Assembly (NCBI GenBank): GCA_035540975.1
Contig: DATLFN010000008.1
Span: 1-58,868 of the forward strand
Origin: Acidimicrobiales bacterium
GTDB lineage: Bacteria > Actinomycetota > Acidimicrobiia > Acidimicrobiales > GCA-2861595
DNA length: 58,868 nucleotides
Direction of reading: 5' to 3'
Positions 1 through 58,868 of the stretch are shown one piece after another; the stretch's first letter is position 1; each line of letters starts with the position of its first letter. The notes beneath the pieces were generated by a model. That model was not told where the DNA came from. It saw only the letters and a list, made by a program, of their open reading frames with translations, and ran no database searches. The position numbers and the translations under genes were made by a program.

Positions 1-160
1 GGGCCTGCTCGGCCGCCCGCAGGTCGGCGTGGGCCCTGGCGGTGATCTCGGCGCCGGCGTCGACGCTCACAGGCGGGGAGTTCATGACGACGGCGGCGGT
101 GCCGGTGCCACCGAGGGCGACGGCGACGGCGGCGGCGGCGACGGAGCTGATGCTGAACAT
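1..160 (-). CDS. Secreted protein, N-terminal part (cut by left edge)
   Basis: An open frame starts at an ATG (160-158) with a strong upstream AAGGAG about 10 bases away (171-176) and runs off the left edge. The visible ~53 residues begin MFSISSVAAAAVAVALGG, an alanine/valine-rich hydrophobic stretch typical of a Sec signal peptide, then continue hydrophilic and alanine/glutamate-rich (ITARAHADLRAAEQA). The mature protein and its family cannot be seen. The strong ribosome binding site and the signal peptide support a real gene; function is unknown. Confidence 0.6.
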   Translation of the reverse strand, partial: MFSISSVAAAAVAVALGGTGTAAVVMNSPPVSVDAGAEITARAHADLRAAEQA

Positions 161-622
161 TTCGAGGCTCTCCTTGGAGTCGGCGCCGGCCCCGGGGTGG
201 AGCCGGCGGGCGTTGGTCGGAGGACTGATCGCCCGGACGCCCCCGCTCCGTCGCGCCGACCGTCGCTTCGAGCGGCTGGTGGTGCGACCCGCAGGGATGT
301 CATCCGCTCGGGTGGCGCCGCCGGCGCGGCGGATGGCACGACAACGCTCGCCGGGGAGCCCGGAGCGTTCCGCCGGCTTCGTCGCGGCGCGCCCGGCAAC
401 GCTCCGGGTCACGTCGGTCCCACCGGGGGGCAGCACCACCAAACGGCGCGAACCCTGTCAAGGCCGACGGGAGGTGTGCCGAAGAACTGAGTAGCCAGGC
501 TGGTCCGACAAGAGCACCCCGGTCGTGAGACCGGTCCGCAAAGCCACGGGACTCATCGAGTCAGCCGAGCCGCCGAAGTCAGCCGGTCCTGGATTCCAGC
601 CTCACGGAAGAAGGGACCTCCC
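161..622. other. Intergenic region, no gene seen
   Basis: Divergent space between the left-edge secreted protein and the zincin gene. Open frames here are low-complexity arginine/alanine/proline translations typical of non-coding GC-rich DNA. It presumably holds both promoters, but I see no convincing -10/-35 pair, repeat or RNA. Confidence 0.5.
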
Positions 623-1177
623 ATGCGCTCCTGCCGTTCCGCCGCCTTTGCCGCGGTCGCCGCCTCCGCAGCACTCGCCGCCGCTCTCGCCTTCGCCGCC
701 GCCCCCGGTCGTGCGGCCGCATCGCCGTCGTTCGCCCACTGGGCGGAGCGGTCGCTGGTCGTGAGCGACCGCACCGGCGATCCCGGGTGGCAGCAGGCCA
801 CCCGCCAGGCCGTGGACACCTGGAACGCGGTCGGCGCCGACGTGCGGCTCTCCTGGACGGAGGGCGGCATCGGCTGTGAGCCCGAGGGTCCGATCATCCC
901 CGTGTGCCGCGATCTGCTGCCCGCCGGCTGGAGGGGCGCCGCCGCCCTCCACAGCGCGCCCGACGGCCACCTGGGCGGAGCTCGCATCCGTTTCGACGCG
1001 GACCGCACGTTCACCCAGGCGCAGAAGGACAACCTCGCCTGCCACGAGATCGGCCACGCTCTCGGGCTCGGGCACTCCGGGTCGAGCGCGTCGTGCCTCA
1101 CGCAAGGCTCGGAGACGGCCGCTCCCGACGCCGCCGACGCGGCGAGCCTTCGGGCCAGCTACGCCCACGCCGGCTGA
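623..1177 (+). CDS. Secreted zinc metalloprotease (matrixin-like zincin)
   Basis: A 184-residue protein with an N-terminal signal peptide (about residues 1-32, ending near AAPGRAAA) and one catalytic zinc motif, HEIGHALGLGHS, at about residues 141-152. This is the HExxHxxGxxH signature of metzincins such as M10A matrixins, with three histidine zinc ligands and a catalytic Glu. The region before it (DTWNAVGADVRLSW) resembles the beta-strand part of small matrixin catalytic domains. No propeptide cysteine switch or extra domain is visible. The start is backed by a purine-rich GAAGAAGGGA shortly upstream. It likely acts outside the cell on proteins or peptides; substrate unknown. Confidence 0.75.
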   Translation: MRSCRSAAFAAVAASAALAAALAFAAAPGRAAASPSFAHWAERSLVVSDRTGDPGWQQATRQAVDTWNAVGADVRLSWTEGGIGCEPEGPIIPVCRDLLPAGWRGAAALHSAPDGHLGGARIRFDADRTFTQAQKDNLACHEIGHALGLGHSGSSASCLTQGSETAAPDAADAASLRASYAHAG

Positions 1178-1388
1178 CGTGGCTCGGCCGCTCGGGGCGC
1201 AACCGGTCGGCGAGGGGCGAAGGTCCCGGCCAGCCGGGACGAGCGGCCCTGTCACCGGGGCGAGGACGCATGGACCATCGATGGCATGGAGACCGGCTCC
1301 CGTAGCGTGAGCGCTGAGGTCGCCGGCAGGGGAAGTGACCGACCCGATCGAGACGGCCTGGCGCTCGTCATGTCCGCCTTGGGCGACC

Positions 1389-1574
1389 GTCGCCGTCCTG
1401 GCGAGCGAGAACTCGTCGTTCCATGTCGTGGGCACGATCTTCGACGCGATCTTCAAGGAGGGCAGCTACGTCCTCCGGCCCGGGGCGGGCACAGGTGGCT
1501 CCCAGGCGCTGGACCTCCAGCCGTCGCAGGGCGGCTTCGTGGAGTTCACGCTCGACGAAGCTGGCCTCTACCCG
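1389..1574 (+). pseudogene. Multicopper oxidase / NirK-type C-terminal fragment
   Basis: About 60 codons read NSSFHVVGTIFDAIFKEG, then GGSQALDLQPSQGGFVEF and end near AGLYP. This is a characteristic stretch of the C-terminal cupredoxin domain of bacterial multicopper oxidases and copper nitrite reductases, where SSFHV carries a copper-ligand histidine. After LYP the expected VTHKF continuation is absent and the frame drifts into unrelated arginine-rich translation; no upstream cupredoxin domain is present. It is therefore a relic rather than a functional enzyme. It lies beside a second relic, a response regulator on the opposite strand, so this short segment looks like a degraded accessory block. 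Confidence 0.7.
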
Positions 1575-1654
1575 AGGCGCCGTCCTCCAGGGACGTCTGG
1601 CACCATGGAACCGGCACCATGGTGTCGATTCCTGTGCCAGACGCGCTCCGCCGG

Positions 1655-2165
1655 CTGAAGGATGACCGCGCGGACCGTGCTGCGCGTGGCGTGGGGCTCA
1701 CCGAGCTTGCGCTGGAGCTTCACCATGGTGACCCACGGTGCGCCCGTCGGCGGCGAGGGAGGACCTCGAGCACGGCGAACTACTTGGGCGCCCGCGCCAG
1801 GTCGCGGCCGGCGCGCGGGCCGTGCGTCGCCCGGGGTCGAGCTCCACGTCGCCCGCCCGCAGGACGGGGGGCGGGGGGCGGGCGGCGGCGAGCGAGCGGA
1901 CCGGCGCCACCAGCTCGGGGAAGGCGAAGGGCTTGGGGAGGTAGTCGTCGGCCCCCAGGCTCAGGCCTTCGACGCGATCGTCCACTGCGCTCGACGCAGT
2001 GAGCATGAGGATGCGGGCACTGCGGCCCCCGTCGACGAGGGCCCGACCACACGTCGTCGCCGTGCATCTCCGGGAGGTCCCGGTCCAGCACCACACGTCG
2101 TAGGTGTCGACCATGGCCTTGTCGAGGGCCTCGTGCCCGTCGATCGCGTGGCCGATGGCCGCTAC
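1655..2165 (-). pseudogene. Decayed OmpR-family response regulator
   Basis: Reading the minus strand and switching frames gives [18 protein letters not shown], then [15 protein letters not shown], then [18 protein letters not shown], then [17 protein letters not shown], then a linker and FAVLEVL, and finally [12 protein letters not shown]. These are successive parts of a receiver domain (phospho-acceptor Asp in VVLDRDLP, Lys in PKPF) and an OmpR winged helix. They sit in at least two frames, with an in-frame TAG before FAVLEVL, the first ~20 residues missing, and about 30 residues deleted before TMVKL. No single frame can encode it. The start of the relic touches the stop of the ATP-binding protein gene upstream. 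Confidence 0.7.
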
Positions 2166-2626
2166 GTCTCGGCGGGCGGGGCGAGGCGGTCCAGAGGCGT
2201 GCCCGGGACCAGGTCGAGCGTCTTGACCAGGTGGACGATGGTTCCCTCCTCCGGCTGGGACGTGAAGTTGATCGAGTCCACCAGCGCGTGCATGAGGCTG
2301 ATGCCTCGACCACGCGGCGAGTCCGCCGCGACGGGAACAGCGGACAGCGACATGACGTCGAACCCCCGGCCCGTGTCGATGACGCGGACCTCGCACCTGC
2401 GACCGTCGACCTGCAGCCTGACCTCGTACTGGTCGTCCGCCTCGGAATGATCGACGACGTTCGTGCACGCCTCGCTCAGTGCGATGCGGATGTCCTCGGC
2501 ACACGCCTCGGTGACACCGAGGCGCATGAGCGACAGGACGGCCACGTCCCTGACGATGCCGACGGTCTCGGCCTCACGAGGAAGGCACAGCGCGATTTCG
2601 ATCTCCAACGTGCCCTCCTCCGTCAC
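2162..2626 (-). CDS. ATP-binding anti-sigma/RsbW-like serine kinase
   Basis: A 154-residue single HATPase_c domain of the RsbW/SpoIIAB type. The N box is [12 protein letters not shown] (about residues 49-60), the G1 box DTGRGFD (about 88-94) and the G2 box [13 protein letters not shown] (about 107-119). Such proteins phosphorylate anti-sigma antagonists and/or hold stress sigma factors. The GTG start at 2626 is chosen because GGGAGCGAGG lies directly upstream and the conserved domain begins right after; the frame is open further upstream but without conserved sequence. It is divergent from the glyoxalase gene. A SpoIIE-type phosphatase lies about 4.2 kb away, but no sigma factor or STAS antagonist gene is in the window. 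Confidence 0.75.
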
Positions 2627-2824
2627 CCTCGCTCCCGCCCACCGGATGGTGGAACCGGACTTCGCCTCCACGATCGAGAAGAACCATCCGGCGGTGGATG
2701 ACGGACCGACCATCGCCGCGCACCATCGCGTCGGCCGTACCGCCCCGTCCAGGCGTGGTGCGGCGCGAGGCTGGATGACGTCTCGCCACGTGACCCTAGC
2801 CACGTCGGAGCGTTGGGAGGAACG

Positions 2825-3214
2825 ATGGAAGCCATCTTTCGGAGGGTCGTACCCATCCTGCGGGTCTTCGACGTCGGCAAGGCGCGCCAGTTCTATGTCG
2901 ACTACCTCGGCTTCACCGTGGACTGGGAGCACCGATTCAGCCAGGACGCTCCGCTCTACATGCAGGTGTCCAGAGGCGGCCTCGTCCTGCACCTCTCGGA
3001 GCACCACGGCGACGGCACCCCGGGGTCAGCCGTCTACATCGAGACCTCCGGTGTCCGCTCCTACCACGCCGAGCTGGCTGCCAAGGACTACGGGTATCTC
3101 CGGCCCGGCGTCGGTGTGGACGAGATCGGGACGTGCATGACGCTGCTCGACCCCTTCCGCAACACCCTCAGGTTGAACGAGCCACCGGGCAACCCCGGCG
3201 GGACGAGCGGCTAG
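2825..3214 (+). CDS. Glyoxalase/bleomycin-resistance (VOC) superfamily protein
   Basis: A 129-residue VOC-fold protein. RVVPILRVFDVGKARQFYVDYLG at the N terminus is the first beta-alpha-beta motif of the bleomycin-resistance/glyoxalase superfamily, and the C-terminal half (CMTLLDPFRNTLRLNE) is the second. Small proteins of this type bind drugs or isomerise or cleave small molecules; the ligand cannot be deduced. The ATG at 2825 follows GGGAGG at a good distance; a TTG 12 bases upstream would also be in frame but lies inside the ribosome binding site. It stands alone, divergent from the RsbW-like gene. Confidence 0.75.
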   Translation: MEAIFRRVVPILRVFDVGKARQFYVDYLGFTVDWEHRFSQDAPLYMQVSRGGLVLHLSEHHGDGTPGSAVYIETSGVRSYHAELAAKDYGYLRPGVGVDEIGTCMTLLDPFRNTLRLNEPPGNPGGTSG

Positions 3215-3432
3215 GCCGGCCGACGGGACGGTGTTCCGCCCGCCACAGGGCGCTCGCGGTGGTTCGACGGGGCGGACAGCGCGCAACCCACCTTGTCGTC
3301 GCGACGGAGCAGCCAGTTGCTCACCGCCAGGACCTCGCACCCGGCGTAGCCGCGCACGGCGGCGACGATCAGAAGCGTGCAGGGACAGGCGTGGCCGTGC
3401 TCATGGCCGGAGCGTGCCGCCTCGCGGGCCAT
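3211..3432 (-). CDS. Uncharacterised small protein or remnant
   Basis: A 73-codon frame whose middle part (LLIVAAVRGYAGCEVLAVSN, then WLLRRDDKVGC) has a protein-like composition unlike the surrounding arginine/proline-rich translations. The N terminus has a CPC motif and His residues; the C-terminal third looks random and overlaps the end of the VOC gene by 4 bases. There is no clear ribosome binding site. I do not recognise a family. It could be a short gene or the tail of a decayed one. Confidence 0.3.
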   Translation of the reverse strand: MAREAARSGHEHGHACPCTLLIVAAVRGYAGCEVLAVSNWLLRRDDKVGCALSAPSNHRERPVAGGTPSRRPA

Positions 3433-3501
3433 CCGCGGGGGCGGGACGTTCGTCGATCGCCTTGCGGGGCGGTGCGAAGCGGGACGGTTCTCAGGTGCTC
3501 G

Positions 3502-3693
3502 TCATGTGAGCAGCAGGATGAGCAGGATGATCAGCAGGACGCCGCCCACCCCGATCCCCGGCGTTCGGTACGACCCCCCGCCGTAGCCGAAGGCGCTGAG
3601 AAGGACGAGCACGAGCAGGACCACAAGGACGATCTCGATGAGCCCCATGAGCGTCCAGTTCCCAACGGCGCCCCCGCCGAACCGTGCTTTCAC
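3502..3693 (-). CDS. Small membrane protein with two hydrophobic helices
   Basis: A 63-residue protein with two strongly hydrophobic segments, MGLIEIVLVVLLVLVLLSAF (about 16-35) and VGGVLLIILLILLL (about 49-62), separated by a glycine-rich turn YGGGSYRTPGIG. This resembles small DUF3309-type proteins. The GTG at 3693 is preceded by GGAAGG at proper distance; an internal ATG at residue 16 is possible but has no comparable site. Function is unknown; such peptides are often stress-induced envelope proteins. Confidence 0.6.
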   Translation of the reverse strand: MKARFGGGAVGNWTLMGLIEIVLVVLLVLVLLSAFGYGGGSYRTPGIGVGGVLLIILLILLLT

Positions 3694-4074
3694 TTCCGCC
3701 TTCCCTCAGCAAGCCGCTCTTCTCACACGGTGACCAGGCGCCGGACGACCCTTGGCGCCGACCGTGGCGCCGCAGGTCAGCGAGCGGTCAGCTGAAGTGG
3801 CCCCAAGATCGCGACGACAGGTCGGTTGATGAGGGCCACCGACCGACGCTCCGAGCAACGGGCCTCCAGGCGCACGTCCAACGACCCGAACGGCGGTGGG
3901 CGGAGCGCGATGACCGTGTCGCTCGGCGGGCAACCTCCGGCGCCGAGGGACGCCCGACCGTCCTCACCGCGGCCTGGCTGGTTGAGCCAGGCGCCGGTCG
4001 AGCGACGCGACGCTCGTACGGAACTCCTCGCCCGGCATGTCCTACGCCGGGCACTGGGACAGACTGGACACACG
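3694..4074. other. Intergenic region before LuxR gene
   Basis: This 381-base stretch separates the small membrane protein gene and the LuxR regulator. The frame of the regulator stays open through it, but the upstream translation is arginine/serine/proline-rich without domain character, so I treat it as non-coding. No promoter or repeat was recognised. Confidence 0.4.
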
Positions 4075-5697
4075 ATGACCTCGCCGTTGGAACGGGCGCT
4101 CGACGCCACCGCCCGCCGGTCGTGGGCCGACGCCTGCGCCGGCTTCGCGGAGGCGCAGGCGGGTGGGGCGCTGGGTGGCGACGACCTCGAGCGGTACGCC
4201 GTCGCCGCCTACCTCGCCGGGCGCGACGACGACTGCACCCGGGCGTGGGAGGCGGCCCACCGGGCCGCGGTCGACGCCGGCGACCCAGGCGAGGCGGCCC
4301 GGCGGGCCGTCCTCCTCGCCCTGTGTCTCGTGCTCCGCGGCCAGATGGCGCACGCCGGGGGCTGGCTGGCCCGGGCGGAGACGCTGGCCGCCGAGGCGGG
4401 CAACGGCGCGGCGACCGGGTACGTCCTCGTGCCCCGCCTCCTCGCCGCCCTCGATCACGACCCGGCCGCGTCCGCTTCCCTCGCCGAGGAGGCGATCGCC
4501 ATCGCCCGCCGGTGTGGCGACGCCGACCTCGCCGCCCTCGGCATCCTCGGCCACGGCCAGGCGCTGCTCGCCACCGGCGACACGCGGCGGGGCACCGCCC
4601 GCCTCGACGAGGTGATGGTGTCGGTCACCGCTGGCGAGGTGGGCCCCGTCGTCGCCGGCATCGTTTACTGCGCGGTGATCATCGAGTGCCTCCGCCTGTT
4701 CGACCTGGCCCGGGCGTCGGAGTGGACCGCCGCGCTCGGCGACTGGTGCGACGCCCAGACCGGTCTCGTCCCGTACCGCGGCCAGTGCCTCGTGCACCGC
4801 TCCCAGCTCGACCAGGTCGCCGGGCGATGGGCCGACGCCGCCGCCGCCGCCGAGCTCGCCTGTCGTCACCTGGCCGACCCGACTCATCCCGCCCTCGGGC
4901 TCGCCCACTACCAGGCGGGCGAGCTGCATCGCCTCCATGGAGATCTCGACCGGGCCGCGGCCGAGTACCGCGCCGCCGGCCGCCACGGCCACGATCCCGT
5001 CCCCGGCCTCGCCCTTCTCGAATTGGCCCAGGGCGACGCCGGGGCGGCGGCGAGGACCGTCGCCCGCGCCCTGCAGGAGCGGCGCTCCGGCCTGGAGCGG
5101 GCACCGCTGTTGGCCGCCGCCGTCGAGATCCACCGGGCCGCCGGCGACGTCTCCGGGGCCCGGGCCGCCGCTGACGAGCTGGCCTCGCTCGCTTCGTTCG
5201 CGTCTTCGCCCGTACTCAGCGCCATGGCCGCCCACGCCCGCGGCTGCGCGCTGGCCGCCGAGGGCGACGCCGCCGGGGGGCTCAGCGAGCTGTGGGACGC
5301 GGCCCGGGCGTGGCAGGCGCTGCGTATGCCGTACGACGCCGCCCGCACCGCAGTCGAGATCGCCGCCGCCTGCGACGCCCTCGGCGACGGTGGCACGGCG
5401 TCGCTCGAGCGGGACAGCGCCCGGTCCACGTTCGTCGAGCTGGGCGCCCGCCTCGACCTCGAGCGCCTGGTCGCCGATGCCACACCGACGCCGACGCCGT
5501 CGGTGCTGTCGCAACGCGAGCGCGAGGTGCTCGCCCTGCTGGCCGCCGGGAGGACGAACCGCGAGATCGCCGAAGCGCTCGTGATCAGCCCCCATACCGC
5601 CGGCCGCCACGTCGAGAACATCTTCGCCAAGCTCAGCGTCACCACCCGCGCCGCCGCCACCGCCCGCGCCTACGAGGACGGCCTGCTCAGCCCGTAG
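4075..5697 (+). CDS. LuxR-family transcriptional regulator with TPR-like repeats
   Basis: A 540-residue protein. Residues ~1-470 are alanine-rich helical repeats of tetratricopeptide character (repeated units such as ARRAVLLALCLVLRGQ and LAHYQAGELHRLHGDLDRAA). The C terminus (about 478-535, LSQREREVLALLAAG, then TNREIAEALVISPHTAGRHV) is a LuxR/GerE helix-turn-helix. No P-loop ATPase domain is present, so it is shorter than MalT/LAL regulators. The ATG at 4075 is chosen because the helical repeats begin there; the ribosome binding site is weak. The signal is unknown. It precedes a SnoaL-like relic and a methyltransferase on the same strand, which it may control. Confidence 0.75.
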   Translation: MTSPLERALDATARRSWADACAGFAEAQAGGALGGDDLERYAVAAYLAGRDDDCTRAWEAAHRAAVDAGDPGEAARRAVLLALCLVLRGQMAHAGGWLARAETLAAEAGNGAATGYVLVPRLLAALDHDPAASASLAEEAIAIARRCGDADLAALGILGHGQALLATGDTRRGTARLDEVMVSVTAGEVGPVVAGIVYCAVIIECLRLFDLARASEWTAALGDWCDAQTGLVPYRGQCLVHRSQLDQVAGRWADAAAAAELACRHLADPTHPALGLAHYQAGELHRLHGDLDRAAAEYRAAGRHGHDPVPGLALLELAQGDAGAAARTVARALQERRSGLERAPLLAAAVEIHRAAGDVSGARAAADELASLASFASSPVLSAMAAHARGCALAAEGDAAGGLSELWDAARAWQALRMPYDAARTAVEIAAACDALGDGGTASLERDSARSTFVELGARLDLERLVADATPTPTPSVLSQREREVLALLAAGRTNREIAEALVISPHTAGRHVENIFAKLSVTTRAAATARAYEDGLLSP

Positions 5698-5778
5698 GGC
5701 GTTCGCCCCATCCGTAAATCGGCACAAATGGGGGACGCGGGCGATGTCTCGACGAAGTCCCGCTCGTACCGTGACACC

Positions 5779-5985
5779 ATGGCCACCGCAACCAGCACCG
5801 GGCGACGGTGGAGCGCCAACATCGAGACCCAGCAGACAGCGAGCGGGACCGTCACCGCCCTTCGGCTCCACGTCTGCGAAGTCATCGACGGCCGCATCAC
5901 GGCGGTGACCACGTACTGCAACGGCGGTTGGGACGCCTCGCGGCGCGCCCGCCACGCGGCCGAGGCCCCCATGCTCCGGCCCTGA
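5779..5985 (+). pseudogene. Truncated SnoaL/NTF2-like protein
   Basis: A 68-codon frame. The second half, VTALRLHVCEVIDGRITAVTTYCNG, then GWDASRRARHAAEAPMLRP, looks like the last strands and tail of an NTF2-like (SnoaL/ketosteroid isomerase) protein; the first half is short and low-complexity. A full SnoaL protein needs about 120-140 residues, so the N-terminal helices and first strands are missing, probably by internal deletion. It ends 14 bases before the methyltransferase start. It could still be expressed as a short peptide, but an enzymatic pocket is unlikely. Confidence 0.5.
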
Positions 5986-5999
5986 GAGAGGAGTACCCG

Positions 6000-6815
6000 A
6001 TGACCACCGTCTCCTACCGAGAGTTCACCGGCACGGCGGCCGAGAACTACGAGCGCCACTTCGTGCCCGCCATCGGCGTACCCGTCGCCGATCTCACCCT
6101 CGAGGCCGCCTCGCCACGTGCCGGCGAGCGCGTCCTCGACGTCGCCTGTGGCACCGGCGTCGTCGCCCGTCGCGCCGCCCACGCGGTGGGCCCGAGCGGG
6201 GCCGTGACCGGCCTCGACCTCGCCGCCGACATGATCGACGTCGCCCGCCGGGCGCCGGCCCCGGCCGAGCCCCGCATCGAGTGGCACGTCGGCGACGCCG
6301 CCTCCCTGCCGTTCCCCGACGCCTCCTACGACGTGGCCGTGTGCCAGATGGGCCTGATGTTCATGGCCGACAAGGAGGCGGCGGTCGCCGAGATGCGGCG
6401 CGTCCTCGCTGCTGGCGGGCGCGCCGTCGTCGTCACGCCGGGCGCCATCCAGCCCCCGTTCGAGATCATGGAGCGCGCCATCGTCGAGCACATCGGTGCC
6501 GACCTCGGCGCCTTCGTGAGGCTGGTGTTCTCGATGTACGACCCCGGCGCGGTCGCCGGGCTGCTCCGCCACGCCGGGCTCAACGACGTCAGCGCCTCGG
6601 TGACCACGGTCGAACTCCGGCTGCCGCCACCAAAGGAGTTCCTCTGGCAGTACATCAACATCACCCCGATGGCACCGATCGTCGCCGCCGCGCCGGAGGA
6701 GGCGAAGGCCGCCCTGGAACGTGTCGTGCTCCAGGGCTGGGCGCCGTTCGTGACCGGCGGCCGACTCGCCGGTCGCCAGCCCATGGTGGTCGCCGCCGGG
6801 CGCCGCCGACCGTGA
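6000..6815 (+). CDS. Class I SAM-dependent methyltransferase (UbiE-like)
   Basis: A 271-residue methyltransferase of the Methyltransf_11/UbiE type. Motif I is VLDVACGTGVVARRAA (about residues 42-57), motif II GAVTGLDLAADMIDVARR, motif III WHVGDAASLPFPDASYDV, followed by MRRVLAAGGRAVVVTPG. The C-terminal part probably binds the acceptor, which cannot be named from sequence. The ATG at 6000 has GAGAGGAG at the right distance; the frame is open upstream but without homologous sequence. It follows the SnoaL-like relic by 14 bases. Confidence 0.85.
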   Translation: MTTVSYREFTGTAAENYERHFVPAIGVPVADLTLEAASPRAGERVLDVACGTGVVARRAAHAVGPSGAVTGLDLAADMIDVARRAPAPAEPRIEWHVGDAASLPFPDASYDVAVCQMGLMFMADKEAAVAEMRRVLAAGGRAVVVTPGAIQPPFEIMERAIVEHIGADLGAFVRLVFSMYDPGAVAGLLRHAGLNDVSASVTTVELRLPPPKEFLWQYINITPMAPIVAAAPEEAKAALERVVLQGWAPFVTGGRLAGRQPMVVAAGRRRP

Positions 6816-6868
6816 CTCGCGCGGCCAGTCCGCTCAGCCGCGCCGCTTCCCGGACGCCAACGCACGGG

Positions 6869-8149
6869 CTATACGTCCAAGTGCTCGTCCACGACGAGGG
6901 CGAGGATGGCGACATCGTCGGACTGCCGGCCGCCCGACTCCTCCATCGCCGCCTCGAGGGCGTGGATGACGTCCTCGGCGCTGCCGCCGGCACCGGCCAG
7001 CGCCGCGGCGACGCCGGCCGCTCCGAACAGCTCCGTACCGACCCGCAGCTCGCTGAGGCCGTCGGTGTAGAACACCACGCAGTCCCCGGGTCCGAGTCGA
7101 ACGCTTCGCTCGACGAAGCTGGCGTCGGCCAGCAGGCCGACCGCTGTACCCGGCGCGCCCAACGACTGGATCCGCCGATCGGGCCTCCTGAGCAACGGGA
7201 GCGGGTGGCCGCCGGCGGACACGGTAAGGCGGTAGCCACCGCTCTGCGGTCGCAGCCGCCCGTACACCATGGTGCAAAAACGCATCCCGTCGTCCTCGTC
7301 GTCGAGCACGAGGGCGTCGTTGACCAGGGAGAGGACCTGGGCCGGCTCGGGGTGGTCGATGGCGGCCGCTCGAAGGGCGTAGCGGGCCGCGGTGGTGATG
7401 GAGGCGGCCGACGGCCCCTTTCCGCACACGTCGCCAATGGCGACGCCCCAGGAGCGACGGTGCAGCGGGAACACGTCGAAGAAGTCACCGCCGATCTCGG
7501 CGCCCCCCGCCGGCCGGTAACGGGCGGCGATGTCGATGCCCGGAATCGACGGCAACCGGGGTGGCAACAGCGAGTGCTGGAGCGCGGCAGCCAGCGACTC
7601 GGCCCGCCCACGGTCGGACTCGGCGTGGCGGCGCAACTCGGCTTCTGCCGCCATGAAGATGCGAGCGGACAGCCGCAACTCCAGTTCGTCCACGACCAGC
7701 CCGGCCAGCTGGCGCAGCACCTCGGCTTGGGCGGGGGTGAACGACCGCGGCTGCTTGTCGATGACGCACAGCGTGCCGAGGCTGTGGCCGTCGGAGGTGG
7801 TCAGCGGCGCGGCCGCGTAGAAGCGCAGGCCGAAGTCGCCGGCGACCAGCGGATTGGTGAGGGCGACCGGGTCCAGGGTGGCGTCTTCGAGGATGTAGGG
7901 CTCGCTCCGCACGATGGCGGACGAGCACAGCCCGGGATGGCGGGGGATCTGGTCCACGTCGATGCCGTGGCGAGACCTGAACCAGATGCGGTCCTCGTCG
8001 ACGATGCTGACGATGCTGATCGGGACGTCGAAGATGGACGACGCCAACGCGGTGATCCGGTCGAAGCTGCCATCGCCGGGTGGCTCGGCCACGTCGTAGC
8101 GACGGACAGCGGCGAGTCGCGCCGCCTCGCCCGGAGGATGGGTGCTGAC
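6869..8149 (-). CDS. GAF-domain SpoIIE-type PP2C serine phosphatase
   Basis: A 426-residue protein. Residues ~20-165 form a GAF sensor domain (FDVPISIVSIVDEDRIWFRS, then PLGTLCVIDKQPRSF-like). Residues ~195-420 form an RsbU/SpoIIE phosphatase with the metal-binding motifs GGDFFDVF, GDVCGKGPSA, FYTDGLSE and SDDVAILAL. Enzymes of this kind dephosphorylate STAS anti-sigma antagonists in partner-switching stress responses. Two starts are possible; the GTG at 8149 has AGGAG eight bases upstream and is preferred over the ATG at 8167, which contains that site within its own coding sequence. It may pair with the RsbW-like kinase at 2162-2626. Confidence 0.85.
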   Translation of the reverse strand, partial: VSTHPPGEAARLAAVRRYDVAEPPGDGSFDRITALASSIFDVPISIVSIVDEDRIWFRSRHGIDVDQIPRHPGLCSSAIVRSEPYILEDATLDPVALTNPLVAGDFGLRFYAAAPLTTSDGHSLGTLCVIDKQPRSFTPAQAEVLRQLAGLVVDELELRLSARIFMAAEAELRRHAESDRGRAESLAAALQHSLLPPRLPSIPGIDIAARYRPAGGAEIGGDFFDVFPLHRRSWGVAIGDVCGKGPSAASITTAARYALRAAAIDHPEPAQVLSLVNDALVLDDEDDGMRFCTMVYGRLRPQSGGYRLTVSAGGHPLPLLRRPDRRIQSLGAPGTAVGLLADASFVERSVRLGPGDCVVFYTDGLSELRVGTELFGAAGVAAALAGAGGSAEDVIHALEAAMEESGGRQSDDVAILALVVDEHLDV

Positions 8150-8372
8150 CGCCGCTTCTCCTGGCATCAGCGACCGATGCTACGGCGGCGGGCCGGAGTC
8201 CGCACAGCATCGGTTTGGTAACGCAGGGGCATTTGGACTCCGACCCCCAGCGTCTCTCGGGGCTGAACAGCCGCACCCACCGGAAGCGCGACGGCGAACC
8301 ATCGGCGGCTCACCGCCGCAGGCGCGCCGCCACTCCCACCTCGGATTCCGACAACGCGTAGAATCCAGGCTT

Positions 8373-8445
8373 GTCCTCGTAGCTCAGCGGAAACAGCACC
8401 GGCCTCCCGCGCCGGGTTAGGTAGGTTCAAGTCCTACCGAGGGCG
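8373..8445 (+). tRNA. tRNA with Arg-type body and CCC anticodon
   Basis: A 73-base cloverleaf: acceptor GTCCTCG/CGAGGGC (7 bp, one G-U), D arm GCTC..CAGC (13-22 mismatch), anticodon stem CCGGC/GCCGG, 7-base loop CTCCCGC, T stem GTAGG/CCTAC with loop TTCAAGT, discriminator G, no encoded CCA. The body and flanking stems match actinobacterial tRNA-Arg(CCG), whose loop is CTCCGGA, but here the anticodon at 8406-8408 reads CCC (codon GGG, Gly). The Arg-like scaffold and a Gly anticodon conflict, so the charged amino acid is uncertain. It may be a tRNA relic. Confidence 0.6.
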
Positions 8446-8669
8446 CCGCCGTGGGCGCCCGATCGCTCATTGGGCCGCCATCACGGATCGTGCCCTTCAC
8501 GCGCCGGGCCCTTCCAGTGATCGGGTGTCCGCTCCCGTCGCGTCGAAGCAATGGCCCTTCGGTGCGCTCCACCTTCGTCGAGCACCTCGTCAGGGGACCG
8601 CTTTCCCCTCGCCAACGGCGACGCTGGCCAGCGGAGCCAGCGACGGCTCACCACGCCCCCAACGTTGCG

Positions 8670-8893
8670 TCAGCCGCGAACGGGTGTCGCATCGCGGAGC
8701 GCGGCCATGGCTCGGGGAGCGACGTCCTCATCGCAGAGAAGCTCGTAGCGGCCGGCCGCGACGGCGCCGACGGACTGAAAATCCCGCCGCCCCGCCAATG
8801 CCCACTGCCCGAGGACTCCGAGGATGGCGCCGATGACGAGCCCCACGAGAAGGCCATACGTCGCGAGGGCGAGGCCCGACACGAGCGGGCCTG
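8670..8893 (-). pseudogene. General stress protein (glycine-zipper) C-terminal fragment
   Basis: The last ~70 codons read LALATYGLLVGLVIGAILGV, then WALAGRRDFQSVGAVAAG, then RYELLCDEDVAPRAMAAL. That is the conserved C-terminal half of general-stress/heat-induced proteins, with a hydrophobic glycine-zipper followed by GRRDFxSV and RYxxL. The N-terminal half is missing; upstream the frame is arginine-rich noise. It abuts, head to head, a LapA fragment on the other strand at about 8890. Confidence 0.6.
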
Positions 8894-9052
8894 GAGTTCC
8901 TGTGGTTCGACTTCGAGCTCCCGATCGGCGCCGCCATGCTCCTGGCCGCCGTCGCCGGCGCGCTGATCGACTCGTCGCTTGCGCTCGGCCGCGTCGTCCA
9001 GCTGCGCCTCGCAGCACGCCGCCACCGCCAGGCGGACCACGGCGTCGGCTGA
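8884..9052 (+). pseudogene. LapA-domain (DUF1049) membrane protein fragment
   Basis: The plus strand encodes GLEFLWFDFELPIGAAMLLA, then AVAGALIDSSLALGRVVQL and RLAARRHRQADHGVG, followed by TGA at 9050-9052. VEFLWFDFELPxxxxLLLA is the second half of LapA-type two-helix membrane proteins. The first transmembrane helix and any start codon are gone. The break point coincides with the truncated end of the stress-protein relic, suggesting a deletion or recombination joint there. Confidence 0.6.
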
Positions 9053-9118
9053 GCGCTTCCCCCGTCAGATTCCCGGCAGGCGGTGGGCGCGCAGGCGGCC
9101 CGGGGGCCCGGCAGGCGG

Positions 9119-9379
9119 CTACCGCCGGTGCGACCGGTTCTTATCCACGATGGCGACGAGTATGAGCACGAAGGCCAGCAGACGAACGACGTAGAGGGCG
9201 ACTCGCGGATCGGCGCCCGGATCACTCAGCCCGAGGGCCACGGCGTTGGCGGAAAACACGGCGAAGGCGGCGCCGAACAGCGCGAACAACCGGTCGCCCG
9301 ATCGCCGCCAGAACTTGAGGAACGACAGCGCCGCGACGAGGGAGCCCATGGCGATGATCCCGGACAGTAGCTGCCTCAT
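9119..9379 (-). CDS. DUF5985-like membrane protein (second of pair)
   Basis: An 86-residue protein with about three hydrophobic helices: IIAMGSLVAALSFLKFW (about 7-23), LFALFGAAFAVFSANAVAL and LYVVRLLAFVLILVAIVD. A charged WRRSGDR loop follows helix 1 and a basic tail (KNRSHRR) ends it. It resembles the DUF5985 family. Its ATG (9379) overlaps the stop of the preceding gene by 4 bases, indicating translational coupling. Function unknown. Confidence 0.65.
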   Translation of the reverse strand: MRQLLSGIIAMGSLVAALSFLKFWRRSGDRLFALFGAAFAVFSANAVALGLSDPGADPRVALYVVRLLAFVLILVAIVDKNRSHRR

Positions 9380-9633
9380 TCGGCGTCCCAGGCCAGCCCG
9401 TAGACGAGCAGGACGATGCCGGCGGCCGCGGGAACCAGCCGCCATGTCGAAAGGTCGGTGTCGGGGACGAGGATGAGGTCCACGACCAGGACGACGTTGT
9501 TGAGCCCGACGCCGACGAAACACAGGCCGCTCCAAAGCAGGAGACGGGTCCGCGTGCGGGCGTAGGCCCGGAGCAGCAGCACTGCGCAGGTAACGCTGGT
9601 GATGGCGCAGAGGAGGTACACCGCTTCTGCCAT
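9376..9633 (-). CDS. DUF5985-like membrane protein (first of pair)
   Basis: An 85-residue membrane protein with an N-terminal helix (AVYLLCAITSVTCAVLLL), a conserved-looking YARTRTRLLLWSGLCFVG segment, and further helices NVVLVVDLILV and AAAGIVLLVYGLAW. It matches the DUF5985 pattern (short helix, RTRxRLLxWS, FxGL). It starts one base after the stop of the upstream winged-helix gene and overlaps the next gene by 4 bases, so the three form a tight operon. Confidence 0.7.
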   Translation of the reverse strand: MAEAVYLLCAITSVTCAVLLLRAYARTRTRLLLWSGLCFVGVGLNNVVLVVDLILVPDTDLSTWRLVPAAAGIVLLVYGLAWDAE

Positions 9634-9634
9634 C

Positions 9635-10024
9635 TCAGTCCTCGTCTCTCAGGCGGAAGGCGTCCGAGAAGTCGCGGATCGGGCCGCTCGGTTTCGAGAA
9701 GATGATCGACACGATCGCCACGCGATAGGTGGGGTAGAGCTCGGCCAGGCTCGAGACCAGCCGAGCATCGCGGGGCCGCCTCGGCCGGAGGTGGAACGCC
9801 TCACGCTCGCGCGCCAAGAGCCCGGAGCGGGCGAGGTGGCCCAGGGCGGCGCCCGCCTGCTCGGGGTCCACTCGCAGCTCCCGGCCCACCGACGCCGCCG
9901 TCCACGCACCGCCGGGCCGCTCGTGCATCAGCAGGAGGACCTCCAGCTGGACGGCGCTGGTGAAGCACCGCTCGACGAACGCTCGGAGATCGGCGGGAAA
10001 CTCCCCTCTGGCAATTCGGCGCAC
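9635..10024 (-). CDS. Winged-helix protein heading the DUF5985 operon
   Basis: A 129-residue soluble protein. Residues ~20-90 look like a winged-helix domain (VQLEVLLLMHERPGGAWTAA, then VGRELRVDPEQAGAALGHLA, then RSGLLARE), followed by LAELYPTYRVAIVSIIFSKP and a C-terminal DFSDAFRLRDED tail. The gene at 19357-19692 encodes a paralogue with the same order (LQMEVLIALYDAQEP, then LAELYITRKVRVVAALL). The start is a GTG at 10024; no strong ribosome binding site. It probably senses or regulates something for the two membrane proteins translated with it; the ligand is unknown. Confidence 0.65.
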   Translation of the reverse strand: MRRIARGEFPADLRAFVERCFTSAVQLEVLLLMHERPGGAWTAASVGRELRVDPEQAGAALGHLARSGLLAREREAFHLRPRRPRDARLVSSLAELYPTYRVAIVSIIFSKPSGPIRDFSDAFRLRDED

Positions 10025-10069
10025 GCTACCGGTTCGGCGCTACGGCGGAGACCTTCCGCGGACGCGCCT

Positions 10070-11290
10070 TCACGGCACCGCTGGAGCGCTCCCCGCGAGG
10101 ATGCGGGCGACGTTGTCCGGGTGGAAGAACTCCGGGATGGGCAACGTGCCGGCCTGGACGCTCACGAAATCGTCGGCCGCCCGGCGGTCAGCGGCGACCG
10201 CCGCCAGGAGGTCCTGCTGCTCCGGCGGTGGAGGTTGGAGGTGGGCGAGCTGAAACGTCATCTCGTACATCGGCATGACGGAGCGGTCGCGCTCGGCCTG
10301 GTAAGCAGCCATCGCCTCGGCGTACGGGCGGCGGCCGGTGAACGCAGCGTCGATGGCGTCGGTGACGCGCTCTGCGTCGAGGAAGGCGTCGGTGATGCCC
10401 TGGGCGGTGATCGGGTGCACGCGATAGCCGGCGTCGCCGACCAGCGCCCACCCCGCTCCGTAGGGCTTCCTGAACCACCCGGACAGGTCGCTCGCCGTGC
10501 GGAAGCGCTCCTCGCGCCGGCCCCCGCGCAGGCGCTCCCCCAGCTCGGGGACTAGGTCGAAGGTCCGCCGGAACGTTCCTTCGACGTCTTCCCTGGCGGC
10601 ATCGAACTCGTCCTGCTGAAGGCCCACGATCACGAGGGTGAGGCCGTCGTGGGTGGGGAACGCCGCCATGCCGGAGGTGCCCCTCACCGCCACCTCGAAG
10701 CCGGCGCTGCCGGCGCCGCTCCAGTAGGAGTAGAACGTCGGGGCCAGCGGCGGCTTGGTGTTGTACTCCTCGGGCCGCACCGCCCTCGCAAGCGAGGAAT
10801 TCCGGCCGTCGGCGCCGATGACGATGCGGGCGTGCTCGGCCACCGCGCGGCCGGCCGCCTCCCTGCCCCGGACGCCGACCACCATTCCGTCCTCCACCAG
10901 GATCCCGTCGACCGAGAAGCCCGACCGGAACTCGACCCCGGCATTGGTGGCGGCCCCCACGAGCATCGTGTCCAGCACCTGCCGCCGGGGGCAGTACGCC
11001 TCGTCGACGCCGTCCGCCGGCCGCGGGGACCCGGCGATCGTGAACGGCCCGAAGTCGAAGCTGTAGGTCCGGACGGGCGGGCAGCCCGACGCCGCCAGCT
11101 CGTCCCTCAGGCCCCATCGGGCGAGCGCGGCGACGCCCGGCGCATGGATGAAGTGGGTCGACACGGTGTCGCTCGGGAAGGTCGCCCGGTCGACCATCAG
11201 CACGCGATACCCCCGGCGGGCCAGGAGCATCGCCGTGGGCGAGCCGGAACAGCGGGCGCCGATCACGATGGCGTCGTACCTCGGTGTCAT
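10070..11290 (-). CDS. FAD-dependent oxidoreductase (geranylgeranyl-reductase/PHBH type)
   Basis: A 406-residue flavoprotein. The N terminus YDAIVIGARCSGSPTAMLLA is the Rossmann FAD-binding motif, with the glycines in the GARCSGS variant common in this class. The middle contains VIGADGRNS (the DG motif), and residues ~285-300 contain LVGDAGYRVHPITAQGITDA, the GD motif that binds the FAD ribityl. It belongs to the flavin monooxygenase/geranylgeranyl reductase superfamily; hydroxylase or reductase cannot be decided. GGGAGG lies ~11 bases before the ATG. Confidence 0.85.
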   Translation of the reverse strand: MTPRYDAIVIGARCSGSPTAMLLARRGYRVLMVDRATFPSDTVSTHFIHAPGVAALARWGLRDELAASGCPPVRTYSFDFGPFTIAGSPRPADGVDEAYCPRRQVLDTMLVGAATNAGVEFRSGFSVDGILVEDGMVVGVRGREAAGRAVAEHARIVIGADGRNSSLARAVRPEEYNTKPPLAPTFYSYWSGAGSAGFEVAVRGTSGMAAFPTHDGLTLVIVGLQQDEFDAAREDVEGTFRRTFDLVPELGERLRGGRREERFRTASDLSGWFRKPYGAGWALVGDAGYRVHPITAQGITDAFLDAERVTDAIDAAFTGRRPYAEAMAAYQAERDRSVMPMYEMTFQLAHLQPPPPEQQDLLAAVAADRRAADDFVSVQAGTLPIPEFFHPDNVARILAGSAPAVP

Positions 11291-11526
11291 GTGGCCTGTG
11301 TCCTCCCGGGTCTCGATGGCAGGGAACGGCCCGCTATGGCTTCGCGGCCGCGCCGATGCTCCGCCGTGGCCGACTTCCCCTTCCGAGGAACCGTCCCCGG
11401 CAGGACCGGCGGCGTTACGGCCGTCCGGGCAACGGGATAACGCCCGGCAGGGCGCCGCGTGGACGGCTCGCGCGGCCGGCCCGGCGGTGTCTGGCGGTCG
11501 GCTGCGCCCGGCCCGGGCCGGTGCCC

Positions 11527-12522
11527 CTACCGTGCCGCCTCACGGTCCCCGCCATCGTCGGGGGGACGGCCGTGAGGCGACGCCGCCTGCCGCACCGCGT
11601 TCACCTCGGCGCCGACGAGCAGGGCGAGGCTGAGGAGGTAGACCCACAGGAGCACGGTCATGACGCCACCGATGGCGCCGAGGACCTGGCTCGCCCCGCC
11701 GGCCACGCGGAGGTATGCGTGAAGACCTGCGGAGAACGCCAGCCACAGCACGCCGGTGACGACGGCACCGGGCACCTCCGAGCGCAGCGACCCCCGTCGG
11801 TGGCGCGCGGTCCGGAACAACAGCGTCGCCCATCCGACGAGGAGGGCGGCCGCCAGCGGCAGGCGGGCCCAGGTCCAGAGCGTGGCGAAGGCGCTCCCGA
11901 GCCCGACGACCCGGGCGACGACGCGCCCCCCGCCCAGCAGCGGCCCGATGACGAACATGGCCAGCACCAGGGCGGCGAGGAGGAGCGTGGACACCGAGAA
12001 GACGAGGGCGAGGCCGGCCACCTCCAGGGGCGAGCGGTCCTCCTCGGCGTCGTAGACCACCGCCAGGGCCCGCATCGCCGCCCGCGTCGACCGCCACACC
12101 GACCAGACCAGGCCTGCACCGGCGAACGAGAGCAGGGCCACGTCGCGGTCGTCGAACAACGAGTCCACCGCCTCGACCGTCCCGCTGGCCCGCTCCCCCA
12201 GCACCCCGTCGAGGAAGCCGACCACGACCCGCTGCGTGCGATCGGCCACGTCGGCGCCCAGCAGCGCGTCGAGGAACCCGAGGGTGGCGGCGAGCGCCAG
12301 GAGGCCCGGGAAGACGCCGAGGAACGCGAAGAAGGCGACCTCGGCGGCCACCCCGGTGATCCGGTCGTCGGCCGCCTCGGCGCGAAAGCGGCGCGCCGAG
12401 TCCGCCCACAGGCGCCGCCGGTCGTCCCAGCTCCGGGCGTGCCCGCCGCCGCCCCCGGGCGGGCCGGCGCCGTGGTGCCGGTCAGCCGCTCGGTCGAGTT
12501 CGCCAGCGATCGCGCCGCGCAT
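11527..12522 (-). CDS. YihY/BrkB-family membrane protein
   Basis: A 331-residue integral membrane protein of the YihY/BrkB family. It has a hydrophilic N terminus to about residue 55, then about six helices: GVAAEVAFFAFLGVFPGLLA (the family's first helix), VALLSFAGAGLVWSVW with WRSTRAAMRALAVVYD, AGLALVFSVSTLLLAALVLA, LPLAAALLVGWATLLF, GAVVTGVLWLAFSAGLHAYL and VMTVLLWVYLLSLALLVGAE. The last (LLWxYLxxLxLLxGAExNA) is the diagnostic end of the family. The transported substrate is not established; older links to RNase BN are incorrect. It follows an MscS gene on the same strand and may join it in envelope stress functions. Confidence 0.85.
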   Translation of the reverse strand: MRGAIAGELDRAADRHHGAGPPGGGGGHARSWDDRRRLWADSARRFRAEAADDRITGVAAEVAFFAFLGVFPGLLALAATLGFLDALLGADVADRTQRVVVGFLDGVLGERASGTVEAVDSLFDDRDVALLSFAGAGLVWSVWRSTRAAMRALAVVYDAEEDRSPLEVAGLALVFSVSTLLLAALVLAMFVIGPLLGGGRVVARVVGLGSAFATLWTWARLPLAAALLVGWATLLFRTARHRRGSLRSEVPGAVVTGVLWLAFSAGLHAYLRVAGGASQVLGAIGGVMTVLLWVYLLSLALLVGAEVNAVRQAASPHGRPPDDGGDREAAR

Positions 12523-12582
12523 CGGTTCGTCCCTACCCGCGACGCAGGTCGTCCAGCCGTGGGCGGGGCGCCGCCGGCTCCC

Positions 12583-13626
12583 TCACCCGCCCTCGAGTCG
12601 GTCCGGCCCGCCCGCCGTCGCCGCCTCCCTCGCGTCCGGGCCGCCGGACCGAAACCACACGGTGCGCTGTGGGAACGGGATCTCGATGCCGGCGTCGTCG
12701 AACGCCCGCTTGATGCGCGCTCGCAGTTCCCGGGCCACCCGCCACTGGGCCAGCGGCTGGGTCTTGACCACCAGGCGGATCACGACGCCGTCCGCGCCGA
12801 GCGCCTCGACGCCCCACACCTCGGGCTCGGCGAGGATCGACTCGGACCAGTGCGGGTCCTCCCACGTCTCCCGGGCGACCCGCTCGATGACCTCGGCGGC
12901 GCGGTACGTACCCGTGGCGTAGGCGACCTGGACGTCGAGCAGGGCCCTCGACCAGTCCTGCGACTTGTTGGCGACGCGGGCAATCTCGCCGTTCGGCACG
13001 TGCCAGACGTTGCCCTCGACGTCCCGCAGCCGGGTCGTGCGCAGGCTCAGGCCCTCGACCGTCCCCGACGCCGGTCCCACATCGATCACGTCGCCCACGC
13101 CGTACTGGTCCTCGATGAGCATGAAGATCCCCGAGAGGAAGTCGCGCACGAGGTTCTGGGCCCCGAAGCCGAGGGCGATGCCGACGATCCCCGCACCCGC
13201 CACGAGGGGCCCCAGGTCGACGCCGAGCTCGCCGAGGACGGTCAGGGCGGCGACCGTCCAGATGGCGAACCCCGCCACGCTGGCGAGCAGCCCCCCGATC
13301 GTCTCGGCCCGCTGCGCCGTGCGGGCCGTCGGCGGGCCACCGGTCCGGAGCAAGGCCCCGGCCGAGCGCTCGCTGGCGGACACGACGTCCGCGCTGACCG
13401 CCCCGAGCCCCCGGATGAACCGCCCGACCGCCCTGCGCACCAGGCGCGCGGAGAGCCACGCCAGGGCGAGGACGAGCAGGATCTTGGTCGGCCGCGCCAG
13501 GAACAGGTCGCCCGCCCGGGCCGCCGCCTCGCTCCCGGTCAGCCGGAACAGGGCCGTGCAGACCGCGCCCGCCTCCTCGGAGGACCCGCACGCGGTCGTC
13601 GGGGTCTCGGCGTGGGCGAGCATCAC
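12583..13626 (-). CDS. MscS-family mechanosensitive channel
   Basis: A 347-residue protein. A helix near residues 45-62 (TKILLVLALAWLSARLV) and one near 110-130 precede the MscS pore helix and beta domain: LVAGAGIVGIALGFGAQNLV (TM3, GxAxGFGAQ), DFLSGIFMLIEDQYGVGDVI, then GTVEGLSLRTTRLRDVEGNV and VPNGEIARVANKSQ. This is the core signature of small-conductance channels that open under hypo-osmotic stress. The first codon is GTG with an ATG following. A GTCACGG direct repeat lies ~85-100 bases upstream (13707-13724), the same motif as before the response regulator operon. Confidence 0.85.
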   Translation of the reverse strand: MMLAHAETPTTACGSSEEAGAVCTALFRLTGSEAAARAGDLFLARPTKILLVLALAWLSARLVRRAVGRFIRGLGAVSADVVSASERSAGALLRTGGPPTARTAQRAETIGGLLASVAGFAIWTVAALTVLGELGVDLGPLVAGAGIVGIALGFGAQNLVRDFLSGIFMLIEDQYGVGDVIDVGPASGTVEGLSLRTTRLRDVEGNVWHVPNGEIARVANKSQDWSRALLDVQVAYATGTYRAAEVIERVARETWEDPHWSESILAEPEVWGVEALGADGVVIRLVVKTQPLAQWRVARELRARIKRAFDDAGIEIPFPQRTVWFRSGGPDAREAATAGGPDRLEGG

Positions 13627-13706
13627 CGCTGCGGACGTCGGGGCGCGGTGGTCGCACGCACCCGTCCCATCTTGCCCCGGCAGCTTCTTGGGCCGATGGC
13701 AACGAG

Positions 13707-13724
13707 GTCACGGTCGCGTCACGG
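13707..13724 (-). promoter_or_regulatory. Candidate response-regulator box (GTCACGG direct repeat)
   Basis: Two GTCACGG heptamers start 11 bases apart (13707 and 13718). Direct repeats spaced about one helical turn are the usual dimer sites of OmpR-type regulators; the motif resembles actinobacterial MtrA boxes (GTCAC-rich direct repeats). An identical arrangement lies upstream of the regulator gene at 18582-18599. It sits upstream of the MscS gene and just beyond the lipoprotein stop. Binding is inferred. Confidence 0.5.
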
Positions 13725-13732
13725 CCGTCGCC

Positions 13733-14296
13733 TCAGGCGATCATGCCGGCGTAGTCGTCCCGGGCAACGGGCGCCGGGGCCAACGACCCGTCCGAGCGGG
13801 GGACCTGGACGGGGACGCCGTCGAGCCGGAAGGCGACCTGGCCCACGCCGGGCAGAGCGGTCAGGGTGCAGACCAGCTGGGCGACGAGCATGACCTGGGC
13901 GTCGGAGCCGACGGCGGCGGCGGCCGGCGCCAGGTCGACCTGGGCGACACCGGCGCGGACGTCCACCGCCAGGACCAGCGCCACGTCGGGCAGGGCGGTG
14001 GTCAGGCCCGCGGGCTCACGAGGCGGCGAGACGAGCGCGCCCACCACGTCGAGCGGGCTTGGCGAGGCCTCGATCGGCTGGGCGACGGGAACGACCATCC
14101 GGCCGGCCACGAAGCACAGCTCGACGTCCGCCGTGGTCTCGGCCGTCGGGCGCAGCAGCGGTGGTGCGTCCGGGTCGAGCAGCGCGTAGGGCACAGCGCC
14201 ATCGGCCTCCGTCCGAGCCGAACGCTCGACCGGCACACCGCACCCGATCGCGACGAGCACGACGGCGCACGCCAGGGCGACGCGGGCCGTCCTCAC
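13733..14296 (-). CDS. GerMN-domain lipoprotein (LpqB-like)
   Basis: A 187-residue exported lipoprotein. The N terminus has a signal helix ending in the lipobox VAIG-C (Cys about residue 19). The rest is one GerMN-type domain: TADVELCFVAGRMVVPVAQ, then PLDVVGALVSPPREP, ALVLAVDVRAGVAQVDLAPA and LVAQLVCTLTALPGVGQVAF, matching the sporulation/spore-germination fold found in LpqB. Its GTG overlaps the stop of the kinase gene (GTGA), the same arrangement as mtrB-lpqB. LpqB-like proteins modulate the kinase from outside the membrane, which is the inferred role here. It is shorter than LpqB and lacks its beta-propeller. Confidence 0.8.
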   Translation of the reverse strand: MRTARVALACAVVLVAIGCGVPVERSARTEADGAVPYALLDPDAPPLLRPTAETTADVELCFVAGRMVVPVAQPIEASPSPLDVVGALVSPPREPAGLTTALPDVALVLAVDVRAGVAQVDLAPAAAAVGSDAQVMLVAQLVCTLTALPGVGQVAFRLDGVPVQVPRSDGSLAPAPVARDDYAGMIA

Positions 14297-15663
14297 GGGC
14301 GGATACCGGGAAGCTCGAACACGAAGCGGGCGCCGCCGCCGGGGGCCTCCTCGACCCAGGCCCGCCCACCGTGCAGCCGGAGGTGCTCCTCCACCAGAGC
14401 CAGCCCCAGCCCCGTCCCGGTGCCAGTGCCCGCCTCGACCCCGGCCGAGCCGCGAGCAAAGCGACGGAACACCGTGTCTCGCTCCTCCGGCGGCACCCCG
14501 GGGCCGTCGTCGTCGAGGACGATCCGCACGCCGCCGTCGCTCGCGGCCACGGTCACCTGCGTCGTGCCCCCGGCGTAGACGCCGGCGTTCACCATCACGT
14601 TGGCCAGCGCCTGGGCGAGGCGGCGCCGGTCTGCGACGATCTCCCTCGGTGCGCCGTCGGCCATGGCGAGGCGGGCGCCGGGGGCGTGCTCGTCGAGCTG
14701 GTCGCGGACCAGCGCCTCGAGATCGACGGGCTCGGCACGGACCTCTGCCGTGCCAGCGTCGCTCCGGGCGATGTCCAGCAGCTCCACGACCGTCCGCTCG
14801 AACCCGGCCACCCGCTGGGTCAGCACGTCGAGGACTGCCGCGGCATCCGCGGTGAAGGTGGCTCGCCTCCGCTGGAGAACGTCGACCGAGGCGCGGATGG
14901 CGGCGAGCGGCGAGCGCAGCTCGTGGGTGACGTCGGCCGTGAACCGGATCTCGCGCTCGACCCGGGACTCGAGGGCGGCCGCCATGTCGTTGAAGGCGAC
15001 GACGAGAGGACGCAGCTCGCCGTCCGCAGGTACCGGAAGCCGGGTGGCGAGATCGCCGGCGGCGATGCGCGCCGCCGCCGCGCCGACCGGGGCGAGGGGG
15101 CGCACCGCCCGCCCGGCACTGGCCCATCCCAGCCCTCCGGCGACCACGCTCGCGGCGACCGCCGCCACGGACGACGCCCGTGCGAACAGCGAAAGCGTGC
15201 GGTCCACGTCGTCCAGCGGGAAGATCTCGTACCACTCGGCGTCCACGGCTCGCACCGGGACGCCGACGGCGAGGCGGGGACGGCCGTCCGCACCCGCCGT
15301 GCGTTGGAGGCCGGCATGGCCGGCGCCCACCACCCTCGTCAGGTCGCGGGGGACGGCGTCGGCACCGCCGATCACGGTCGCGTACCACTCGCCGTGGTAG
15401 CGCAGGGCGGCGTCGGACGCGTTGCCACCGTCGATGCTCGCCATGAGGGCCGCCAGGTCGGCGTCGCTCGCCCTCAGGGCGCTGCGCACGAGGCGAGCGT
15501 GCGCGTATGCCTGTGACCGGGCCGCGTCGTCCCGCTGCTCGAGCAGGTACCGGCGAGCCAGGACGTAACCGGCGACGGCGACGGCCACGGCCACCACGAG
15601 GCCGGTCAGGGCGAACCCGATCGCCACGCGGCCTCGCAGGCCGAACAGGCGGGAGCGGCTCAC
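14293..15663 (-). CDS. Sensor histidine kinase (second of cluster)
   Basis: A 456-residue membrane kinase. TM1 is at about residues 10-32 (IGFALTGLVVAVAVAVAGYV), an extracytoplasmic domain spans ~33-165, TM2 follows (SSVAAVAASVVAGGLGWA), then HAMP. The dimerisation domain has the H box FTADVTHELRSPLAAI. The catalytic domain has the N box (LANVMVNAGVYA), G1 DDDGPGVP and G2 GTGLGLALVEEHL. The GTG start (15663) overlaps the stop of the upstream degenerate regulator (GTGA) and the stop overlaps the lipoprotein start. Its phospho-acceptor partner is not the adjacent regulator, whose receiver lacks the Asp; the canonical regulator at the head of the operon is a candidate. Confidence 0.88.
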   Translation of the reverse strand: MSRSRLFGLRGRVAIGFALTGLVVAVAVAVAGYVLARRYLLEQRDDAARSQAYAHARLVRSALRASDADLAALMASIDGGNASDAALRYHGEWYATVIGGADAVPRDLTRVVGAGHAGLQRTAGADGRPRLAVGVPVRAVDAEWYEIFPLDDVDRTLSLFARASSVAAVAASVVAGGLGWASAGRAVRPLAPVGAAAARIAAGDLATRLPVPADGELRPLVVAFNDMAAALESRVEREIRFTADVTHELRSPLAAIRASVDVLQRRRATFTADAAAVLDVLTQRVAGFERTVVELLDIARSDAGTAEVRAEPVDLEALVRDQLDEHAPGARLAMADGAPREIVADRRRLAQALANVMVNAGVYAGGTTQVTVAASDGGVRIVLDDDGPGVPPEERDTVFRRFARGSAGVEAGTGTGTGLGLALVEEHLRLHGGRAWVEEAPGGGARFVFELPGIRP

Positions 15664-16418
15664 GGCCGGAGCACGAAGCCGTCGCCTTGGACCGCTTCGA
15701 CGGCTGGCGCACCGGCGGCCGTCAGGACGGCCGACAGCCGGGCGATGCACTCGTCGAGGCGCTCCGCCGCGCCCCGGCCATGGCGGGCCGCGAGACGCTC
15801 CCGGAGGGCGGCGCGCGTGACGACGCACCCGCAGCGCTCCGCCAGGGTGCCGAGCACGGTGGCGTCCTCGGCCGTCACGTCTTGGTCGACACCCTCCATC
15901 CGGCCCGCCCCCCGAGCGACCCGGACGGCGACGGGGCCGAGCCGCACGGTCCGCTCGGCGGCCAGCGGGCCGGCCGTCCGCCGGACGACCGCCCGTAGGC
16001 GGGCAGCCACTTCGTCAGGGTGGAAGGGGAGGTCGATGTGATCGTCGGCACCGGCGTCGAGCGCGGCCAGTCGGCTCACCGCCCCCCCGGCGGAAACGAC
16101 CAGGATGGCCGTCCGCCCTCGCCGCCGGATTTGCGTGCACAACTCGGGTACGTCGATTCCGGGCAGCGCCGACGCCACCACGACGGCGTCGAGCAGGTGG
16201 ACGCCCGCCAGGTAGAGCGCGGTCTCGCCATCGGCCGCAAACACCGTGGTCAGACCCACCCTGCGGACCACGCGCTCGATCCGGTCCCTCGTCTCGGCCA
16301 TGGTGCAGACGACGAGGACCCGGCCGCGCAGCGGCGCAGGCGGTCCGCTGCCCATCCCCGGCTCGGTCCGCACCATGTCGTCGAGCGTGGCAGCTACGTG
16401 CTGCCCATCGGTCGCCAT
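15660..16418 (-). CDS. OmpR-type regulator with degenerate receiver domain
   Basis: A 252-residue protein. Residues ~30-145 are receiver-like: RVLVVCTMAETRDRIERVV, then LLDAVVVASALPGIDVPELC, then ILVVSAGGAVSRLAALDAGA and DDHIDLPFHPDEVAARLRAV. Three key positions differ from active receivers: the acidic pair after VLVV is CTM, the phospho-acceptor Asp position in DAVVVASALPG is Ala/Ser, and the conserved Lys of KPF is replaced in LPFHPDE. A C-terminal OmpR-like winged helix remains (DQDVTAEDATVLGTLAERCG, ending VEAVQGDGFVLRP). It should not be phosphorylated in the normal way. It lies between two kinases, 4 bases after one and overlapping the other. The ATG at 16418 is chosen; no strong ribosome binding site. 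Confidence 0.75.
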   Translation of the reverse strand: MATDGQHVAATLDDMVRTEPGMGSGPPAPLRGRVLVVCTMAETRDRIERVVRRVGLTTVFAADGETALYLAGVHLLDAVVVASALPGIDVPELCTQIRRRGRTAILVVSAGGAVSRLAALDAGADDHIDLPFHPDEVAARLRAVVRRTAGPLAAERTVRLGPVAVRVARGAGRMEGVDQDVTAEDATVLGTLAERCGCVVTRAALRERLAARHGRGAAERLDECIARLSAVLTAAGAPAVEAVQGDGFVLRP

Positions 16419-16422
16419 CGGG

Positions 16423-17841
16423 TCACGGCTGGGCAACAGCGTGGGGCCGCACCTCGGTGGCGGGCGGTGCGGCGGCGGGCAGGCGGAGCGTGAAGCATGT
16501 GGCGCCGGCGCTGGCGTCGCCGAGGAACAGCTCGCCGTGCTGGGCAAGGGCGTGCTGGCGGGCGATCGACAGGCCGAGACCCGAACCTGTGGCGGCTCGC
16601 GAAGCGTCCGACTTGAAGAACCGGTCGAACACACGCTCCTCGTCGCCCGCCGCGATGCCCGGGCCGTGGTCGACCACGTTGACCAGCACGTCGGCGCCGT
16701 CCGCCTCGGCGGAGATGCGAACCCGCCCGCCGCCGTGGACGATCGCGTTGTCGAGCAGGTTCGCCAGGATGCGCCGGAGGCGGTGGGGCTCGGCGAGCAC
16801 GGAGAGGCCGTCCGGCAGGTCGATCTCGATGCCGGCATCTCGCCGGAGATGCGCCGACGCGACAACGGCGGCGACGGCGTCGGAGAGGCGGAGGGGCTCG
16901 GCCAGAACGGGCTCCGTCCCCCGGTCCAGCCGCGACAGCTCCAGGAGCTCCAGCACGAGGTCCCGCAGACGATGAACGTCGGCGACGAGCACGGTCGCCA
17001 CGCGTCGCAGCGACGACGGGAGATCGTCGAGGTGCTCGGCGAGGACCGACGCGGAGGCCGACATGCCGGTGAGGGGGGTCCGCAGCTCATGGGCGACGTC
17101 AGCCGTGAAGCGGCGCTCGCGCTCCGCCGACTCGTTCAGCTGGTCGATCAGTTCCTTGAGCTCGTCGGCCATGTGGTTGAACGACGCAGCGAGGGCGCCG
17201 AACTCGTCCCGCGACGCGGCCTCCAGCCGCGCGTCCAGGTCCCCGCCGGCGATCGCCTCGGCAGCTTCGGCGGCGGCGGCGACGGGGCGCAGCGTCTGCC
17301 GAGCGACGACCTGGCCGACGGCACCGGCCAACACGACCGTCACCGCCCATCCGGCGGCGGCGACTCTGCCGAGCTCGCCGAGGCTCTCACGCAGCTGCTC
17401 GAGCGAGAAGAAGAAGTAGTACCGCGAAGCGGCGGGGCCCTCGGCGGCGACGACGAGCGAGTCACGTCCGTCGACCACGTCCTCGACGACGGCCGGTTCC
17501 TGGTCGATGTCCCGGGCGACGAGCGACGGCGGTACGTCGGAGAGGTTGCGGCTCGGCGACGACGAGAAGGTCCGGCCTCCCTGCGACGCGATCATGTCGG
17601 CCTCACTGCGCTGCTCGTACGCCTCGCGGAGCCGGGTGAAGCTTTCGTGGTCCAGGTCGCGGGGCGCAAAGGCGAGGGCGATGCGCGCCTCACGCAGGCT
17701 GGCGGCGCGGAAGTTGCGCCACCGGTACTCCCGCGCCAGGACGAACGTCACCACGGCGACCACGCCGGCGCTCACCGCCGCGACGATCAGGAAGGCGGCC
17801 GTGAGCCGGCGCCGGAACCGGTGCGGCGCCCTGTCATCCAC
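16423..17841 (-). CDS. Sensor histidine kinase (MtrB/CseC-like)
   Basis: A 472-residue kinase. TM1 is about residues 15-36 (AAFLIVAAVSAGVVAVVTFV), the extracytoplasmic sensor covers ~37-150, TM2 follows (WAVTVVLAGAVGQVVA), then HAMP (LRPVAAAAEAAEAIAGGDLD). The H box is FTADVAHELRTPLTGM, the N box LANLLDNAIVHGG, G1 VDHGPGIA and G2 GSGLGLSIARQHA. The GTG at 17841 overlaps the regulator stop by 8 bases; an ATG 21 bases further upstream is also in frame. It is the likely cognate kinase of the regulator at 17834-18526. Confidence 0.88.
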   Translation of the reverse strand: MDDRAPHRFRRRLTAAFLIVAAVSAGVVAVVTFVLAREYRWRNFRAASLREARIALAFAPRDLDHESFTRLREAYEQRSEADMIASQGGRTFSSSPSRNLSDVPPSLVARDIDQEPAVVEDVVDGRDSLVVAAEGPAASRYYFFFSLEQLRESLGELGRVAAAGWAVTVVLAGAVGQVVARQTLRPVAAAAEAAEAIAGGDLDARLEAASRDEFGALAASFNHMADELKELIDQLNESAERERRFTADVAHELRTPLTGMSASASVLAEHLDDLPSSLRRVATVLVADVHRLRDLVLELLELSRLDRGTEPVLAEPLRLSDAVAAVVASAHLRRDAGIEIDLPDGLSVLAEPHRLRRILANLLDNAIVHGGGRVRISAEADGADVLVNVVDHGPGIAAGDEERVFDRFFKSDASRAATGSGLGLSIARQHALAQHGELFLGDASAGATCFTLRLPAAAPPATEVRPHAVAQP

Positions 17842-18526
17842 GCTCGAACCGATACCCGACACCGCGCACCGTCGTGATGTAACCCTCGTCGCCCGGTGGG
17901 TCGCCGAGCTTTCCCCGCAGGCGGTTGACGGCCATGTCGACCAGCCGCGAGTCGCCGAGGTAGTCGTAGCCCCACACGCGCTCGAGCAGGATCTCGCGGG
18001 TCATCACCCTCCCGGCGTTGCGGACCAGCTCGGCGAGAAGCCGGAACTCGATGGTGGTGAGCCGCATCTCCTCACCTCGCCGGTACGCCCTGAAGCCGGC
18101 CTCGTCCACCACGACATCGTTGCAGCGGAGCTCCTCGGCACCGGCCCCGGGCTGGTCGCCCGAGGACCGCCGGAGCACAGCCCGGATTCGAGCCGCCAGC
18201 TCGGCCGGAGCAAACGGCTTGGTGATGTAGTCGTCGGCGCCGAGCTCCAGGCCGGCGACCACGTCGGTGACCTCGGTTCTCGCCGTAAGCATGACGATGG
18301 GGACGCCCGAGGTCCGACGGATCTCTCGGCACACGTCGTACCCGTTGCGGCAGGGCAGCATGAGGTCGAGCAGCACGAGGTCGAACGAGGGCTCGGCGGC
18401 GAGCGACGCCAGCGCCTCGTCGCCGTCACCTACCCCGGTCACGGAGAACCCGGCCCGTTCGAGGACGATCGCAGCCGCCTCTCGGACCGACGCATCGTCC
18501 TCCACCACGAGGATGTGCCCGGACAT
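17834..18526 (-). CDS. OmpR-family response regulator (MtrA/CseB-like)
   Basis: A 230-residue regulator with a complete receiver: HILVVEDDASVREAA (acidic pair), LVLLDLMLP (phospho-acceptor Asp near residue 53), VIVMLTAR-type Thr, and YITKPFAP (Lys). The DNA-binding winged helix (residues ~135-228) has LTTIEFRLLAELVRNAGRVM, then VWGYDYLGDSRLVDMAVNRL and VRGVGYRFE. It heads a tightly overlapping operon with two kinases, a degenerate regulator and a GerMN lipoprotein. A GTCACGG direct repeat 56-73 bases upstream of the ATG suggests autoregulation. Confidence 0.9.
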   Translation of the reverse strand: MSGHILVVEDDASVREAAAIVLERAGFSVTGVGDGDEALASLAAEPSFDLVLLDLMLPCRNGYDVCREIRRTSGVPIVMLTARTEVTDVVAGLELGADDYITKPFAPAELAARIRAVLRRSSGDQPGAGAEELRCNDVVVDEAGFRAYRRGEEMRLTTIEFRLLAELVRNAGRVMTREILLERVWGYDYLGDSRLVDMAVNRLRGKLGDPPGDEGYITTVRGVGYRFERG

Positions 18527-18581
18527 GAGATCAGCGTGCCACGCGCGCGCCGGCTCGGGGCATGTCTGGCCGTCCACAGAC

Positions 18582-18599
18582 GTCACGGTTCGGTCACGG
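18582..18599 (-). promoter_or_regulatory. Candidate autoregulatory box (GTCACGG direct repeat)
   Basis: GTCACGG at 18582-18588 and again at 18593-18599, exactly 11 bases apart, upstream of the response regulator gene on the minus strand. The same heptamers with the same spacing occur at 13707-13724 before the MscS gene. The arrangement fits tandem binding of an OmpR-type dimer; it lies close to where a promoter would be expected, but no -10 is obvious. Confidence 0.5.
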
Positions 18600-18650
18600 C
18601 ACGCCCGTACCGTCTTGCCCACCGCTGGCGCTACCTGCATCGTCGGCACC

Positions 18651-18995
18651 ATGGTGCCGCCCGCCACGCCCTGCCCGCCCACCGAACCGTCCGCTGCGCA
18701 CGGCGCGGCACGAAGGCGGATCCTCGTAGCCACCGACGGGTCGGCCTCCACGACCGAAGCCATCGGGGCGGGGCTGCGGCTGCTCGCGCCGGGGATGGAC
18801 GTCGAGGTCGTTGGTGTCGCCGCCATCGGCGACGCCCTCCTCGCGGCCATCCCCGGACCGGGCCTCATGCCGCCTCGCGGCGACTCACGGCGTCCACCGG
18901 AGGAGACGGGCGCCCGTCGCCCGAGGCGCTCGAACGAGCGGTATCGCAGCTCGGGGTGCCCGCCGAGGCGGAGGTGCTCGGTTGTGCTGGTAACA
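18651..18995 (+). pseudogene. Frameshifted universal stress protein
   Basis: From the ATG at 18651 the frame reads RRILVATDGSASTTEAIGAG, then LRLLAPGMDVEVVGVAAIG, a typical UspA N terminus (beta1 with the DGS motif and alpha1). After about 70 residues it changes to arginine-rich noise, while another frame continues with ALERAVSQLGVPAEAEVLG, the expected middle part. The nucleotide-binding G-x2-G-x9-G-S/T motif of the C terminus is not found. Frameshift and C-terminal loss indicate a dead gene. Confidence 0.6.
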
Positions 18996-19356
18996 CGATG
19001 ACGGCCGCTCCCGTGACCGCCTCCATGCCAGCGGCGACCATGACGGCCACGGGCCATCGGGTCGGACGCACGTACTACAGCCTTCGCACCGCTCCCGCTA
19101 TCGCGTGGTGGCCACGACCACGATGTGGGAGCTCGCGCCAGGGGCGTCGGTCCTCGTGTGCTGGGAGAACGGCAACACGACCACGACCACGCTCGATCGG
19201 GCCGGCGACCCGGAGGTCTGCCCGTCGTGCCACGGCGTGGTGGGCGGGACCTCCCTGGCTGCGCGTGCGGCGATGCCGCTGCGCCGGGCTGCTCCACGCG
19301 CCAAGCGACAGCTGAAAGCCGGACGGTGGCCCGGCCGAACCCGGGGATACGCCCCG
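18996..19356. other. Region without recognised gene
   Basis: Between the stress-protein relic and the winged-helix gene. One plus frame (from 19105) begins TMWELAPGASVLVCWENG, then NTTTTTLDRAGDPEVCPSC, which looks more protein-like than its surroundings, but it has no ribosome binding site and soon becomes low-complexity. It may be another relic; no family recognised. Confidence 0.35.
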
Positions 19357-19692
19357 TCAGGCCGATCGCAGGAGGGCGGCGACGACGCGGACCTTCCGGG
19401 TGATGTAGAGCTCGGCCAGGCGGTCCATCGTGTGGTCCATCTCGTTGGTCCGGTAGGAGTAGGCGCTCCCCTTCGGGTCGGTGTGTGCACAAGCCAGTCC
19501 AAGGCCGACGAGGCCGTCGAGGCACTCCCGGACCTGGCCGACGGAACCGCCGAAGCGGCGGGTGAGCACCTCGGCGGCGAGGGGTTCCTGGGCGTCGTAG
19601 AGCGCGATGAGCACCTCCATCTGGAGTACGGAGTCGAGGCGGTCGAGCAATGAGACCACATCACGAGGCAGGGTTTCCGGCATCCCATTCAT
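19357..19692 (-). CDS. Winged-helix protein, paralogue of the 9635-10024 protein
   Basis: A 111-residue protein (start ATG 19692; a second ATG at 19683 is equally possible). RLDSVLQMEVLIALYDAQEP, then TRRFGGSVGQVRECLDGLVG form a winged-helix core, followed by YRTNEMDHTMDRLAELYITR and KVRVVAALL. The order matches the protein heading the DUF5985 operon (VQLEVLLLMHE; LAELYPTYRVAIVSII). Here, however, no membrane-protein partner follows. It lies between relics; no ribosome binding site is evident, so expression is uncertain, but the frame is intact and coherent. Confidence 0.6.
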   Translation of the reverse strand: MNGMPETLPRDVVSLLDRLDSVLQMEVLIALYDAQEPLAAEVLTRRFGGSVGQVRECLDGLVGLGLACAHTDPKGSAYSYRTNEMDHTMDRLAELYITRKVRVVAALLRSA

Positions 19693-20068
19693 GATGAGTC
19701 GCCACCGGCGCGTGGCGACCCCGATCGACGCGATTCGTGCGAACCCGTGACGCATCAGTGACCAGTCAGTCGTCGGCAACGGAGCCACTCTCCGTCGGCG
19801 GTGACGCCCGCGCCGTCGGCGGTGACGCCCGCGCAGTACCCGAAAAAGCTCAAACGTGAACCCTAGGCACCCAGCGGTGGCGAGCTCCTCGAGGTCGACC
19901 GCCTCGACCGCCCCGCGGCAGCGTCTGGCACTGCGGGCGTGGACGGGTGATGTCGAACCGGTCGGCCTCCCGCTCGGGTGCCTCGGCGTGACGTGCGCCA
20001 GACCGTCCCGTTACGCGGGTAGGGGAAAACCCCGGGATGTCCAGATGGTTGTCACGAAGGGAGGCACG
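19693..20068. other. Intergenic region with a small tandem repeat
   Basis: Divergent space before the DUF6458 gene. It contains a perfect 21-base unit repeated twice in tandem (19792-19812 and 19813-19833, GTCGGCGGTGACGCCCGC core) and a GGGGAAAACCCC hairpin shortly before the DUF6458 ribosome binding site. No gene recognised. Confidence 0.5.
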
Positions 20069-20281
20069 ATGGGAATCGGAGCGAGCGTGTTCCTGCTCGC
20101 GGTCGGCGCTGTCCTCTACTGGGCGGTCACGGGCGACATCCAGGGAGTCGACCTCGACGTCGTCGGGGTCATCTTGATGATCGCCGGCGGGCTCGGCTTG
20201 ATCTGGGCGCTGCTCGCGGCGCAGCGGTCGCCGTGGCGCCGGGAGGCCGTCGACGAGGAGACCCGCATCGTGCGGCGCTGA
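20069..20281 (+). CDS. DUF6458 small membrane protein
   Basis: A 70-residue protein beginning MGIGASVFLLAVGAVLYWAV, then VDLDVVGVILMIAGGLGLIW and a basic/acidic tail. Two transmembrane helices flank the conserved-looking VDLDxVGVILMI segment. This is the DUF6458 pattern common in Actinobacteria. The start has GAAGGGAGG at proper spacing. A close paralogue is encoded at 48142-48360. Function is unknown. Confidence 0.8.
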   Translation: MGIGASVFLLAVGAVLYWAVTGDIQGVDLDVVGVILMIAGGLGLIWALLAAQRSPWRREAVDEETRIVRR

Positions 20282-20529
20282 CTCGGACCTCTGCCACAGC
20301 GCCTCGCCCGGGCGCTCGCCTCGCCGCCAGGGCGGCAGACCAGACAAGGGCAAGGTCCTCCGAGCCGAGCGGTGGACGGTGGCGGCGTCAACCGATACAG
20401 CTTCAGAGGTCCGCCGCATGGTGCTCGAGATCCCCGAGGTGCGGCTGCGCGTCACGCCACGTGGCCGAGCGCCGCCGCTGCGCCTCCTGCGGAGACGAGA
20501 CGGTGGCTCCACGGTGCCAATGAGCAACC

Positions 20530-21624
20530 ATGGAGGTCGATCGGCGCGTCGAGGAGTCTGGCGACGATGACCGACGGGTAGGGTCGACACGACACCGGGT
20601 CAAGTGGCAGCCCATCCGCCGACGCCGTCCCCGCTCAGGATCCTTCGTCCTCTCTTGGAGGCTCGTCACCCTCACCGCTGACCTCGCCCGCTCCTGGCGC
20701 CTGACGCAGGACGATCCGGCCACCGAGGTGGCCGAGTTGCGACAAAGCGCAAACAGCGCGTGGGAGACCTTCGTCGAAGCGCTGCCCCGTGCCGGGATCG
20801 CCCTCGCGGTCCTCGCAGGCTTCTTCGTCGTCGGCCGTCTCCTGCGCCCGGTCGTCCGCCGCCGTCTCGCTCGGTCGAGGACACCCAGCTTCAGCCGAGT
20901 GTTCGCCCGCCTCACCTCGGCCACCATGACGTTGCTCGGGTTCCTTACCGCCGTGGCCATCGTGTTCCCCTCGGTCCGTCCCGTCGATCTGCTGGCCGGC
21001 GCCGGTGTGCTGTCCGTCGCCGCCGGGTTCGCGTTCCAAGACATCCTCCAGAACCTGTTGGCCGGCCTCCTGCTGTTGTTCCGCCAGCCCTTCCGGGGCG
21101 GCGACCAGATCGAGGTGGGCGACGTGGCCGGCACGGTGGAGGAGATCAACATCCGCGAGACGGTGATCGTCACCTTCGAGGGTCGGCGCGTCCTCATCCC
21201 CAACGCCAAGGTGTACTCGGACGTCATCACCGTCCAGACGGCGCGGCGGTTGATCCGCGCCAACTTCGTCGTCGGCGTCGCCTACGAGACGGACATCGAC
21301 ACGGCGCGCCAGGTGGCCCTCGAGGCGGTCCGGGCGGTGGACGGTGTTGCATCCGAGCCGCCGCCTGAGGTGCTCGGCATGCAGCTGGCCACCTCGAGCG
21401 TCGAGCTCGACGTGCAGTTCTGGTGTGCCTCGCACCAGCTGGAGATGCGACGCACCCTCAGTGGCGCCGTTCAGGCGGTCAAGGAGGCGTTCGCAGCGAA
21501 CGACATCGAGATTCCCACCGACATCGTTGCCCTCCAGGCCACCCGCAGCCTCGCCGCCGTTCTCGATGGGCGACGTGGCATGGCTGGCGAGCGCACCTCC
21601 GACGACGAGGCCGCCCGAAGGTGA
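20530..21624 (+). CDS. MscS-family mechanosensitive channel
   Basis: The frame gives 364 residues, but conserved sequence begins around residue 65 (SANSAWETFVEALPRAGIAL), so the true start may be downstream of 20530. TM helices: GIALAVLAGFFVVGRLL and ATMTLLGFLTAVAIVF. Pore helix and beta domain: LAGAGVLSVAAGFAFQDILQ, then NLLAGLLLLFRQPFRGGDQI, VGDVAGTVEEINIRETVI and VLIPNAKVYSDVITV. This is the classic MscS TM3 and beta fold. It is followed 29 bases later by a DUF2254 membrane protein, probably in the same operon, suggesting a joint role in osmotic or envelope stress. Confidence 0.85.
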   Translation: MEVDRRVEESGDDDRRVGSTRHRVKWQPIRRRRPRSGSFVLSWRLVTLTADLARSWRLTQDDPATEVAELRQSANSAWETFVEALPRAGIALAVLAGFFVVGRLLRPVVRRRLARSRTPSFSRVFARLTSATMTLLGFLTAVAIVFPSVRPVDLLAGAGVLSVAAGFAFQDILQNLLAGLLLLFRQPFRGGDQIEVGDVAGTVEEINIRETVIVTFEGRRVLIPNAKVYSDVITVQTARRLIRANFVVGVAYETDIDTARQVALEAVRAVDGVASEPPPEVLGMQLATSSVELDVQFWCASHQLEMRRTLSGAVQAVKEAFAANDIEIPTDIVALQATRSLAAVLDGRRGMAGERTSDDEAARR

Positions 21625-21652
21625 ACACAACGTCCCCGTCGGAACGGCGAAG

Positions 21653-22933
21653 GTGACGGCGCGGGTCCGGGTCTTTTCGGCACGCGAGGCGCTGCGGATG
21701 AGCCTGTGGTTCATCCCCGCCTTGTCGGTGACCGCCGCCGTGGGGCTGGCGGCGGGCCTGATCGCCCTCGACCACCGCCTTCCCCAGGCCCGGGACTGGC
21801 CGCTTCTCTTCCCCGGCGGCGCCGAGAGCGCCCGCAACCTGCTCTCCACGATTGCTGCCGCGATGGTGACCTCCATCAGCTTGATCTTCTCGGTCACCAT
21901 GGTGGTGCTCCAGCTGGCGAGCGCTCAGTACTCGCCCCGGGTCCTGCGCACGTTTCTGCGCGACCGTCTCGTTCAAGCTGTCCTCGGCGTCTACCTCTCC
22001 ACGTTCGTGTACAGCTTGTTGGTGCTGCCATCGGTGACGGCAGCAAGCGAGCAGGGACCGGCGTTCGTTCCAGCGGTGTCGGTGTCCGTCGCCGTGGTGC
22101 TCACGCTCGTAAGCCTCGGGCTGTTCGTTCGCTACATCCACCACATCGCCCATTCCATACGGGCGGTGACGGTCCTGCGCGCGGTGCACGACGAGACACG
22201 CCAGTCGCTCGACAATCTCTATCCCGACGAGATCGGAGAAGCGGCTCCCGATGTGCCACTGCCGTCGGAGGAGCCGACGGCGACCGTTCGGTCGCTGCGT
22301 CCGGGCGTCATGGTCGCCGTCGACGAGGACCGGCTCCTCGACGTGGCAGCGGAAGCCCGCCTGGTGGTGCGGATCGTGCCGCTGATGGGTGACTTCGTGG
22401 CCGAAGGAGCCCCGGTGCTCGACGTCTGGTCACCACAGCCGGCTGTCGACGGGGGTGCGCTGCTCGACTGCATCGCCTTCGCCGACGAGCGGACCATCGA
22501 ACAGGACGCCGCCTTCGGCTTTCGCCAGATCGTCGACATCGCCGAGCGTGCCCTGTCCCCGGGGGTCAACGACCCGACCACGGCCGCCCAGGCCATCGAC
22601 CAGCTCCACGACCTCCTCCGCCGCCTTGTCGGACGCGAGTTCCCCTCCCGCGCCCGAGTTGACCGCAGCGGGGAGCTGCGGGTCATCGCCCCTCGCTTGT
22701 CCTGGGAGGACTACGTCGACCTCGCGTTCGACGAGATCCGCCTCTACTCGGGACGATCGCTCCAGGTGGTACGCCGGCTCCGCGGGGCGCTCACCGACCT
22801 TGTCGCTGCCGCTCCAGCGGACCGAGCAGGTGCTCTGGAGCGCCAACTCAAGTTGCTGGACAGGGACGTCACCCGTGAGTTCGACGATCCTCTCGACAGG
22901 GCGAAGGCGACGCGCCCCGCCGACTTGTCGTGA
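21653..22933 (+). CDS. DUF2254 family membrane protein
   Basis: A 426-residue protein with four N-terminal helices: LWFIPALSVTAAVGLAAGLI, SARNLLSTIAAAMVTSISLI continuing FSVTMVVLQLASAQYSPR, VLGVYLSTFVYSLLVLPSV and VSVAVVLTLVSLGLFVRYIH. QLASxQYSPRVLRxFL and RALSPGVNDPTTAAQAID are hallmarks of DUF2254. The C-terminal half is soluble. Function is unknown. The GTG at 21653 is chosen because the conserved region starts right after and the upstream MscS gene ends at 21624; no strong ribosome binding site. Confidence 0.85.
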   Translation: MTARVRVFSAREALRMSLWFIPALSVTAAVGLAAGLIALDHRLPQARDWPLLFPGGAESARNLLSTIAAAMVTSISLIFSVTMVVLQLASAQYSPRVLRTFLRDRLVQAVLGVYLSTFVYSLLVLPSVTAASEQGPAFVPAVSVSVAVVLTLVSLGLFVRYIHHIAHSIRAVTVLRAVHDETRQSLDNLYPDEIGEAAPDVPLPSEEPTATVRSLRPGVMVAVDEDRLLDVAAEARLVVRIVPLMGDFVAEGAPVLDVWSPQPAVDGGALLDCIAFADERTIEQDAAFGFRQIVDIAERALSPGVNDPTTAAQAIDQLHDLLRRLVGREFPSRARVDRSGELRVIAPRLSWEDYVDLAFDEIRLYSGRSLQVVRRLRGALTDLVAAAPADRAGALERQLKLLDRDVTREFDDPLDRAKATRPADLS

Positions 22934-23205
22934 CTCGACGCCGCCGGTCACGTGCGGTAGGTGGCGACGACTCCCGTCGACGATCCGCGCCCCGGCGGTC
23001 CTCGATCGCGATGACAGGACCGAGCGCACAAGATCGCCGATCAGGCCTCGGATGCTCGGCCCCCACACGGTGTGGCGGGTGGCGACTGACCACGGCAGCG
23101 CCTGTGGAAGCGCGCCACGGTGGCCGCACGACCAGTCGTATCGTCCGGCCGACGAGCCGTCCAGTGAGCTGCTCACCCGCTGCCGAGGACGTGGAGCGCC
23201 TGGGG

Positions 23206-23628
23206 TTACACCGACGTGGCGAGTTGCGCGACGGCAGCTACGACACCGATGGTGGCCAGGACGGTGATGCCCCACGGCAACAAGGTTGCGACCACGGGGG
23301 CTTCGAGCGGCGCACCCGTGCGCATCGCCTCCTGTGCCGTCACGAAGCGCCGCCGACCCTCCAGTGCTACTGCTGCACTGAGGACGATGAAAGGGACTCC
23401 CAGGGCTGCGAACCACAGTGGGGCGTCAGCGAGCGCCTGGCTACCGCTCACCGCGAGACCCGCGACCAAGAGGCCAAGCGCCGTTCTCTCGTATGCGAGA
23501 AGTGTCCGTTCGTTCGCCAGGCTCCAACGCGGGTCGGGTTCGTTCCCGGCAGTCGATTCCGTTTTCGTCCGTGGGTGCACATGTTTCAGTCTGCCCCGCC
23601 CGTGCAGATGGCCAACTGTCGTGGCCAT
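23206..23628 (-). CDS. DUF202 family membrane protein
   Basis: A 140-residue protein. After a polar N terminus comes LANERTLLAYERTALGLLV, the diagnostic motif of DUF202 (LAxERTxLAxxRTxLA), then helices LLVAGLAVSGSQALADA, LWFAALGVPFIVLSAAVAL and TLLPWGITVLATIGVVAAVA. DUF202 proteins are small three-helix membrane proteins without assigned function. GGGGA precedes the ATG at 23628. The start codon shares bases CATG (23626-23629) with the start of the divergent small membrane protein. Confidence 0.8.
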   Translation of the reverse strand: MATTVGHLHGRGRLKHVHPRTKTESTAGNEPDPRWSLANERTLLAYERTALGLLVAGLAVSGSQALADAPLWFAALGVPFIVLSAAVALEGRRRFVTAQEAMRTGAPLEAPVVATLLPWGITVLATIGVVAAVAQLATSV

Positions 23629-23806
23629 GTTCCCCGACTTCCTCTTCACCGCCGGCATGGCCCACGAGCGGTGGATCGACGTGTTCCTCGGCCACATCAG
23701 CACCCACTTCGTCCCTGGGCGCAACCTCACCTGGTTCGCGGTCTTCCTCGCCGCCCTCGCCGTCTATCTGGCCGTGCTCGCCCGCCTGCCCGCTGAGCGC
23801 GGATGA
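23627..23806 (+). CDS. Small membrane protein coupled to the hydrolase
   Basis: A 59-residue protein, MFPDFLFTAGMAHERWIDVF then LGHISTHFVPGRNLTWFAVF and LAALAVYLAVLARLPAERG, with one C-terminal transmembrane helix (about 37-53). Its stop overlaps the ATG of the alpha/beta hydrolase by 4 bases (ATGA), which supports translation. There is no good ribosome binding site for the first ATG; an internal ATG at residue 11 is an alternative. The first ATG overlaps the divergent DUF202 start codon. Confidence 0.55.
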   Translation: MFPDFLFTAGMAHERWIDVFLGHISTHFVPGRNLTWFAVFLAALAVYLAVLARLPAERG

Positions 23807-24633
23807 GCGCACCCGCGCTGTTCGCCCGCACCTGGGGCCAGGGCCCGCCGGTCGTGCTGCTGCACGGCCTCGGCGCTTCCTCTCGCTACTGGGAGCCCTT
23901 GGCCGAGGCCAGCTCCGGCTATGCCGCCGTGGCTCCCGACCTGCTCGGCTTCGGCCGCTCGCCCAAACCGCCCTGCGCCAGCTACGACGTCGCCTGCCAC
24001 CTCGAGGCGCTGGCGCCGCTGCTTCCCGCCGGCGCGGCCGTCGTGGTCGGCCACTCCACCGGCGCCATCCTGGCCGCCGCCCTCGCCGCCGCCCGTCCTC
24101 GTTCCGTGGCCGCCCTGCTCCTTCTCGGCCTCCCCGCCTTCGCCGACGAAGCCACCGCCCGCCGCGAGGTCGGCCGCCTCGGGCTGCTGGCGCGCCTCAC
24201 CGTGGACGGCAATCCCCTGGCCCGCACGCTGTGCATCGCCATGTGCCGGTTGCGGCCGCTGGCCACCGCCATCGCCCCTGTGCTCATGCGGGACCTGCCT
24301 CCCTCCATCGCCGCCGACGGCGCCCTCCACACCTGGGCCTCGTACCACCGCACCCTCGAGGGCGTGGTGCTGGGCCATCGGGTGGCCGACGACCTGGGCG
24401 CCCTTGCGGTGCCCGTCACCCTGCTCCATGGCGAGCGTGACACCACCGCCCCTGTCCACTACGTCAGGGCGCTGACCGACGAGGTGGGGGTCGCGGGAGT
24501 GCGGACCGAGCTCCACGTGGTGGACGGAGACCACCACCTCGCCGTGCGCCAGCCTTCAGCGGTGGCCAGGGCGCTCGCGCCGCTGCTCCGTGCTCCGCCG
24601 TCATCGCCGGGCCAGGGCGCGCCCGATGCATGA
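23803..24633 (+). CDS. Alpha/beta hydrolase
   Basis: A 276-residue alpha/beta-hydrolase fold protein. The oxyanion-hole strand is VVLLHGLGASSRYWEPLA (about 17-34). The nucleophile elbow is VVGHSTGAILA with the catalytic Ser near residue 83, the acid lies in LLHGERDTTAPVHY (Asp ~217) and the His in VVDGDHHLAV (~248). This arrangement is typical of esterases, C-C hydrolases or lipolytic enzymes; substrate unknown. It starts inside the stop of the preceding small membrane protein gene. Confidence 0.85.
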   Translation: MSAPALFARTWGQGPPVVLLHGLGASSRYWEPLAEASSGYAAVAPDLLGFGRSPKPPCASYDVACHLEALAPLLPAGAAVVVGHSTGAILAAALAAARPRSVAALLLLGLPAFADEATARREVGRLGLLARLTVDGNPLARTLCIAMCRLRPLATAIAPVLMRDLPPSIAADGALHTWASYHRTLEGVVLGHRVADDLGALAVPVTLLHGERDTTAPVHYVRALTDEVGVAGVRTELHVVDGDHHLAVRQPSAVARALAPLLRAPPSSPGQGAPDA

Positions 24634-25217
24634 ACGGCGCTGCGCGCCGTAGGGCGTCGGCGCGCCTGCCGCCGGAGCTCGGGAGTGCGCTTCGGCGCCC
24701 TTCGACTCGCCGATCCGTCTCGCACACCAGCACGGCGAGCGCCACGCCATCCCGCCCGGCGACTGGTTCATCGCAAGTGCCGGCGTCGACGGTTGTCCGC
24801 TTCACAGGTCGGGCAACCCCGATGTTCCGTAACAGAGCTGACGGCGAGATCAGGGTGGGGCGATCCCGGGAAGCTGCGCACGCGACGGGACTACGGCCGG
24901 TTCTGCCCTTGCTGCCAAGGGCGTTTCGCGGGCGATCAGGAACTCCCCACCGGCATCCGACATCGCTCCGAGAACCACCCCCACGCTGGCTACCATCGCC
25001 CGGGAGGCAGCACTCGGTGCTCGGCACTCGCTGGGGTGTACGACGGACTGCTCGATCCCCGTACGTCCTCATGCTCGCGGGCATTGCCATGACGGGGCAA
25101 GGAGAGGCGCTCGACCCCTGAAGCCTCCGGTTGCGAGCCGTAGCTGAGCCGGCCCCTCGTGATCCGGACTTGCGCCGTGAGTGACGAGCCTTTGCGGGGC
25201 AGTGGAGGGTCGTCGAG
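24634..25217. other. Region without recognised gene
   Basis: A 584-base gap. All six frames give low-complexity or unrecognisable translation. One short plus-strand stretch near 24730-24790 reads HAIPPGDWFIASAGVDG, perhaps a relic. No tRNA, repeat or terminator was recognised. Confidence 0.4.
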
Positions 25218-25436
25218 ATGGATCTCTGGGGCGCCCACGCCATGGACCTTCTCGGACCGGTGTTCATCGAGTTCAACGGCAGAATGGGATCGTTCCGCTT
25301 CATCGCTGTCGAGTGCTCCATCGATGTGCCCTCGCCGGTGTCGGCCGACGGCGGCGTCGTCCCGGGCGGCGCCGCCACTCCGGTGAGTGCCGGGATCGGA
25401 CCTCCAACTTCGAGCAGAGAGGAAGCCTCACCATGA
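25218..25436 (+). CDS. Small uncharacterised protein coupled to PAP2 gene
   Basis: A 72-residue frame beginning MDLWGAHAMDLLGPVFIEFN, then GRMGSFRFIAVECSIDVPSP, with a glycine/alanine/serine-rich C terminus. GGAGGG lies 7 bases before the ATG, and the stop overlaps the start of the PAP2 phosphatase gene (ATGA), so translation is likely. No family recognised and no clear membrane segment. Confidence 0.45.
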   Translation: MDLWGAHAMDLLGPVFIEFNGRMGSFRFIAVECSIDVPSPVSADGGVVPGGAATPVSAGIGPPTSSREEASP

Positions 25437-26056
25437 TGGGAGCCACCAAATTGGGCGCACGATCGGCCGAAGACCGGCTGGTCAGCCGGCTCGTCGGGAA
25501 GGGGTCGCGCAAGGGGTCGACGCCGTTCAGCCGGGTCGGCGATGTCGTACAGCGCCCTCCGAGCTGGGCGGCGCTGGCCGGTCTCATCTCGCTGTTCGGG
25601 CCGCGAGGTCGACGCGCCGCCATACGTGGGGGAGCCTGCTACCTCGGTGCGGCGGCCGCCCACCTCCCCATCAAGGCGGCGGTGGGTCGTCGCCATCCTC
25701 CCGGCGCCGCCCTCCACCAGCTGGGCCCCTTCACCTCCTCGTTCCCCTCCGGCCACGCGGCGGCGGACCTCGCCTTCGTGTTCGGAGCCTCCCAGGAGCT
25801 GCCGAAGCTGTTCGTCCCGCTCTCCCTGGGCACGATGGCGGTACACTGGTCGCTGGTCCGCAAGAGAGCGCACTACCCCTCCGACGTGCTCGTCGGGGGC
25901 GCCCTCGGCATCGCGGTGGCGCTGGCGTCACGGAAGCTGTCGCCGCCGCAGAGGCCGCCCCAGGACGACGACACCCCGCTGGCCGCAGCGGAACCGCCCG
26001 GTGCGGAGTCTTCTGCGGCGCCGGTGGCTGCGGCGAACGCCGCGGTACGAGGCTGA
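25433..26056 (+). CDS. PAP2-family membrane phosphatase
   Basis: A 207-residue protein of the phosphatidic acid phosphatase type 2 superfamily. The three active-site motifs are visible: KAAVGRRHPP (motif 1), SSFPSGHAAADLAF (motif 2, SGH) and RKRAHYPSDVLVGG (motif 3, RxxxHYPSDV with the nucleophile-activating His/Asp). Hydrophobic helices flank them (LAGLISLFG, KLFVPLSLGTMAVHW, LGIAVALAS). It likely dephosphorylates a lipid or polyprenyl phosphate at the outer membrane face. GAGAGGAAG precedes the ATG at 25433. Confidence 0.8.
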   Translation: MMGATKLGARSAEDRLVSRLVGKGSRKGSTPFSRVGDVVQRPPSWAALAGLISLFGPRGRRAAIRGGACYLGAAAAHLPIKAAVGRRHPPGAALHQLGPFTSSFPSGHAAADLAFVFGASQELPKLFVPLSLGTMAVHWSLVRKRAHYPSDVLVGGALGIAVALASRKLSPPQRPPQDDDTPLAAAEPPGAESSAAPVAAANAAVRG

Positions 26057-26079
26057 GTCGCTGGTTGCTCGTTGGTGCG

Positions 26080-26560
26080 ACTTCGCCTCCAGGTTCCAGT
26101 CCCGGCCCGCCGGCCTCGCCGCCGTCGACAGCGGTGCGGCGTCGTCGGGACGTGAACCTGCTCACCGCCCGACACCGGCAGGGCCGTTCGGGACAGCTCG
26201 GAGAAACCGCTCGGCAGGGCGGGCCGCACCTCCAGCGCCGACCCGCTGCGCAAGCCGGCCACCAGGGCGGCCAGCTCATCGTCGTCGAGGCCGAAGGTGC
26301 TCACGGTCACGCTGGTGCCGCCCTCGCCGGGCCAGTCACGGTTCGGCGGCCGAGCTCGTCGCGGTATAGGACCAGGTCGGTCTCGTCCACGCGCAGCCCG
26401 CTCCAGGATCCGTCGGCGCTGCCAGCTGCGAGGTGCGCCAGGCGCGGCATGGCGTCGTACTCGCGCCGAAAGACGCCCTCCAGCGCGGCGGTCCGATCGA
26501 CACCACGTGCCAGCGCTTCAGCGTGCCCGACCAGCGCTTCGGCCTCCATGCCCCCCACGA
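26080..26560 (-). pseudogene. Frameshifted uncharacterised gene
   Basis: Two overlapping minus-strand frames join into one coherent protein: GGMEAEALVGHAEALARGVD, then EYDAMPRLAHLAAGSADGSW, then GLRVDETDLVLYRDELGRRT in one frame, continued by GEGGTSVTVSTFGLDDDELA and ALVAGLRSGSALEVRPAL in the next. The switch falls near 26305, consistent with a single-base indel. The ends are unclear and no family is recognised. Confidence 0.5.
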
Positions 26561-26922
26561 CCCTGCAACCATCACAATGGTTCCGAGGAAATGAGGAAGA
26601 GCCTGGCTCATGGCACACGGCCAGAAGCCGGTGCACGACTTCACCGGCGCGGGCGGTCAACCCGCCGACGGCTCGCTTCGCACACTGGCCGCTTGGCAGT
26701 CTGATGAGTCATCACGCGAACACCTTCCCGCTGGTCGCCGGCGAGCCCGTCGTGCTCTCCCTCCCAACCAACACCGTGTCCCGGCGGGGGACGTCAGGTA
26801 GCGACCCGACCAGCCACGGCTGACACTTCGAGCTTCTGGCGACCACACCACGTCCCTCGCCCCCCGCCGCGCGCCCGACCGCGACGCCGGGCGATGTGGG
26901 TCCGGCGTCTCCACACACCCGG
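26561..26922. other. Intergenic region, no gene recognised
   Basis: This 362-base stretch lies between the frameshifted relic and the hypothetical protein at 26923. A short plus frame (26610-26801) has no ribosome binding site or family features. A fragment near 26720 reads FPLVAGEPVVLSLPTNTV, possibly a relic. Confidence 0.35.
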
Positions 26923-27360
26923 CTACGGCGGCAAGGGGGCCCCAGCCACCTTCAACTGCTCACCGACCTCCGTCGGGACCCGAACCCGCCACCCGTCGCG
27001 TTCGAGCTGCTGGCGGGGGGCCTGCAATTCTCCGCCGTCCTCGCCCTGTGCCGAGAACCGGAAGATCCATACGTCGCCCTGGTCGACGATCTCCTCGAAC
27101 GTCGAGGTGGTGCCGCGATGCGCCGTGCCCAACCGGACCCACCCCTGGCGTCGGTGGTCGGTCGCGTCGATGGAGATGTCGTAGCCGGTGGGGTTCTCCA
27201 CGGTCAATCGGTCAACCAGGTGCGGGGCGTCGAGGAAGCGAGGTACCGCGACCAGCATCACAACGACCAGACCGGCGACCGCGAAGCCCGCAGTCCCCGC
27301 CCGGCGGACGCGGAATGGCGCTCCACCGGTCGGTCGCCCGGTGGTGGTGGTGCCGTTCAT
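26923..27360 (-). CDS. Membrane-anchored uncharacterised protein
   Basis: A 145-residue protein: a polar N terminus, one transmembrane helix at about residues 24-43 (TAGFAVAGLVVVMLVAVPRF), then an extracytoplasmic domain (LTVENPTGYDISIDATDHRR, then GTTSTFEEIVDQGDVWIFRF, ending EVGEQLKVAGAPLPP). TVENPTGYDxxIxAT looks like an immunoglobulin-like/LEA-type beta strand. The family is not recognised. The ATG overlaps the stop of a 39-codon small frame by 4 bases; it is the last gene of the SecDF/antiporter unit. Confidence 0.6.
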   Translation of the reverse strand: MNGTTTTGRPTGGAPFRVRRAGTAGFAVAGLVVVMLVAVPRFLDAPHLVDRLTVENPTGYDISIDATDHRRQGWVRLGTAHRGTTSTFEEIVDQGDVWIFRFSAQGEDGGELQAPRQQLERDGWRVRVPTEVGEQLKVAGAPLPP

Positions 27361-27476
27361 CGCTCCGTCGCCGTTCGCCTACCGCCAGAGAACGTTCGCC
27401 AGGCTGCGACCCCAGATGACGGCCGCCCCGGTGGCTTCACGCCGTCTCGCGAGGAGGTGCCGCTGTCTAGGATCAT
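27357..27476 (-). CDS. 39-residue small ORF coupled to downstream gene
   Basis: The ATG at 27476 has AGGAAGGAAC about 8 bases upstream, and the frame (MILDSGTSSRDGVKPPGRPS, then SGVAAWRTFSGGRRTATER) stops at 27357-27359, overlapping the next gene's ATG by 4 bases. Strong ribosome binding site and ATGA coupling favour translation, perhaps as a leader or coupling peptide. Composition is unremarkable and no family is recognised. Confidence 0.4.
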   Translation of the reverse strand: MILDSGTSSRDGVKPPGRPSSGVAAWRTFSGGRRTATER

Positions 27477-27508
27477 GAGGTTCCTTCCTGTCGCGTTCGG
27501 ACGTTCCG

Positions 27509-28369
27509 TCACAGCACCGCGAGCACCACGACGATCACGGCGGCGCACACCGCCCACGAAACGACCGCGGTGGTCAGGGTGGGTCGTGGTTGAGGACAGC
27601 CGCACTGGCGGGCGAGGGTGAGGCGGTGCAGCCCGAGGTCGCCACGCGGAGAGCGTCGGTGGACGACCAGAGCCATGGCGTCGGCCAGAACGCGCCGCCG
27701 CGACCCGGTCAGGGAAGAGAGGGCGGCGACGACCGCGCTCTCAGGCATCAAGATCACTCCTCTAGGCGGTGGGGCGGATGCCTCCTGGCACAGCAGCCTG
27801 GGCAGCCGATCCCGCCGTCTCGCCTCGCCCCAGCCGATGGCGACCACGACCATGGTGAGGGTCAACGGCACGAGGAGCAGGTGCTGGCGGGTCGCGACGG
27901 CGGCGAGGGTCAACCCGACCGTCGCCGCGACGGCCGTCCACCGGGTGGCTGGAGCGGCAAGTGCCTCGAGTGGGGGAGGCGGGTGCGGCAGCGCCCCGTC
28001 GGCGAGGAGCTCCTTGGCCAGCTGAAGGCGTTCGACGGCGAGCCCTCGTACCCACGGATCGGCGATCGTGTCGTGAGCCCGGGTGATGCTGTGGTCGAGC
28101 ACGCTGGCGTCGCCCACGGCGACGGTGGCGAGGTCGGCGGCGAGGGTGCGCTCGAGGTGGCTCGCTGGCGTCGTGCCCTGCGGGGCGTAGAGGGCCCACG
28201 CCGCCGCCCGCCGTGCCACCACCAGCTCGCCCAGGCGCTGGCACGCCACCAAGGTGATGGCGGTGGCGACCATGGCGACGACGGCCAGCCACAACCCGAG
28301 ATGCCACGCCACGCCGAACGCGGCGGCGAGGGCCACGGTGACGGCGGCGCTCGGGATCGAGCTAGCCAC
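27509..28369 (-). CDS. Uncharacterised multi-helix membrane protein
   Basis: A 286-residue protein with two N-terminal helices (VTVALAAAFGVAWHLGLWLA and VVAMVATAITLVAC), a soluble stretch of ~100 residues (SVLDHSITRAHDTIADPWVR), two central helices (AVAATVGLTLAAVATRQHLL and VPLTLTMVVVAIGW), a second soluble stretch (SAVVAALSSLTGSRRRVLAD), and a C-terminal helix (AVVSWAVCAAVIVVVLAVL). The family is not recognised. The GTG at 28369 overlaps the antiporter stop by 8 bases. Its place in the operon suggests an accessory role to the antiporter or SecDF, which is inference only. Confidence 0.65.
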   Translation of the reverse strand: MASSIPSAAVTVALAAAFGVAWHLGLWLAVVAMVATAITLVACQRLGELVVARRAAAWALYAPQGTTPASHLERTLAADLATVAVGDASVLDHSITRAHDTIADPWVRGLAVERLQLAKELLADGALPHPPPPLEALAAPATRWTAVAATVGLTLAAVATRQHLLLVPLTLTMVVVAIGWGEARRRDRLPRLLCQEASAPPPRGVILMPESAVVAALSSLTGSRRRVLADAMALVVHRRSPRGDLGLHRLTLARQCGCPQPRPTLTTAVVSWAVCAAVIVVVLAVL

Positions 28370-29579
28370 TCGGCGCCCCGGGAACGGAGACGTTGGTCGC
28401 CGGGTGCGACTCGGCGGCGAAGAGACGGCCCGGGAGCAGGCGGGCGAGCGAGGGCGCCCGGGCGGCAAGGAGGGGTCCGAGCATGGCCAGGACCAGGACG
28501 TAGAGGGCCACGAACGGGCCGATGCGGGCGTCGAGGCCGGCGGAGGCCGCCAGCGTGGCGAGGATGAGCGAGAACTCGCCTCGCCCCAGGATCGTCAACC
28601 CGATGTTGGCCGCCGCCGCCCGCCCATAGCCCTGGAGGCGAGCCGCGATGACCCCGGCGGCCAGGTTCAACACGACGGACAGGGCCACCGCCACCGCCAC
28701 CGGCCCGGCCACCTCCCAGGCGTCGCCGGGGTCGATGGTGAGACCGAAGGCGAAGAAGAAGGCTGCCGCGAAGGCGTCGCGCAGCGGGAGCACCAGCCGC
28801 TCGATGCGGTGGGCGACGGGGCTCTCGGCCAGGATGAGGCCGGCCATGAACGCGCCGATGGCATCGGAGACGCCGAGCTCCTCGGCCACGCCGGCGACGA
28901 GGACGGCGACGCCGACGAAGCAGACGGTGAGCAGCTCGTCGTCGGGGCTGTCGACGAGGCGGCCGACCATCCCCGCTCCCCAGCGGGCGACGGCGCCGAG
29001 GGAGACGAGGAACACGAAGGCGGCGCCGAACTGGAGTGCGGCGTCGGCCGCCCCCTGCGCGTCGCCCAGCACCGGCTGGAGCAGGGCCAGGTAGAAGGCG
29101 AGGAAGATGTCCTCCACCACGATGACGCCGAGGATCAGGCGGCTCTCGGGATTGGCCAGCCGGCGCAGCTCGACGAGCAGCTTGGTCACGATGGCCGACG
29201 ACGAGATGCCCACGGCACCGGCGATGACCAGTGCCTCGCTGGTTCCCCAGCCGAAGGCGAGCCCGAGCAGGAACCCACCGCCGACGTTGAGCAGCAGGTA
29301 GATGGAGCCGATCCCGAGCAGCCGGCGCCCCCCCGCGACCAGGTCGTTGAGGCTGAACTCGAGGCCGAGGTGGAACAACAACAGGATCAGCCCGAGGGCA
29401 GCCAGCAGCTCCAGGTCGTGAGGGTCCTCGACCAGGGCGAGGCCGGGTGTGTTGGGGCCGAAGATGACCCCGGCGGCCATGAAGAACGGGATGGTGGGCA
29501 GCCCAACGCGCCGACCGGCCCGGGCCAGCAGGCCGGCGGCCAGGAAGGCGCCTCCCACCGCGACGAGGGTGTCGCCCAC
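28362..29579 (-). CDS. CPA2-family monovalent cation/proton antiporter
   Basis: A 405-residue KefB/KhtU-type membrane protein with ~12 helices. Signature segments: GLPTIPFFMAAGVIFGPNTP, LGLILLLFHLGLEFSLNDLV, VGISSSAIVTKLL, LGVIVVEDIFLAFYLALLQ (the acidic ion-binding helix), LGVSDAIGAFMAGLILAESP and NIGLTILGRGEFSLILATLA. It exchanges K+ or Na+ for protons. No TrkA-N or TrkA-C domain is fused; the regulatory subunit is the preceding gene, 3 bases upstream, as in khtT-khtU. The start is GTG. Confidence 0.88.
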   Translation of the reverse strand: MGDTLVAVGGAFLAAGLLARAGRRVGLPTIPFFMAAGVIFGPNTPGLALVEDPHDLELLAALGLILLLFHLGLEFSLNDLVAGGRRLLGIGSIYLLLNVGGGFLLGLAFGWGTSEALVIAGAVGISSSAIVTKLLVELRRLANPESRLILGVIVVEDIFLAFYLALLQPVLGDAQGAADAALQFGAAFVFLVSLGAVARWGAGMVGRLVDSPDDELLTVCFVGVAVLVAGVAEELGVSDAIGAFMAGLILAESPVAHRIERLVLPLRDAFAAAFFFAFGLTIDPGDAWEVAGPVAVAVALSVVLNLAAGVIAARLQGYGRAAAANIGLTILGRGEFSLILATLAASAGLDARIGPFVALYVLVLAMLGPLLAARAPSLARLLPGRLFAAESHPATNVSVPGAPSG

Positions 29580-29582
29580 TGC

Positions 29583-30098
29583 TCAGCGGCGCACGACGTG
29601 GCGACGGAACCCGGGCAGGTCCTCCTGGCGGCCGATGACCACCAGGCGGTCCCCGGCGCGCAGGGTCTCCGACGGCTCGGGGGCGACGAGGGTCTCGTGG
29701 TCGCGCAGGATGGCGGCGATGGTCATCTTCGTTTCGCTGCGGACCTGGAGGTCGGCGATGGTCCTGCCCGTCCCCGGCGAGTTCTCGTCCAGGGTCACCC
29801 AGTCGATGAGCAGGCCGCCGATGACCGCCTCGATCTCCTCGACGACGGCGGGCTTGAAGTAGGCGCCGCCCAGGATGGCGCCCAGCGTGCGCGCCTGGGA
29901 GTCCGTGAGGGCCACCGCCGCCTGGGGCTGGTCGCCGCCGCGAAGGACGTAGAGGTCGCGTCGCCCGGAGTGGTGGATCACCACGGTGACGGTGCCGCCT
30001 TCGACGGTGGGCACGTCGTAGCGCTGGCCGATGCCGGGCAGCGCCACCTCGGTGACGTCCCCGGTGACGAGACGGCGGCGGGGCTCGGATGGATTCAT
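29583..30098 (-). CDS. KhtT-like antiporter regulatory subunit (TrkA-C)
   Basis: A 171-residue soluble protein. The N-terminal part (LPGIGQRYDVPTVEGGTVTV, then IHHSGRRDLYVL) matches KhtT N-terminal domains; residues ~105-165 are a TrkA-C/RCK-C domain (TIADLQVRSETKMTIAAILR, ending LRAGDRLVVIGRQEDLPGF). KhtT homologues control CPA2 antiporters and bind nucleotides such as c-di-AMP in Bacillus. It overlaps the SecDF stop by 4 bases and is followed 3 bases later by the antiporter. Confidence 0.85.
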   Translation of the reverse strand: MNPSEPRRRLVTGDVTEVALPGIGQRYDVPTVEGGTVTVVIHHSGRRDLYVLRGGDQPQAAVALTDSQARTLGAILGGAYFKPAVVEEIEAVIGGLLIDWVTLDENSPGTGRTIADLQVRSETKMTIAAILRDHETLVAPEPSETLRAGDRLVVIGRQEDLPGFRRHVVRR

Positions 30099-32512
30099 CG
30101 TCGGCGTCCTCCTCGACGTCGGTTCTTGCGCGGTCGCGGCACCGGCTGCGGCGAGCGGACCGGGACGAGCACCCGGGCAGAGGGCGGCGACGGTGCCGGT
30201 TCGGCCTCGTCGAGCCGGTCGCCGCCCGAGGCGCTCTGCCGGGGCTTGAGGGGTGGAGCGGCGCGGGCGGGCGGGAGCGGGCCAGGTCGTTCCAGGGCGA
30301 CGGCCAGCGGAGCGGCGGTGAAGATCGACGAATAGGTGCCCACCACGATCCCGATGAGCAGGGCCAGGGCGAAGTCGGTCAACGTCGCCCCGCCCAGGAG
30401 GTACAGGGCCACCAAGATGAACAAGGCGCCGAGGCCGGTGTTGATGGTCCTGGGGATGGTCTGCAGGCAGGCGTCGTTCGCCACCTCGGCCAGGGACTCG
30501 CCCGAGCGGGCCCGGCGCTGCTCGCGGATCCGGTCGAACACCACCACCGAGTCGTTGATCGAGTAGCCGATCACCGTCAACATGGCGGCGAGGAACACCC
30601 CGTCGAGCTCCTTGCCGAGCCAGGCGAACACCCCGAGCAGGATGGTGACGTCGTGGAACATGGCGGCCACAGCGGCCGTGGCGTAGGTCCAGCGGAAGCG
30701 GACGGCCAGGTAGGCGAGCTGGGCGGCGAGGGCGAGGCCCAGGGCGATGAAGGCCTTGCGGCGCAGCTCGTCGCCGATGGTCGGCCCCACGAACTCGTCA
30801 CGGACCTCCTGGGCGTCCCCACCCGCACTCCGCACGGCGGCGGCGACGTCGTCCTCCTGGGCGGCGGTGACCTTGCCGGTCCGCACCGTGACGTTCCCGT
30901 CGCCGGACTCCTGCACCACGGCGCGTGGAAGCCCGGCGTCGGCCAGCTCCTGGCGCACGGCGGTGAGGTCGGCCGGGCGCTCGGTCTGGTACTCGATGAG
31001 GCGCCCGCCGGAGAACTCGAGCCCGTAGCTCAGGCCCCGGGTGGCGATGCCGGCCACTGCGACGAGGAGGACGCCGGCGGAGATGGCGAACCACAGCCGT
31101 CGGCGACCGAGCAGGTCGGGGCCGCGCTCGGCCAACCAGCTCCGGAGCCGGCCGCCCACGCGCAGGCCGAGAACCCCAGGGGCGGCGAGCACCCGCCGCC
31201 AGCGCAGGACCGCCTCGACGAGGGCGCGGGTGACGACCAGGGCCGAGAACATGGAGACGAGCACACCCACCGACAGCGTGATGCCGAAGCCCCGCACGGC
31301 ACCGGAGGCGAAGAAGAACAACAGCACGGCGGCGAGCAGGGTGGTGGCGTTGGAGTCGGCGATGGCCGACCACGCCCGCCGAAAGCCCGCCACGGTGGCC
31401 GGTCGGACGCCGCGGCCGGCCTCGTGTTCGTCCTTGGCCCGCTCGAAGACCAGCACGTTGGCGTCCACCGCCATGCCGATGGCCAGGATGAACCCGGCGA
31501 TGCCGGGCAGGGTGAGCGTGGCGCCGATGGCGAGGAGGGTGGCGTAGGAGAGCAGCCCGTAGACCATCAGTGCCAGCGCCGCGAGCACGCCGAGCAGGCG
31601 GTAGTAGGCGACCATGTACAGGATGGTCAAAGCGGCGCCGATGGCGGCCGCCAGCACACTGGCCCGGATGGCGGCGTCGCCCAGCGTGGGCCCGACGGTG
31701 CGCTGCTCGACGATCTCCACCGGCACCGGCAACGCGCCGGCTCGGATCAACAGCGCCAGGTCCTTGGCCTCGCCTTCGCTGAAGCTGCCGGTGATGGAGG
31801 TCTCGCCGCCGGCGATCCCCTCGCCGCACGCCACCTCCGGGCTCACCTGGGGGCTGGAGACGACCTCGCGGTCCAACACGATGGCCACCCTGCGCCGGGG
31901 GTCGCCCGCCGGCGCGCAGGCGGCCTCGCCCGTCAGCGCCGCCCACTGGCGGCCGCCGTCGCCCCGGAAGCTCACCACGACGTGCCAGGAGGCGCCGAGA
32001 TCGACCGCCACCTGCGCCCGCGCGGAGCCGACCGCCTCCCCCGCCAGCGCGGGCGGACCGAGCCGCAGTTCTTCGCCGTCCTCGCTCTCGAAGATCTCGT
32101 CCTCGGGGCCTTGTGGTGGTGGTGGTGGTCCACTGCTCGGCGTTTCGGCAGGGCCGGCGTCGACCCCGAGCACCGGGCGGAACTCGAGCTGCGCCGTGCG
32201 ACCGATGACCTCCACCGCCTCGTCGGGGTCGGCCACCCCGGGCAGCTCCACGATGATGCGTCGCTCGCCCGAGCGTTGCAGGGTGGGCTCGGCCACGCCG
32301 AGCGCGTCAACCCGGCGCCGCAGCACCTCCACGGTGCGCGACGCCACGTCCCCGTCCACCTCCACCCGTTCTGTGTCCTGGGCTTCCAGGACGATCTGCG
32401 TTCCACCCTCCAGGTCCAGTCCGAGACGAGGGGAGCGGGTGAACGCCAGGGCCGTCGCGCCGACCACCGCAACCAGTGCGGCGACGGCGCGCCAACGAGA
32501 CGCGCTCGACAT
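30095..32512 (-). CDS. secDF: Fused SecD-SecF protein translocase subunit
   Basis: An 805-residue fusion. The SecD half has TM1, GLDLEGGTQIVLEAQDTERV (D1 motif GLDLxGG), a periplasmic P1 domain (VDALGVAEPTLQRSGERRII), then five helices (TLGDAAIRASVLAAAIGAAL, GIAGFILAIGMAVDANVLVF and others, the last containing the conserved D-NVLVFE). The SecF half has GLEFSGGRLIEYQ, a small periplasmic domain, then IGYSINDSVVVFDRIREQRR and TINTGLGALFILVALYLLGG. The tail is basic and proline-rich. SecDF pulls secreted proteins using proton or sodium motive force. It is unusual that it is translationally coupled (ATGA) to a KhtT-antiporter pair rather than to yajC. No separate secD or secF in this window. Confidence 0.9.
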   Translation of the reverse strand: MSSASRWRAVAALVAVVGATALAFTRSPRLGLDLEGGTQIVLEAQDTERVEVDGDVASRTVEVLRRRVDALGVAEPTLQRSGERRIIVELPGVADPDEAVEVIGRTAQLEFRPVLGVDAGPAETPSSGPPPPPQGPEDEIFESEDGEELRLGPPALAGEAVGSARAQVAVDLGASWHVVVSFRGDGGRQWAALTGEAACAPAGDPRRRVAIVLDREVVSSPQVSPEVACGEGIAGGETSITGSFSEGEAKDLALLIRAGALPVPVEIVEQRTVGPTLGDAAIRASVLAAAIGAALTILYMVAYYRLLGVLAALALMVYGLLSYATLLAIGATLTLPGIAGFILAIGMAVDANVLVFERAKDEHEAGRGVRPATVAGFRRAWSAIADSNATTLLAAVLLFFFASGAVRGFGITLSVGVLVSMFSALVVTRALVEAVLRWRRVLAAPGVLGLRVGGRLRSWLAERGPDLLGRRRLWFAISAGVLLVAVAGIATRGLSYGLEFSGGRLIEYQTERPADLTAVRQELADAGLPRAVVQESGDGNVTVRTGKVTAAQEDDVAAAVRSAGGDAQEVRDEFVGPTIGDELRRKAFIALGLALAAQLAYLAVRFRWTYATAAVAAMFHDVTILLGVFAWLGKELDGVFLAAMLTVIGYSINDSVVVFDRIREQRRARSGESLAEVANDACLQTIPRTINTGLGALFILVALYLLGGATLTDFALALLIGIVVGTYSSIFTAAPLAVALERPGPLPPARAAPPLKPRQSASGGDRLDEAEPAPSPPSARVLVPVRSPQPVPRPRKNRRRGGRRR

Positions 32513-32557
32513 GTGGGTTCCTCCAGCTCTGCCGGCGGTAGGCCGGCGCGGATCGGA

Positions 32558-32929
32558 TCAGGCGATCGCGAGCTGGAGGAAAGGTGGTGCCCGTCCGACC
32601 GACGGCGACCACAACGACACCCGGAGCGGCCCGGGCTGGTCGAATCGCAGCGCCCTTGGTCGGCCGAAGCGATGAAGTCCGAGAAGGGCAGCGACGATCG
32701 CGAGCAGCAAGAATCGCTGCGTCGACGTTCGCTGTGGCGCATCCCGCCGGTCGGAGCCGGTGAGCCGGGCGGTCAAGGCGTCGACGTCCCCGTCGATGGC
32801 AAAGGCCGCGTCCGCCCTGTTCTGAGGCGCCGACGAGTGAGCGCCGCCGGGGGCTCCCGCCGACGTCAGCGCAAACGTGGCGAGCGCCGTCAGCAGCAAC
32901 AGAACGAGACTCCGTCGACGCTGCGGCAT
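32558..32929 (-). CDS. Small exported protein upstream of secDF
   Basis: A 123-residue protein with an N-terminal signal helix (SLVLLLLTALATFALTSAGA) and a second hydrophobic stretch about residues 68-84 (RFLLLAIVAALLGLHRFG), with a C-terminal WSPSVGRAPPFLQL tail. It precedes SecDF by 45 bases on the same strand. No family recognised. The ATG at 32929 is chosen because the signal peptide starts there; a weak GGCGG lies upstream. An upstream extension of the frame is arginine-rich and unlikely to be translated. Confidence 0.5.
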   Translation of the reverse strand: MPQRRRSLVLLLLTALATFALTSAGAPGGAHSSAPQNRADAAFAIDGDVDALTARLTGSDRRDAPQRTSTQRFLLLAIVAALLGLHRFGRPRALRFDQPGPLRVSLWSPSVGRAPPFLQLAIA

Positions 32930-33054
32930 GTCGCCGCCAGCGTAGTCACTTGGGGGCCGTCGCTCGCTTCGGCGTAGACCCCGTAGGACGGCACTCGGAG
33001 TGGACCGGGATCGGACGCAGCGATTGCCACCGCACATGAGCGGCTACCCCGTCC

Positions 33055-33771
33055 GTGTGGAGTCAGCAGACGCCAGCCGGGAGGCGGGTCCGGCGAGCGC
33101 TAGCGTCCGGTGACATCGTGCCCACCAGGCGGTACTGGACCGTGCCTGCTGCCGTGATGGCGGCGATGCTTCTCACCTTTGCGGTAGTCGAGGCGCTGGG
33201 CGTGGAACCGCTGAGTGACCCGAGGCCGCTCCTCGATGCTGGAGGAGGAGTTCTCGCCGCTGGCACCGGGATCGGGCTCCTCGGGGCCGACGTCTTCCTT
33301 CCGGTGCCCTCCAGCGGGGTGATGCTGGCGCACGGCGCCCTGTTCGGCATCGTGTTCGGCGCCGCCCTGTCCCTCGTCGGATCCGTGGGTGCCTTCTCAT
33401 TGGGGTTCGCCCTCGGCCGTCGGGGCGAGCGGGCCATGGCGCGCCTGGTGGCCGAGGAGGAACGCAGCCGTGCCGAGCAACTCCTGCTCCGATGGGGGGT
33501 GCTCGCCATCGTGGTGACGCGGCCGGTGCCGATCCTGGCCGAGACGACAGCCTTCATGGCGGGAGCGTCGCCCCTCGGCTGGCGCACCTCTATGGTGGCC
33601 GCCCTGGTGGGATCGCTGCCCGCTGCCGTGCTCTACGGCGTGGCCGGAGCACTGGCCGCCTCGTTCGCCACCGGGGCAGTGGTGTTCGCTGCGGTGATCC
33701 TGCTCGGGCTGGTGGTTCTCGCCCTGTCGCGCATGACAGAACGTGAGCCGTCGCCGGTGGCCCGCCCGTGA
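33055..33771 (+). CDS. VTT/DedA-like membrane protein
   Basis: A 238-residue membrane protein of the SNARE-associated (VTT) group. Helices: TVPAAVMAAMLLTFAVVEAL, GLLGADVFLPVPSSGVMLAH (with the FLPxPSSxxM re-entrant segment), GIVFGAALSLVGSVGAFSLG and LGRRGERAM, VLAIVVTRPVPILAETTAFM (RxxPxxxE, typical of VTT), MVAALVGSLPAAVLYGVAGA and VVFAAVILLGLVVLAL. Such proteins scramble or flip lipids or polyprenyl carriers. A GTG at 33055 gives the longest frame; a GTG at about 33118 (VPTRRYWTV) is an alternative. Confidence 0.75.
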   Translation: MWSQQTPAGRRVRRALASGDIVPTRRYWTVPAAVMAAMLLTFAVVEALGVEPLSDPRPLLDAGGGVLAAGTGIGLLGADVFLPVPSSGVMLAHGALFGIVFGAALSLVGSVGAFSLGFALGRRGERAMARLVAEEERSRAEQLLLRWGVLAIVVTRPVPILAETTAFMAGASPLGWRTSMVAALVGSLPAAVLYGVAGALAASFATGAVVFAAVILLGLVVLALSRMTEREPSPVARP

Positions 33772-33805
33772 CGGCGCAGGCGGGCGCCGAGCTGGTGGCC
33801 GAACG

Positions 33806-33965
33806 CCCACCTGCCGTGCACGGCGGCAGTCATGCGCTGTCGCCTCGACGGCTCCGAGCTGGAACTGGTGGCGTGGGGGTTGCGTAACGCCTACGGGCTC
33901 GGCTTCCTGGCCGACGGGCGCCTGGTGGCGATGGACCAGGGCGGAGACGACCACCGGCAGGCTGT
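33806..33965 (+). pseudogene. Sorbosone dehydrogenase (PQQ/SGNH propeller) fragment
   Basis: About 50 codons read LPCTAAVMRCRLDGSELELV, then AWGLRNAYGLGFLADGRLVA, then MDQGGDDH. This is the conserved Y/V-x-C-x-DGSELE...GLRNxYGLGFxPDGRL segment of glucose/sorbosone dehydrogenase-type beta-propellers. Everything before and after is missing, so only one or two blades remain. It is a relic. Confidence 0.6.
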
Positions 33966-34475
33966 GGCGCCTTGGGCCCGAGTTGCTGCTCAGTCCCGCT
34001 GCAGCGCCTTCTTGACCGCCGCCTTGGCCTGCTTCACCACGCCGATCGCCTCGCCCAGCGGTGGCAGGCCCACCCACCCTGTCAGGGGGACGACCTCGGC
34101 CTCGGGCGGCCGCTCGCCGCGGGCTTCTCCCGTGGGCCAGATCCGCCACAGCACTCCGGAGCCGAGCGGCATCTCTCCGGAGGGTGGCGGCGGACCGCCA
34201 GCCGATCAGGAAGTCGCGGCGGGACCCGCCGCCTCACCGGCCGCCGCGGCGAGCACCGCCTCGCCGCGACCTACCGGCATCTCTGGATCGCGCTCGCCTG
34301 GCGAGTTCCCCGACGGGCGGCGTTGTTCATGCGGCAAGAGTGGGCGAATATCGCCTGTTCCTGCCGCATGAACCGCCGATGGGCGCCCACGTCATCGGTC
34401 GGCCCGACGACGACCTCGACATCCTCCTCGCCACGGCGCCGAGCCCGAGCAGGCCCTCATCGGCGGCCGGCCGGG
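33966..34475. other. Degraded region between relics
   Basis: A 510-base stretch without a confident gene. A minus frame (34172-33990) encodes GVLWRIWPTGEARGERPPEA, then LPPLGEAIGVVKQAKAAVKK, possibly the end of an old gene; a plus-strand segment near 34340-34430 reads GEYRLFLPHEPPMGAHVIGR. Neither has a recognisable family or start. A 47-base inverted repeat lies at 34326-34372. Confidence 0.4.
34326..34372. repeat. 47-bp imperfect inverted repeat
   Basis: Outer arms TTCATGCGGCA and TGCCGCATGAA are perfect (11 bp), the inner part GGCGA-ATA-TCGCC continues the dyad, and over 22-base arms 18 positions pair. It could be an operator, a mobile-element relic or a structured RNA; no T tract follows on either strand. 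Confidence 0.6.
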
Positions 34476-35386
34476 TCACGGCCGGGGGAACCCCACCACC
34501 GGGTAGGCGGCCGTCCCCGCGTTCGCCGTGCCGAAGCGGGCGTTGACGGCGTAGAGCCGGGAGCCGAAGCGGGCGATCGTGCTCGGCACGTCGAACGCCG
34601 CGTTCGCCGTCCGCCCCACCACCGTGCCCGTCGCCAGGTCACCCGAGAGGCGGACCTCGGTGGCCCGGTTCAGCCGGTTCTGGACGACGTACAGCGTCCG
34701 GCCGTGCAGCAGGATGCCGTCGCCCGCGGGGACGGCCTCGCCGGTGGCCAGCTCGATCCCCTGCGTCGCGCCCGTCTCGGCGTCGGCGGTGAACAGCCGC
34801 CCGGTGTTCGACTGCACCAGCACCAGGGTCGCGCCGTCAGGCCTGGCGTCGATGCCGTCCACGTTGAACCCGGCGACGTGGACGAGGTCGCCGTTGAGGG
34901 GGAGGACGCCGACCTCCAGCGTCTCGCGGTCGACCCGGTAGAGCACCGGGTTCACCGAGTCGGTGAAGAACGCGGCCCGGCGGGTGACCACCACGTCGTT
35001 GACGAACGTCGCCCCCGTGGTGAGGGTCAGCACCGCCACGTCCTCGCCGGTGGCGGCGTCGTACACGAACGCCTTGCCCGTGTTCCCCCCGGCGACGAAC
35101 AGGAGGCCGCCGGCCTCCTCCACGCCGATGGCCGACTGCCCGGCCCGAGCGGGGACGAGCGGGGCCTCCTCGACCACGCCCGTCCGCAGGTCACCCCGGT
35201 GCTCCGCCCCGGTCGGGATGGAGCCGACGTAGAACGTCGTTCCCGCCCCGACGCGATGCCCTCGGGCTGGACTCCGGTCGGAAGGGCGATGACGTCCGGG
35301 AACGGCCGTCCCGCGCCGGGAGCGGCCCCGGCGGGGCGGCGACGAGGGTGAGCACGACGGTGGTGACCGGCGGCGAGACGGCCCAT
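34476..35386 (-). pseudogene. Secreted SMP-30/propeller-like protein with frameshifts
   Basis: From about 35245 to 34476 a clean frame encodes a secreted beta-propeller: AGTTFYVGSIPTGAEHRGDL, GLLFVAGGNTGKAFVYDAAT, TFVNDVVVTRRAAFFTDSVN, VDGIDARPDGATLVLVQSNT and TIARFGSRLYAVNARF. Upstream, RPFPDVIALPTGVQPEGIAS lies in a different frame, and the signal peptide core VTTVVLTLVAAPP in yet another, behind ATG 35386 (MGRLAA). The joints fall in G/C runs (for example GGGGCGGG near 35245), as expected for single-base indels. It is either a recent pseudogene or an assembly error in homopolymers; restored, it would be a ~300-residue sugar-lactone-lactonase-like exported protein. Confidence 0.7.
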
Positions 35387-35474
35387 CGGTCCTCCTCGGT
35401 CGGCGGCTCCCCGTAGGTATGCCCCCGTTCCGGCCCCCGGCACGACACCCGGCGGCGGCTGCTTGACTGGCGCC

Positions 35475-36353
35475 ATGGCGAGGCTGGGCTTCTGCGGGCT
35501 CGGGCAGATGGGCGCGCCGATGGCGGGCCGGCTGGTCGACGCCGGCCACGACGTGACCGTCTGGAACCGGACGCGGGAGCGGGCGGTACCGCTCGTCGAG
35601 CGGGGCGCGCGCCTCGCCGGCTCGCCCGCCGAGGCGGCGGAGGGCGCTGACGCGCTGTTCACCATGCTGTCGGCGCCCGGCGCCGTCGACGCCGTGCTGT
35701 TCGGCGACCACGGGGCGGCTGCGGCCATAGCCGGGGGCAGCACCGTCGTCGAGATGTCGACCATCGGGCCGGCGGCGGTCCACGCCGTCCGGTCCCGCCT
35801 GCCCGAGCCCGTGACCATGCTGGACGCTCCCGTCCTGGGCAGCGTGCCGCAGGCGGGCGACGGCTCCCTCAAGGTGTTCGTGGGCGGCGACGCCGGGTTG
35901 TTCCGGCGCTGGGAGGGCGTCCTGGCCCACCTGGGTCACCCCGTCCTGCTCGGCCCGCTCGGCGCCGGGGCGTCCATGAAGCTGGTGGCGAACTCCACCC
36001 TGGGTGCGCTGATGACGGGCCTGGCCGAGGCGCTGGCGCTGGCGGACGGGCTCGGGCTCGACCGCTCGGCGGTGCTCGACGTGCTCGCCGAGTCGCCCAT
36101 CGGCGTGACCGTCCGCAGCAAGCGCGCCAACGTGGAGTCGCGCCGCTACTCGCCGCCCAACTTCAAGCTGGCCCTCGCCGTCAAGGACCTCGGGCTGGTC
36201 GCCGACGCCGCCGCCGAGAACGGCGTCGACCTCCGTGTGGGAGCCGCCGCCCGGTCGTGGATGGAGGACGCCGAGAAAGCGGGGCTGGGGGGCCTGGACT
36301 ACTCGGCGGTCATCGCCCACGCCCTCGGCCAGGAGCCGCCCGTCCCCGGGTGA
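35475..36353 (+). CDS. NAD(P)-dependent beta-hydroxyacid dehydrogenase
   Basis: A 292-residue 3-hydroxyisobutyrate-dehydrogenase/6-phosphogluconate-dehydrogenase family enzyme. The Rossmann motif LGFCGLGQMGAPMAGRLVDA opens the protein; VWNRTRERA follows (Arg favours NADPH). The substrate motif is MLDAPVLGSVPQA (canonical D-APVSG). The catalytic Lys lies in GAGASMKLVANSTL (about residue 170). The C-terminal helical domain ends with DYSAVIAHA. It likely oxidises 3-hydroxyisobutyrate or reduces a tartronate-semialdehyde-like or succinic-semialdehyde-like compound. The ATG at 35475 is preferred to a TTG 12 bases upstream. Confidence 0.85.
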   Translation: MARLGFCGLGQMGAPMAGRLVDAGHDVTVWNRTRERAVPLVERGARLAGSPAEAAEGADALFTMLSAPGAVDAVLFGDHGAAAAIAGGSTVVEMSTIGPAAVHAVRSRLPEPVTMLDAPVLGSVPQAGDGSLKVFVGGDAGLFRRWEGVLAHLGHPVLLGPLGAGASMKLVANSTLGALMTGLAEALALADGLGLDRSAVLDVLAESPIGVTVRSKRANVESRRYSPPNFKLALAVKDLGLVADAAAENGVDLRVGAAARSWMEDAEKAGLGGLDYSAVIAHALGQEPPVPG

Positions 36354-36370
36354 CCGGGCGCCGTACGCGC

Positions 36371-36400
36371 GACGAGGGGCGCCCGGAGGCGCCCCTCGTC
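36371..36400. terminator. Bidirectional terminator hairpin
   Basis: A perfect 13-bp stem (GACGAGGGGCGCC / GGCGCCCCTCGTC) with a CGGA tetraloop sits between the convergent dehydrogenase (+) and small protein (-) genes. There is no T tract on either side, as is usual for GC-rich actinobacterial terminators. Confidence 0.75.
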
Positions 36401-36417
36401 CGCGTCGGCCGGTGGCG

Positions 36418-36669
36418 TCAGTTGGCGGGCCCGAACCCCTCGCCGAGCAGGGAGTCGCCCTTCTCCGCGTCCGCCCGGGCCTCCTCGGCGGTGGCCCCGG
36501 TGCCCTGGGCACGGCGGCCCTGCTCGTTCTCGCCCATCACTACGACGGTCTCGTTGCCGGCGCCGTCGTACAGCGACATCTGGGACGGGTCGTCGGCGTC
36601 GATTCCCTGTCCCTCCGGCGCCACGTAGGCGTCGTCGCCGGGGAACTCCTTCTCGTTGGTCTGCGGCAT
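36418..36669 (-). CDS. Small acidic uncharacterised protein
   Basis: An 83-residue hydrophilic protein (MPQTNEKEFPGDDAYVAPEG, then SQMSLYDGAGNETVVVMGEN, ending DSLLGEGFGPAN). It has no signal peptide or helix bundle. AAGGGG precedes the ATG at 36669 at good spacing. I do not recognise the family; composition suggests a soluble, possibly disordered stress protein. Convergent with the dehydrogenase across a strong terminator. Confidence 0.55.
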   Translation of the reverse strand: MPQTNEKEFPGDDAYVAPEGQGIDADDPSQMSLYDGAGNETVVVMGENEQGRRAQGTGATAEEARADAEKGDSLLGEGFGPAN

Positions 36670-36812
36670 GAGCCACCCCTTCTGCTCTCGACGTCTCGTT
36701 TCGGTACCCTGCACCTACCCGCCCCGGCGGCCGACCAACCGTTCGCCGCGTTCGGCGACAACCTGCGCGGCGGGGGTTCGAACGGGGGCCTCCCTGGGGA
36801 CATGTGGCGGCG

Positions 36813-37691
36813 ATGACCGACACCATCCGGGGGACGAGGGCCGTGGGCGACGACGCGGACGAGCGCGACGACGAGGACCTGGGCGACAAGGCCGCCGAGA
36901 GCCCGGTCGTGCAGGGACTGGGCCGCGCCGGGCTCGCAGCCCGGGGCACGCTGTACGCCATCGTGGGCGTGCTGGCCCTCCAGGTCGCCGCCGGGCGTAC
37001 CACCCAGAGGCCGGACCAGCAGGGGGCCCTCACCGCCATCGCCCACCAACCCCTCGGCAAGGTGCTGCTCGTGGCCGCCGCCGTGGGCTTCGCCGGCTAC
37101 GCCGTGTGGCGCCTGTCGGCGGCGTTCCTCGACACCGAGGGCGACGGGACGGGCCCCAAGGGCTGGGCGCAGCGGGCGGCGGACCTGGGCCGGGGCCTGC
37201 TGTACGCCGGCTTCTGCCTCACCGCCCTGCGCCTGGTGGCCGGCTCGAGCGGCGACGACCGCACCAAGGAGGCCGACCTCACCGCCGCTGTGCTGCGGGC
37301 GCCGCTGGGGCGGCTCGCCGTCGCCGCCATCGGCCTGGCCGTGATCGGCGCCGGCGTCTACAACGGGTACCGGGCGTCCTCCGGCAACTACCGCAAGAAG
37401 TTCGACACGGGCGACATGAGCCGGCGGGCCCGGCGGTGGCTCCCGCGTGTGGCGACGGTCGGGCTGGCGGCCCGGGCGGTGGTGTTCGGCCTGGTCGGCA
37501 CCTTCCTCGTCCGGGCCGCCGTCCGCTACGACCCCAACGAGGCGGTGGGCATCGACGGTGCCCTCCAGCGCCTGGCCCACGCGCCCTACGGGCCGGCGCT
37601 CCTCGCCGTCGTCGCCGCCGGGCTGTTCACCTTCGGCCTCTTCTCGTTCCTCGAGGCCCGCTACCGGCGCCTGATGGACCGCGACGTCTGA
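36813..37691 (+). CDS. DUF1206 membrane protein
   Basis: A 292-residue protein with an acidic N terminus and six helices in three pairs: GLAARGTLYAIVGVLALQVA, VLLVAAAVGFAGYAVWRLSA; GLLYAGFCLTALRLVAG, LAVAAIGLAVIGAGVYNGYR; VGLAARAVVFGLVGTFLVRA, ALLAVVAAGLFTFGLFSFLE. The triplicated RxGxxARGxxYxxxG...LxxxGLGxYxxWR pattern defines DUF1206. It ends EARYRRL, as family members do. Function unknown. Start ATG 36813 (GTG at 36804 possible). Confidence 0.85.
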   Translation: MTDTIRGTRAVGDDADERDDEDLGDKAAESPVVQGLGRAGLAARGTLYAIVGVLALQVAAGRTTQRPDQQGALTAIAHQPLGKVLLVAAAVGFAGYAVWRLSAAFLDTEGDGTGPKGWAQRAADLGRGLLYAGFCLTALRLVAGSSGDDRTKEADLTAAVLRAPLGRLAVAAIGLAVIGAGVYNGYRASSGNYRKKFDTGDMSRRARRWLPRVATVGLAARAVVFGLVGTFLVRAAVRYDPNEAVGIDGALQRLAHAPYGPALLAVVAAGLFTFGLFSFLEARYRRLMDRDV

Positions 37692-37747
37692 GCGCGTTGT
37701 CCGGGGCGCTGCGCACCGCGCACCGGTGCCGGGCGTCCGCCGAGCGA

Positions 37748-38332
37748 TCAGGTCGGCGACCGACGCGTCGCCAGGAGGGCGGCCAGGGCCCGGAAGGCCC
37801 GGCCCCGGTGGGAGACGGCGTTCTTCTCGGCGGCCGTCATCTCGGCGAACGTGCGCCCGTCGAGGCCGTCGGGCACGAAGACGGGGTCGTACCCGAACCC
37901 GGCCTCGCCGCGGGGCTCGGTGGTGATCGTGCCCTCGACGGCTCCGTCGGCGATCACCTCCCGGCCATCCGGGAAGCAGGCGACGGCGACCGTCCGGAAC
38001 CGGGCCGTGCGGTCGGGGCGGTCGCCCAGGGCGGCGAGCAGGGCGGCCACGTTGTCGGCGTAGGAGGCTTCCGGGCCGGCGTAGCGGGACGAGTACACGC
38101 CCGGGGCGCCGTCGAGGGCATCCACCTCGAGGCCGGTGTCGTCGGCCACCGCCGCCTCCCCGGTGGCCTCCCGGATGGCGCGGGCCTTGAGGAGGGCGTT
38201 CTCCTCGAGGGTCTCCCCGGTCTCGTCGACCTCCCCCACCCACGGCGGCCGGGGCACCAGCTCGAAGCCCTCGAGCACGGCGGCGATCTCGGCCGCCTTG
38301 TCGCGGTTGGCGGAGGCCAGGACCAGCCGCAC
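37748..38332 (-). CDS. rdgB: RdgB/HAM1 non-canonical purine NTP pyrophosphatase
   Basis: A 194-residue ITPase. RLVLASANRDKAAEIAAVLE opens the domain (SxNxxKxxE motif), VADDTGLEVDALDGAPGVYS holds the substrate and metal residues, and GFGYDPVFVPDG and KNAVSHRGRAF complete the active site. It hydrolyses ITP, dITP and XTP to monophosphates, keeping them out of DNA and RNA. The GTG at 38332 starts 11 bases after the rph stop. The order rph-rdgB is conserved in actinobacteria. Confidence 0.92.
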   Translation of the reverse strand: MRLVLASANRDKAAEIAAVLEGFELVPRPPWVGEVDETGETLEENALLKARAIREATGEAAVADDTGLEVDALDGAPGVYSSRYAGPEASYADNVAALLAALGDRPDRTARFRTVAVACFPDGREVIADGAVEGTITTEPRGEAGFGYDPVFVPDGLDGRTFAEMTAAEKNAVSHRGRAFRALAALLATRRSPT

Positions 38333-38343
38333 GCCCGGCTCGC

Positions 38344-39081
38344 TCAGCGGCGGGGGGGCGGCTCGGCCAGGACGGCGGCTTGGGCGTCGAGGATCTCGGC
38401 GATGCCGTGCTCGGCCAGCCCGAGCAGGTCGTCCAGCTCGGTCCGCGTGAACGGGAGGCCCTCCGCCGTCCCCTGGACCTCGACGAACCGTCCCGACGAC
38501 GTCATCACCACGTTCATGTCGACCTCCGCCCGCACGTCCTCCGAGTAGTCGAGGTCGAGCATGGCCACCGCGTCGACGACGCCGACGGAGATCGCCGCGC
38601 ACCCCTCCTTGATGGCGAAGGGGCGGGCCGGCGAGGCCTGCGCCCGGCGGGTGAGCGCGTCGTGGAGGGCGACGTAGGCACCGCAGATGGAGGCCGTTCG
38701 GGTCCCGCCGTCGGCCTGGAGGACGTCGCAGTCGAGCACGACCGAGATCTCCCCCATGCCCGCCAGGTCGGTGACGGCCCGCAGGCTGCGGCCTATGAGG
38801 CGCTGGATCTCCTGGGTGCGGCCCGACTGTCGGCCCTTGACCGCCTCCCGGCTGACCCGCTCGGCCGTCGACCCGGGGAGCAGCGAGTACTCGGCGGTCA
38901 CCCACCCCTTGCCGGTGCCCTTCATCCAGCGCGGCACCTGCTCGTCCACCGAGGCGGTGCACAGGACGCGGGTGCGTCCCATGCTCACCAGCACCGAGCC
39001 GGCCGCGAAGTCGGTGTAGTCGCGCTGGAAGCTCAGCGGGCGCAGGTCGTCTGGCTTGCGCCCGTAGCTCCGCTCCGTCAC
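38344..39081 (-). CDS. rph: RNase PH (tRNA 3' processing exonuclease)
   Basis: A 245-residue phosphorolytic ribonuclease. Motifs: RKPDDLRPLSFQRDYTDFAA, GSVLVSMGRTRVLCTASVDE, WVTAEYSLLPGSTAERVSRE, GRTQEIQRLIGRSLRAV (phosphate-binding GRTQEIQRLIGR), LDCDVLQADGGTRTASICGA and EVDMNVVMTSSGRFVEVQG. It trims tRNA 3' ends with phosphate. The GTG at 39081 follows from the length of homologues; the upstream frame lacks conserved sequence. Confidence 0.93.
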   Translation of the reverse strand: MTERSYGRKPDDLRPLSFQRDYTDFAAGSVLVSMGRTRVLCTASVDEQVPRWMKGTGKGWVTAEYSLLPGSTAERVSREAVKGRQSGRTQEIQRLIGRSLRAVTDLAGMGEISVVLDCDVLQADGGTRTASICGAYVALHDALTRRAQASPARPFAIKEGCAAISVGVVDAVAMLDLDYSEDVRAEVDMNVVMTSSGRFVEVQGTAEGLPFTRTELDDLLGLAEHGIAEILDAQAAVLAEPPPRR

Positions 39082-39124
39082 CGGGGCACCGCTGCGTCGG
39101 GACGGCGCCCCGGTGCCGCGCCGG

Positions 39125-39856
39125 TCATACCTCGTACGTCTCGTGCATACGGGCCAGGTCCACCGGCCCACCGTACGCGCCCTCGGCCTCGGCCCGGACC
39201 GCCTGGGGGTCGATCACCGGCCAGAGGTGGGTGAGGACGAGGCGCCGGGCGCCCGCCGCCCGGGCGAGCGCGCCCGCCTGGCGCCCGCTGAGGTGCCCGG
39301 CCGTGCCCTCGCGGTCGGCCAGGTACGTCGCCTCGCAGAGGGCCACGTCGACCCCGTCGCCGAACGCGCCGGCCATGGACCACGCCGGACCGGTGTCGGC
39401 CGTGTACGCCATCGAGCGGCCCTCCCCGTCGACGCGCACGGCCAGCGTCTCGGGCGGGTGGTCGGTGCGGGAGAAGCGCAGGGACAGCCCGCCCACCTCC
39501 ACGGCGTCTCCGTCGGCGACGGTCCGCCAGTCGAACGCCGGCTCGGGCTCGGCCGACAGGCGCGCCCGCACCCCGGAGGGGGCGTACACGGGGACCCCGG
39601 TGCGGTCGATGACGTAGGCGCACGCCACCCGGTAGCCCTCGATGTCGCTCATGTGGTCGGGGTGCTCGTGGGTGAGGACCACGCCGTCCACGGCGTCGAG
39701 AGCGACGTGGCGCTGGAGGTTGGCCAGGGTGCCGGAGCCGGCGTCCAGCCACACGGCGACGCCCCCGCCCCGCACCAGGTAGCCGCTGGCTGCGCCGCCG
39801 GGGCCCGGGTAGCTGCCCGAGCACCCGAGGACGGTGAAGGTCAGCCCCACGCCCAC
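39125..39856 (-). CDS. MBL-fold metallo-hydrolase
   Basis: A 243-residue metallo-beta-lactamase-fold protein. TFTVLGCSGSYPGPGGAASG is the first strand, VVLTHEHPDHMSDIEGY contains the HxHxDH metal site, YTADTGPAWSMAGA provides the bridging Asp, and RLVLTHLWP the final His. The position between murI and rph corresponds to mycobacterial Rv1339, an atypical class II cyclic-nucleotide phosphodiesterase; that activity is an inference from synteny. The GTG overlaps the murI stop; a GTG at 39850 is equally plausible. Confidence 0.85.
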   Translation of the reverse strand: MGVGLTFTVLGCSGSYPGPGGAASGYLVRGGGVAVWLDAGSGTLANLQRHVALDAVDGVVLTHEHPDHMSDIEGYRVACAYVIDRTGVPVYAPSGVRARLSAEPEPAFDWRTVADGDAVEVGGLSLRFSRTDHPPETLAVRVDGEGRSMAYTADTGPAWSMAGAFGDGVDVALCEATYLADREGTAGHLSGRQAGALARAAGARRLVLTHLWPVIDPQAVRAEAEGAYGGPVDLARMHETYEV

Positions 39857-40644
39857 GCCTCCGCCTCGGCCAGCTCGGGACCGAGCAGGCGGGACCCGAG
39901 GCGCTTGAACTCGTCCACGTCGCCCGAGGACACGAAGCGGTGCGTCCCCTTGCCGCCGCTGCGGCGCACCAGTCCGGTGTCGTCCAGGATGGTCCGCACC
40001 TCGAACGCCGTCTCCTCGGCCGACGACACGAGCACCACCTCCCGGCCCATCACGTCGCCGATGGTGCGGGCCAGGAACGGGTAGTGCGTGCAGCCCAGCA
40101 GCACGGTGTCCACGCCGGCCTCCCGCAGCGGCGCCAGCAGCCGCTCGGCCAGAACGTGCACCTGCTCGCTGTCGGTCTCGCCCCTCTCCACGAACTCCAC
40201 GAAGCCCGGGCAGGCACAGCAGTGCAGCTCGACGCCGGTCCGGTGGGCGACGTTGGCCCGCTGATAGGCGCCCGAGCCGATGGTCCCGACCGTGCCGATC
40301 ACGCCCACCCGCCGGTTACGCGTCACCGCGACCGCGGCACGCAGGCCGGGGTCGATCACGCCCACGATCGGCACGTCGTGCTCGAAGCGCAGGAGGTCGA
40401 GGGCGGCCGCCGCCGCCGTGTTGCACGCGGCCACGACCATCTTCACGTCGTGGCGCTCGACCAGCAGGGCCGTCACCTGGCGGGCGTACTCCCGCACGTC
40501 GTCCAGGGGCTTGGGCCCGTACGGGTAGCGGCCCGTGTCGCCGAAGTAGACGACGTCCTCCTCGGGCAGCAGGTCGATCAGGGCGCGGGCCACGGTGAGG
40601 CCGCCGAAGCCGCTGTCGAAGATCCCGATCGGCCGATCGTCCAC
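39841..40644 (-). CDS. murI: Glutamate racemase
   Basis: A 267-residue enzyme. IGIFDSGFGGLTVARAL is the substrate-binding N terminus, YFGDTGRYPYGPKP follows, and the two catalytic cysteines are in VVAACNTAAA (about residue 72) and LLGCTHYPFL (about 184). It makes D-glutamate for peptidoglycan. The C-terminal part ends HRFVSSGDVDEFKRLGSRLL, also typical. The GTG at 40644 is chosen from family length, with GTGGGCG upstream. It overlaps the MBL gene start. Confidence 0.92.
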   Translation of the reverse strand: MDDRPIGIFDSGFGGLTVARALIDLLPEEDVVYFGDTGRYPYGPKPLDDVREYARQVTALLVERHDVKMVVAACNTAAAAALDLLRFEHDVPIVGVIDPGLRAAVAVTRNRRVGVIGTVGTIGSGAYQRANVAHRTGVELHCCACPGFVEFVERGETDSEQVHVLAERLLAPLREAGVDTVLLGCTHYPFLARTIGDVMGREVVLVSSAEETAFEVRTILDDTGLVRRSGGKGTHRFVSSGDVDEFKRLGSRLLGPELAEAEAWAWG

Positions 40645-40668
40645 CGCCCACACTCTGCCCCACGTGAC

Positions 40669-40798
40669 GCCAGCCACGGCGCCGGGCGGGGATGTGGCCC
40701 CGCCTCGGCGAGGAGGCCGGGGTTGGGGCGTCGGGCGCCAGCCACGGCGCCGGGCGGGGATGGGGACCCCGCCTCGGCGAGGAGGCCGGGGTTGGGGC
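40669..40798. repeat. Tandem 68-bp intergenic repeat (two copies)
   Basis: A unit beginning GCCAGCCACGGCGCCGGGCG occurs at 40669 and again at 40737, with a GCCTCGGCGAGGAGGC hairpin core and a GGCCGGGGTTGGGG end in each. Copies differ at only a few positions. It fills the gap between cysM and murI and may act as a terminator or a repetitive intergenic element. Confidence 0.75.
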
Positions 40799-40817
40799 CC
40801 CGGCCGGGGAAGACAAC

Positions 40818-41765
40818 TCAGAAGTAGACGGTTCGCCTGGCCCGCTCGGTGACGACGTCGAGGTCGTCGGTCCAGGCGCCGGTGGAGAGGTACTTCCAGC
40901 CGCCGTCGGGGACGATGGCGACGATCACCGCGTCGTCCATCTGGGACGCGCAGCGGCTGGCGCCGGCCAGGACGGCGCCCGACGAGATGCCCGCGAACAC
41001 GCCGACGTCGATCAGGCGGCGCACCTCCTCCAGGGACTCGCGGGGCCGCACGATCATCTTGCGGTCCAGGAGGTCGGCGCCGCCGTTGGCCTCGAAGATG
41101 GGCGGGACGAAGCCCTCGTCGAAGTTCTTGAGCCCGTCCACCATCTCGCCCGCCGGGGGCTCCACCGCCCACACCTGCACGTCGGGGTTGCGCTCCTTGA
41201 GGAACCGCCCGACGCCGACGAGCGTGCCGCTGGTGCCGAGGCCGGCGACCAGGTGCGTCACCTCGGGGCAGTCCCGCCAGATCTCGGGGCCGGTGCCCTC
41301 GTAGTGGGCCCGGGGGTTGGCCTCGTTGCCGTACTGGAACGGGAACCACCACTCGGGGTGCTCCGCGGCCAGCTCCTGGGCCCGGCGCATGGCGCCGTTG
41401 GAGCCCTCCGTCCCGGGTGTCGTGACGATCTCGGCGCCCCAGATCCCCAGTAGCTGCTTGCGCTCCTCCGACACGTTCTCCGGGAGCACGATCTTGAGCC
41501 GGTAGCCCTTCACCCTGGCCACCAGGGCCAGCCCGATCCCGGTGTTGCCCGACGACGACTCGACGATCGTCTGCCCGGGCGTCAGCCGCCCCTCCTTCTC
41601 GGCCTGCTGGACCATGAACAGCGCCACCCGGTCCTTCACCGAGCCGGCCGGGTTCTGGCCTTCCAGCTTCACGAGGATGCGCGAGCGCGGGTTGGCGCTC
41701 AGCTGCGACACGTCGACCAGCGGCGTGTTGCCGATCAGGTCGAGGACGCTGGCGTAGACGGCCAC
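40818..41765 (-). CDS. cysM: O-phosphoserine/CysO-thiocarboxylate-dependent cysteine synthase
   Basis: A 315-residue fold-type II PLP enzyme. LIGNTPLVDVSQLS and EGQNPAGSVKDRVAL (PLP Schiff-base Lys near residue 43) open the protein; ESSSGNTGIGLALVA binds the substrate carboxylate; VAGLGTSGTLVGVGRFL binds the PLP phosphate; GISSGAVLAGA holds the pyridine-N ligand Ser. It follows cysO by 4 bases and mec by two genes, the mycobacterial arrangement in which CysM uses sulfur from CysO thiocarboxylate and O-phosphoserine. The start is GTG. Confidence 0.92.
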   Translation of the reverse strand: MAVYASVLDLIGNTPLVDVSQLSANPRSRILVKLEGQNPAGSVKDRVALFMVQQAEKEGRLTPGQTIVESSSGNTGIGLALVARVKGYRLKIVLPENVSEERKQLLGIWGAEIVTTPGTEGSNGAMRRAQELAAEHPEWWFPFQYGNEANPRAHYEGTGPEIWRDCPEVTHLVAGLGTSGTLVGVGRFLKERNPDVQVWAVEPPAGEMVDGLKNFDEGFVPPIFEANGGADLLDRKMIVRPRESLEEVRRLIDVGVFAGISSGAVLAGASRCASQMDDAVIVAIVPDGGWKYLSTGAWTDDLDVVTERARRTVYF

Positions 41766-41769
41766 CCGG

Positions 41770-42054
41770 CTAGCCGCCCGCCCCCCCGGCCACGGCGGGC
41801 AGGATCGAGATCACGTCGTCGTCGGAGACCTCGGTCTCCAGCTTCTCCAGGTACCGGACGTCGTCGTCGTTGCGGTAGACGTTCACGAACCTGTGGAGCG
41901 TCCCGTCGTCGGTGACGACCTGGCCGGCCAGGCCCGGGAACTGGCGGACCAGGTCCTCGAACACCTCGTTGAGCGTGGAACCGTTGGCCCTGACCGAGGC
42001 CTGACCACCGGCGTGCTGGCGCAGGATGGTGGGCAGGCGCACTTCGACCGGCAC
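41770..42054 (-). CDS. cysO: CysO/MoaD-type sulfur-carrier protein
   Basis: A 94-residue ubiquitin-fold protein: VEVRLPTILRQHAGGQASVR, then LVRQFPGLAGQVVTDDGTLH, then FVNVYRNDDDVRYLEKLETE and SDDDVISILPAVAGGAGG. The C-terminal Gly-Gly is thiocarboxylated and delivers sulfur for cysteine. The GTG at 42054 has AAGGGAGG just upstream. It sits between mec and cysM, overlapping neither. Confidence 0.92.
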   Translation of the reverse strand: MPVEVRLPTILRQHAGGQASVRANGSTLNEVFEDLVRQFPGLAGQVVTDDGTLHRFVNVYRNDDDVRYLEKLETEVSDDDVISILPAVAGGAGG

Positions 42055-42089
42055 GGGGCCTCCCTTGAAAGAAACGTTGACCGGGACGG

Positions 42090-42518
42090 TCAGGATTCTA
42101 CCGGCGGGGCCACCGCTCCACCGACGGTGACCGGCTCCTCGTCGACCTTCCCGTCGACGATCCGGAACGAGCGCACGACGGGATCGGCGTACTTCAGGGA
42201 GACGAGCACGTAGTGCCACCCGGGATCGGGCGCCTGGGCGATGTCCGTGGGCGACGGGTAGGCGTCGGTGTGGGTGTGCGAGTGGAACACGCCGATCAGC
42301 TCCAGGCCCCGCGCCTCGGCGTCCCGGTCGGCCTTCAGGTGCTGGAGGGGGTCGACGGTGTAGAGCCGGGCCGACGCCTCCACGTTGCGCGTCGGGTAGC
42401 AGACCGTGGCCTCGGCCGGGTCGGGGGTGCCTCCGAGCAGCCCGCAGCCCTCCTCGGGGAGGGCGGCGAGGCAGTGGTCGACCATCTGGCGGCGGACGTG
42501 GGCGGAGAGGCGCAGCAT
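42090..42518 (-). CDS. mec: Mec JAMM metallopeptidase (CysO-cysteine hydrolase)
   Basis: A 142-residue JAB1/MPN+ zinc peptidase. It has the Glu in LPEEGCGLLGG and the JAMM motif GVFHSHTHTDAYPSPTDIAQ (H-x-H-x10-D with the Ser). Mec cleaves the CysO-cysteine adduct to free cysteine and CysO. The ATG at 42518 is divergent from smpB; a palindromic -10 region lies between, and the leader would be only a few bases. Confidence 0.9.
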   Translation of the reverse strand: MLRLSAHVRRQMVDHCLAALPEEGCGLLGGTPDPAEATVCYPTRNVEASARLYTVDPLQHLKADRDAEARGLELIGVFHSHTHTDAYPSPTDIAQAPDPGWHYVLVSLKYADPVVRSFRIVDGKVDEEPVTVGGAVAPPVES

Positions 42519-42531
42519 CGAAGGGCGGCGC

Positions 42532-42548
42532 AGGCTACCCGGTAGCCT
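42532..42548. promoter_or_regulatory. Palindromic -10 region shared by mec and smpB
   Basis: AGGCTACC-C-GGTAGCCT gives TAGCCT as a -10-like hexamer on both strands. On the plus strand it ends 9 bases before the smpB ATG (42558); on the minus strand it ends 13 bases before the mec ATG. Both distances would give leaderless or near-leaderless transcripts. Inferred from sequence only. Confidence 0.45.
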
Positions 42549-42557
42549 CGACCGGCC

Positions 42558-43049
42558 ATGGCCGCCAAGCAGTCGAAATCGCCGAAGGGCCCGCGCCCGG
42601 TCGCCCAGAACCGCAAGGCGCGCCACGACTACGACGTCCTTTCGACGTTCGAGTGCGGCATCGCCCTCCAGGGCAGCGAGGTGAAGTCGATCCGCGACGG
42701 CAAGGTCCAGCTCCGGGACGCCTTCGCCCGCGTCCAGGACGGCGAGGTGTGGCTGCACGGGGTCCACGTGTCGCCCTACGCCATGGCCACCGGCTTCGGC
42801 GCCCACGACCCCGAACGGGTGCGCAAGCTGCTCCTCCACCGGCGGGAGATCGACGAGCTGCGGGAGCGCACCCAGCAGGAGTCGCTCACCCTCGTCCCCC
42901 TGGCGATCTACTTCAAGGACGGCCGGGCCAAGGTCGAGCTCGCCCTGGCCCGGGGCCGCAAGACCTACGACAAGCGCCACGCCATCGCCGCCCGGGACGC
43001 CGCCCGCGAAGCCGACCGGGCCGTCGCCCCGAGGCGGCGGGTGGATTAA
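42558..43049 (+). CDS. smpB: SmpB, tmRNA-binding protein
   Basis: A 163-residue SmpB. VAQNRKARHDYDVLSTFECG and GIALQGSEVKSIRDGKVQLR are the OB-fold core; PYAMATGFGAHDPERVRKLL and ELALARGRKTYDKR are the tRNA-like-domain and decoding-centre contacts; the tail (AREADRAVAPRRRVD) is basic. It carries alanyl-tmRNA to stalled ribosomes. The ssrA gene follows 41 bases later. Confidence 0.95.
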   Translation: MAAKQSKSPKGPRPVAQNRKARHDYDVLSTFECGIALQGSEVKSIRDGKVQLRDAFARVQDGEVWLHGVHVSPYAMATGFGAHDPERVRKLLLHRREIDELRERTQQESLTLVPLAIYFKDGRAKVELALARGRKTYDKRHAIAARDAAREADRAVAPRRRVD

Positions 43050-43066
43050 GCGGCCTTCCCGGGGCG

Positions 43067-43073
43067 TTAGAAT
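43067..43073 (+). promoter_or_regulatory. Candidate -10 element for ssrA
   Basis: TTAGAAT (43067-43073) lies 17 bases before the mature tmRNA 5' end, the clearest TAnaaT-type hexamer in this otherwise GC-rich gap. No clear -35 is seen. Confidence 0.5.
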
Positions 43074-43090
43074 GGGACGCGCCACATCAA

Positions 43091-43441
43091 GGGGGTGACT
43101 GGCCTCGACTTCGGTCGTCGATGCAGGAGAAGCGAGCCGTGGTCTCCGGAGCCACGTTAAAGAGCCGGAACCAACAACAAATGCCGAAGCTAAGAACTTC
43201 GCAATCGCTGCCTAGACCGTAGCGACGTCGGCCCGGTCCCAGCCCTGCGGACCGGATACCGGCGCCATCCAGTAGGGCTCACCCGGCAGCTGCGTCAGCG
43301 GGCCGCCGGGGACATCTCAGCTGACTGGGGCCCTTCGCCGAGTGCCGGTGACGACGGGGGGCCCGAGATCCTCCACCGGCTGCGCTCGGAGAAGCCCTGC
43401 TGAGAAGCTGAAGGACGCGGGTTCGATTCCCGCCACCTCCA
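43091..43441 (+). ncRNA. ssrA: tmRNA (transfer-messenger RNA)
   Basis: The 5' end GGGGGTGACTGGCCTCGAC and the 3' end GGTTCGATTCCCGCCACCTCCA form the alanine-tRNA-like domain: GGGGGTG pairs with CACCTCC (one G-U), and the T arm has GTTCGATTC. The tag frame runs 43183-43215: resume codon GCC and 10 codons AEAKNFAIAA ending in TAG; the terminal AA is the usual degradation signal. The CCA end is not fully encoded. Length about 351 bases. It lies 41 bases after smpB and before a strong terminator. Confidence 0.95.
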
Positions 43442-43446
43442 CCCCG

Positions 43447-43478
43447 CCGCCCCCGGACCGAGCGTCCGGGGGCGGTTT
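43447..43478 (+). terminator. ssrA terminator
   Basis: A perfect 12-bp stem CCGCCCCCGGAC / GTCCGGGGGCGG with loop CGAGC is followed by TTT (43476-43478), immediately downstream of the tmRNA. Confidence 0.85.
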
Positions 43479-43491
43479 CGCGGGCCGGACC

Positions 43492-43677
43492 TCAACAGGC
43501 GGCGCAGGCCGGCGCCGCCGGCCGGGTTCGCACCGAGCGGGCCAGGGCGACGATAGTGGCGAGAGCGGCGACCGCCCCCCGCCGGCGGGGCGAGCGGGCC
43601 GGGTGTCGGGACGAACGGGCCACCAGCGCCGAGCGGTGGTCCCGGGCGAGGTCGGCGGTGAAGGGCGACGGGATCAT
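43492..43677 (-). CDS. Small protein coupled to cadI-like gene
   Basis: A 61-residue frame: MIPSPFTADLARDHRSALVA, then RSSRHPARSPRRRGAVAALA, then TIVALARSVRTRPAAPACAAC. GGAGG lies 8 bases before the ATG and the ATG overlaps the stop of the CadI/ArsI-like gene by 4 bases. It has a weakly hydrophobic C-terminal half and two C-terminal cysteines, which might bind metal given the neighbour. No family recognised. Confidence 0.5.
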   Translation of the reverse strand: MIPSPFTADLARDHRSALVARSSRHPARSPRRRGAVAALATIVALARSVRTRPAAPACAAC

Positions 43678-44135
43678 GAGCAGCACACCTCCCCGGTGGT
43701 CGCGGTCGAGCTGCCGCAGCAGGCGCCCGCACCGCACGACGTCGACTCGGCCGGCCGGCCGTCGGGCGTCTCGGCGTCGGCCAGCACCGTGTACACCTCC
43801 CACGGCGTGGCGTCCGGGCCGTCGACCCACACCTTGTCCTGCACGGCGTAGCAACAGGTGACGTCCTCCTCGGTGGCGGTGGCCAGGCCCTGGCCGGCCA
43901 GGCGGGCCCCGGCGGCGGTGACCTCGCCGGCAGAGGCGACCTCGACCCCGAGGTGGTTCAGGGTGCCCGCCGCCGCCGGGTTCTCGATGAGGACCAGCTT
44001 GAGAGGCGGCTCGGCGATTGCGAAGTTGGCGTAGCCGGGCCGCCGCTTGGCCGGCTCGGCGGCGAACAGCTTCGAGTAGAAGGCGACCGCCTCGTCGACG
44101 TCGGACACGTTGAGGGCGAGCTGGACTCGGGACAT
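43674..44135 (-). CDS. CadI/ArsI-type metal-resistance VOC enzyme
   Basis: A 153-residue VOC protein. MSRVQLALNVSDVDEAVAFY and KRRPGYANFAIAEPPLKLVL are typical of CadI (cadmium-inducible) and ArsI (organoarsenical C-As lyase). Iron-ligand positions: His in LNHLGVEVAS and Glu in WEVYTVLAD; the N-terminal His of true ArsI is replaced by Gln (VQLAL), as in CadI. The vicinal cysteine pair for arsenicals is in EDVTCCYAVQ, and the tail has more cysteines (CGAGACCG, CCS). GGGGAGG precedes the ATG. It is divergent from an ArsR gene, which probably represses it. Confidence 0.85.
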   Translation of the reverse strand: MSRVQLALNVSDVDEAVAFYSKLFAAEPAKRRPGYANFAIAEPPLKLVLIENPAAAGTLNHLGVEVASAGEVTAAGARLAGQGLATATEEDVTCCYAVQDKVWVDGPDATPWEVYTVLADAETPDGRPAESTSCGAGACCGSSTATTGEVCCS

Positions 44136-44156
44136 CGGGCCTCCCCGGGAGCGTTG

Positions 44157-44174
44157 CATCGACGACTGTCGATG
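44157..44174. promoter_or_regulatory. ArsR-type operator 1
   Basis: CATCGAC-GACT-GTCGATG is a perfect 7-bp inverted repeat in the divergent promoter region between the CadI/ArsI-like gene and arsR. The length and spacing suit a dimeric ArsR/SmtB repressor. Confidence 0.65.
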
Positions 44175-44194
44175 TGTCTCCACCATCGCGCATC

Positions 44195-44212
44195 CATCGA
44201 TGGCTGTCAATG
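44195..44212. promoter_or_regulatory. ArsR-type operator 2 (imperfect)
   Basis: CATCGAT-GGCT-GTCAATG repeats operator 1 with the same 4-base spacer and two changed positions, 38 bases downstream and close to the arsR start. It could allow autoregulation. Confidence 0.55.
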
Positions 44213-44226
44213 TGTATCCTGGCGGC

Positions 44227-44550
44227 ATGGAGCTGAGGGTCATCGAAGCGTGCTGCAGCCCGATCGGCGATGCCGTCCTCGCCGCCTCGGAGGCCGAGGA
44301 GCTGGCCTCCGCCTTCAAGGTGCTCGCCGACCCGGTCCGGCTCCGCCTGCTGTCGATCATCGCCAACTGCGACGAGGCGTGCGCCTGCGACCTCACCGGG
44401 CCGGTGGGGCGCAGCCAGCCCACCATCAGCCACCACCTCGCCGTCCTCACCGACGCCGGCCTGGTCAGCCGGGAGAAGCGGGGCAGGTGGGCGTACTACC
44501 GGGTGGTCCCCGAGCGCCTGGCCGTCCTGCGCGCCGCCCTGGGCGGCTGA
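44227..44550 (+). CDS. ArsR/SmtB-family metalloregulator
   Basis: A 107-residue winged-helix repressor. FKVLADPVRLRLLSIIANCD, then EACACDLTGPVGRSQPTISH and HLAVLTDAGLVSREKRGRWA is the ArsR fold; a CxxxxCxC set (NCDEACACDL) lies at the recognition-helix entrance and CC near the N terminus (EACCSP), likely As(III) or Cd(II) ligands. It is divergent from the CadI/ArsI-like gene with two operator-like palindromes between. Confidence 0.85.
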   Translation: MELRVIEACCSPIGDAVLAASEAEELASAFKVLADPVRLRLLSIIANCDEACACDLTGPVGRSQPTISHHLAVLTDAGLVSREKRGRWAYYRVVPERLAVLRAALGG

Positions 44551-44557
44551 GCACGAC

Positions 44558-45334
44558 TCACGCCGGCTCCAGCCGCTCCAGCTCCAGGCGGCGGACCACC
44601 CGGTAGCGCTGGCCGCCGGCGCCGCCGTCCACCGTGGTGGCCCGGTGGCTGCGCACGACCAGCATGTGCTCGGGCGAGAACCACGACCGGCCCTCCGTTA
44701 CCGACGTCGCCGTGGTGGCCGTCCCGTCGGCCCGGTTGGTGGACGTCACCGTCGTCCGCACCCACGCGTGTAGCACGTACGCCCGCACCCGCCGGCCGGC
44801 GACCTCCACGGTCGCCGCGTCGGCCACCTCGGTGCGGGCCTCCACCGTCGTGACCCGACGGAACCCGGCCACGTCGGGGACCGTCGCGGTGCTGCGGGCC
44901 GTCCACGTCGTCCCCACCCCGAGCGGCGCCGGGTAGGTGCGCAGCGGCGGGTCCCACGACTGCGACACCCCGCCCGCCGACTCGCGGAGGCGGTGGGCGC
45001 CGTCGTGGCGGAACGCCGTCTCCCACTCCGCCGCGCCGCCCGCCCGGGTGATCTGGTGCTTCACCCCGCCGACCTCGAACCACGGCTCGACGCTGAAGGT
45101 CTCCGAGGTGTCGACGGTGCGGCCCGTTCGGCTGTCCCGCTCGCTGCCCACCATCCGGTAGGTGCCGTCCTGGGCGGGGCGGAGGGCGTGGAGCCGGTCG
45201 GGCAGCAGGGGGTCCCCGTCGGGGCCTCGCGCCGCCACGACGGCGAGCACGCCGCCGACCAGCACCACCTGGACGGCCGCCCGCGACCGGCCCCGCCACC
45301 GTCGCGCCGAGCCGTGTGCCAACGTGGACGCCAT
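44558..45334 (-). CDS. Membrane-anchored uncharacterised protein
   Basis: A 258-residue protein with a basic N terminus and one hydrophobic helix near residues 20-36 (AVQVVLVGGVLAVVAA), then a soluble exported beta-rich domain (DGTYRMVGSERDSRTGRTVD, PAPLGVGTTWTARSTATVPD, VTTVEARTEVADAATVEVAG, RSWFSPEHMLVVRSHRATT). Family not recognised. Convergent with arsR (7 bases apart). The ATG at 45334 overlaps, on the other strand, the ATG of the DUF2277 gene. Confidence 0.6.
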   Translation of the reverse strand: MASTLAHGSARRWRGRSRAAVQVVLVGGVLAVVAARGPDGDPLLPDRLHALRPAQDGTYRMVGSERDSRTGRTVDTSETFSVEPWFEVGGVKHQITRAGGAAEWETAFRHDGAHRLRESAGGVSQSWDPPLRTYPAPLGVGTTWTARSTATVPDVAGFRRVTTVEARTEVADAATVEVAGRRVRAYVLHAWVRTTVTSTNRADGTATTATSVTEGRSWFSPEHMLVVRSHRATTVDGGAGGQRYRVVRRLELERLEPA

Positions 45335-45602
45335 GTGCCGGAGCATCGTGACACTGCGGGGCGAGGACGAGGCGACCGACGCCGAGGTCCGCGCCGCCGC
45401 CCTCCAGTTCGTGCGCAAGGTCAGCGGCCACCGCACGCCGTCGCGGGCCAACCAGGAGGCGTTCGACCGGGCCGTGGCGGAGGTGGCGGCCGCCACCCGC
45501 CGCCTGCTGGACGACCTGGTGGCTCCCCCCGGCGCCCGCCCGCCAGCCATGGCCCGCAGCCGCGTCGTCGCCCGCCAGAAGTCGGCCGGGGGCGGCGGCT
45601 AG
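45333..45602 (+). CDS. DUF2277 family protein
   Basis: An 89-residue protein beginning MCRSIVTLRGEDEATDAEVR, then AAALQFVRKVSGHRTPSRAN, QEAFDRAVAEVAAATRRLLD. MCRxIxxLR...ALQFVRKxSGxxxPSxxNxxAF is the DUF2277 signature. Function unknown. The start codon overlaps that of the divergent membrane-anchored protein. Confidence 0.85.
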   Translation: MCRSIVTLRGEDEATDAEVRAAALQFVRKVSGHRTPSRANQEAFDRAVAEVAAATRRLLDDLVAPPGARPPAMARSRVVARQKSAGGGG

Positions 45603-45607
45603 CCGCC

Positions 45608-45655
45608 AACCTGTCGCCGGAACGACCCGGATCCGGGTCGTTTCCGTGACAGGTT
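45608..45655. terminator. Nested inverted-repeat terminator
   Basis: A perfect 20-base palindrome (45622-45641, ACGACCCGGATCCGGGTCGT) lies inside an outer repeat AACCTGTC / GACAGGTT (45608-45615 and 45648-45655). It separates convergent DUF2277 (+) and CDF transporter (-) genes and probably terminates both. Confidence 0.7.
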
Positions 45656-45686
45656 CGGGGCTGGGCGCCGCCTCGCCCCGCCTCCC

Positions 45687-46421
45687 TCACGCGCAGCAGG
45701 TGTCCTCGAGCGACTCCGCCCGCCACGTGGTGACCGCCTCCCTGGCGGCGACGGCGGCGATGGCGAGCCCCGCCAACGGGTCGGCCCACCACCAGTCGAA
45801 CAGGGCGTTGGCGCCCAAGCCGACGACCAGCACGCCCGACAGCAGGGCGCACAGGTTCGTCTGGGTGGCGTCGGCCTCCACCGCCCGCGAGCCGAGGGCA
45901 GGCGCCAGCCGCCTCTTGGCCCGGGCCAGCCACGGCATCACGAGCAGCGACAGGACCGCCATCGCCAGCCCGGGGACACTCGCCTCGGGGCGGCCCGTCG
46001 TGACCAGCTCACGCACCGACTCCACGGCGACGTAGACGGCCAGCAGGCCGAAGCTGACGCCGATCGCCCGGGTCGCCCGGCGGTCGCTCTCCTGCATGCA
46101 CGCGCCGGCGCCCTCCCGCCGCAGGTGCAGGGCGAGGATCACGGCGGCGGACACCTCGATGGCCGAGTCGAGGCCGAACCCGACCAGGCTCACCGACCCG
46201 GCGGCGACGCCGGCGGTGACGGCGACCACTCCCTCGACGGCGTTCCACCCGATGGTCGCGACGTTCAGCCGGCGGGCCCGTCGCACCGCCTCCGCCCGGC
46301 TGCCGGCCAGGGCGGCCGCCTGCTCGCCGGCGCCGGGCGGGACGGGGTCGTGCGCGTGCCCCGACCGGTCGGGAGCGCCTGCGGCCCCGGTCGACCCGGC
46401 GGGCGCCGGCGTCGTCCTCAC
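45687..46421 (-). CDS. Cation diffusion facilitator (CDF) family transporter
   Basis: A 244-residue protein. After a His-containing N terminus (SGHAHDP) come about six helices: TIGWNAVEGVVAVTAGVAAG, SVSLVGFGLDSAIEVSAAVI (xGxxxxxDSAxE-type metal site), ATRAIGVSFGLLAVYVAVES, VPGLAMAVLSLLVMPWL, DATQTNLCALLSGVLVVGLG and LFDWWWADPLAGLAIAAVAA (D-PxxxL). It lacks the usual ~80-residue cytoplasmic C-terminal domain. Likely exports Zn2+, Co2+ or similar. Ends in a CC pair. Confidence 0.85.
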   Translation of the reverse strand: MRTTPAPAGSTGAAGAPDRSGHAHDPVPPGAGEQAAALAGSRAEAVRRARRLNVATIGWNAVEGVVAVTAGVAAGSVSLVGFGLDSAIEVSAAVILALHLRREGAGACMQESDRRATRAIGVSFGLLAVYVAVESVRELVTTGRPEASVPGLAMAVLSLLVMPWLARAKRRLAPALGSRAVEADATQTNLCALLSGVLVVGLGANALFDWWWADPLAGLAIAAVAAREAVTTWRAESLEDTCCA

Positions 46422-46501
46422 CCCTCGATCGTACCGGTGGCGAGGCGTCCTCCGGCCCGGCCGGCCCGCCCCGTCGGTGCGGGACCGCCGCGCCTGACAG
46501 G

Positions 46502-46753
46502 ATGGGAGCCGTGGCGCTGAGCGTGTGGATCGACCAGGACCTGTGCACGGGCGACGGCCTGTGCGTCGACCACTGCCCCGAGGTGTTCGTGCTCCTCGAG
46601 GACGGCATCGCCTACGTGCGGGAGGGTGAGCACGTCTTCAACGACCCCGGCATGTCGGACGGCCTGGCCGCCGTCCCCGGCGGCCGCGAGCGCGACGTCG
46701 TGCACGCCGCCGAGGACTGCCCCGGGGAGTGCATCTTCATCGAGAGCGGCTGA
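46502..46753 (+). CDS. Asp-ligand [4Fe-4S] ferredoxin
   Basis: An 83-residue ferredoxin. Cluster motif: VWIDQDLCTGDGLCVDHCPE with Asp where the usual second Cys stands, and a distant Cys in EDCPGECIFIES. The C-x2-D-x2-C-x3-CP spacing is that of Pyrococcus furiosus ferredoxin, whose Asp coordinates a [4Fe-4S] cluster and allows [3Fe-4S] interconversion. It may serve P450s or oxidoreductases. The ATG at 46502 or a GTG at 46511 may be the start. Confidence 0.85.
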   Translation: MGAVALSVWIDQDLCTGDGLCVDHCPEVFVLLEDGIAYVREGEHVFNDPGMSDGLAAVPGGRERDVVHAAEDCPGECIFIESG

Positions 46754-46759
46754 GCGGGC

Positions 46760-47620
46760 TCAGCGCTCGGGCGCCTCGACCTCCAGGGGCCCGTCGAGGC
46801 GCTCGAGCGACAGGGTGAGCTCGAGCCGGGGTGACGCGTAGGCGCCCAGCGCCTCCCGGAGGTCGTCGGGGACCCGGCCGGCGAAGTCGACGACCACCCG
46901 GAGCGAGCGGGGGAGATCGTCGGTGCCGAGCTCGGCGACCAGCTCGCTCGACTCGACCAGGCGCTGGAGTCGTTCGGCCGCTTCGTCGTCGAGTGGCTCG
47001 CCGCGTCCGCCACCGCCCGCCTGCTCGCCGATTCGGGCCAGGTCCGACAGGAGGTCGGCCACGTCCACCGTCCCCCGGACCACGCGCACCCCGCCGTCGC
47101 GCTCCTCCACCTCGGGTGCGCGGGCCCACCCGGCGATGCCGAGGTCGGCGATGCCGCCGTCGCCGTCCCCCAGGCGGAGGCGGGCGGCCTCCTCGGGCGG
47201 CACCTCGATGGTCTTCCCGTCGGCCACCACGAACGCCACCTCGCCCGTCGACACCACCCGGGTCTCGGACGTCCGGTCGCCCAGCAGGCGGGTGTACCGC
47301 AGGTCCAGCACCGGCATCGCCCCGTCGCCGATGGCGAAGGGGCCCTCCATGCGGAACCCGACCGGGCCCGCCTTCTCGCCCTCCCCGGCCGACGTCGACA
47401 GCTGGAGGGTAAGGCGCCCGGCGCCGAGCCGCGCCATCGCCTCCTCGGCGTCGGCCAGGGGGCCGCCCTCGTCGCCCGCCTCGCTGGCCTCCCGCCAGGC
47501 GTTCGTCCTGGCCGCCCAGCAGTCGAACGGGGGCTGGAACTTCGCCGGCGACCCCCCGCACGCGCCGGCGACGCCGGCGAGCAGCGCCCCTGCGACGGCG
47601 ACGACCAGCAGCCGCCCCAC
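46760..47620 (-). CDS. Uncharacterised lipoprotein
   Basis: A 286-residue lipoprotein: signal peptide and lipobox LAGVAGAC (Cys ~21). The mature part (ADAEEAMARLGAGRLTLQLS, then SETRVVSTGEVAFVVADGKT, LRVVVDFAGRVPDDLREALG) has repeated beta-strand pairs, as in LolA/LppX-like or DUF-type lipoproteins. Family not certain. Convergent with the ferredoxin. Start GTG. Confidence 0.7.
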   Translation of the reverse strand: MGRLLVVAVAGALLAGVAGACGGSPAKFQPPFDCWAARTNAWREASEAGDEGGPLADAEEAMARLGAGRLTLQLSTSAGEGEKAGPVGFRMEGPFAIGDGAMPVLDLRYTRLLGDRTSETRVVSTGEVAFVVADGKTIEVPPEEAARLRLGDGDGGIADLGIAGWARAPEVEERDGGVRVVRGTVDVADLLSDLARIGEQAGGGGRGEPLDDEAAERLQRLVESSELVAELGTDDLPRSLRVVVDFAGRVPDDLREALGAYASPRLELTLSLERLDGPLEVEAPER

Positions 47621-47827
47621 CTACCCGGACCCGGTGGTCGTGGTCGTGGCGCCGGCGGTCGTGGTGGTCGACGGCGGCTTCGGTCGTCGTCGGGGTCGTC
47701 GTGTTCGAGGTCGAGGCAAGATCAGCGGCACGTTCCGCAGCGAGGGCAGCGCGACGGCCTTCGCAACCATCCGCACCCGATTCAGACCGCCGCGCTCAAT
47801 GTCCACAACCGACTGAACGCCCTCCAC
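47621..47827 (-). CDS. Doubtful small ORF with Thr-rich tail
   Basis: A 68-codon frame ending RPKPPSTTTTAGATTTTTGSG with a basic middle. The stop touches the lipoprotein start. The Thr/Pro tail resembles linkers of exported actinobacterial proteins, so it may be the end of a truncated gene. No ribosome binding site or homologous family seen. Confidence 0.25.
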   Translation of the reverse strand: MEGVQSVVDIERGGLNRVRMVAKAVALPSLRNVPLILPRPRTRRPRRRPKPPSTTTTAGATTTTTGSG

Positions 47828-47834
47828 CAGCTCT

Positions 47835-48059
47835 TCACCACTGGGCCGTCGTTACCCCCCAAGGTTCGCCGGCGGGACCTGACGGGGTTACCCGATCGAC
47901 TCGTCGTTTGATGGCAATGGCTTCGTTGATCGGCATCGCAAAGTTGTCGATGCCGGTCCCGATCCCCACCTTGACGGTGGGCATCGCTTCACGGTCGGGA
48001 AGTGCTTCGCCCTCTTGTGCCTCCAGCTCGGCGCCGGTCAGCTGCTCATGGTCGGTCAC
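47835..48059 (-). CDS. Small acidic uncharacterised protein
   Basis: A 74-residue frame: VTDHEQLTGAELEAQEGEAL, then PDREAMPTVKVGIGTGIDNF and AMPINEAIAIKRRVDRVTPS. The string EAQEGEALPDREAM followed by NxAxPINEAIA recurs in short actinobacterial proteins. The start is unsure: GTG 48059 is chosen, but the frame is open further up into the DUF6458 gene. Confidence 0.5.
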   Translation of the reverse strand: MTDHEQLTGAELEAQEGEALPDREAMPTVKVGIGTGIDNFAMPINEAIAIKRRVDRVTPSGPAGEPWGVTTAQW

Positions 48060-48141
48060 GGCCCAGCGGGGGACCGGCCCGGACGCGTCGATGCCGCCCG
48101 GAAGGGCGGCATCGACGCTGGTGAAAAGGTATTTCGTGGTA

Positions 48142-48360
48142 TCAGACGATCTCGCGGTCGCGGACGACCACCTCGTCGCGGCCACGGCTGTAGGGGCTGA
48201 AGCTGCTCCAGAACAGCAGGGACGCCAGCAGCCCGATGGCGCCGACGATCATGAGGATGACGCCGACCGTGTCCAGGTTCACGCCCTCGGTCGTGACGTC
48301 GATGGCGAACGAAAGGATTGCACCGACTGCGATGAGGAAAACGCTGACACCGATACCCAT
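48142..48360 (-). CDS. DUF6458 small membrane protein
   Basis: A 72-residue protein, MGIGVSVFLIAVGAILSFAI, then EGVNLDTVGVILMIVGAIGL and a charged tail. It is a close paralogue of the protein at 20069-20281. The start has a perfect AGGAGG nine bases upstream, one of the strongest sites in the window, suggesting high expression. Function unknown. Confidence 0.85.
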   Translation of the reverse strand: MGIGVSVFLIAVGAILSFAIDVTTEGVNLDTVGVILMIVGAIGLLASLLFWSSFSPYSRGRDEVVVRDREIV

Positions 48361-48447
48361 AACTTCTGGCCTCCTTGTGAGGTCTTGATCGCCCCCGGGA
48401 TCTCCCGGTATGCTGAGTTGTTGCCCACCGGATCGGCGCGGCAAACC

Positions 48448-49074
48448 CTAACGGGCAGGCGCCAGGGCGGCGGCCACCACCCTCAGGTCGGCCACGAAGG
48501 CGGCCAGCTCGTCCCGGCGGCTGGTGTCGTCGGCGGCGCGCAGGATCGAGGACGGATGGACCGTGGCGAGCGCCAGCGGCTCCCGCTCCCACTCCACGAA
48601 CTGGCCGCGGGACCGGGTCACCCGGAACGAGCGCCCGAGCAGCGCCTGGGCGGCCGTCGCCCCGAGGCAGACCACCACCCGGGGGTCGACCAGCTCGATC
48701 TCGCGGTCCAGCCACGGCCGGCAGGCGGCGATCTCCGCCGCGGTCGGCTTCTGGTGGATCCGCCGCTTGCCGGCGGGCCGCCACTTGAAGTGCTTCACCA
48801 CGTTCGTCACGTACGCGTCCGACCGGTCGATCCCGGCGTCCGCCAGGGCACGGTCGAGCAGCGCCCCCGCCGGGCCCACGAACGGCTCCCCGGCCACGTC
48901 CTCCCGGTCGCCCGGTTGCTCCCCCACCAGCATCACCACAGCCGAGCCGGGCCCCTGGCCGAACACCGTCTGCGTCCCACGCTCGTGGAGGGGGCAGGCG
49001 GTGCACGACGCGGCGATGCCACGAAGCGAGTCGAGCGACGCATCCGCCGGGATGAGATCGGCAGCCGTCCCCAC
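48448..49074 (-). CDS. UdgX-type uracil-DNA glycosylase
   Basis: A 208-residue family-4-like UDG with the UdgX hallmarks: CTACPLHERGTQTVFGQG (Fe-S cysteines begin), GEQPGDREDVAGEPFVGPAG (motif A), NVVKHFKWRPAGKRRIHQKP containing the KRRIH loop whose His forms a covalent bond with the abasic site, CLGATAAQALLG and TVHPSSILRA. UdgX binds uracil in DNA irreversibly. The GTG at 49074 is chosen by homologue length; an ATG at 49110 is also in frame. Confidence 0.9.
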   Translation of the reverse strand: MGTAADLIPADASLDSLRGIAASCTACPLHERGTQTVFGQGPGSAVVMLVGEQPGDREDVAGEPFVGPAGALLDRALADAGIDRSDAYVTNVVKHFKWRPAGKRRIHQKPTAAEIAACRPWLDREIELVDPRVVVCLGATAAQALLGRSFRVTRSRGQFVEWEREPLALATVHPSSILRAADDTSRRDELAAFVADLRVVAAALAPAR

Positions 49075-49123
49075 GACGTAGGTCCTACCCAGACGGGGCG
49101 AGCGCCCCAACCAACCGGGAACC

Positions 49124-50353
49124 TCAGCGAACGGCGAAAAACCCGAGAGGATCGACGGGGATGCCCCGGACCCGGACCTCGAAGTGCAGGTGCGGGCCCG
49201 TGGAAAACCCCGTGGACCCCACCGACCCGATCACCTGGCCTGCCCCCACGACGGTGCCGGGCGCCACGAACATCTCGCTCTGGTGGGCGTACAGCGTGGC
49301 GACGCCGCCGCCGTGGTCGACGATCGTGGCGTTGCCGTAGCCGCCACGGGGGTTGGCCGCGACCACGGTGCCGGCCGCCGCCGCCCGGATGGCGGAGCCG
49401 GACGGTGCCGCGAAGTCGACGCCGTCGTGGTCTCGCACGGTGCCGAAGATCGGGTGGAGCCGGGGGCCGAAGTTCGACGTGAGGGGCACGCCGCTGACGG
49501 GGAGCGACAGCCGGCCCGGCGCCATGGTGACGGCGCCGGCCACCGGCGTCAGCCCCCGGAGCAGGGCGCTGACCCCGCTCGACTCCACGCGCAGGGCGGC
49601 GATCTGGTTCTCGAAGTCGGTCTTGCGCAGGCGGACCTGCTCGAGCAGCAAGGCGTGGCGGGCCTCCTCGCCCGCCGCCTCGGCCCGCACGGCGGCCAGC
49701 TCGTTGCGCAGCCCCTCCAGGTCGGAGAAGCGGTTCACCACGACGTCGCGCTGCTTCTTGGCGGCGTCCTTCCGGACCTCGACCGTCGCCCGCAGGGTGT
49801 CGGTGGCGTCGCGCCTGGCCGTGTAGCGACGGACGGCGTCGCGCTGGGCCTCGACCACGCTCGACAGGTAGCCGGAGGTGGCGGCGATCTCCCGCAGGTC
49901 GCCGGCCCGCAGCAGCAGCTCGGCCGCCCGTGCCGGGGGGTTGGCGATGTACGCGGCCACGGCGCGCCGGCGCAGCCGGGCCTTCTCCGACGCCAGCGCC
50001 TCGTTCTCCACGGCCAGCTGCGTCTGGGCCCGGACGAACTCCGACTGCACCCTCTCGAGGGCCGCCTCGGCGATCGCCGCCTCCCCCTCCGCCGAAGCCA
50101 CCTGGGGGTCGAGCACGGTGACCTTCCGGTCCAGCGACGCCCGGCGCTCCTGGGCCTCGTCGAGGGCGGCCAGCAGGGCCGACTCCTCCTCGGACGCCTC
50201 GGACACCTCCTCCTTGAGCGTCTTGATCTCCGCCTTGATCTCCGCCTGGCGGTCGGCTGCGCTCTTCGGCGTCTCGGCGACGGACGGCCCGGCCCAGGCG
50301 ACGAGGGCCACCGCGACGGCGGCGGCCAAGGTGGAGCGGGGGGCCCGGGTCAC
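49124..50353 (-). CDS. Exported M23-family peptidase with coiled coil
   Basis: A 409-residue protein: signal peptide (about 1-26), long alanine/glutamate-rich coiled coil (~35-265, ADRQAEIKAEIKTLKEEVSE, EAALERVQSEFVRAQTQL), then an M23 domain with SNFGPRLHPIFGTVRDHDGV, DFAAPSGSAI, LYAHQSEMF and GPHLHFEVRV (H-x(n)-D and HxH zinc ligands). This EnvC/PcsB-like arrangement is controlled by FtsEX, whose genes lie directly upstream. It is probably a division-related peptidoglycan hydrolase. The start (GTG 50353) is close to GGAG; an alternative start is possible. Confidence 0.88.
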   Translation of the reverse strand: MTRAPRSTLAAAVAVALVAWAGPSVAETPKSAADRQAEIKAEIKTLKEEVSEASEEESALLAALDEAQERRASLDRKVTVLDPQVASAEGEAAIAEAALERVQSEFVRAQTQLAVENEALASEKARLRRRAVAAYIANPPARAAELLLRAGDLREIAATSGYLSSVVEAQRDAVRRYTARRDATDTLRATVEVRKDAAKKQRDVVVNRFSDLEGLRNELAAVRAEAAGEEARHALLLEQVRLRKTDFENQIAALRVESSGVSALLRGLTPVAGAVTMAPGRLSLPVSGVPLTSNFGPRLHPIFGTVRDHDGVDFAAPSGSAIRAAAAGTVVAANPRGGYGNATIVDHGGGVATLYAHQSEMFVAPGTVVGAGQVIGSVGSTGFSTGPHLHFEVRVRGIPVDPLGFFAVR

Positions 50354-50515
50354 CTCCGGAAAGGTCGACCACCCGGGGGGCGACCTTGAGAGGCCGGCGG
50401 GAGGGCGCGGTGGCGGTCCGCCGCCGACTGGTCGGGACGGGAGGCCGTCGCCCGCCGGAGCTCGATCCGACTCGACCGAATGGAGTGGGCGAAGCGAACG
50501 AATGACGTCGAAGCG

Positions 50516-51397
50516 TCAGACGTCCAGGAAGCGGCGCACGGCGAAGGCGGAGCCGACCGTCCCGATGGCGGCGCCGGCGAAGAGGACGAACAGTCCGGTA
50601 CCGACCACGTCGCTGGCCGGGGGCAGCAGCTGCACCCCGAGCTCGCTGTCGCCCACCGCTCCGGCCAGGAGGTTGCGGACCACCGCCACCACGCCGAACG
50701 CCGCCGTCGCCCCGACCAGCCCCTGCACCATCCCCTCCAGCATGAACGGGACGCGGATGAACCAGTTGGTGGCCCCCACCAGCTTCATCACCGCCACCTC
50801 CCGGCGCCGGGCGAAGATCGCCATCTGGATGGTGTTCAGGATGAGCAGGACGGCCGACAGGAGCAGGACGCCGGCCACCGAGACGATGCCGATCTGGAGC
50901 GCCCGGGTGACCTTGAGCAGCGTCTCGACGACCTCGCGGGCGTAGACGACCTCCTTCACCCCGGGCCGGTTCTTGAACCGGTCGCCGACCACGTCGACGA
51001 ACTCCGCCTCCTTGGGCACGATCCGGTACGAGGGGGGCAGATCGGGCGGGCCGACGCTCTCCACCAGGTCGGGGGAGTTGGCGAACATCTCCTTGAACTC
51101 CTCGAACGCCGCGTTCTGGTCCACGAAGGTGAAGCTCTTGACCTCGGGCATGGCCGAGAGCTCGGTCTCGACGGCGGCCTTCTGCTCGGCCGTCGACTCG
51201 GGGAGCATGAACACCGACAGCTCCACGCCGCCCCGCCATTGGAGGCTCGCCTTGGAGACGCCCTGCTTGAGCAGCAGGGCGCCGCCCACGAGCGACAGGG
51301 AGACGGCGACGGTGAGGACGGCGGCAGCCGTCATCAACACGTTGCGCCGCAGGTTGCTCGCCGTCTCCCGCACGACGTAGTCGAGGCTCAGGGCCAT
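50516..51397 (-). CDS. ftsX: Cell-division protein FtsX
   Basis: A 293-residue protein with four helices: LMTAAAVLTVAVSLSLVGGA, an extracellular loop (SVFMLPESTAEQKAAVETEL, YRIVPKEAEFVDVVGDRF), ALQIGIVSVAGVLLLSAVLL and LILNTIQMAIFARRREVAVM, KLVGATNWFIRVPFMLEGMV then GLVGATAAFGVVAVVR, and LFVLFAGAAIGTVGSAFAV. This is the canonical FtsX/DUF-MacB-like topology. It acts with FtsE to activate a peptidoglycan hydrolase such as the next gene. Start ATG with AGGAG upstream. It overlaps the preceding small membrane protein gene by 10 bases. Confidence 0.92.
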   Translation of the reverse strand: MALSLDYVVRETASNLRRNVLMTAAAVLTVAVSLSLVGGALLLKQGVSKASLQWRGGVELSVFMLPESTAEQKAAVETELSAMPEVKSFTFVDQNAAFEEFKEMFANSPDLVESVGPPDLPPSYRIVPKEAEFVDVVGDRFKNRPGVKEVVYAREVVETLLKVTRALQIGIVSVAGVLLLSAVLLILNTIQMAIFARRREVAVMKLVGATNWFIRVPFMLEGMVQGLVGATAAFGVVAVVRNLLAGAVGDSELGVQLLPPASDVVGTGLFVLFAGAAIGTVGSAFAVRRFLDV

Positions 51398-51867
51398 GCT
51401 CGGGGCTCCTCCTGCGCCGCCTCGGCGGCGGCCTCCTCGGGGTAGGCGCGGCCCGGTCGGGCCAGCACCGCGAAACGGGCCACCCGGAAGGTGTGGTCCA
51501 ACAGCACGGTCAGGACGGCGGCCACCGCCACCACGGCGACGGCCACCACCCAGGTGGCGGCCCGCGTCGACTCGGCGGCCGGCGACACGGCGATCACGCC
51601 CCGGCCGTCGGCCGTGGGCCGCAGGGCGGCGGCGGCCGCATCCCTGCCCCGGTCGATGGCGAAGCCGGCGCCGGCGACGGCCAGGAGGACCACGACGGCG
51701 GCGACGCCGGCCATCACGAGCTGGCGCCGGAACCACCAGTCGGCCGAGCCGGGCCCTCCCTCGTTCTGGCACCAGGAATCGACCGCATGGCGCCGGTTCC
51801 TGGTGCCAGAAGCGGGCCGGGGGCCGGCCGGGGCACCCCGGGCGCCGGCGCGGCCGCCGGGGCTCAC
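51388..51867 (-). CDS. Two-helix membrane protein between ftsE and ftsX
   Basis: A 159-residue frame. Its GTG overlaps the ftsE stop (GTGA). N terminus ~45 residues proline/arginine-rich; TM1 ~50-68 ([20 protein letters not shown]), an outside loop ([20 protein letters not shown]), TM2 ~105-124 ([20 protein letters not shown]), and an acidic tail ([12 protein letters not shown]). ftsE and ftsX are normally adjacent, so this insertion is unusual. A perfect 15-bp inverted repeat lies in the N-terminal part; if translation begins after it (e.g. Met ~52), the protein is ~108 residues. Family not recognised. Confidence 0.6.
51764..51811. repeat. Perfect 15-bp inverted repeat near ftsE-ftsX
   Basis: TTCTGGCACCAGGAA (51764-51778) and TTCCTGGTGCCAGAA (51797-51811) are exact inverted copies around an 18-base loop. 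It lies inside the start region of the two-helix membrane protein. It could form an RNA hairpin affecting ftsX expression or be a short repetitive element. Confidence 0.75.
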
Positions 51868-52550
51868 GTGCCGTACCCGTACACGCCCCGTGCCTGGTCG
51901 CGGACCACCGTCCCGCGGTCGAGCTCGATGACCCGACGGCGCATCGAGTCGACGATGCCCTGGTCGTGGGTGGCCATCACCACGGTGGTGCCGGTCCGGT
52001 TGATGCGGTCCAGCAGGCGCATGATCCCCATGGTCGTGTTGGGGTCGAGGTTCCCGGTCGGCTCGTCGGCCAGCAGGATCAGGGGCCGGTTGACGAACGC
52101 CCGGGCGATCGACACCCGCTGCTGCTCGCCGCCCGACAGCTCGTTGGGCTTGTTGTCCATCTTCTTGGCCAGCCCGACGAGGTCGAGGATCTGCGGTACC
52201 TGCGAGGCCACCACGTGCTTGGGGCGGCCGATCACCTCGAGGGCGAAGGCCACGTTCTCGTAGACCGACTTGTTGGGCAGCAGCTTGAAGTCCTGGAAGA
52301 TGCAGCCGATGTTCCGGCGCAGGTACGGGACCTTCCAGGAGTTGAGCTGGCCGATGTCCTTGCCCGCCACCCAGATGCGGCCGGCGTCGGGCTCCTCCTC
52401 CTTGGTGAGGAGGCGGAGGAAGGTCGACTTGCCGGACCCCGACGGGCCCACCAGGAAGACGAACTCGCCCTTCTGGATGTCGACCGAGCAGTCCCGCAGC
52501 GCGACGGTGGTGCCCTTGTAGGCCTTGGTGACGGACTCGAGTTTGATCAT
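51864..52550 (-). CDS. ftsE: Cell-division ATP-binding protein FtsE
   Basis: A 228-residue ABC ATPase. Walker [16 protein letters not shown] loop, signature [14 protein letters not shown], Walker [15 protein letters not shown] loop MATHDQ. The initial [20 protein letters not shown] and [12 protein letters not shown] are FtsE-like. It forms the FtsEX complex that controls peptidoglycan hydrolysis during division. Head of the ftsE/(membrane protein)/ftsX/M23 unit; prfB lies 45 bases upstream. Confidence 0.93.
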
Positions 52551-52595
52551 GAGGGGGACGGTGGAGCCGCGGCGACGCCCCGCTCCGGCCTCAGG

Positions 52596-53702
52596 CTACC
52601 CCTGGGTCCGCCGCCACCGTAGGTAGGCCTCCATGAACGGGTCGAGGTCGCCGTCCAGCACGGACTGGACGTTGCCCGTCTCCATCTCCGTGCGCTCGTC
52701 CTTGACCTTCTGGTAGGGCGCCAGCACGTAGCCCCGGATGAAGCTCCCGGCGCGCGACACCCGGCTCTGGGGGCCGGAGAGGGCGTCCAGCTTGGCCCGC
52801 CGCTCCTCCCGCTCCCGCTCGGCCAGCTTGGCCGCCAGGATCTGCATGGCCTTGGCCTTGTTCTGGAACTGGCTGCGCTCGTTCTGGCAGGAGACGACGA
52901 TGCCGGTGGGAAGGTGGGTGAGGCGGACGGCCGAGTCGGTGACGTTGACGTGCTGCCCGCCCGCCCCCGACGAGCGGTAGGTGTCGACCCGGAGGTCCTT
53001 CTCGTCGATCACCACCTCGTCGGAGAGGTCCTCCAAGAACGGCGTGAGCTCGAAGGCGGCGTAGGAGGTCTGGCGGCGGGCCTGGGCGTCGAAGGGGGAG
53101 ATGCGGTACAGGCGGTGGACCCCGCGCTCGCTGGCGAGGAGGCCATAGGCGTACCGGCCGCGGACGATGAACGTGGCCGACAGGATGCCGGCCTCCTGGC
53201 CGGCGGTGGCCTCGTCGACCTCCACGGCGAAGCCCCGCCTCTCGGCCCAGCGGAGGTACATCCGCAGCATCATCTCGGCCCAGTCCTGGGCGTCCGTCCC
53301 GCCCTCGCCGGCGTGGATCTCGCACACGGCGTCGCCCTCGTCGTGGTCGCCGGTGAAGAGGGACCGCAGGTCCAGGTCGTCGAGGGCGCGGCCGAGCTCG
53401 TCGATCGACGCCTTGAGCTCGGGCTCGACGCTGTCGTCGGCCTCCCGGACGGCCAGCTCGTAGAGCGTGGCGGCATCGTCCAGGCGGGCTCGCAGCCCGT
53501 CCAGCATGGACACGTCGTCGGAGATGCGGCCGAACTCGGTGCTCACCCTGCGGGCGTGGTCGGGATCCTCCCACAGGCCGGGCGCGGCCACGACCGGTTC
53601 GAGCTCGGCCAGGCGCGACCGCTTGCCGGCCAGGTCGAGGTAGCGCTCGGCCTCCTCCAGCCGCGCGGAGAGCTCCGTCAGGTCGCCGGTGAAGTCACGC
53701 AC
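52596..53702 (-). CDS. prfB: Peptide chain release factor 2
   Basis: A 368-residue class I release factor. It has the GGQ motif in YRSSGAGGQHVNVTDSAVRL (about residues 238-257) and SPF in YRISPFDAQARRQTS, the RF2 tripeptide region for UGA. HAGEGGTDAQDWAEMMLRMY is the conserved domain 2 helix. The frame is complete from the GTG at 53702 without the programmed +1 frameshift near codon 25 used by many bacteria, so RF2 autoregulation by that route is absent here. Downstream ftsE is 45 bases away. Confidence 0.93.
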   Translation of the reverse strand: MRDFTGDLTELSARLEEAERYLDLAGKRSRLAELEPVVAAPGLWEDPDHARRVSTEFGRISDDVSMLDGLRARLDDAATLYELAVREADDSVEPELKASIDELGRALDDLDLRSLFTGDHDEGDAVCEIHAGEGGTDAQDWAEMMLRMYLRWAERRGFAVEVDEATAGQEAGILSATFIVRGRYAYGLLASERGVHRLYRISPFDAQARRQTSYAAFELTPFLEDLSDEVVIDEKDLRVDTYRSSGAGGQHVNVTDSAVRLTHLPTGIVVSCQNERSQFQNKAKAMQILAAKLAEREREERRAKLDALSGPQSRVSRAGSFIRGYVLAPYQKVKDERTEMETGNVQSVLDGDLDPFMEAYLRWRRTQG

Positions 53703-53717
53703 GGGGCCGCGTCCGCG

Positions 53718-56468
53718 CTACCTGCCGTGGCAGAGCTTGAACTTCTTCCCGCTGCCGCAGGGGCACGGCTGGTTGCGGCCGACCTTGTCGAACGCCGACG
53801 TCTTCACGATGGGCGCCTGGGCCGGCTCGCCGGCCACGGCAGCGGGCGACGGGCGGCCACCGCCGGCGGCGGCCGGCTGCGCAGGGGCAGTGGCGGGGGC
53901 CGACACCTCCCGCACGGGGCCCTCGGGGGCGACGTAGCTGGCCCGTTCCAGCTCGGGCTCGGCCGGGCGGTCCACCAGCACCTCGACGTGCATCACGTAC
54001 TTCACGTAGTCGTCGTCGATGCCGGCGACCATCTGCCCGAACATGTCGTAGCCCTCGCGCTGCCAGGCGACCAGCGGGTCCTGCTGGCCCATGGCCCGCA
54101 GGTTGATGCCTTCCCGGAGGTAGTCCATCTCGGCCAGGTGCTCGCGCCACTTCTGGTCGACGATCTGGAGCATGATCGAGCGCTCGAGCTCCCGCATCAT
54201 CTCGGGGCCTCCCGGGAGGTCGCGCTCGCGCTGCTCGTAGTGGGCGACGGCCTCGGCCAGCAGGCTCTCCTCGACCTCCTCGGCGGAGACCGCCTGCTTG
54301 AGCTCGTCGGCGGTGAACCTGGTGGGGAAGTAGAGGCGGACCTCGGTGAGCAGGCCGTCGAGGTCCCAGTCCTCCGCGTAGTCGGAGACGAGATAGCCCT
54401 TCACCAGGCCCTCCACCGCGGCGGCCAGGATCTCCAGGGTGCGCTCCCGCAGGTCGGTGCCGTCGAGGATCTGCCGGCGGCGCCCGTAGATGACCTTGCG
54501 TTGCTCGTTCATCACCTCGTCGTACTTCAGCGTGTTCTTGCGGATCTCCGCGTTGCGCTGCTCGACGGTGTTCTGGGCCCGCTCGATGGCCTTGGTGACC
54601 ATCTTCGCCTCGATGGGCACGTCGTCCGGGAGCGCCTTCCCCATCACCCAGCTCATGGCGCCGGTGGCGAAGAGCCGCATCAGCTCGTCCTCCAGCGACA
54701 GGAAGAAGCGGCTCTCCCCCGGGTCGCCCTGGCGGCCGGCGCGGCCCCGCAGCTGGTTGTCGATGCGGCGGCTCTCGTGGCGCTCACTGCCGAGGACGTA
54801 CAGCCCGCCCAGCTGGCGGATCTCGTCGCCCTCGGCCCTGGTCTCCGCCTCGAACTTGGGGATGAGCTCGGCGAGGAGCGCGGCCCCCTCCTCGGTCTCG
54901 GGATCGAGGCCCTGGGCCACCACCTCGTTGCGGGCCAATCCCTCGGGGTTCCCGCCGAGGAGGATGTCGACGCCCCGGCCGGCCATGTTGGTGGCGACCG
55001 TGACGCCGCCCAGCCGGCCCGCCTGGGCCACGATGTGGGCCTCCCGGGTGTGCTGCTTGGCGTTGAGGACGCTGTGTTGGATGCCGCGCCGGTCCAGCAG
55101 GCGGGACAGGACCTCGGACTTCTCGACCGACGCCGTTCCGATGAGGATGGGCTGGCCCTTCTCGTTGCGCTCCACCACGTCGTCCACGACGGCGGCGAAC
55201 TTCGCCTCCTCCGTCTTGTAGATGAGGTCGCCCAGGTCGTTGCGGACCATCGGGCGGTGGGTGGGGATGGGCACCACCGGGAGGTTGTAGGTGTTGGCGA
55301 ACTCCGAGGCCTCGGTCTCCGCCGTGCCGGTCATCCCCGAGAGCTTCTCGTAGAGCCGGAAGTAGTTCTGAAGGGTCACCGTCGCCCAGGTGTGGTTCTC
55401 CTCCTTGATCTTCACCCGCTCCTTGGCCTCCACCGCCTGGTGCAGGCCGTCCGACCAGCGCCGGCCGTCCAGGATGCGCCCGGTGAACTCGTCGACGATC
55501 TTCACCTCGCCGTCCATGACGACGTAGTCCTTGTCCCGCTTGAACAGCTCCTTGGCCTTGAGGGCGTTCTGGAGCTGGTGCACGTAGTTCACCGAGACGG
55601 CGTCGTAGAGGTTGCCGACGTTGAGCTGGCGCTCGACCTTCTCGATCCCCTCCTCGGTGGGGACGACGGTCCGCTTCTCCTCCTCCACCTCGTAGTCGAC
55701 GTCGCGCACGAGGGCTCGGACGATGCCGGCGAACTGGTAGTAGAGGCGCGCCGACTCGGCGGCCGGGCCGCTGATGATGAGCGGCGTGCGGGCCTCGTCG
55801 ATGAGGATGGAGTCCACCTCGTCGACGATGCCGAAGACGTGGCCGCGCTGGACCATGGCGTCCAGCGAGCGCGCCATGTTGTCCCGCAGGTAGTCGAAGC
55901 CGAACTCGGTGTTGGTGCCGTAGGTGACGTCGCACGCGTACGCCTCCCGCTTGCGGTCCGAGCCCTCGATCTCCGGGCTCACCCGGCCCACCGTGACCCC
56001 GAGGAAGTTGTGGATCCGGCCCATCCACTCGGCGTCCCGCCTGGCCAGGTAGTCGTTGACGGTGATGACGTGCACGCCCCGGCTGCTCAGGCCGTTGAGG
56101 TACACGGGCAGGGTGGAGACGAGGGTCTTGCCCTCACCGGTCTTCATCTCGGCGATCCACCCGAAGTGCAGGGCGGCGCCGCCCATCAGCTGGACGTCGA
56201 AGTGGCGCTGGCCGATGACCCGCCAGGCAGCCTCCCGGACGACGGCGAAGGCCTCGATGAGCAGCTCGTTGAGGACGTCGTGGATGGAGTCGCCGTCGGC
56301 CGTGGCCCGGGCGATGCGCTCGCGGAACTCGACCGTCCTGTGGGCCAGGGCGTCGTCCGAGAGCGCCTTGATCTCGGGCTCGAGGGCGTTGATCTCGGGC
56401 ACGATCCCCTGGAGGGCGCGCACCTTCTTGCCCTCGCCGGCCCGCAGGATCTTGCTGAACACGCTCAT
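53718..56468 (-). CDS. secA: SecA preprotein translocase ATPase
   Basis: A 916-residue SecA. NBD1 has ALHFGWIAEMKTGEGKTLVS (Walker A GEGKT), DYLARRDAEWMG, CDVTYGTNTEFGFDYLRDNM and GIVDEVDSILIDEARTPLII (DEVD box); NBD2 has GTASVEKSEVLS, ATNMAGRGVDILLGG and LRGRAGRQGDPGES; the C terminus ends with the zinc-binding RNQPCPCGSGKKFKLCHG (CxC...CH). It drives Sec-dependent export together with SecYEG and SecDF. prfB starts 15 bases after its stop. The proline/alanine linker (PATAPAQPAAAGG) precedes the zinc motif. Confidence 0.96.
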   Translation of the reverse strand: MSVFSKILRAGEGKKVRALQGIVPEINALEPEIKALSDDALAHRTVEFRERIARATADGDSIHDVLNELLIEAFAVVREAAWRVIGQRHFDVQLMGGAALHFGWIAEMKTGEGKTLVSTLPVYLNGLSSRGVHVITVNDYLARRDAEWMGRIHNFLGVTVGRVSPEIEGSDRKREAYACDVTYGTNTEFGFDYLRDNMARSLDAMVQRGHVFGIVDEVDSILIDEARTPLIISGPAAESARLYYQFAGIVRALVRDVDYEVEEEKRTVVPTEEGIEKVERQLNVGNLYDAVSVNYVHQLQNALKAKELFKRDKDYVVMDGEVKIVDEFTGRILDGRRWSDGLHQAVEAKERVKIKEENHTWATVTLQNYFRLYEKLSGMTGTAETEASEFANTYNLPVVPIPTHRPMVRNDLGDLIYKTEEAKFAAVVDDVVERNEKGQPILIGTASVEKSEVLSRLLDRRGIQHSVLNAKQHTREAHIVAQAGRLGGVTVATNMAGRGVDILLGGNPEGLARNEVVAQGLDPETEEGAALLAELIPKFEAETRAEGDEIRQLGGLYVLGSERHESRRIDNQLRGRAGRQGDPGESRFFLSLEDELMRLFATGAMSWVMGKALPDDVPIEAKMVTKAIERAQNTVEQRNAEIRKNTLKYDEVMNEQRKVIYGRRRQILDGTDLRERTLEILAAAVEGLVKGYLVSDYAEDWDLDGLLTEVRLYFPTRFTADELKQAVSAEEVEESLLAEAVAHYEQRERDLPGGPEMMRELERSIMLQIVDQKWREHLAEMDYLREGINLRAMGQQDPLVAWQREGYDMFGQMVAGIDDDYVKYVMHVEVLVDRPAEPELERASYVAPEGPVREVSAPATAPAQPAAAGGGRPSPAAVAGEPAQAPIVKTSAFDKVGRNQPCPCGSGKKFKLCHGR

Positions 56469-56485
56469 GGCGACCCCATCCTAAG

Positions 56486-56512
56486 ACCGGGCGGCCCGCC
56501 GGGCCGCCCGGT
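56486..56512. terminator. GC hairpin upstream of secA
   Basis: ACCGGGCGGCCC / GGGCCGCCCGGT, a perfect 12-bp stem with a GCC loop, lies just before secA and after the LuxR-type regulator. It may end the upstream transcript or act as a leader hairpin. Confidence 0.6.
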
Positions 56513-56518
56513 GAAGCA

Positions 56519-56611
56519 CCGGGCCTCGCTGCGCTCGGCCCCCACGAGGCGCGGGGCCGGTGCGCCGGCGCGGCTTCTCGTTCCGCCCGGCCGGGCCTCG
56601 CTGCGCTCGGC
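56519..56611. repeat. Repeated 21-bp GC element (two copies)
   Basis: CCGGGCCTCGCTGCGCTCGGC occurs identically at 56519-56539 and 56591-56611 (72 bases apart). The core GCCTCGCTGCGCTCGGC is itself near-palindromic. Similar CTCGCTGCGCTCG elements are common in GC-rich actinobacterial intergenic regions. Confidence 0.7.
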
Positions 56612-56621
56612 GGCCGGGCGG
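56583..56621 (-). terminator. Terminator of the LuxR-type regulator
   Basis: An 11-bp stem CCGCCCGGCCG / CGGCCGGGCGG begins right at the regulator stop codon, with the second copy of the 21-bp element forming the loop. Confidence 0.55.
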
Positions 56622-57338
56622 TCACGCCTCGCGGATGTCGAGCAGGCGCTCCTTGACGGCGTAGATCACCGCCTCCATGCGGTTGTGGAGGTGGAGCTTC
56701 TCCAGGATGTTCCGGACATGGTTCTTGACCGTGTTCTCGGAGATGTAGAGCTCCTCGGCGATCTCCCGGTTGCTCATGCCCTTGGCCACCAGGCGCAGCA
56801 CCTCGATCTCCCGGTTCGTGAGGGCAGGGGCCGGGAACTGCTGGCGGTCCTCGGCCCGGCGGACCAGGGCGTTGAACTCGCTGAGCAGCTTGGACGCCAT
56901 GGAGGGGGAGATCAGGCTCTGTCCCTGCATGACCGCCCGGATGGACTCGGCCACCTCGTCGACGGAGATCTCCTTCAGCAGGTAGCCGTTGGCACCCGCC
57001 TTGATCGCCTCGTAGAGGTCCTCCTCCTCGTCGCTCACGGTGAGCATGAGGATCTTGGTGCTCGGCAGGTCGGCCCGGATGGTGGCCGCCGCCTCGATGC
57101 CGTTGACCTTCGGCATGCGGACGTCCATCAGCACCACGTCGGGCGCCAGCTCGCGGGCCTTCTCGATCGCCTCCTGGCCGTTCTCGGCCTCGGCGACCAC
57201 GTCCACCCCGTCCTCGGTACCGAGGACCACGAACAGCCCGCGTCGGAACAGGGCCTGGTCGTCGGCGATCAGGACGCGGATGACCTCGTCCGACGACGCC
57301 TCACGCTCGTGATCCGACAGCCTCAGGTTCTCAGACAC
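56622..57338 (-). CDS. NarL/LuxR-family response regulator (orphan)
   Basis: A 238-residue regulator: receiver (VIRVLIADDQALFRRGLFVV, VVLMDVRMPKVNGIEAA with phospho-acceptor Asp near residue 70, ILMLTVSDEEEDL, KAGANGYLLKE), linker, and C-terminal LuxR helix-turn-helix (LTNREIEVLRLVAKGMSNRE, IAEELYISENTVKNHV). No histidine kinase is adjacent. GGAAGGAC precedes the GTG at 57338; the frame is open 41 codons further upstream without conserved sequence. It lies between hpf and secA. Confidence 0.88.
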   Translation of the reverse strand: MSENLRLSDHEREASSDEVIRVLIADDQALFRRGLFVVLGTEDGVDVVAEAENGQEAIEKARELAPDVVLMDVRMPKVNGIEAAATIRADLPSTKILMLTVSDEEEDLYEAIKAGANGYLLKEISVDEVAESIRAVMQGQSLISPSMASKLLSEFNALVRRAEDRQQFPAPALTNREIEVLRLVAKGMSNREIAEELYISENTVKNHVRNILEKLHLHNRMEAVIYAVKERLLDIREA

Positions 57339-57429
57339 CTTCGTCCTTCCCGGCGGGGACGGCCCGCCCGATGACCAAGAGCGGGCCGCCGGCGGCGGTG
57401 ATGCTCCATCTTGACTACTCATCGGCAGG

Positions 57430-58014
57430 TCAGGCCCCGTCGATGAGCCCGATATGACCATCCTTGCGCCGGTAGACCACGGCGGCGGCGCCGGTGTCGG
57501 CGTTGGTGAACAGGAAGAAGTCGTGGCTGAGCAGCTCCATCTGGAGCACGGCCTCCTCCGGGGTCATCGGCTTGATGGCGAACTGCTTGGTCCGGACGAT
57601 GCGGGGCGAGGCCTCGTCCGACTCCTCGGCTTCGGTCCCGACGGCCGCCACCGTACCCGCCGGGGCCGACGTGGCGGCGCCATGCGAGCCGGCGCCCGGC
57701 CGGCGGTGGTGGTTGCGCCCGTTCAGCTTCCCCTTGAGCTTCTCGATCCGGTGCTCCAGCTTGTCGACCACCCGGTCGACGGCCGCGAACGCATCGCCGG
57801 CGGTGGCCCGGGCGCGGACCACGTGGCCGTGGCCGTGCATCGTGACCTCGCAGACGTCCTTCTCGGCGATGCGGGGATTGCGCTCCTCGTGGAAGCGGAC
57901 CTCGGCGCGCTCCATGCCGTCGAGGAAGCGGACGAGGCGCGAGAGCTTCTCGTCCACCGCCTCTCGGAGCGTGTCCGACACCTCGACGTTGCGGCCCTGG
58001 ATGGAGATGTCCAC
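57430..58014 (-). CDS. hpf: Long-form ribosome hibernation promoting factor (RaiA/HPF)
   Basis: A 194-residue protein. N-terminal ribosome-binding domain (DISIQGRNVEVSDTLREAVD, EVTMHGHGHVVRARATAGDA, FAAVDRVVDKLEHRIEKLKG) and C-terminal dimerisation domain (IVRTKQFAIKPMTPEEAVLQ, MELLSHDFFLFTNADTGAAA, VVYRRKDGHIGLI). Long HPF dimerises 70S ribosomes to 100S in stationary phase. AGGAG lies before the GTG at 58014. The 303-base upstream region may hold a raiA-motif RNA. Confidence 0.92.
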   Translation of the reverse strand: MDISIQGRNVEVSDTLREAVDEKLSRLVRFLDGMERAEVRFHEERNPRIAEKDVCEVTMHGHGHVVRARATAGDAFAAVDRVVDKLEHRIEKLKGKLNGRNHHRRPGAGSHGAATSAPAGTVAAVGTEAEESDEASPRIVRTKQFAIKPMTPEEAVLQMELLSHDFFLFTNADTGAAAVVYRRKDGHIGLIDGA

Positions 58015-58317
58015 TCGGCTCCTCTCGATATCGGTATCGGCGTTCTGGTACGGGTCGCGTGCGGCTGACCTGGTCTTTGACCCCACACTCGCCTGCGGAG
58101 GGGTTCGCGCCTGCGGCGATGGCGGCTCCGGGGCCCCACACCGGCCGGCATCAGGCACTCCCCCCTTCTCCACCCCGCGCCGACAGCCGGCGCATCGATG
58201 GGCAGGACTTACCTCTAAACCGCACCATGCTCGGCAACCACGGGTTGCCTTACGTGGGTCGTTTCGCCCGCGGCTGGCATCGACTTTCAACCACAGACCC
58301 GCACGCGGCCCATGCCC
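58015..58317 (-). ncRNA. Candidate raiA-motif RNA in the comF-hpf gap
   Basis: On the minus strand this gap folds into several stems: GGCAACC/GGTTGCC with a CGT loop (58239-58255), GCGCCG/CGGCGC (58178-58194) and TCGATG/CATCGA pairing 58275-58280 with 58195-58200 over a distance. The G/A-rich unpaired stretch GGTTTAGAGGTAAGTCCTG lies between. Published raiA-motif RNAs of Firmicutes and Actinobacteria typically sit beside raiA/hpf and comFC, which is exactly this place. I have no covariance model at hand, so the identity rests on context and foldability. Confidence 0.45.
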
Positions 58318-58868
58318 TCAGTCTACGCAGGCCGGTTCGCCGCCTTGGCGGGGATCTTCGACCGGGCGGCGGCGGGCGGCGGCCACGGCGGTGACCCGGA
58401 CCGGGTGGCCGCCGGCCCGGAGGGCACCGGCGGCGGCGGCCAGCGTGGCGCCGGTGGTGACCACGTCGTCCACCAGCAGCACGCGGCCCGGGGGCGGCCG
58501 GCGGGCGACCAGCCGGGGCCCCCGGAGCCGCTCGGCGCGCGACGCTCCCGTCTGCGGTGGGCCGGGGAGGCGGCGCAGCAGCGGCAGGCACGGCACGCCG
58601 AGGCGGCGGGCGACGGCGCGCGCCAGGAGCCGGCCCTGGTCGAAGCCGCGCGCCCGCCGGCGGGCGGCGGTGGTGGGAACCCACGTCACCGCGTCCAGCT
58701 TGTGGGCGTCCACCAGGGCGGCCATCCCGGCGGCCAGCCACGGGAGGGCGGACCGGGCGTTGCGGTACTTCAGCCGGGCCACGACCTCCCGGCCGACGCC
58801 CTCGTAGGCGAGCAGGGCGACGCAGCGGTCGACGCCCGGCGGGGGCGGCAGGGCGTCGACCGCTGCGT
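58318..58868 (-). CDS. comF: ComF family phosphoribosyltransferase-like protein (cut by right edge)
   Basis: The C-terminal 183 residues are present; the frame continues beyond the window. Features: GVDRCVALLAYEGVGREVVA, RLKYRNARSALPWLAAGM, then VTWVPTTAARRRARGFDQGR (ComF R-GF-Q) and the PRTase motif VLLVDDVVTTGATLAAAA, which binds PRPP. ComF/ComFC proteins function in DNA uptake and in other bacteria lack a known substrate. The N-terminal zinc-finger is outside the window. hpf lies downstream. Confidence 0.9.
   Translation of the reverse strand, partial: AAVDALPPPPGVDRCVALLAYEGVGREVVARLKYRNARSALPWLAAGMAALVDAHKLDAVTWVPTTAARRRARGFDQGRLLARAVARRLGVPCLPLLRRLPGPPQTGASRAERLRGPRLVARRPPPGRVLLVDDVVTTGATLAAAAGALRAGGHPVRVTAVAAARRRPVEDPRQGGEPACVD

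Follow-up and report, generated by a model that had tools for sequence, protein, structure and literature searches.

How can a response regulator that has lost its phosphorylation site serve an operon which also encodes an intact regulator and two sensor kinases? This question is raised by five minus-strand genes at positions 13733-18526 of the window, the whole analysed stretch of 58,868 nucleotides from an Acidimicrobiales bacterium. The genes overlap or nearly touch, as the first-pass annotation had described, and all five were confirmed in coordinates and domains:

17834..18526, minus strand: RR1, intact OmpR/PhoB-type regulator, MtrA-like (ATG start, 230 aa; Pfam Response_reg and Trans_reg_C)
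16423..17841, minus strand: HK1, sensor kinase with HAMP, HisKA (FTADVAHELRTP) and HATPase_c (GTG start, 472 aa; Pfam)
15660..16418, minus strand: RR2, pseudo-receiver and degenerate winged-helix regulator (ATG start, 252 aa; Pfam, alignment, AlphaFold2)
14293..15663, minus strand: HK2, sensor kinase with HAMP, HisKA (FTADVTHELRSP) and HATPase_c (GTG start, 456 aa; Pfam)
13733..14296, minus strand: GerMN-domain lipoprotein (GTG start, 187 aa; Germane 50.2 bits, Pfam)

The operon and its intact regulator-kinase pair

Read on the minus strand from 18526 to 13733, the order is RR1, HK1, RR2, HK2 and GerMN lipoprotein. RR1 and HK1 overlap by 8 nt, HK1 and RR2 are separated by a 4-nt gap, and the RR2/HK2 and HK2/GerMN junctions each consist of a GTGA overlap. 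We infer that the five genes form one translationally coupled operon, which presumably is also transcribed as one unit; a promoter and terminator scan of the locus gave no signal above chance. A gene for an MscS mechanosensitive channel lies directly downstream (12583-13626, minus strand), and a second MscS-like ORF, recognised by eye, is found about 2 kb past the other end of the operon (20530-21624, plus strand). Elsewhere in the window, a c-di-GMP-I riboswitch (503-577, plus strand, 46 bits) is located just upstream of a matrixin-type Peptidase_M10 ORF (623-1177, plus strand). A raiA RNA (58056-58307, minus strand, 147 bits) overlaps the long-start version of an S30AE ribosome-hibernation gene (57430-58290), the true start of which therefore probably lies further in; this gene is followed by an intact NarL-type regulator at 56622-57461.

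RR1 is the intact OmpR-type regulator that had been expected, as it keeps E9/D10/D54/T81/K103 and has MtrA as its best solved relative (2gwr, 217 bits). MtrA and MtrB are also the best NCBIfam matches of RR1, HK1 and HK2, but all of them stay below the equivalog cut-offs: RR1 reaches 254.3 bits with the MtrA model NF040689 (cut-off 300; RR2 70.6 bits), and HK1 and HK2 reach 254.3 and 194.9 bits with the MtrB model NF040691 (cut-off 450). Both kinases possess an H-box (FTADVAHELRTP in HK1, FTADVTHELRSP in HK2) and, by inspection, the N, G1 and G2 motifs. Relatives of HK1 at E<=1e-80 occur in 8 of the 397 genomes of the order (this genome and 7 others), and a class-wide sample searched for HK1 yielded no further genome or locus. 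The pairs of G034, G209, G264, G321, G045 and G230 cluster with RR1 and HK1 in one clade, whose sister group comprises the GerMN-linked regulators and kinases. Within this genome RR1 is closest to the standard GerMN-module regulators (230 bits), followed by a regulator encoded elsewhere (G000:C85, 198 bits). By sequence, RR1 and HK1 constitute an intact pair of the MtrAB-like type, belonging to a subfamily that is rare, and from family knowledge RR1 should be able to accept phosphate with HK1 as its partner.

Receiver and DNA-binding domain of RR2

RR2 passes as a receiver (Response_reg 40.2 bits, Pfam cut-off 30.2). The active site was read by aligning about 78 regulators with RR1 and RR2, and RR2 proves to have C/T/A/S/L at the five sites named above for RR1. 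The acidic pair (E to C and D to T), the phospho-accepting Asp (D to A) and the Lys (K to L) are gone, as the first-pass annotation had observed, and the switch residue Tyr100 is replaced by His. As Ser is tolerated in place of Thr, the catalytic loss is counted as four of five residues plus the Tyr switch. Family knowledge predicts that RR2 is unable to accept phosphate. The other GerMN-module regulators all have a full active site, save for T to S or E to D exchanges in some of them; the degeneracy is thus not a family trait, and the idea that it is common to the regulators of these modules was ruled out.

The positions of the dimer face and of the DNA contacts follow established PhoB numbering, and columns at least 80% conserved among the regulators other than RR2 were treated as conserved. 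RR2 retains 14 of 17 such columns in the alpha4-beta5-alpha5 dimer face and none of 6 in the active site and switch, next to 16/31 elsewhere in the receiver and 16/38 in the DNA-binding domain. Among the dimer-face residues kept are D98, D99, E109, R113, R115, R119 and R120, and the usual interface salt-bridge residues are present (E94 as D, D99, E109, R113, R115). This enrichment over the rest of the receiver has a Fisher p of 0.009, and of 0.06 if the active-site positions are excluded. In the AlphaFold2 model (mean pLDDT 85.6, with values exceeding 90 for most of the receiver) both the receiver and the winged-helix fold are complete. The model matches solved receivers with an rmsd of 1.2-1.9 A, and PrrA of M. 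tuberculosis is the solved protein closest to RR2 in both fold and sequence. As a recognised receiver which lacks the phospho-Asp and the catalytic residues and retains the fold in its predicted model, RR2 falls under the definition of pseudo-receivers, or aspartate-less receivers (PMC4395418, PMC12632262). Members of this group are known to retain the dimer interface (PMC4395418), and RR2 is an extreme one among them, as the Y-T switch and DNA contacts are also lost and the gene is placed between two kinases.

The DNA-binding domain bears on the first alternative, according to which RR2 would be a phosphorylation-independent DNA-binding regulator whose amount is set by RR1 through control of the operon. 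A review puts this model forward for pseudo-receivers whose genes lie within two-component operons (PMC12632262), the same mode of activity has been proposed for CmrT, AtvR and ChxR, and the predicted winged-helix fold is in line with it. However, Trans_reg_C scores 21.9 bits in RR2, which is under the Pfam cut-off of 26.2, and the family residue is found at only 3 of 13 PhoB-type DNA-contact positions, with the 10 changed ones including W185A, R194E, R204S, K206V, T219A and R221Q. RR2 is probably unable to grip DNA in the normal way, and we regard a DNA-binding role as unlikely. As RR2 appears phosphate-blind and probably DNA-blind, yet keeps the receiver fold and the dimer face, it would most likely act by protein-protein contact.

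Distribution and origin of the parts

Conservation of the five-gene order among relatives, to which the first-pass annotation had tied its reading, was followed by reading the surroundings of Germane genes and of regulator and kinase matches, about 100 loci in all. A Germane gene is present in 67 of 99 relatives, and the usual arrangement is RR-HK-GerMN with a regulator that is always intact. None of the other genomes surveyed combines the five-gene order with a degenerate regulator. A conserved order was rejected, as in the sole other five-gene locus (G061, L087) both regulators are intact and the first pair is a different one. A genome of the same family (G005) appears to hold an ordinary intact module, split over two contigs. 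What stands is that the locus is a lineage-restricted variant of known themes.

No orthologue of RR2 was found in the genomes searched, in which its best matches, at about 97 bits and 35% identity, are intact regulators, and a scan of named genomes revealed no close relative. Against solved relatives RR2 ranks PrrA (82 bits) before RegX3 (63 bits) and MtrA (49 bits). The family behind its best genomic matches is likewise PrrA-first, whereas RR1 and the typical GerMN-module regulator are MtrA-first. The terminal branch of RR2 measures 4.8-7.9 substitutions per site (median about 0.25), and in AU tests a PrrA-like placement (p 0.76) and an MtrA-like one (p 0.58) both survive; with a branch of this length both origins are compatible. 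By similarity RR2 is closer to PrrA than to MtrA, as far as the sequences tell, while its placement in the tree would fit either.

Such extreme divergence, together with the occurrence in a single genome, could also mean that RR2 is a functionless decaying regulator, whose frame stays open only as translational coupling hands ribosomes from HK1 on to HK2. Yet long neutral drift would be expected to break the frame or the hydrophobic core. The frame is open, the predicted fold is intact, the dimer face is preferentially kept, and codon-position GC (0.82/0.55/0.88) resembles that of the neighbouring genes, for which reason RR2 looks like a gene in use. Decay without function therefore seems quite unlikely to us.

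The earlier picture of two joined mtrAB/lpqB systems, one of them with a regulator gone phosphate-blind, survives for RR1-HK1 but not for the second half. HK2 belongs to the broad family of kinases found in the RR-HK-GerMN modules of the order (L119, L107, L087), as does the lipoprotein with respect to its own family, and HK2 homologues at E<=1e-65 are present in 297 of 397 genomes of the order. The regulator of these modules is, however, always intact and MtrA-like. In a quick kinase tree, the groups of which were labelled from gene order, HK2 clusters with GerMN-linked kinases of G008, G216, G202, G129 and G308 (SH-aLRT 97), whereas all kinases of standard modules fall into a separate clade (SH-aLRT also 97). 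No regulator gene was seen directly upstream of the HK2-clade kinases; G008 has one downstream, and one G308 HK-GerMN locus sits at a contig edge. The best matches of the lipoprotein (G008, G216, G129) give the same picture. With RR2 degenerate and HK2 in a regulator-less clade, this part of the operon is not a standard module, and it is improbable that RR2 arose by decay of the regulator of a second mtrAB/lpqB system. The closer similarity to PrrA weakens that origin as well, with the reservation that the AU tests leave both placements standing. The HK-GerMN pairs of L180, L182, L183, L184 and L187, which have no adjacent regulator, group into a single kinase clade of the order, and several of the genomes concerned have more than one HK2-type kinase.

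The lipoprotein itself, whose gene is the only Germane gene of this genome, shows a lipobox-like AIGC close to its N-terminus and Germane as its only domain. It had been called LpqB-like; with 21.4 bits against the LpqB model NF010140 (GerMN plus beta-propeller, cut-off 881) this label does not hold. What the operon shares with MtrA-MtrB-LpqB of Actinomycetota is, besides the best model matches, a GerMN lipoprotein behind a kinase; it differs in the lacking beta-propeller and in having two kinases and a pseudo-regulator.

As HK2 stems from a regulator-less lineage and is joined to RR2 by a GTGA overlap, RR2 might dock on this orphan kinase without pairing with RR1 at all, its role then being that of a non-consuming competitor or an allosteric cofactor; binding competitors of such a kind have been proposed (PMC12632262). 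Against this, the residues of its alpha1 docking helix are unlike those of both GerMN-linked and RR1-type regulators, and its best-kept surface is the dimer face, not alpha1, which makes docking on HK2 alone improbable. A comparison of kinase-regulator specificity residues in the alignment was not decisive for pairing, and the G000:C85 regulator could be the partner of HK2. Very improbable is a cysteine redox sensor, for which RitR offers a precedent (PMC5965902; compare the Cys-ALR group): RR2 has five Cys where regulators usually have 1-3, three of them oddly placed (C38 at the DD1 acidic-pair site, C196 and C198 in the DNA-binding domain), but C94 is conserved across the family and the phospho-Asp position holds no Cys.

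A further receiver of this type was met in G209, where a 154-aa ORF (L174:6675-7139, G209:C1) follows the HK1 orthologue with a 4-nt GTGA overlap. It encodes a stand-alone pseudo-receiver without a DNA-binding domain, with D, T, S, R and G at the five sites, coding-like composition and a predicted fold (pLDDT 89). It was rejected as a clear orthologue of RR2, as the two have no specific similarity (16-18 bits). Together the two cases make two HK1-type loci in which a phosphate-blind receiver comes right after the kinase, and the remaining HK1 orthologues have no pseudo-receiver. This suggests that HK1-type systems may be able to recruit a pseudo-receiver subunit. A MarR-like regulator and a ClC-like channel, both named by eye from translations, adjoin the G209 locus (L174:7186-9377) and that of G008 (L130:2029-4187), two loci with different kinase types (RR-HK-pseudo-receiver in G209, HK-GerMN in G008).

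Possible role of RR2 and known counterparts

The reading preferred here, to which we give about an even chance, is that the operon was assembled from three elements, the RR1-HK1 pair, the RR2 pseudo-regulator and an HK2-GerMN pair from a lineage normally without a regulator gene in front, and that RR2 modulates RR1 or one of the kinases through protein contact. RR1 would be the sole phosphate-accepting regulator and the likely transcriptional output of HK1, possibly also of HK2, which together with the lipoprotein could add a further envelope signal, perhaps directed at RR1. RR2 might pair with RR1 and thereby lower or retarget the active RR1 dimers, or alternatively occupy a kinase. Docking to a kinase and heterodimerisation with the intact regulator had both been suggested before, and the preserved dimer face leaves them plausible. 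A more specific form, which we put forward tentatively and with less than even confidence, is that RR2 could be a bacterial counterpart of the eukaryotic Id proteins, a dimerisation partner which titrates the MtrA-like RR1 and has lost both phosphorylation and DNA binding. If so, the G209 pseudo-receiver would be a second case, with the DNA-binding domain dropped altogether.

Several known systems fit with tuning by protein contact. CmrRST of C. difficile likewise combines an intact OmpR regulator, a kinase and an OmpR regulator with altered receiver in one operon, and CmrR-CmrT heterodimers were seen in pull-down (PMC12548384). Gene order and couplings, known here from sequence alone, reproduce this three-component arrangement. 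In CmrT, by contrast, T and K are still present and a phosphomimetic Glu is found, whereas RR2 lacks the acidic pair, the Asp, the Lys and much of the DNA-contact set. The present operon also adds a second kinase and a GerMN lipoprotein. BldM/WhiI of Streptomyces (PMC4125116), two regulators with atypical receivers that work together as a heterodimer, provide a model for RR1-RR2 pairing, but they belong to another output-domain family and are not co-transcribed, whereas here one partner is a normal phospho-regulator. The non-cognate CenR stimulates phosphotransfer of EssS-EssR by way of a receiver contact (PMC10746171), and pseudo-receivers inside a two-component operon have been proposed to alter kinase or regulator reactions (PMC12632262).

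Several percent of bacterial receivers are pseudo-receivers, and how these are switched was called a mystery in a 2025 review (PMC12632262). As the operon of RR2 contains, besides it, a single intact regulator and two kinases, its possible partners are few, and each of them can be checked. If RR2 does pair with RR1, the operon would offer a clean example from nature of how a subunit devoid of both catalysis and DNA contact damps or retargets a two-component system.
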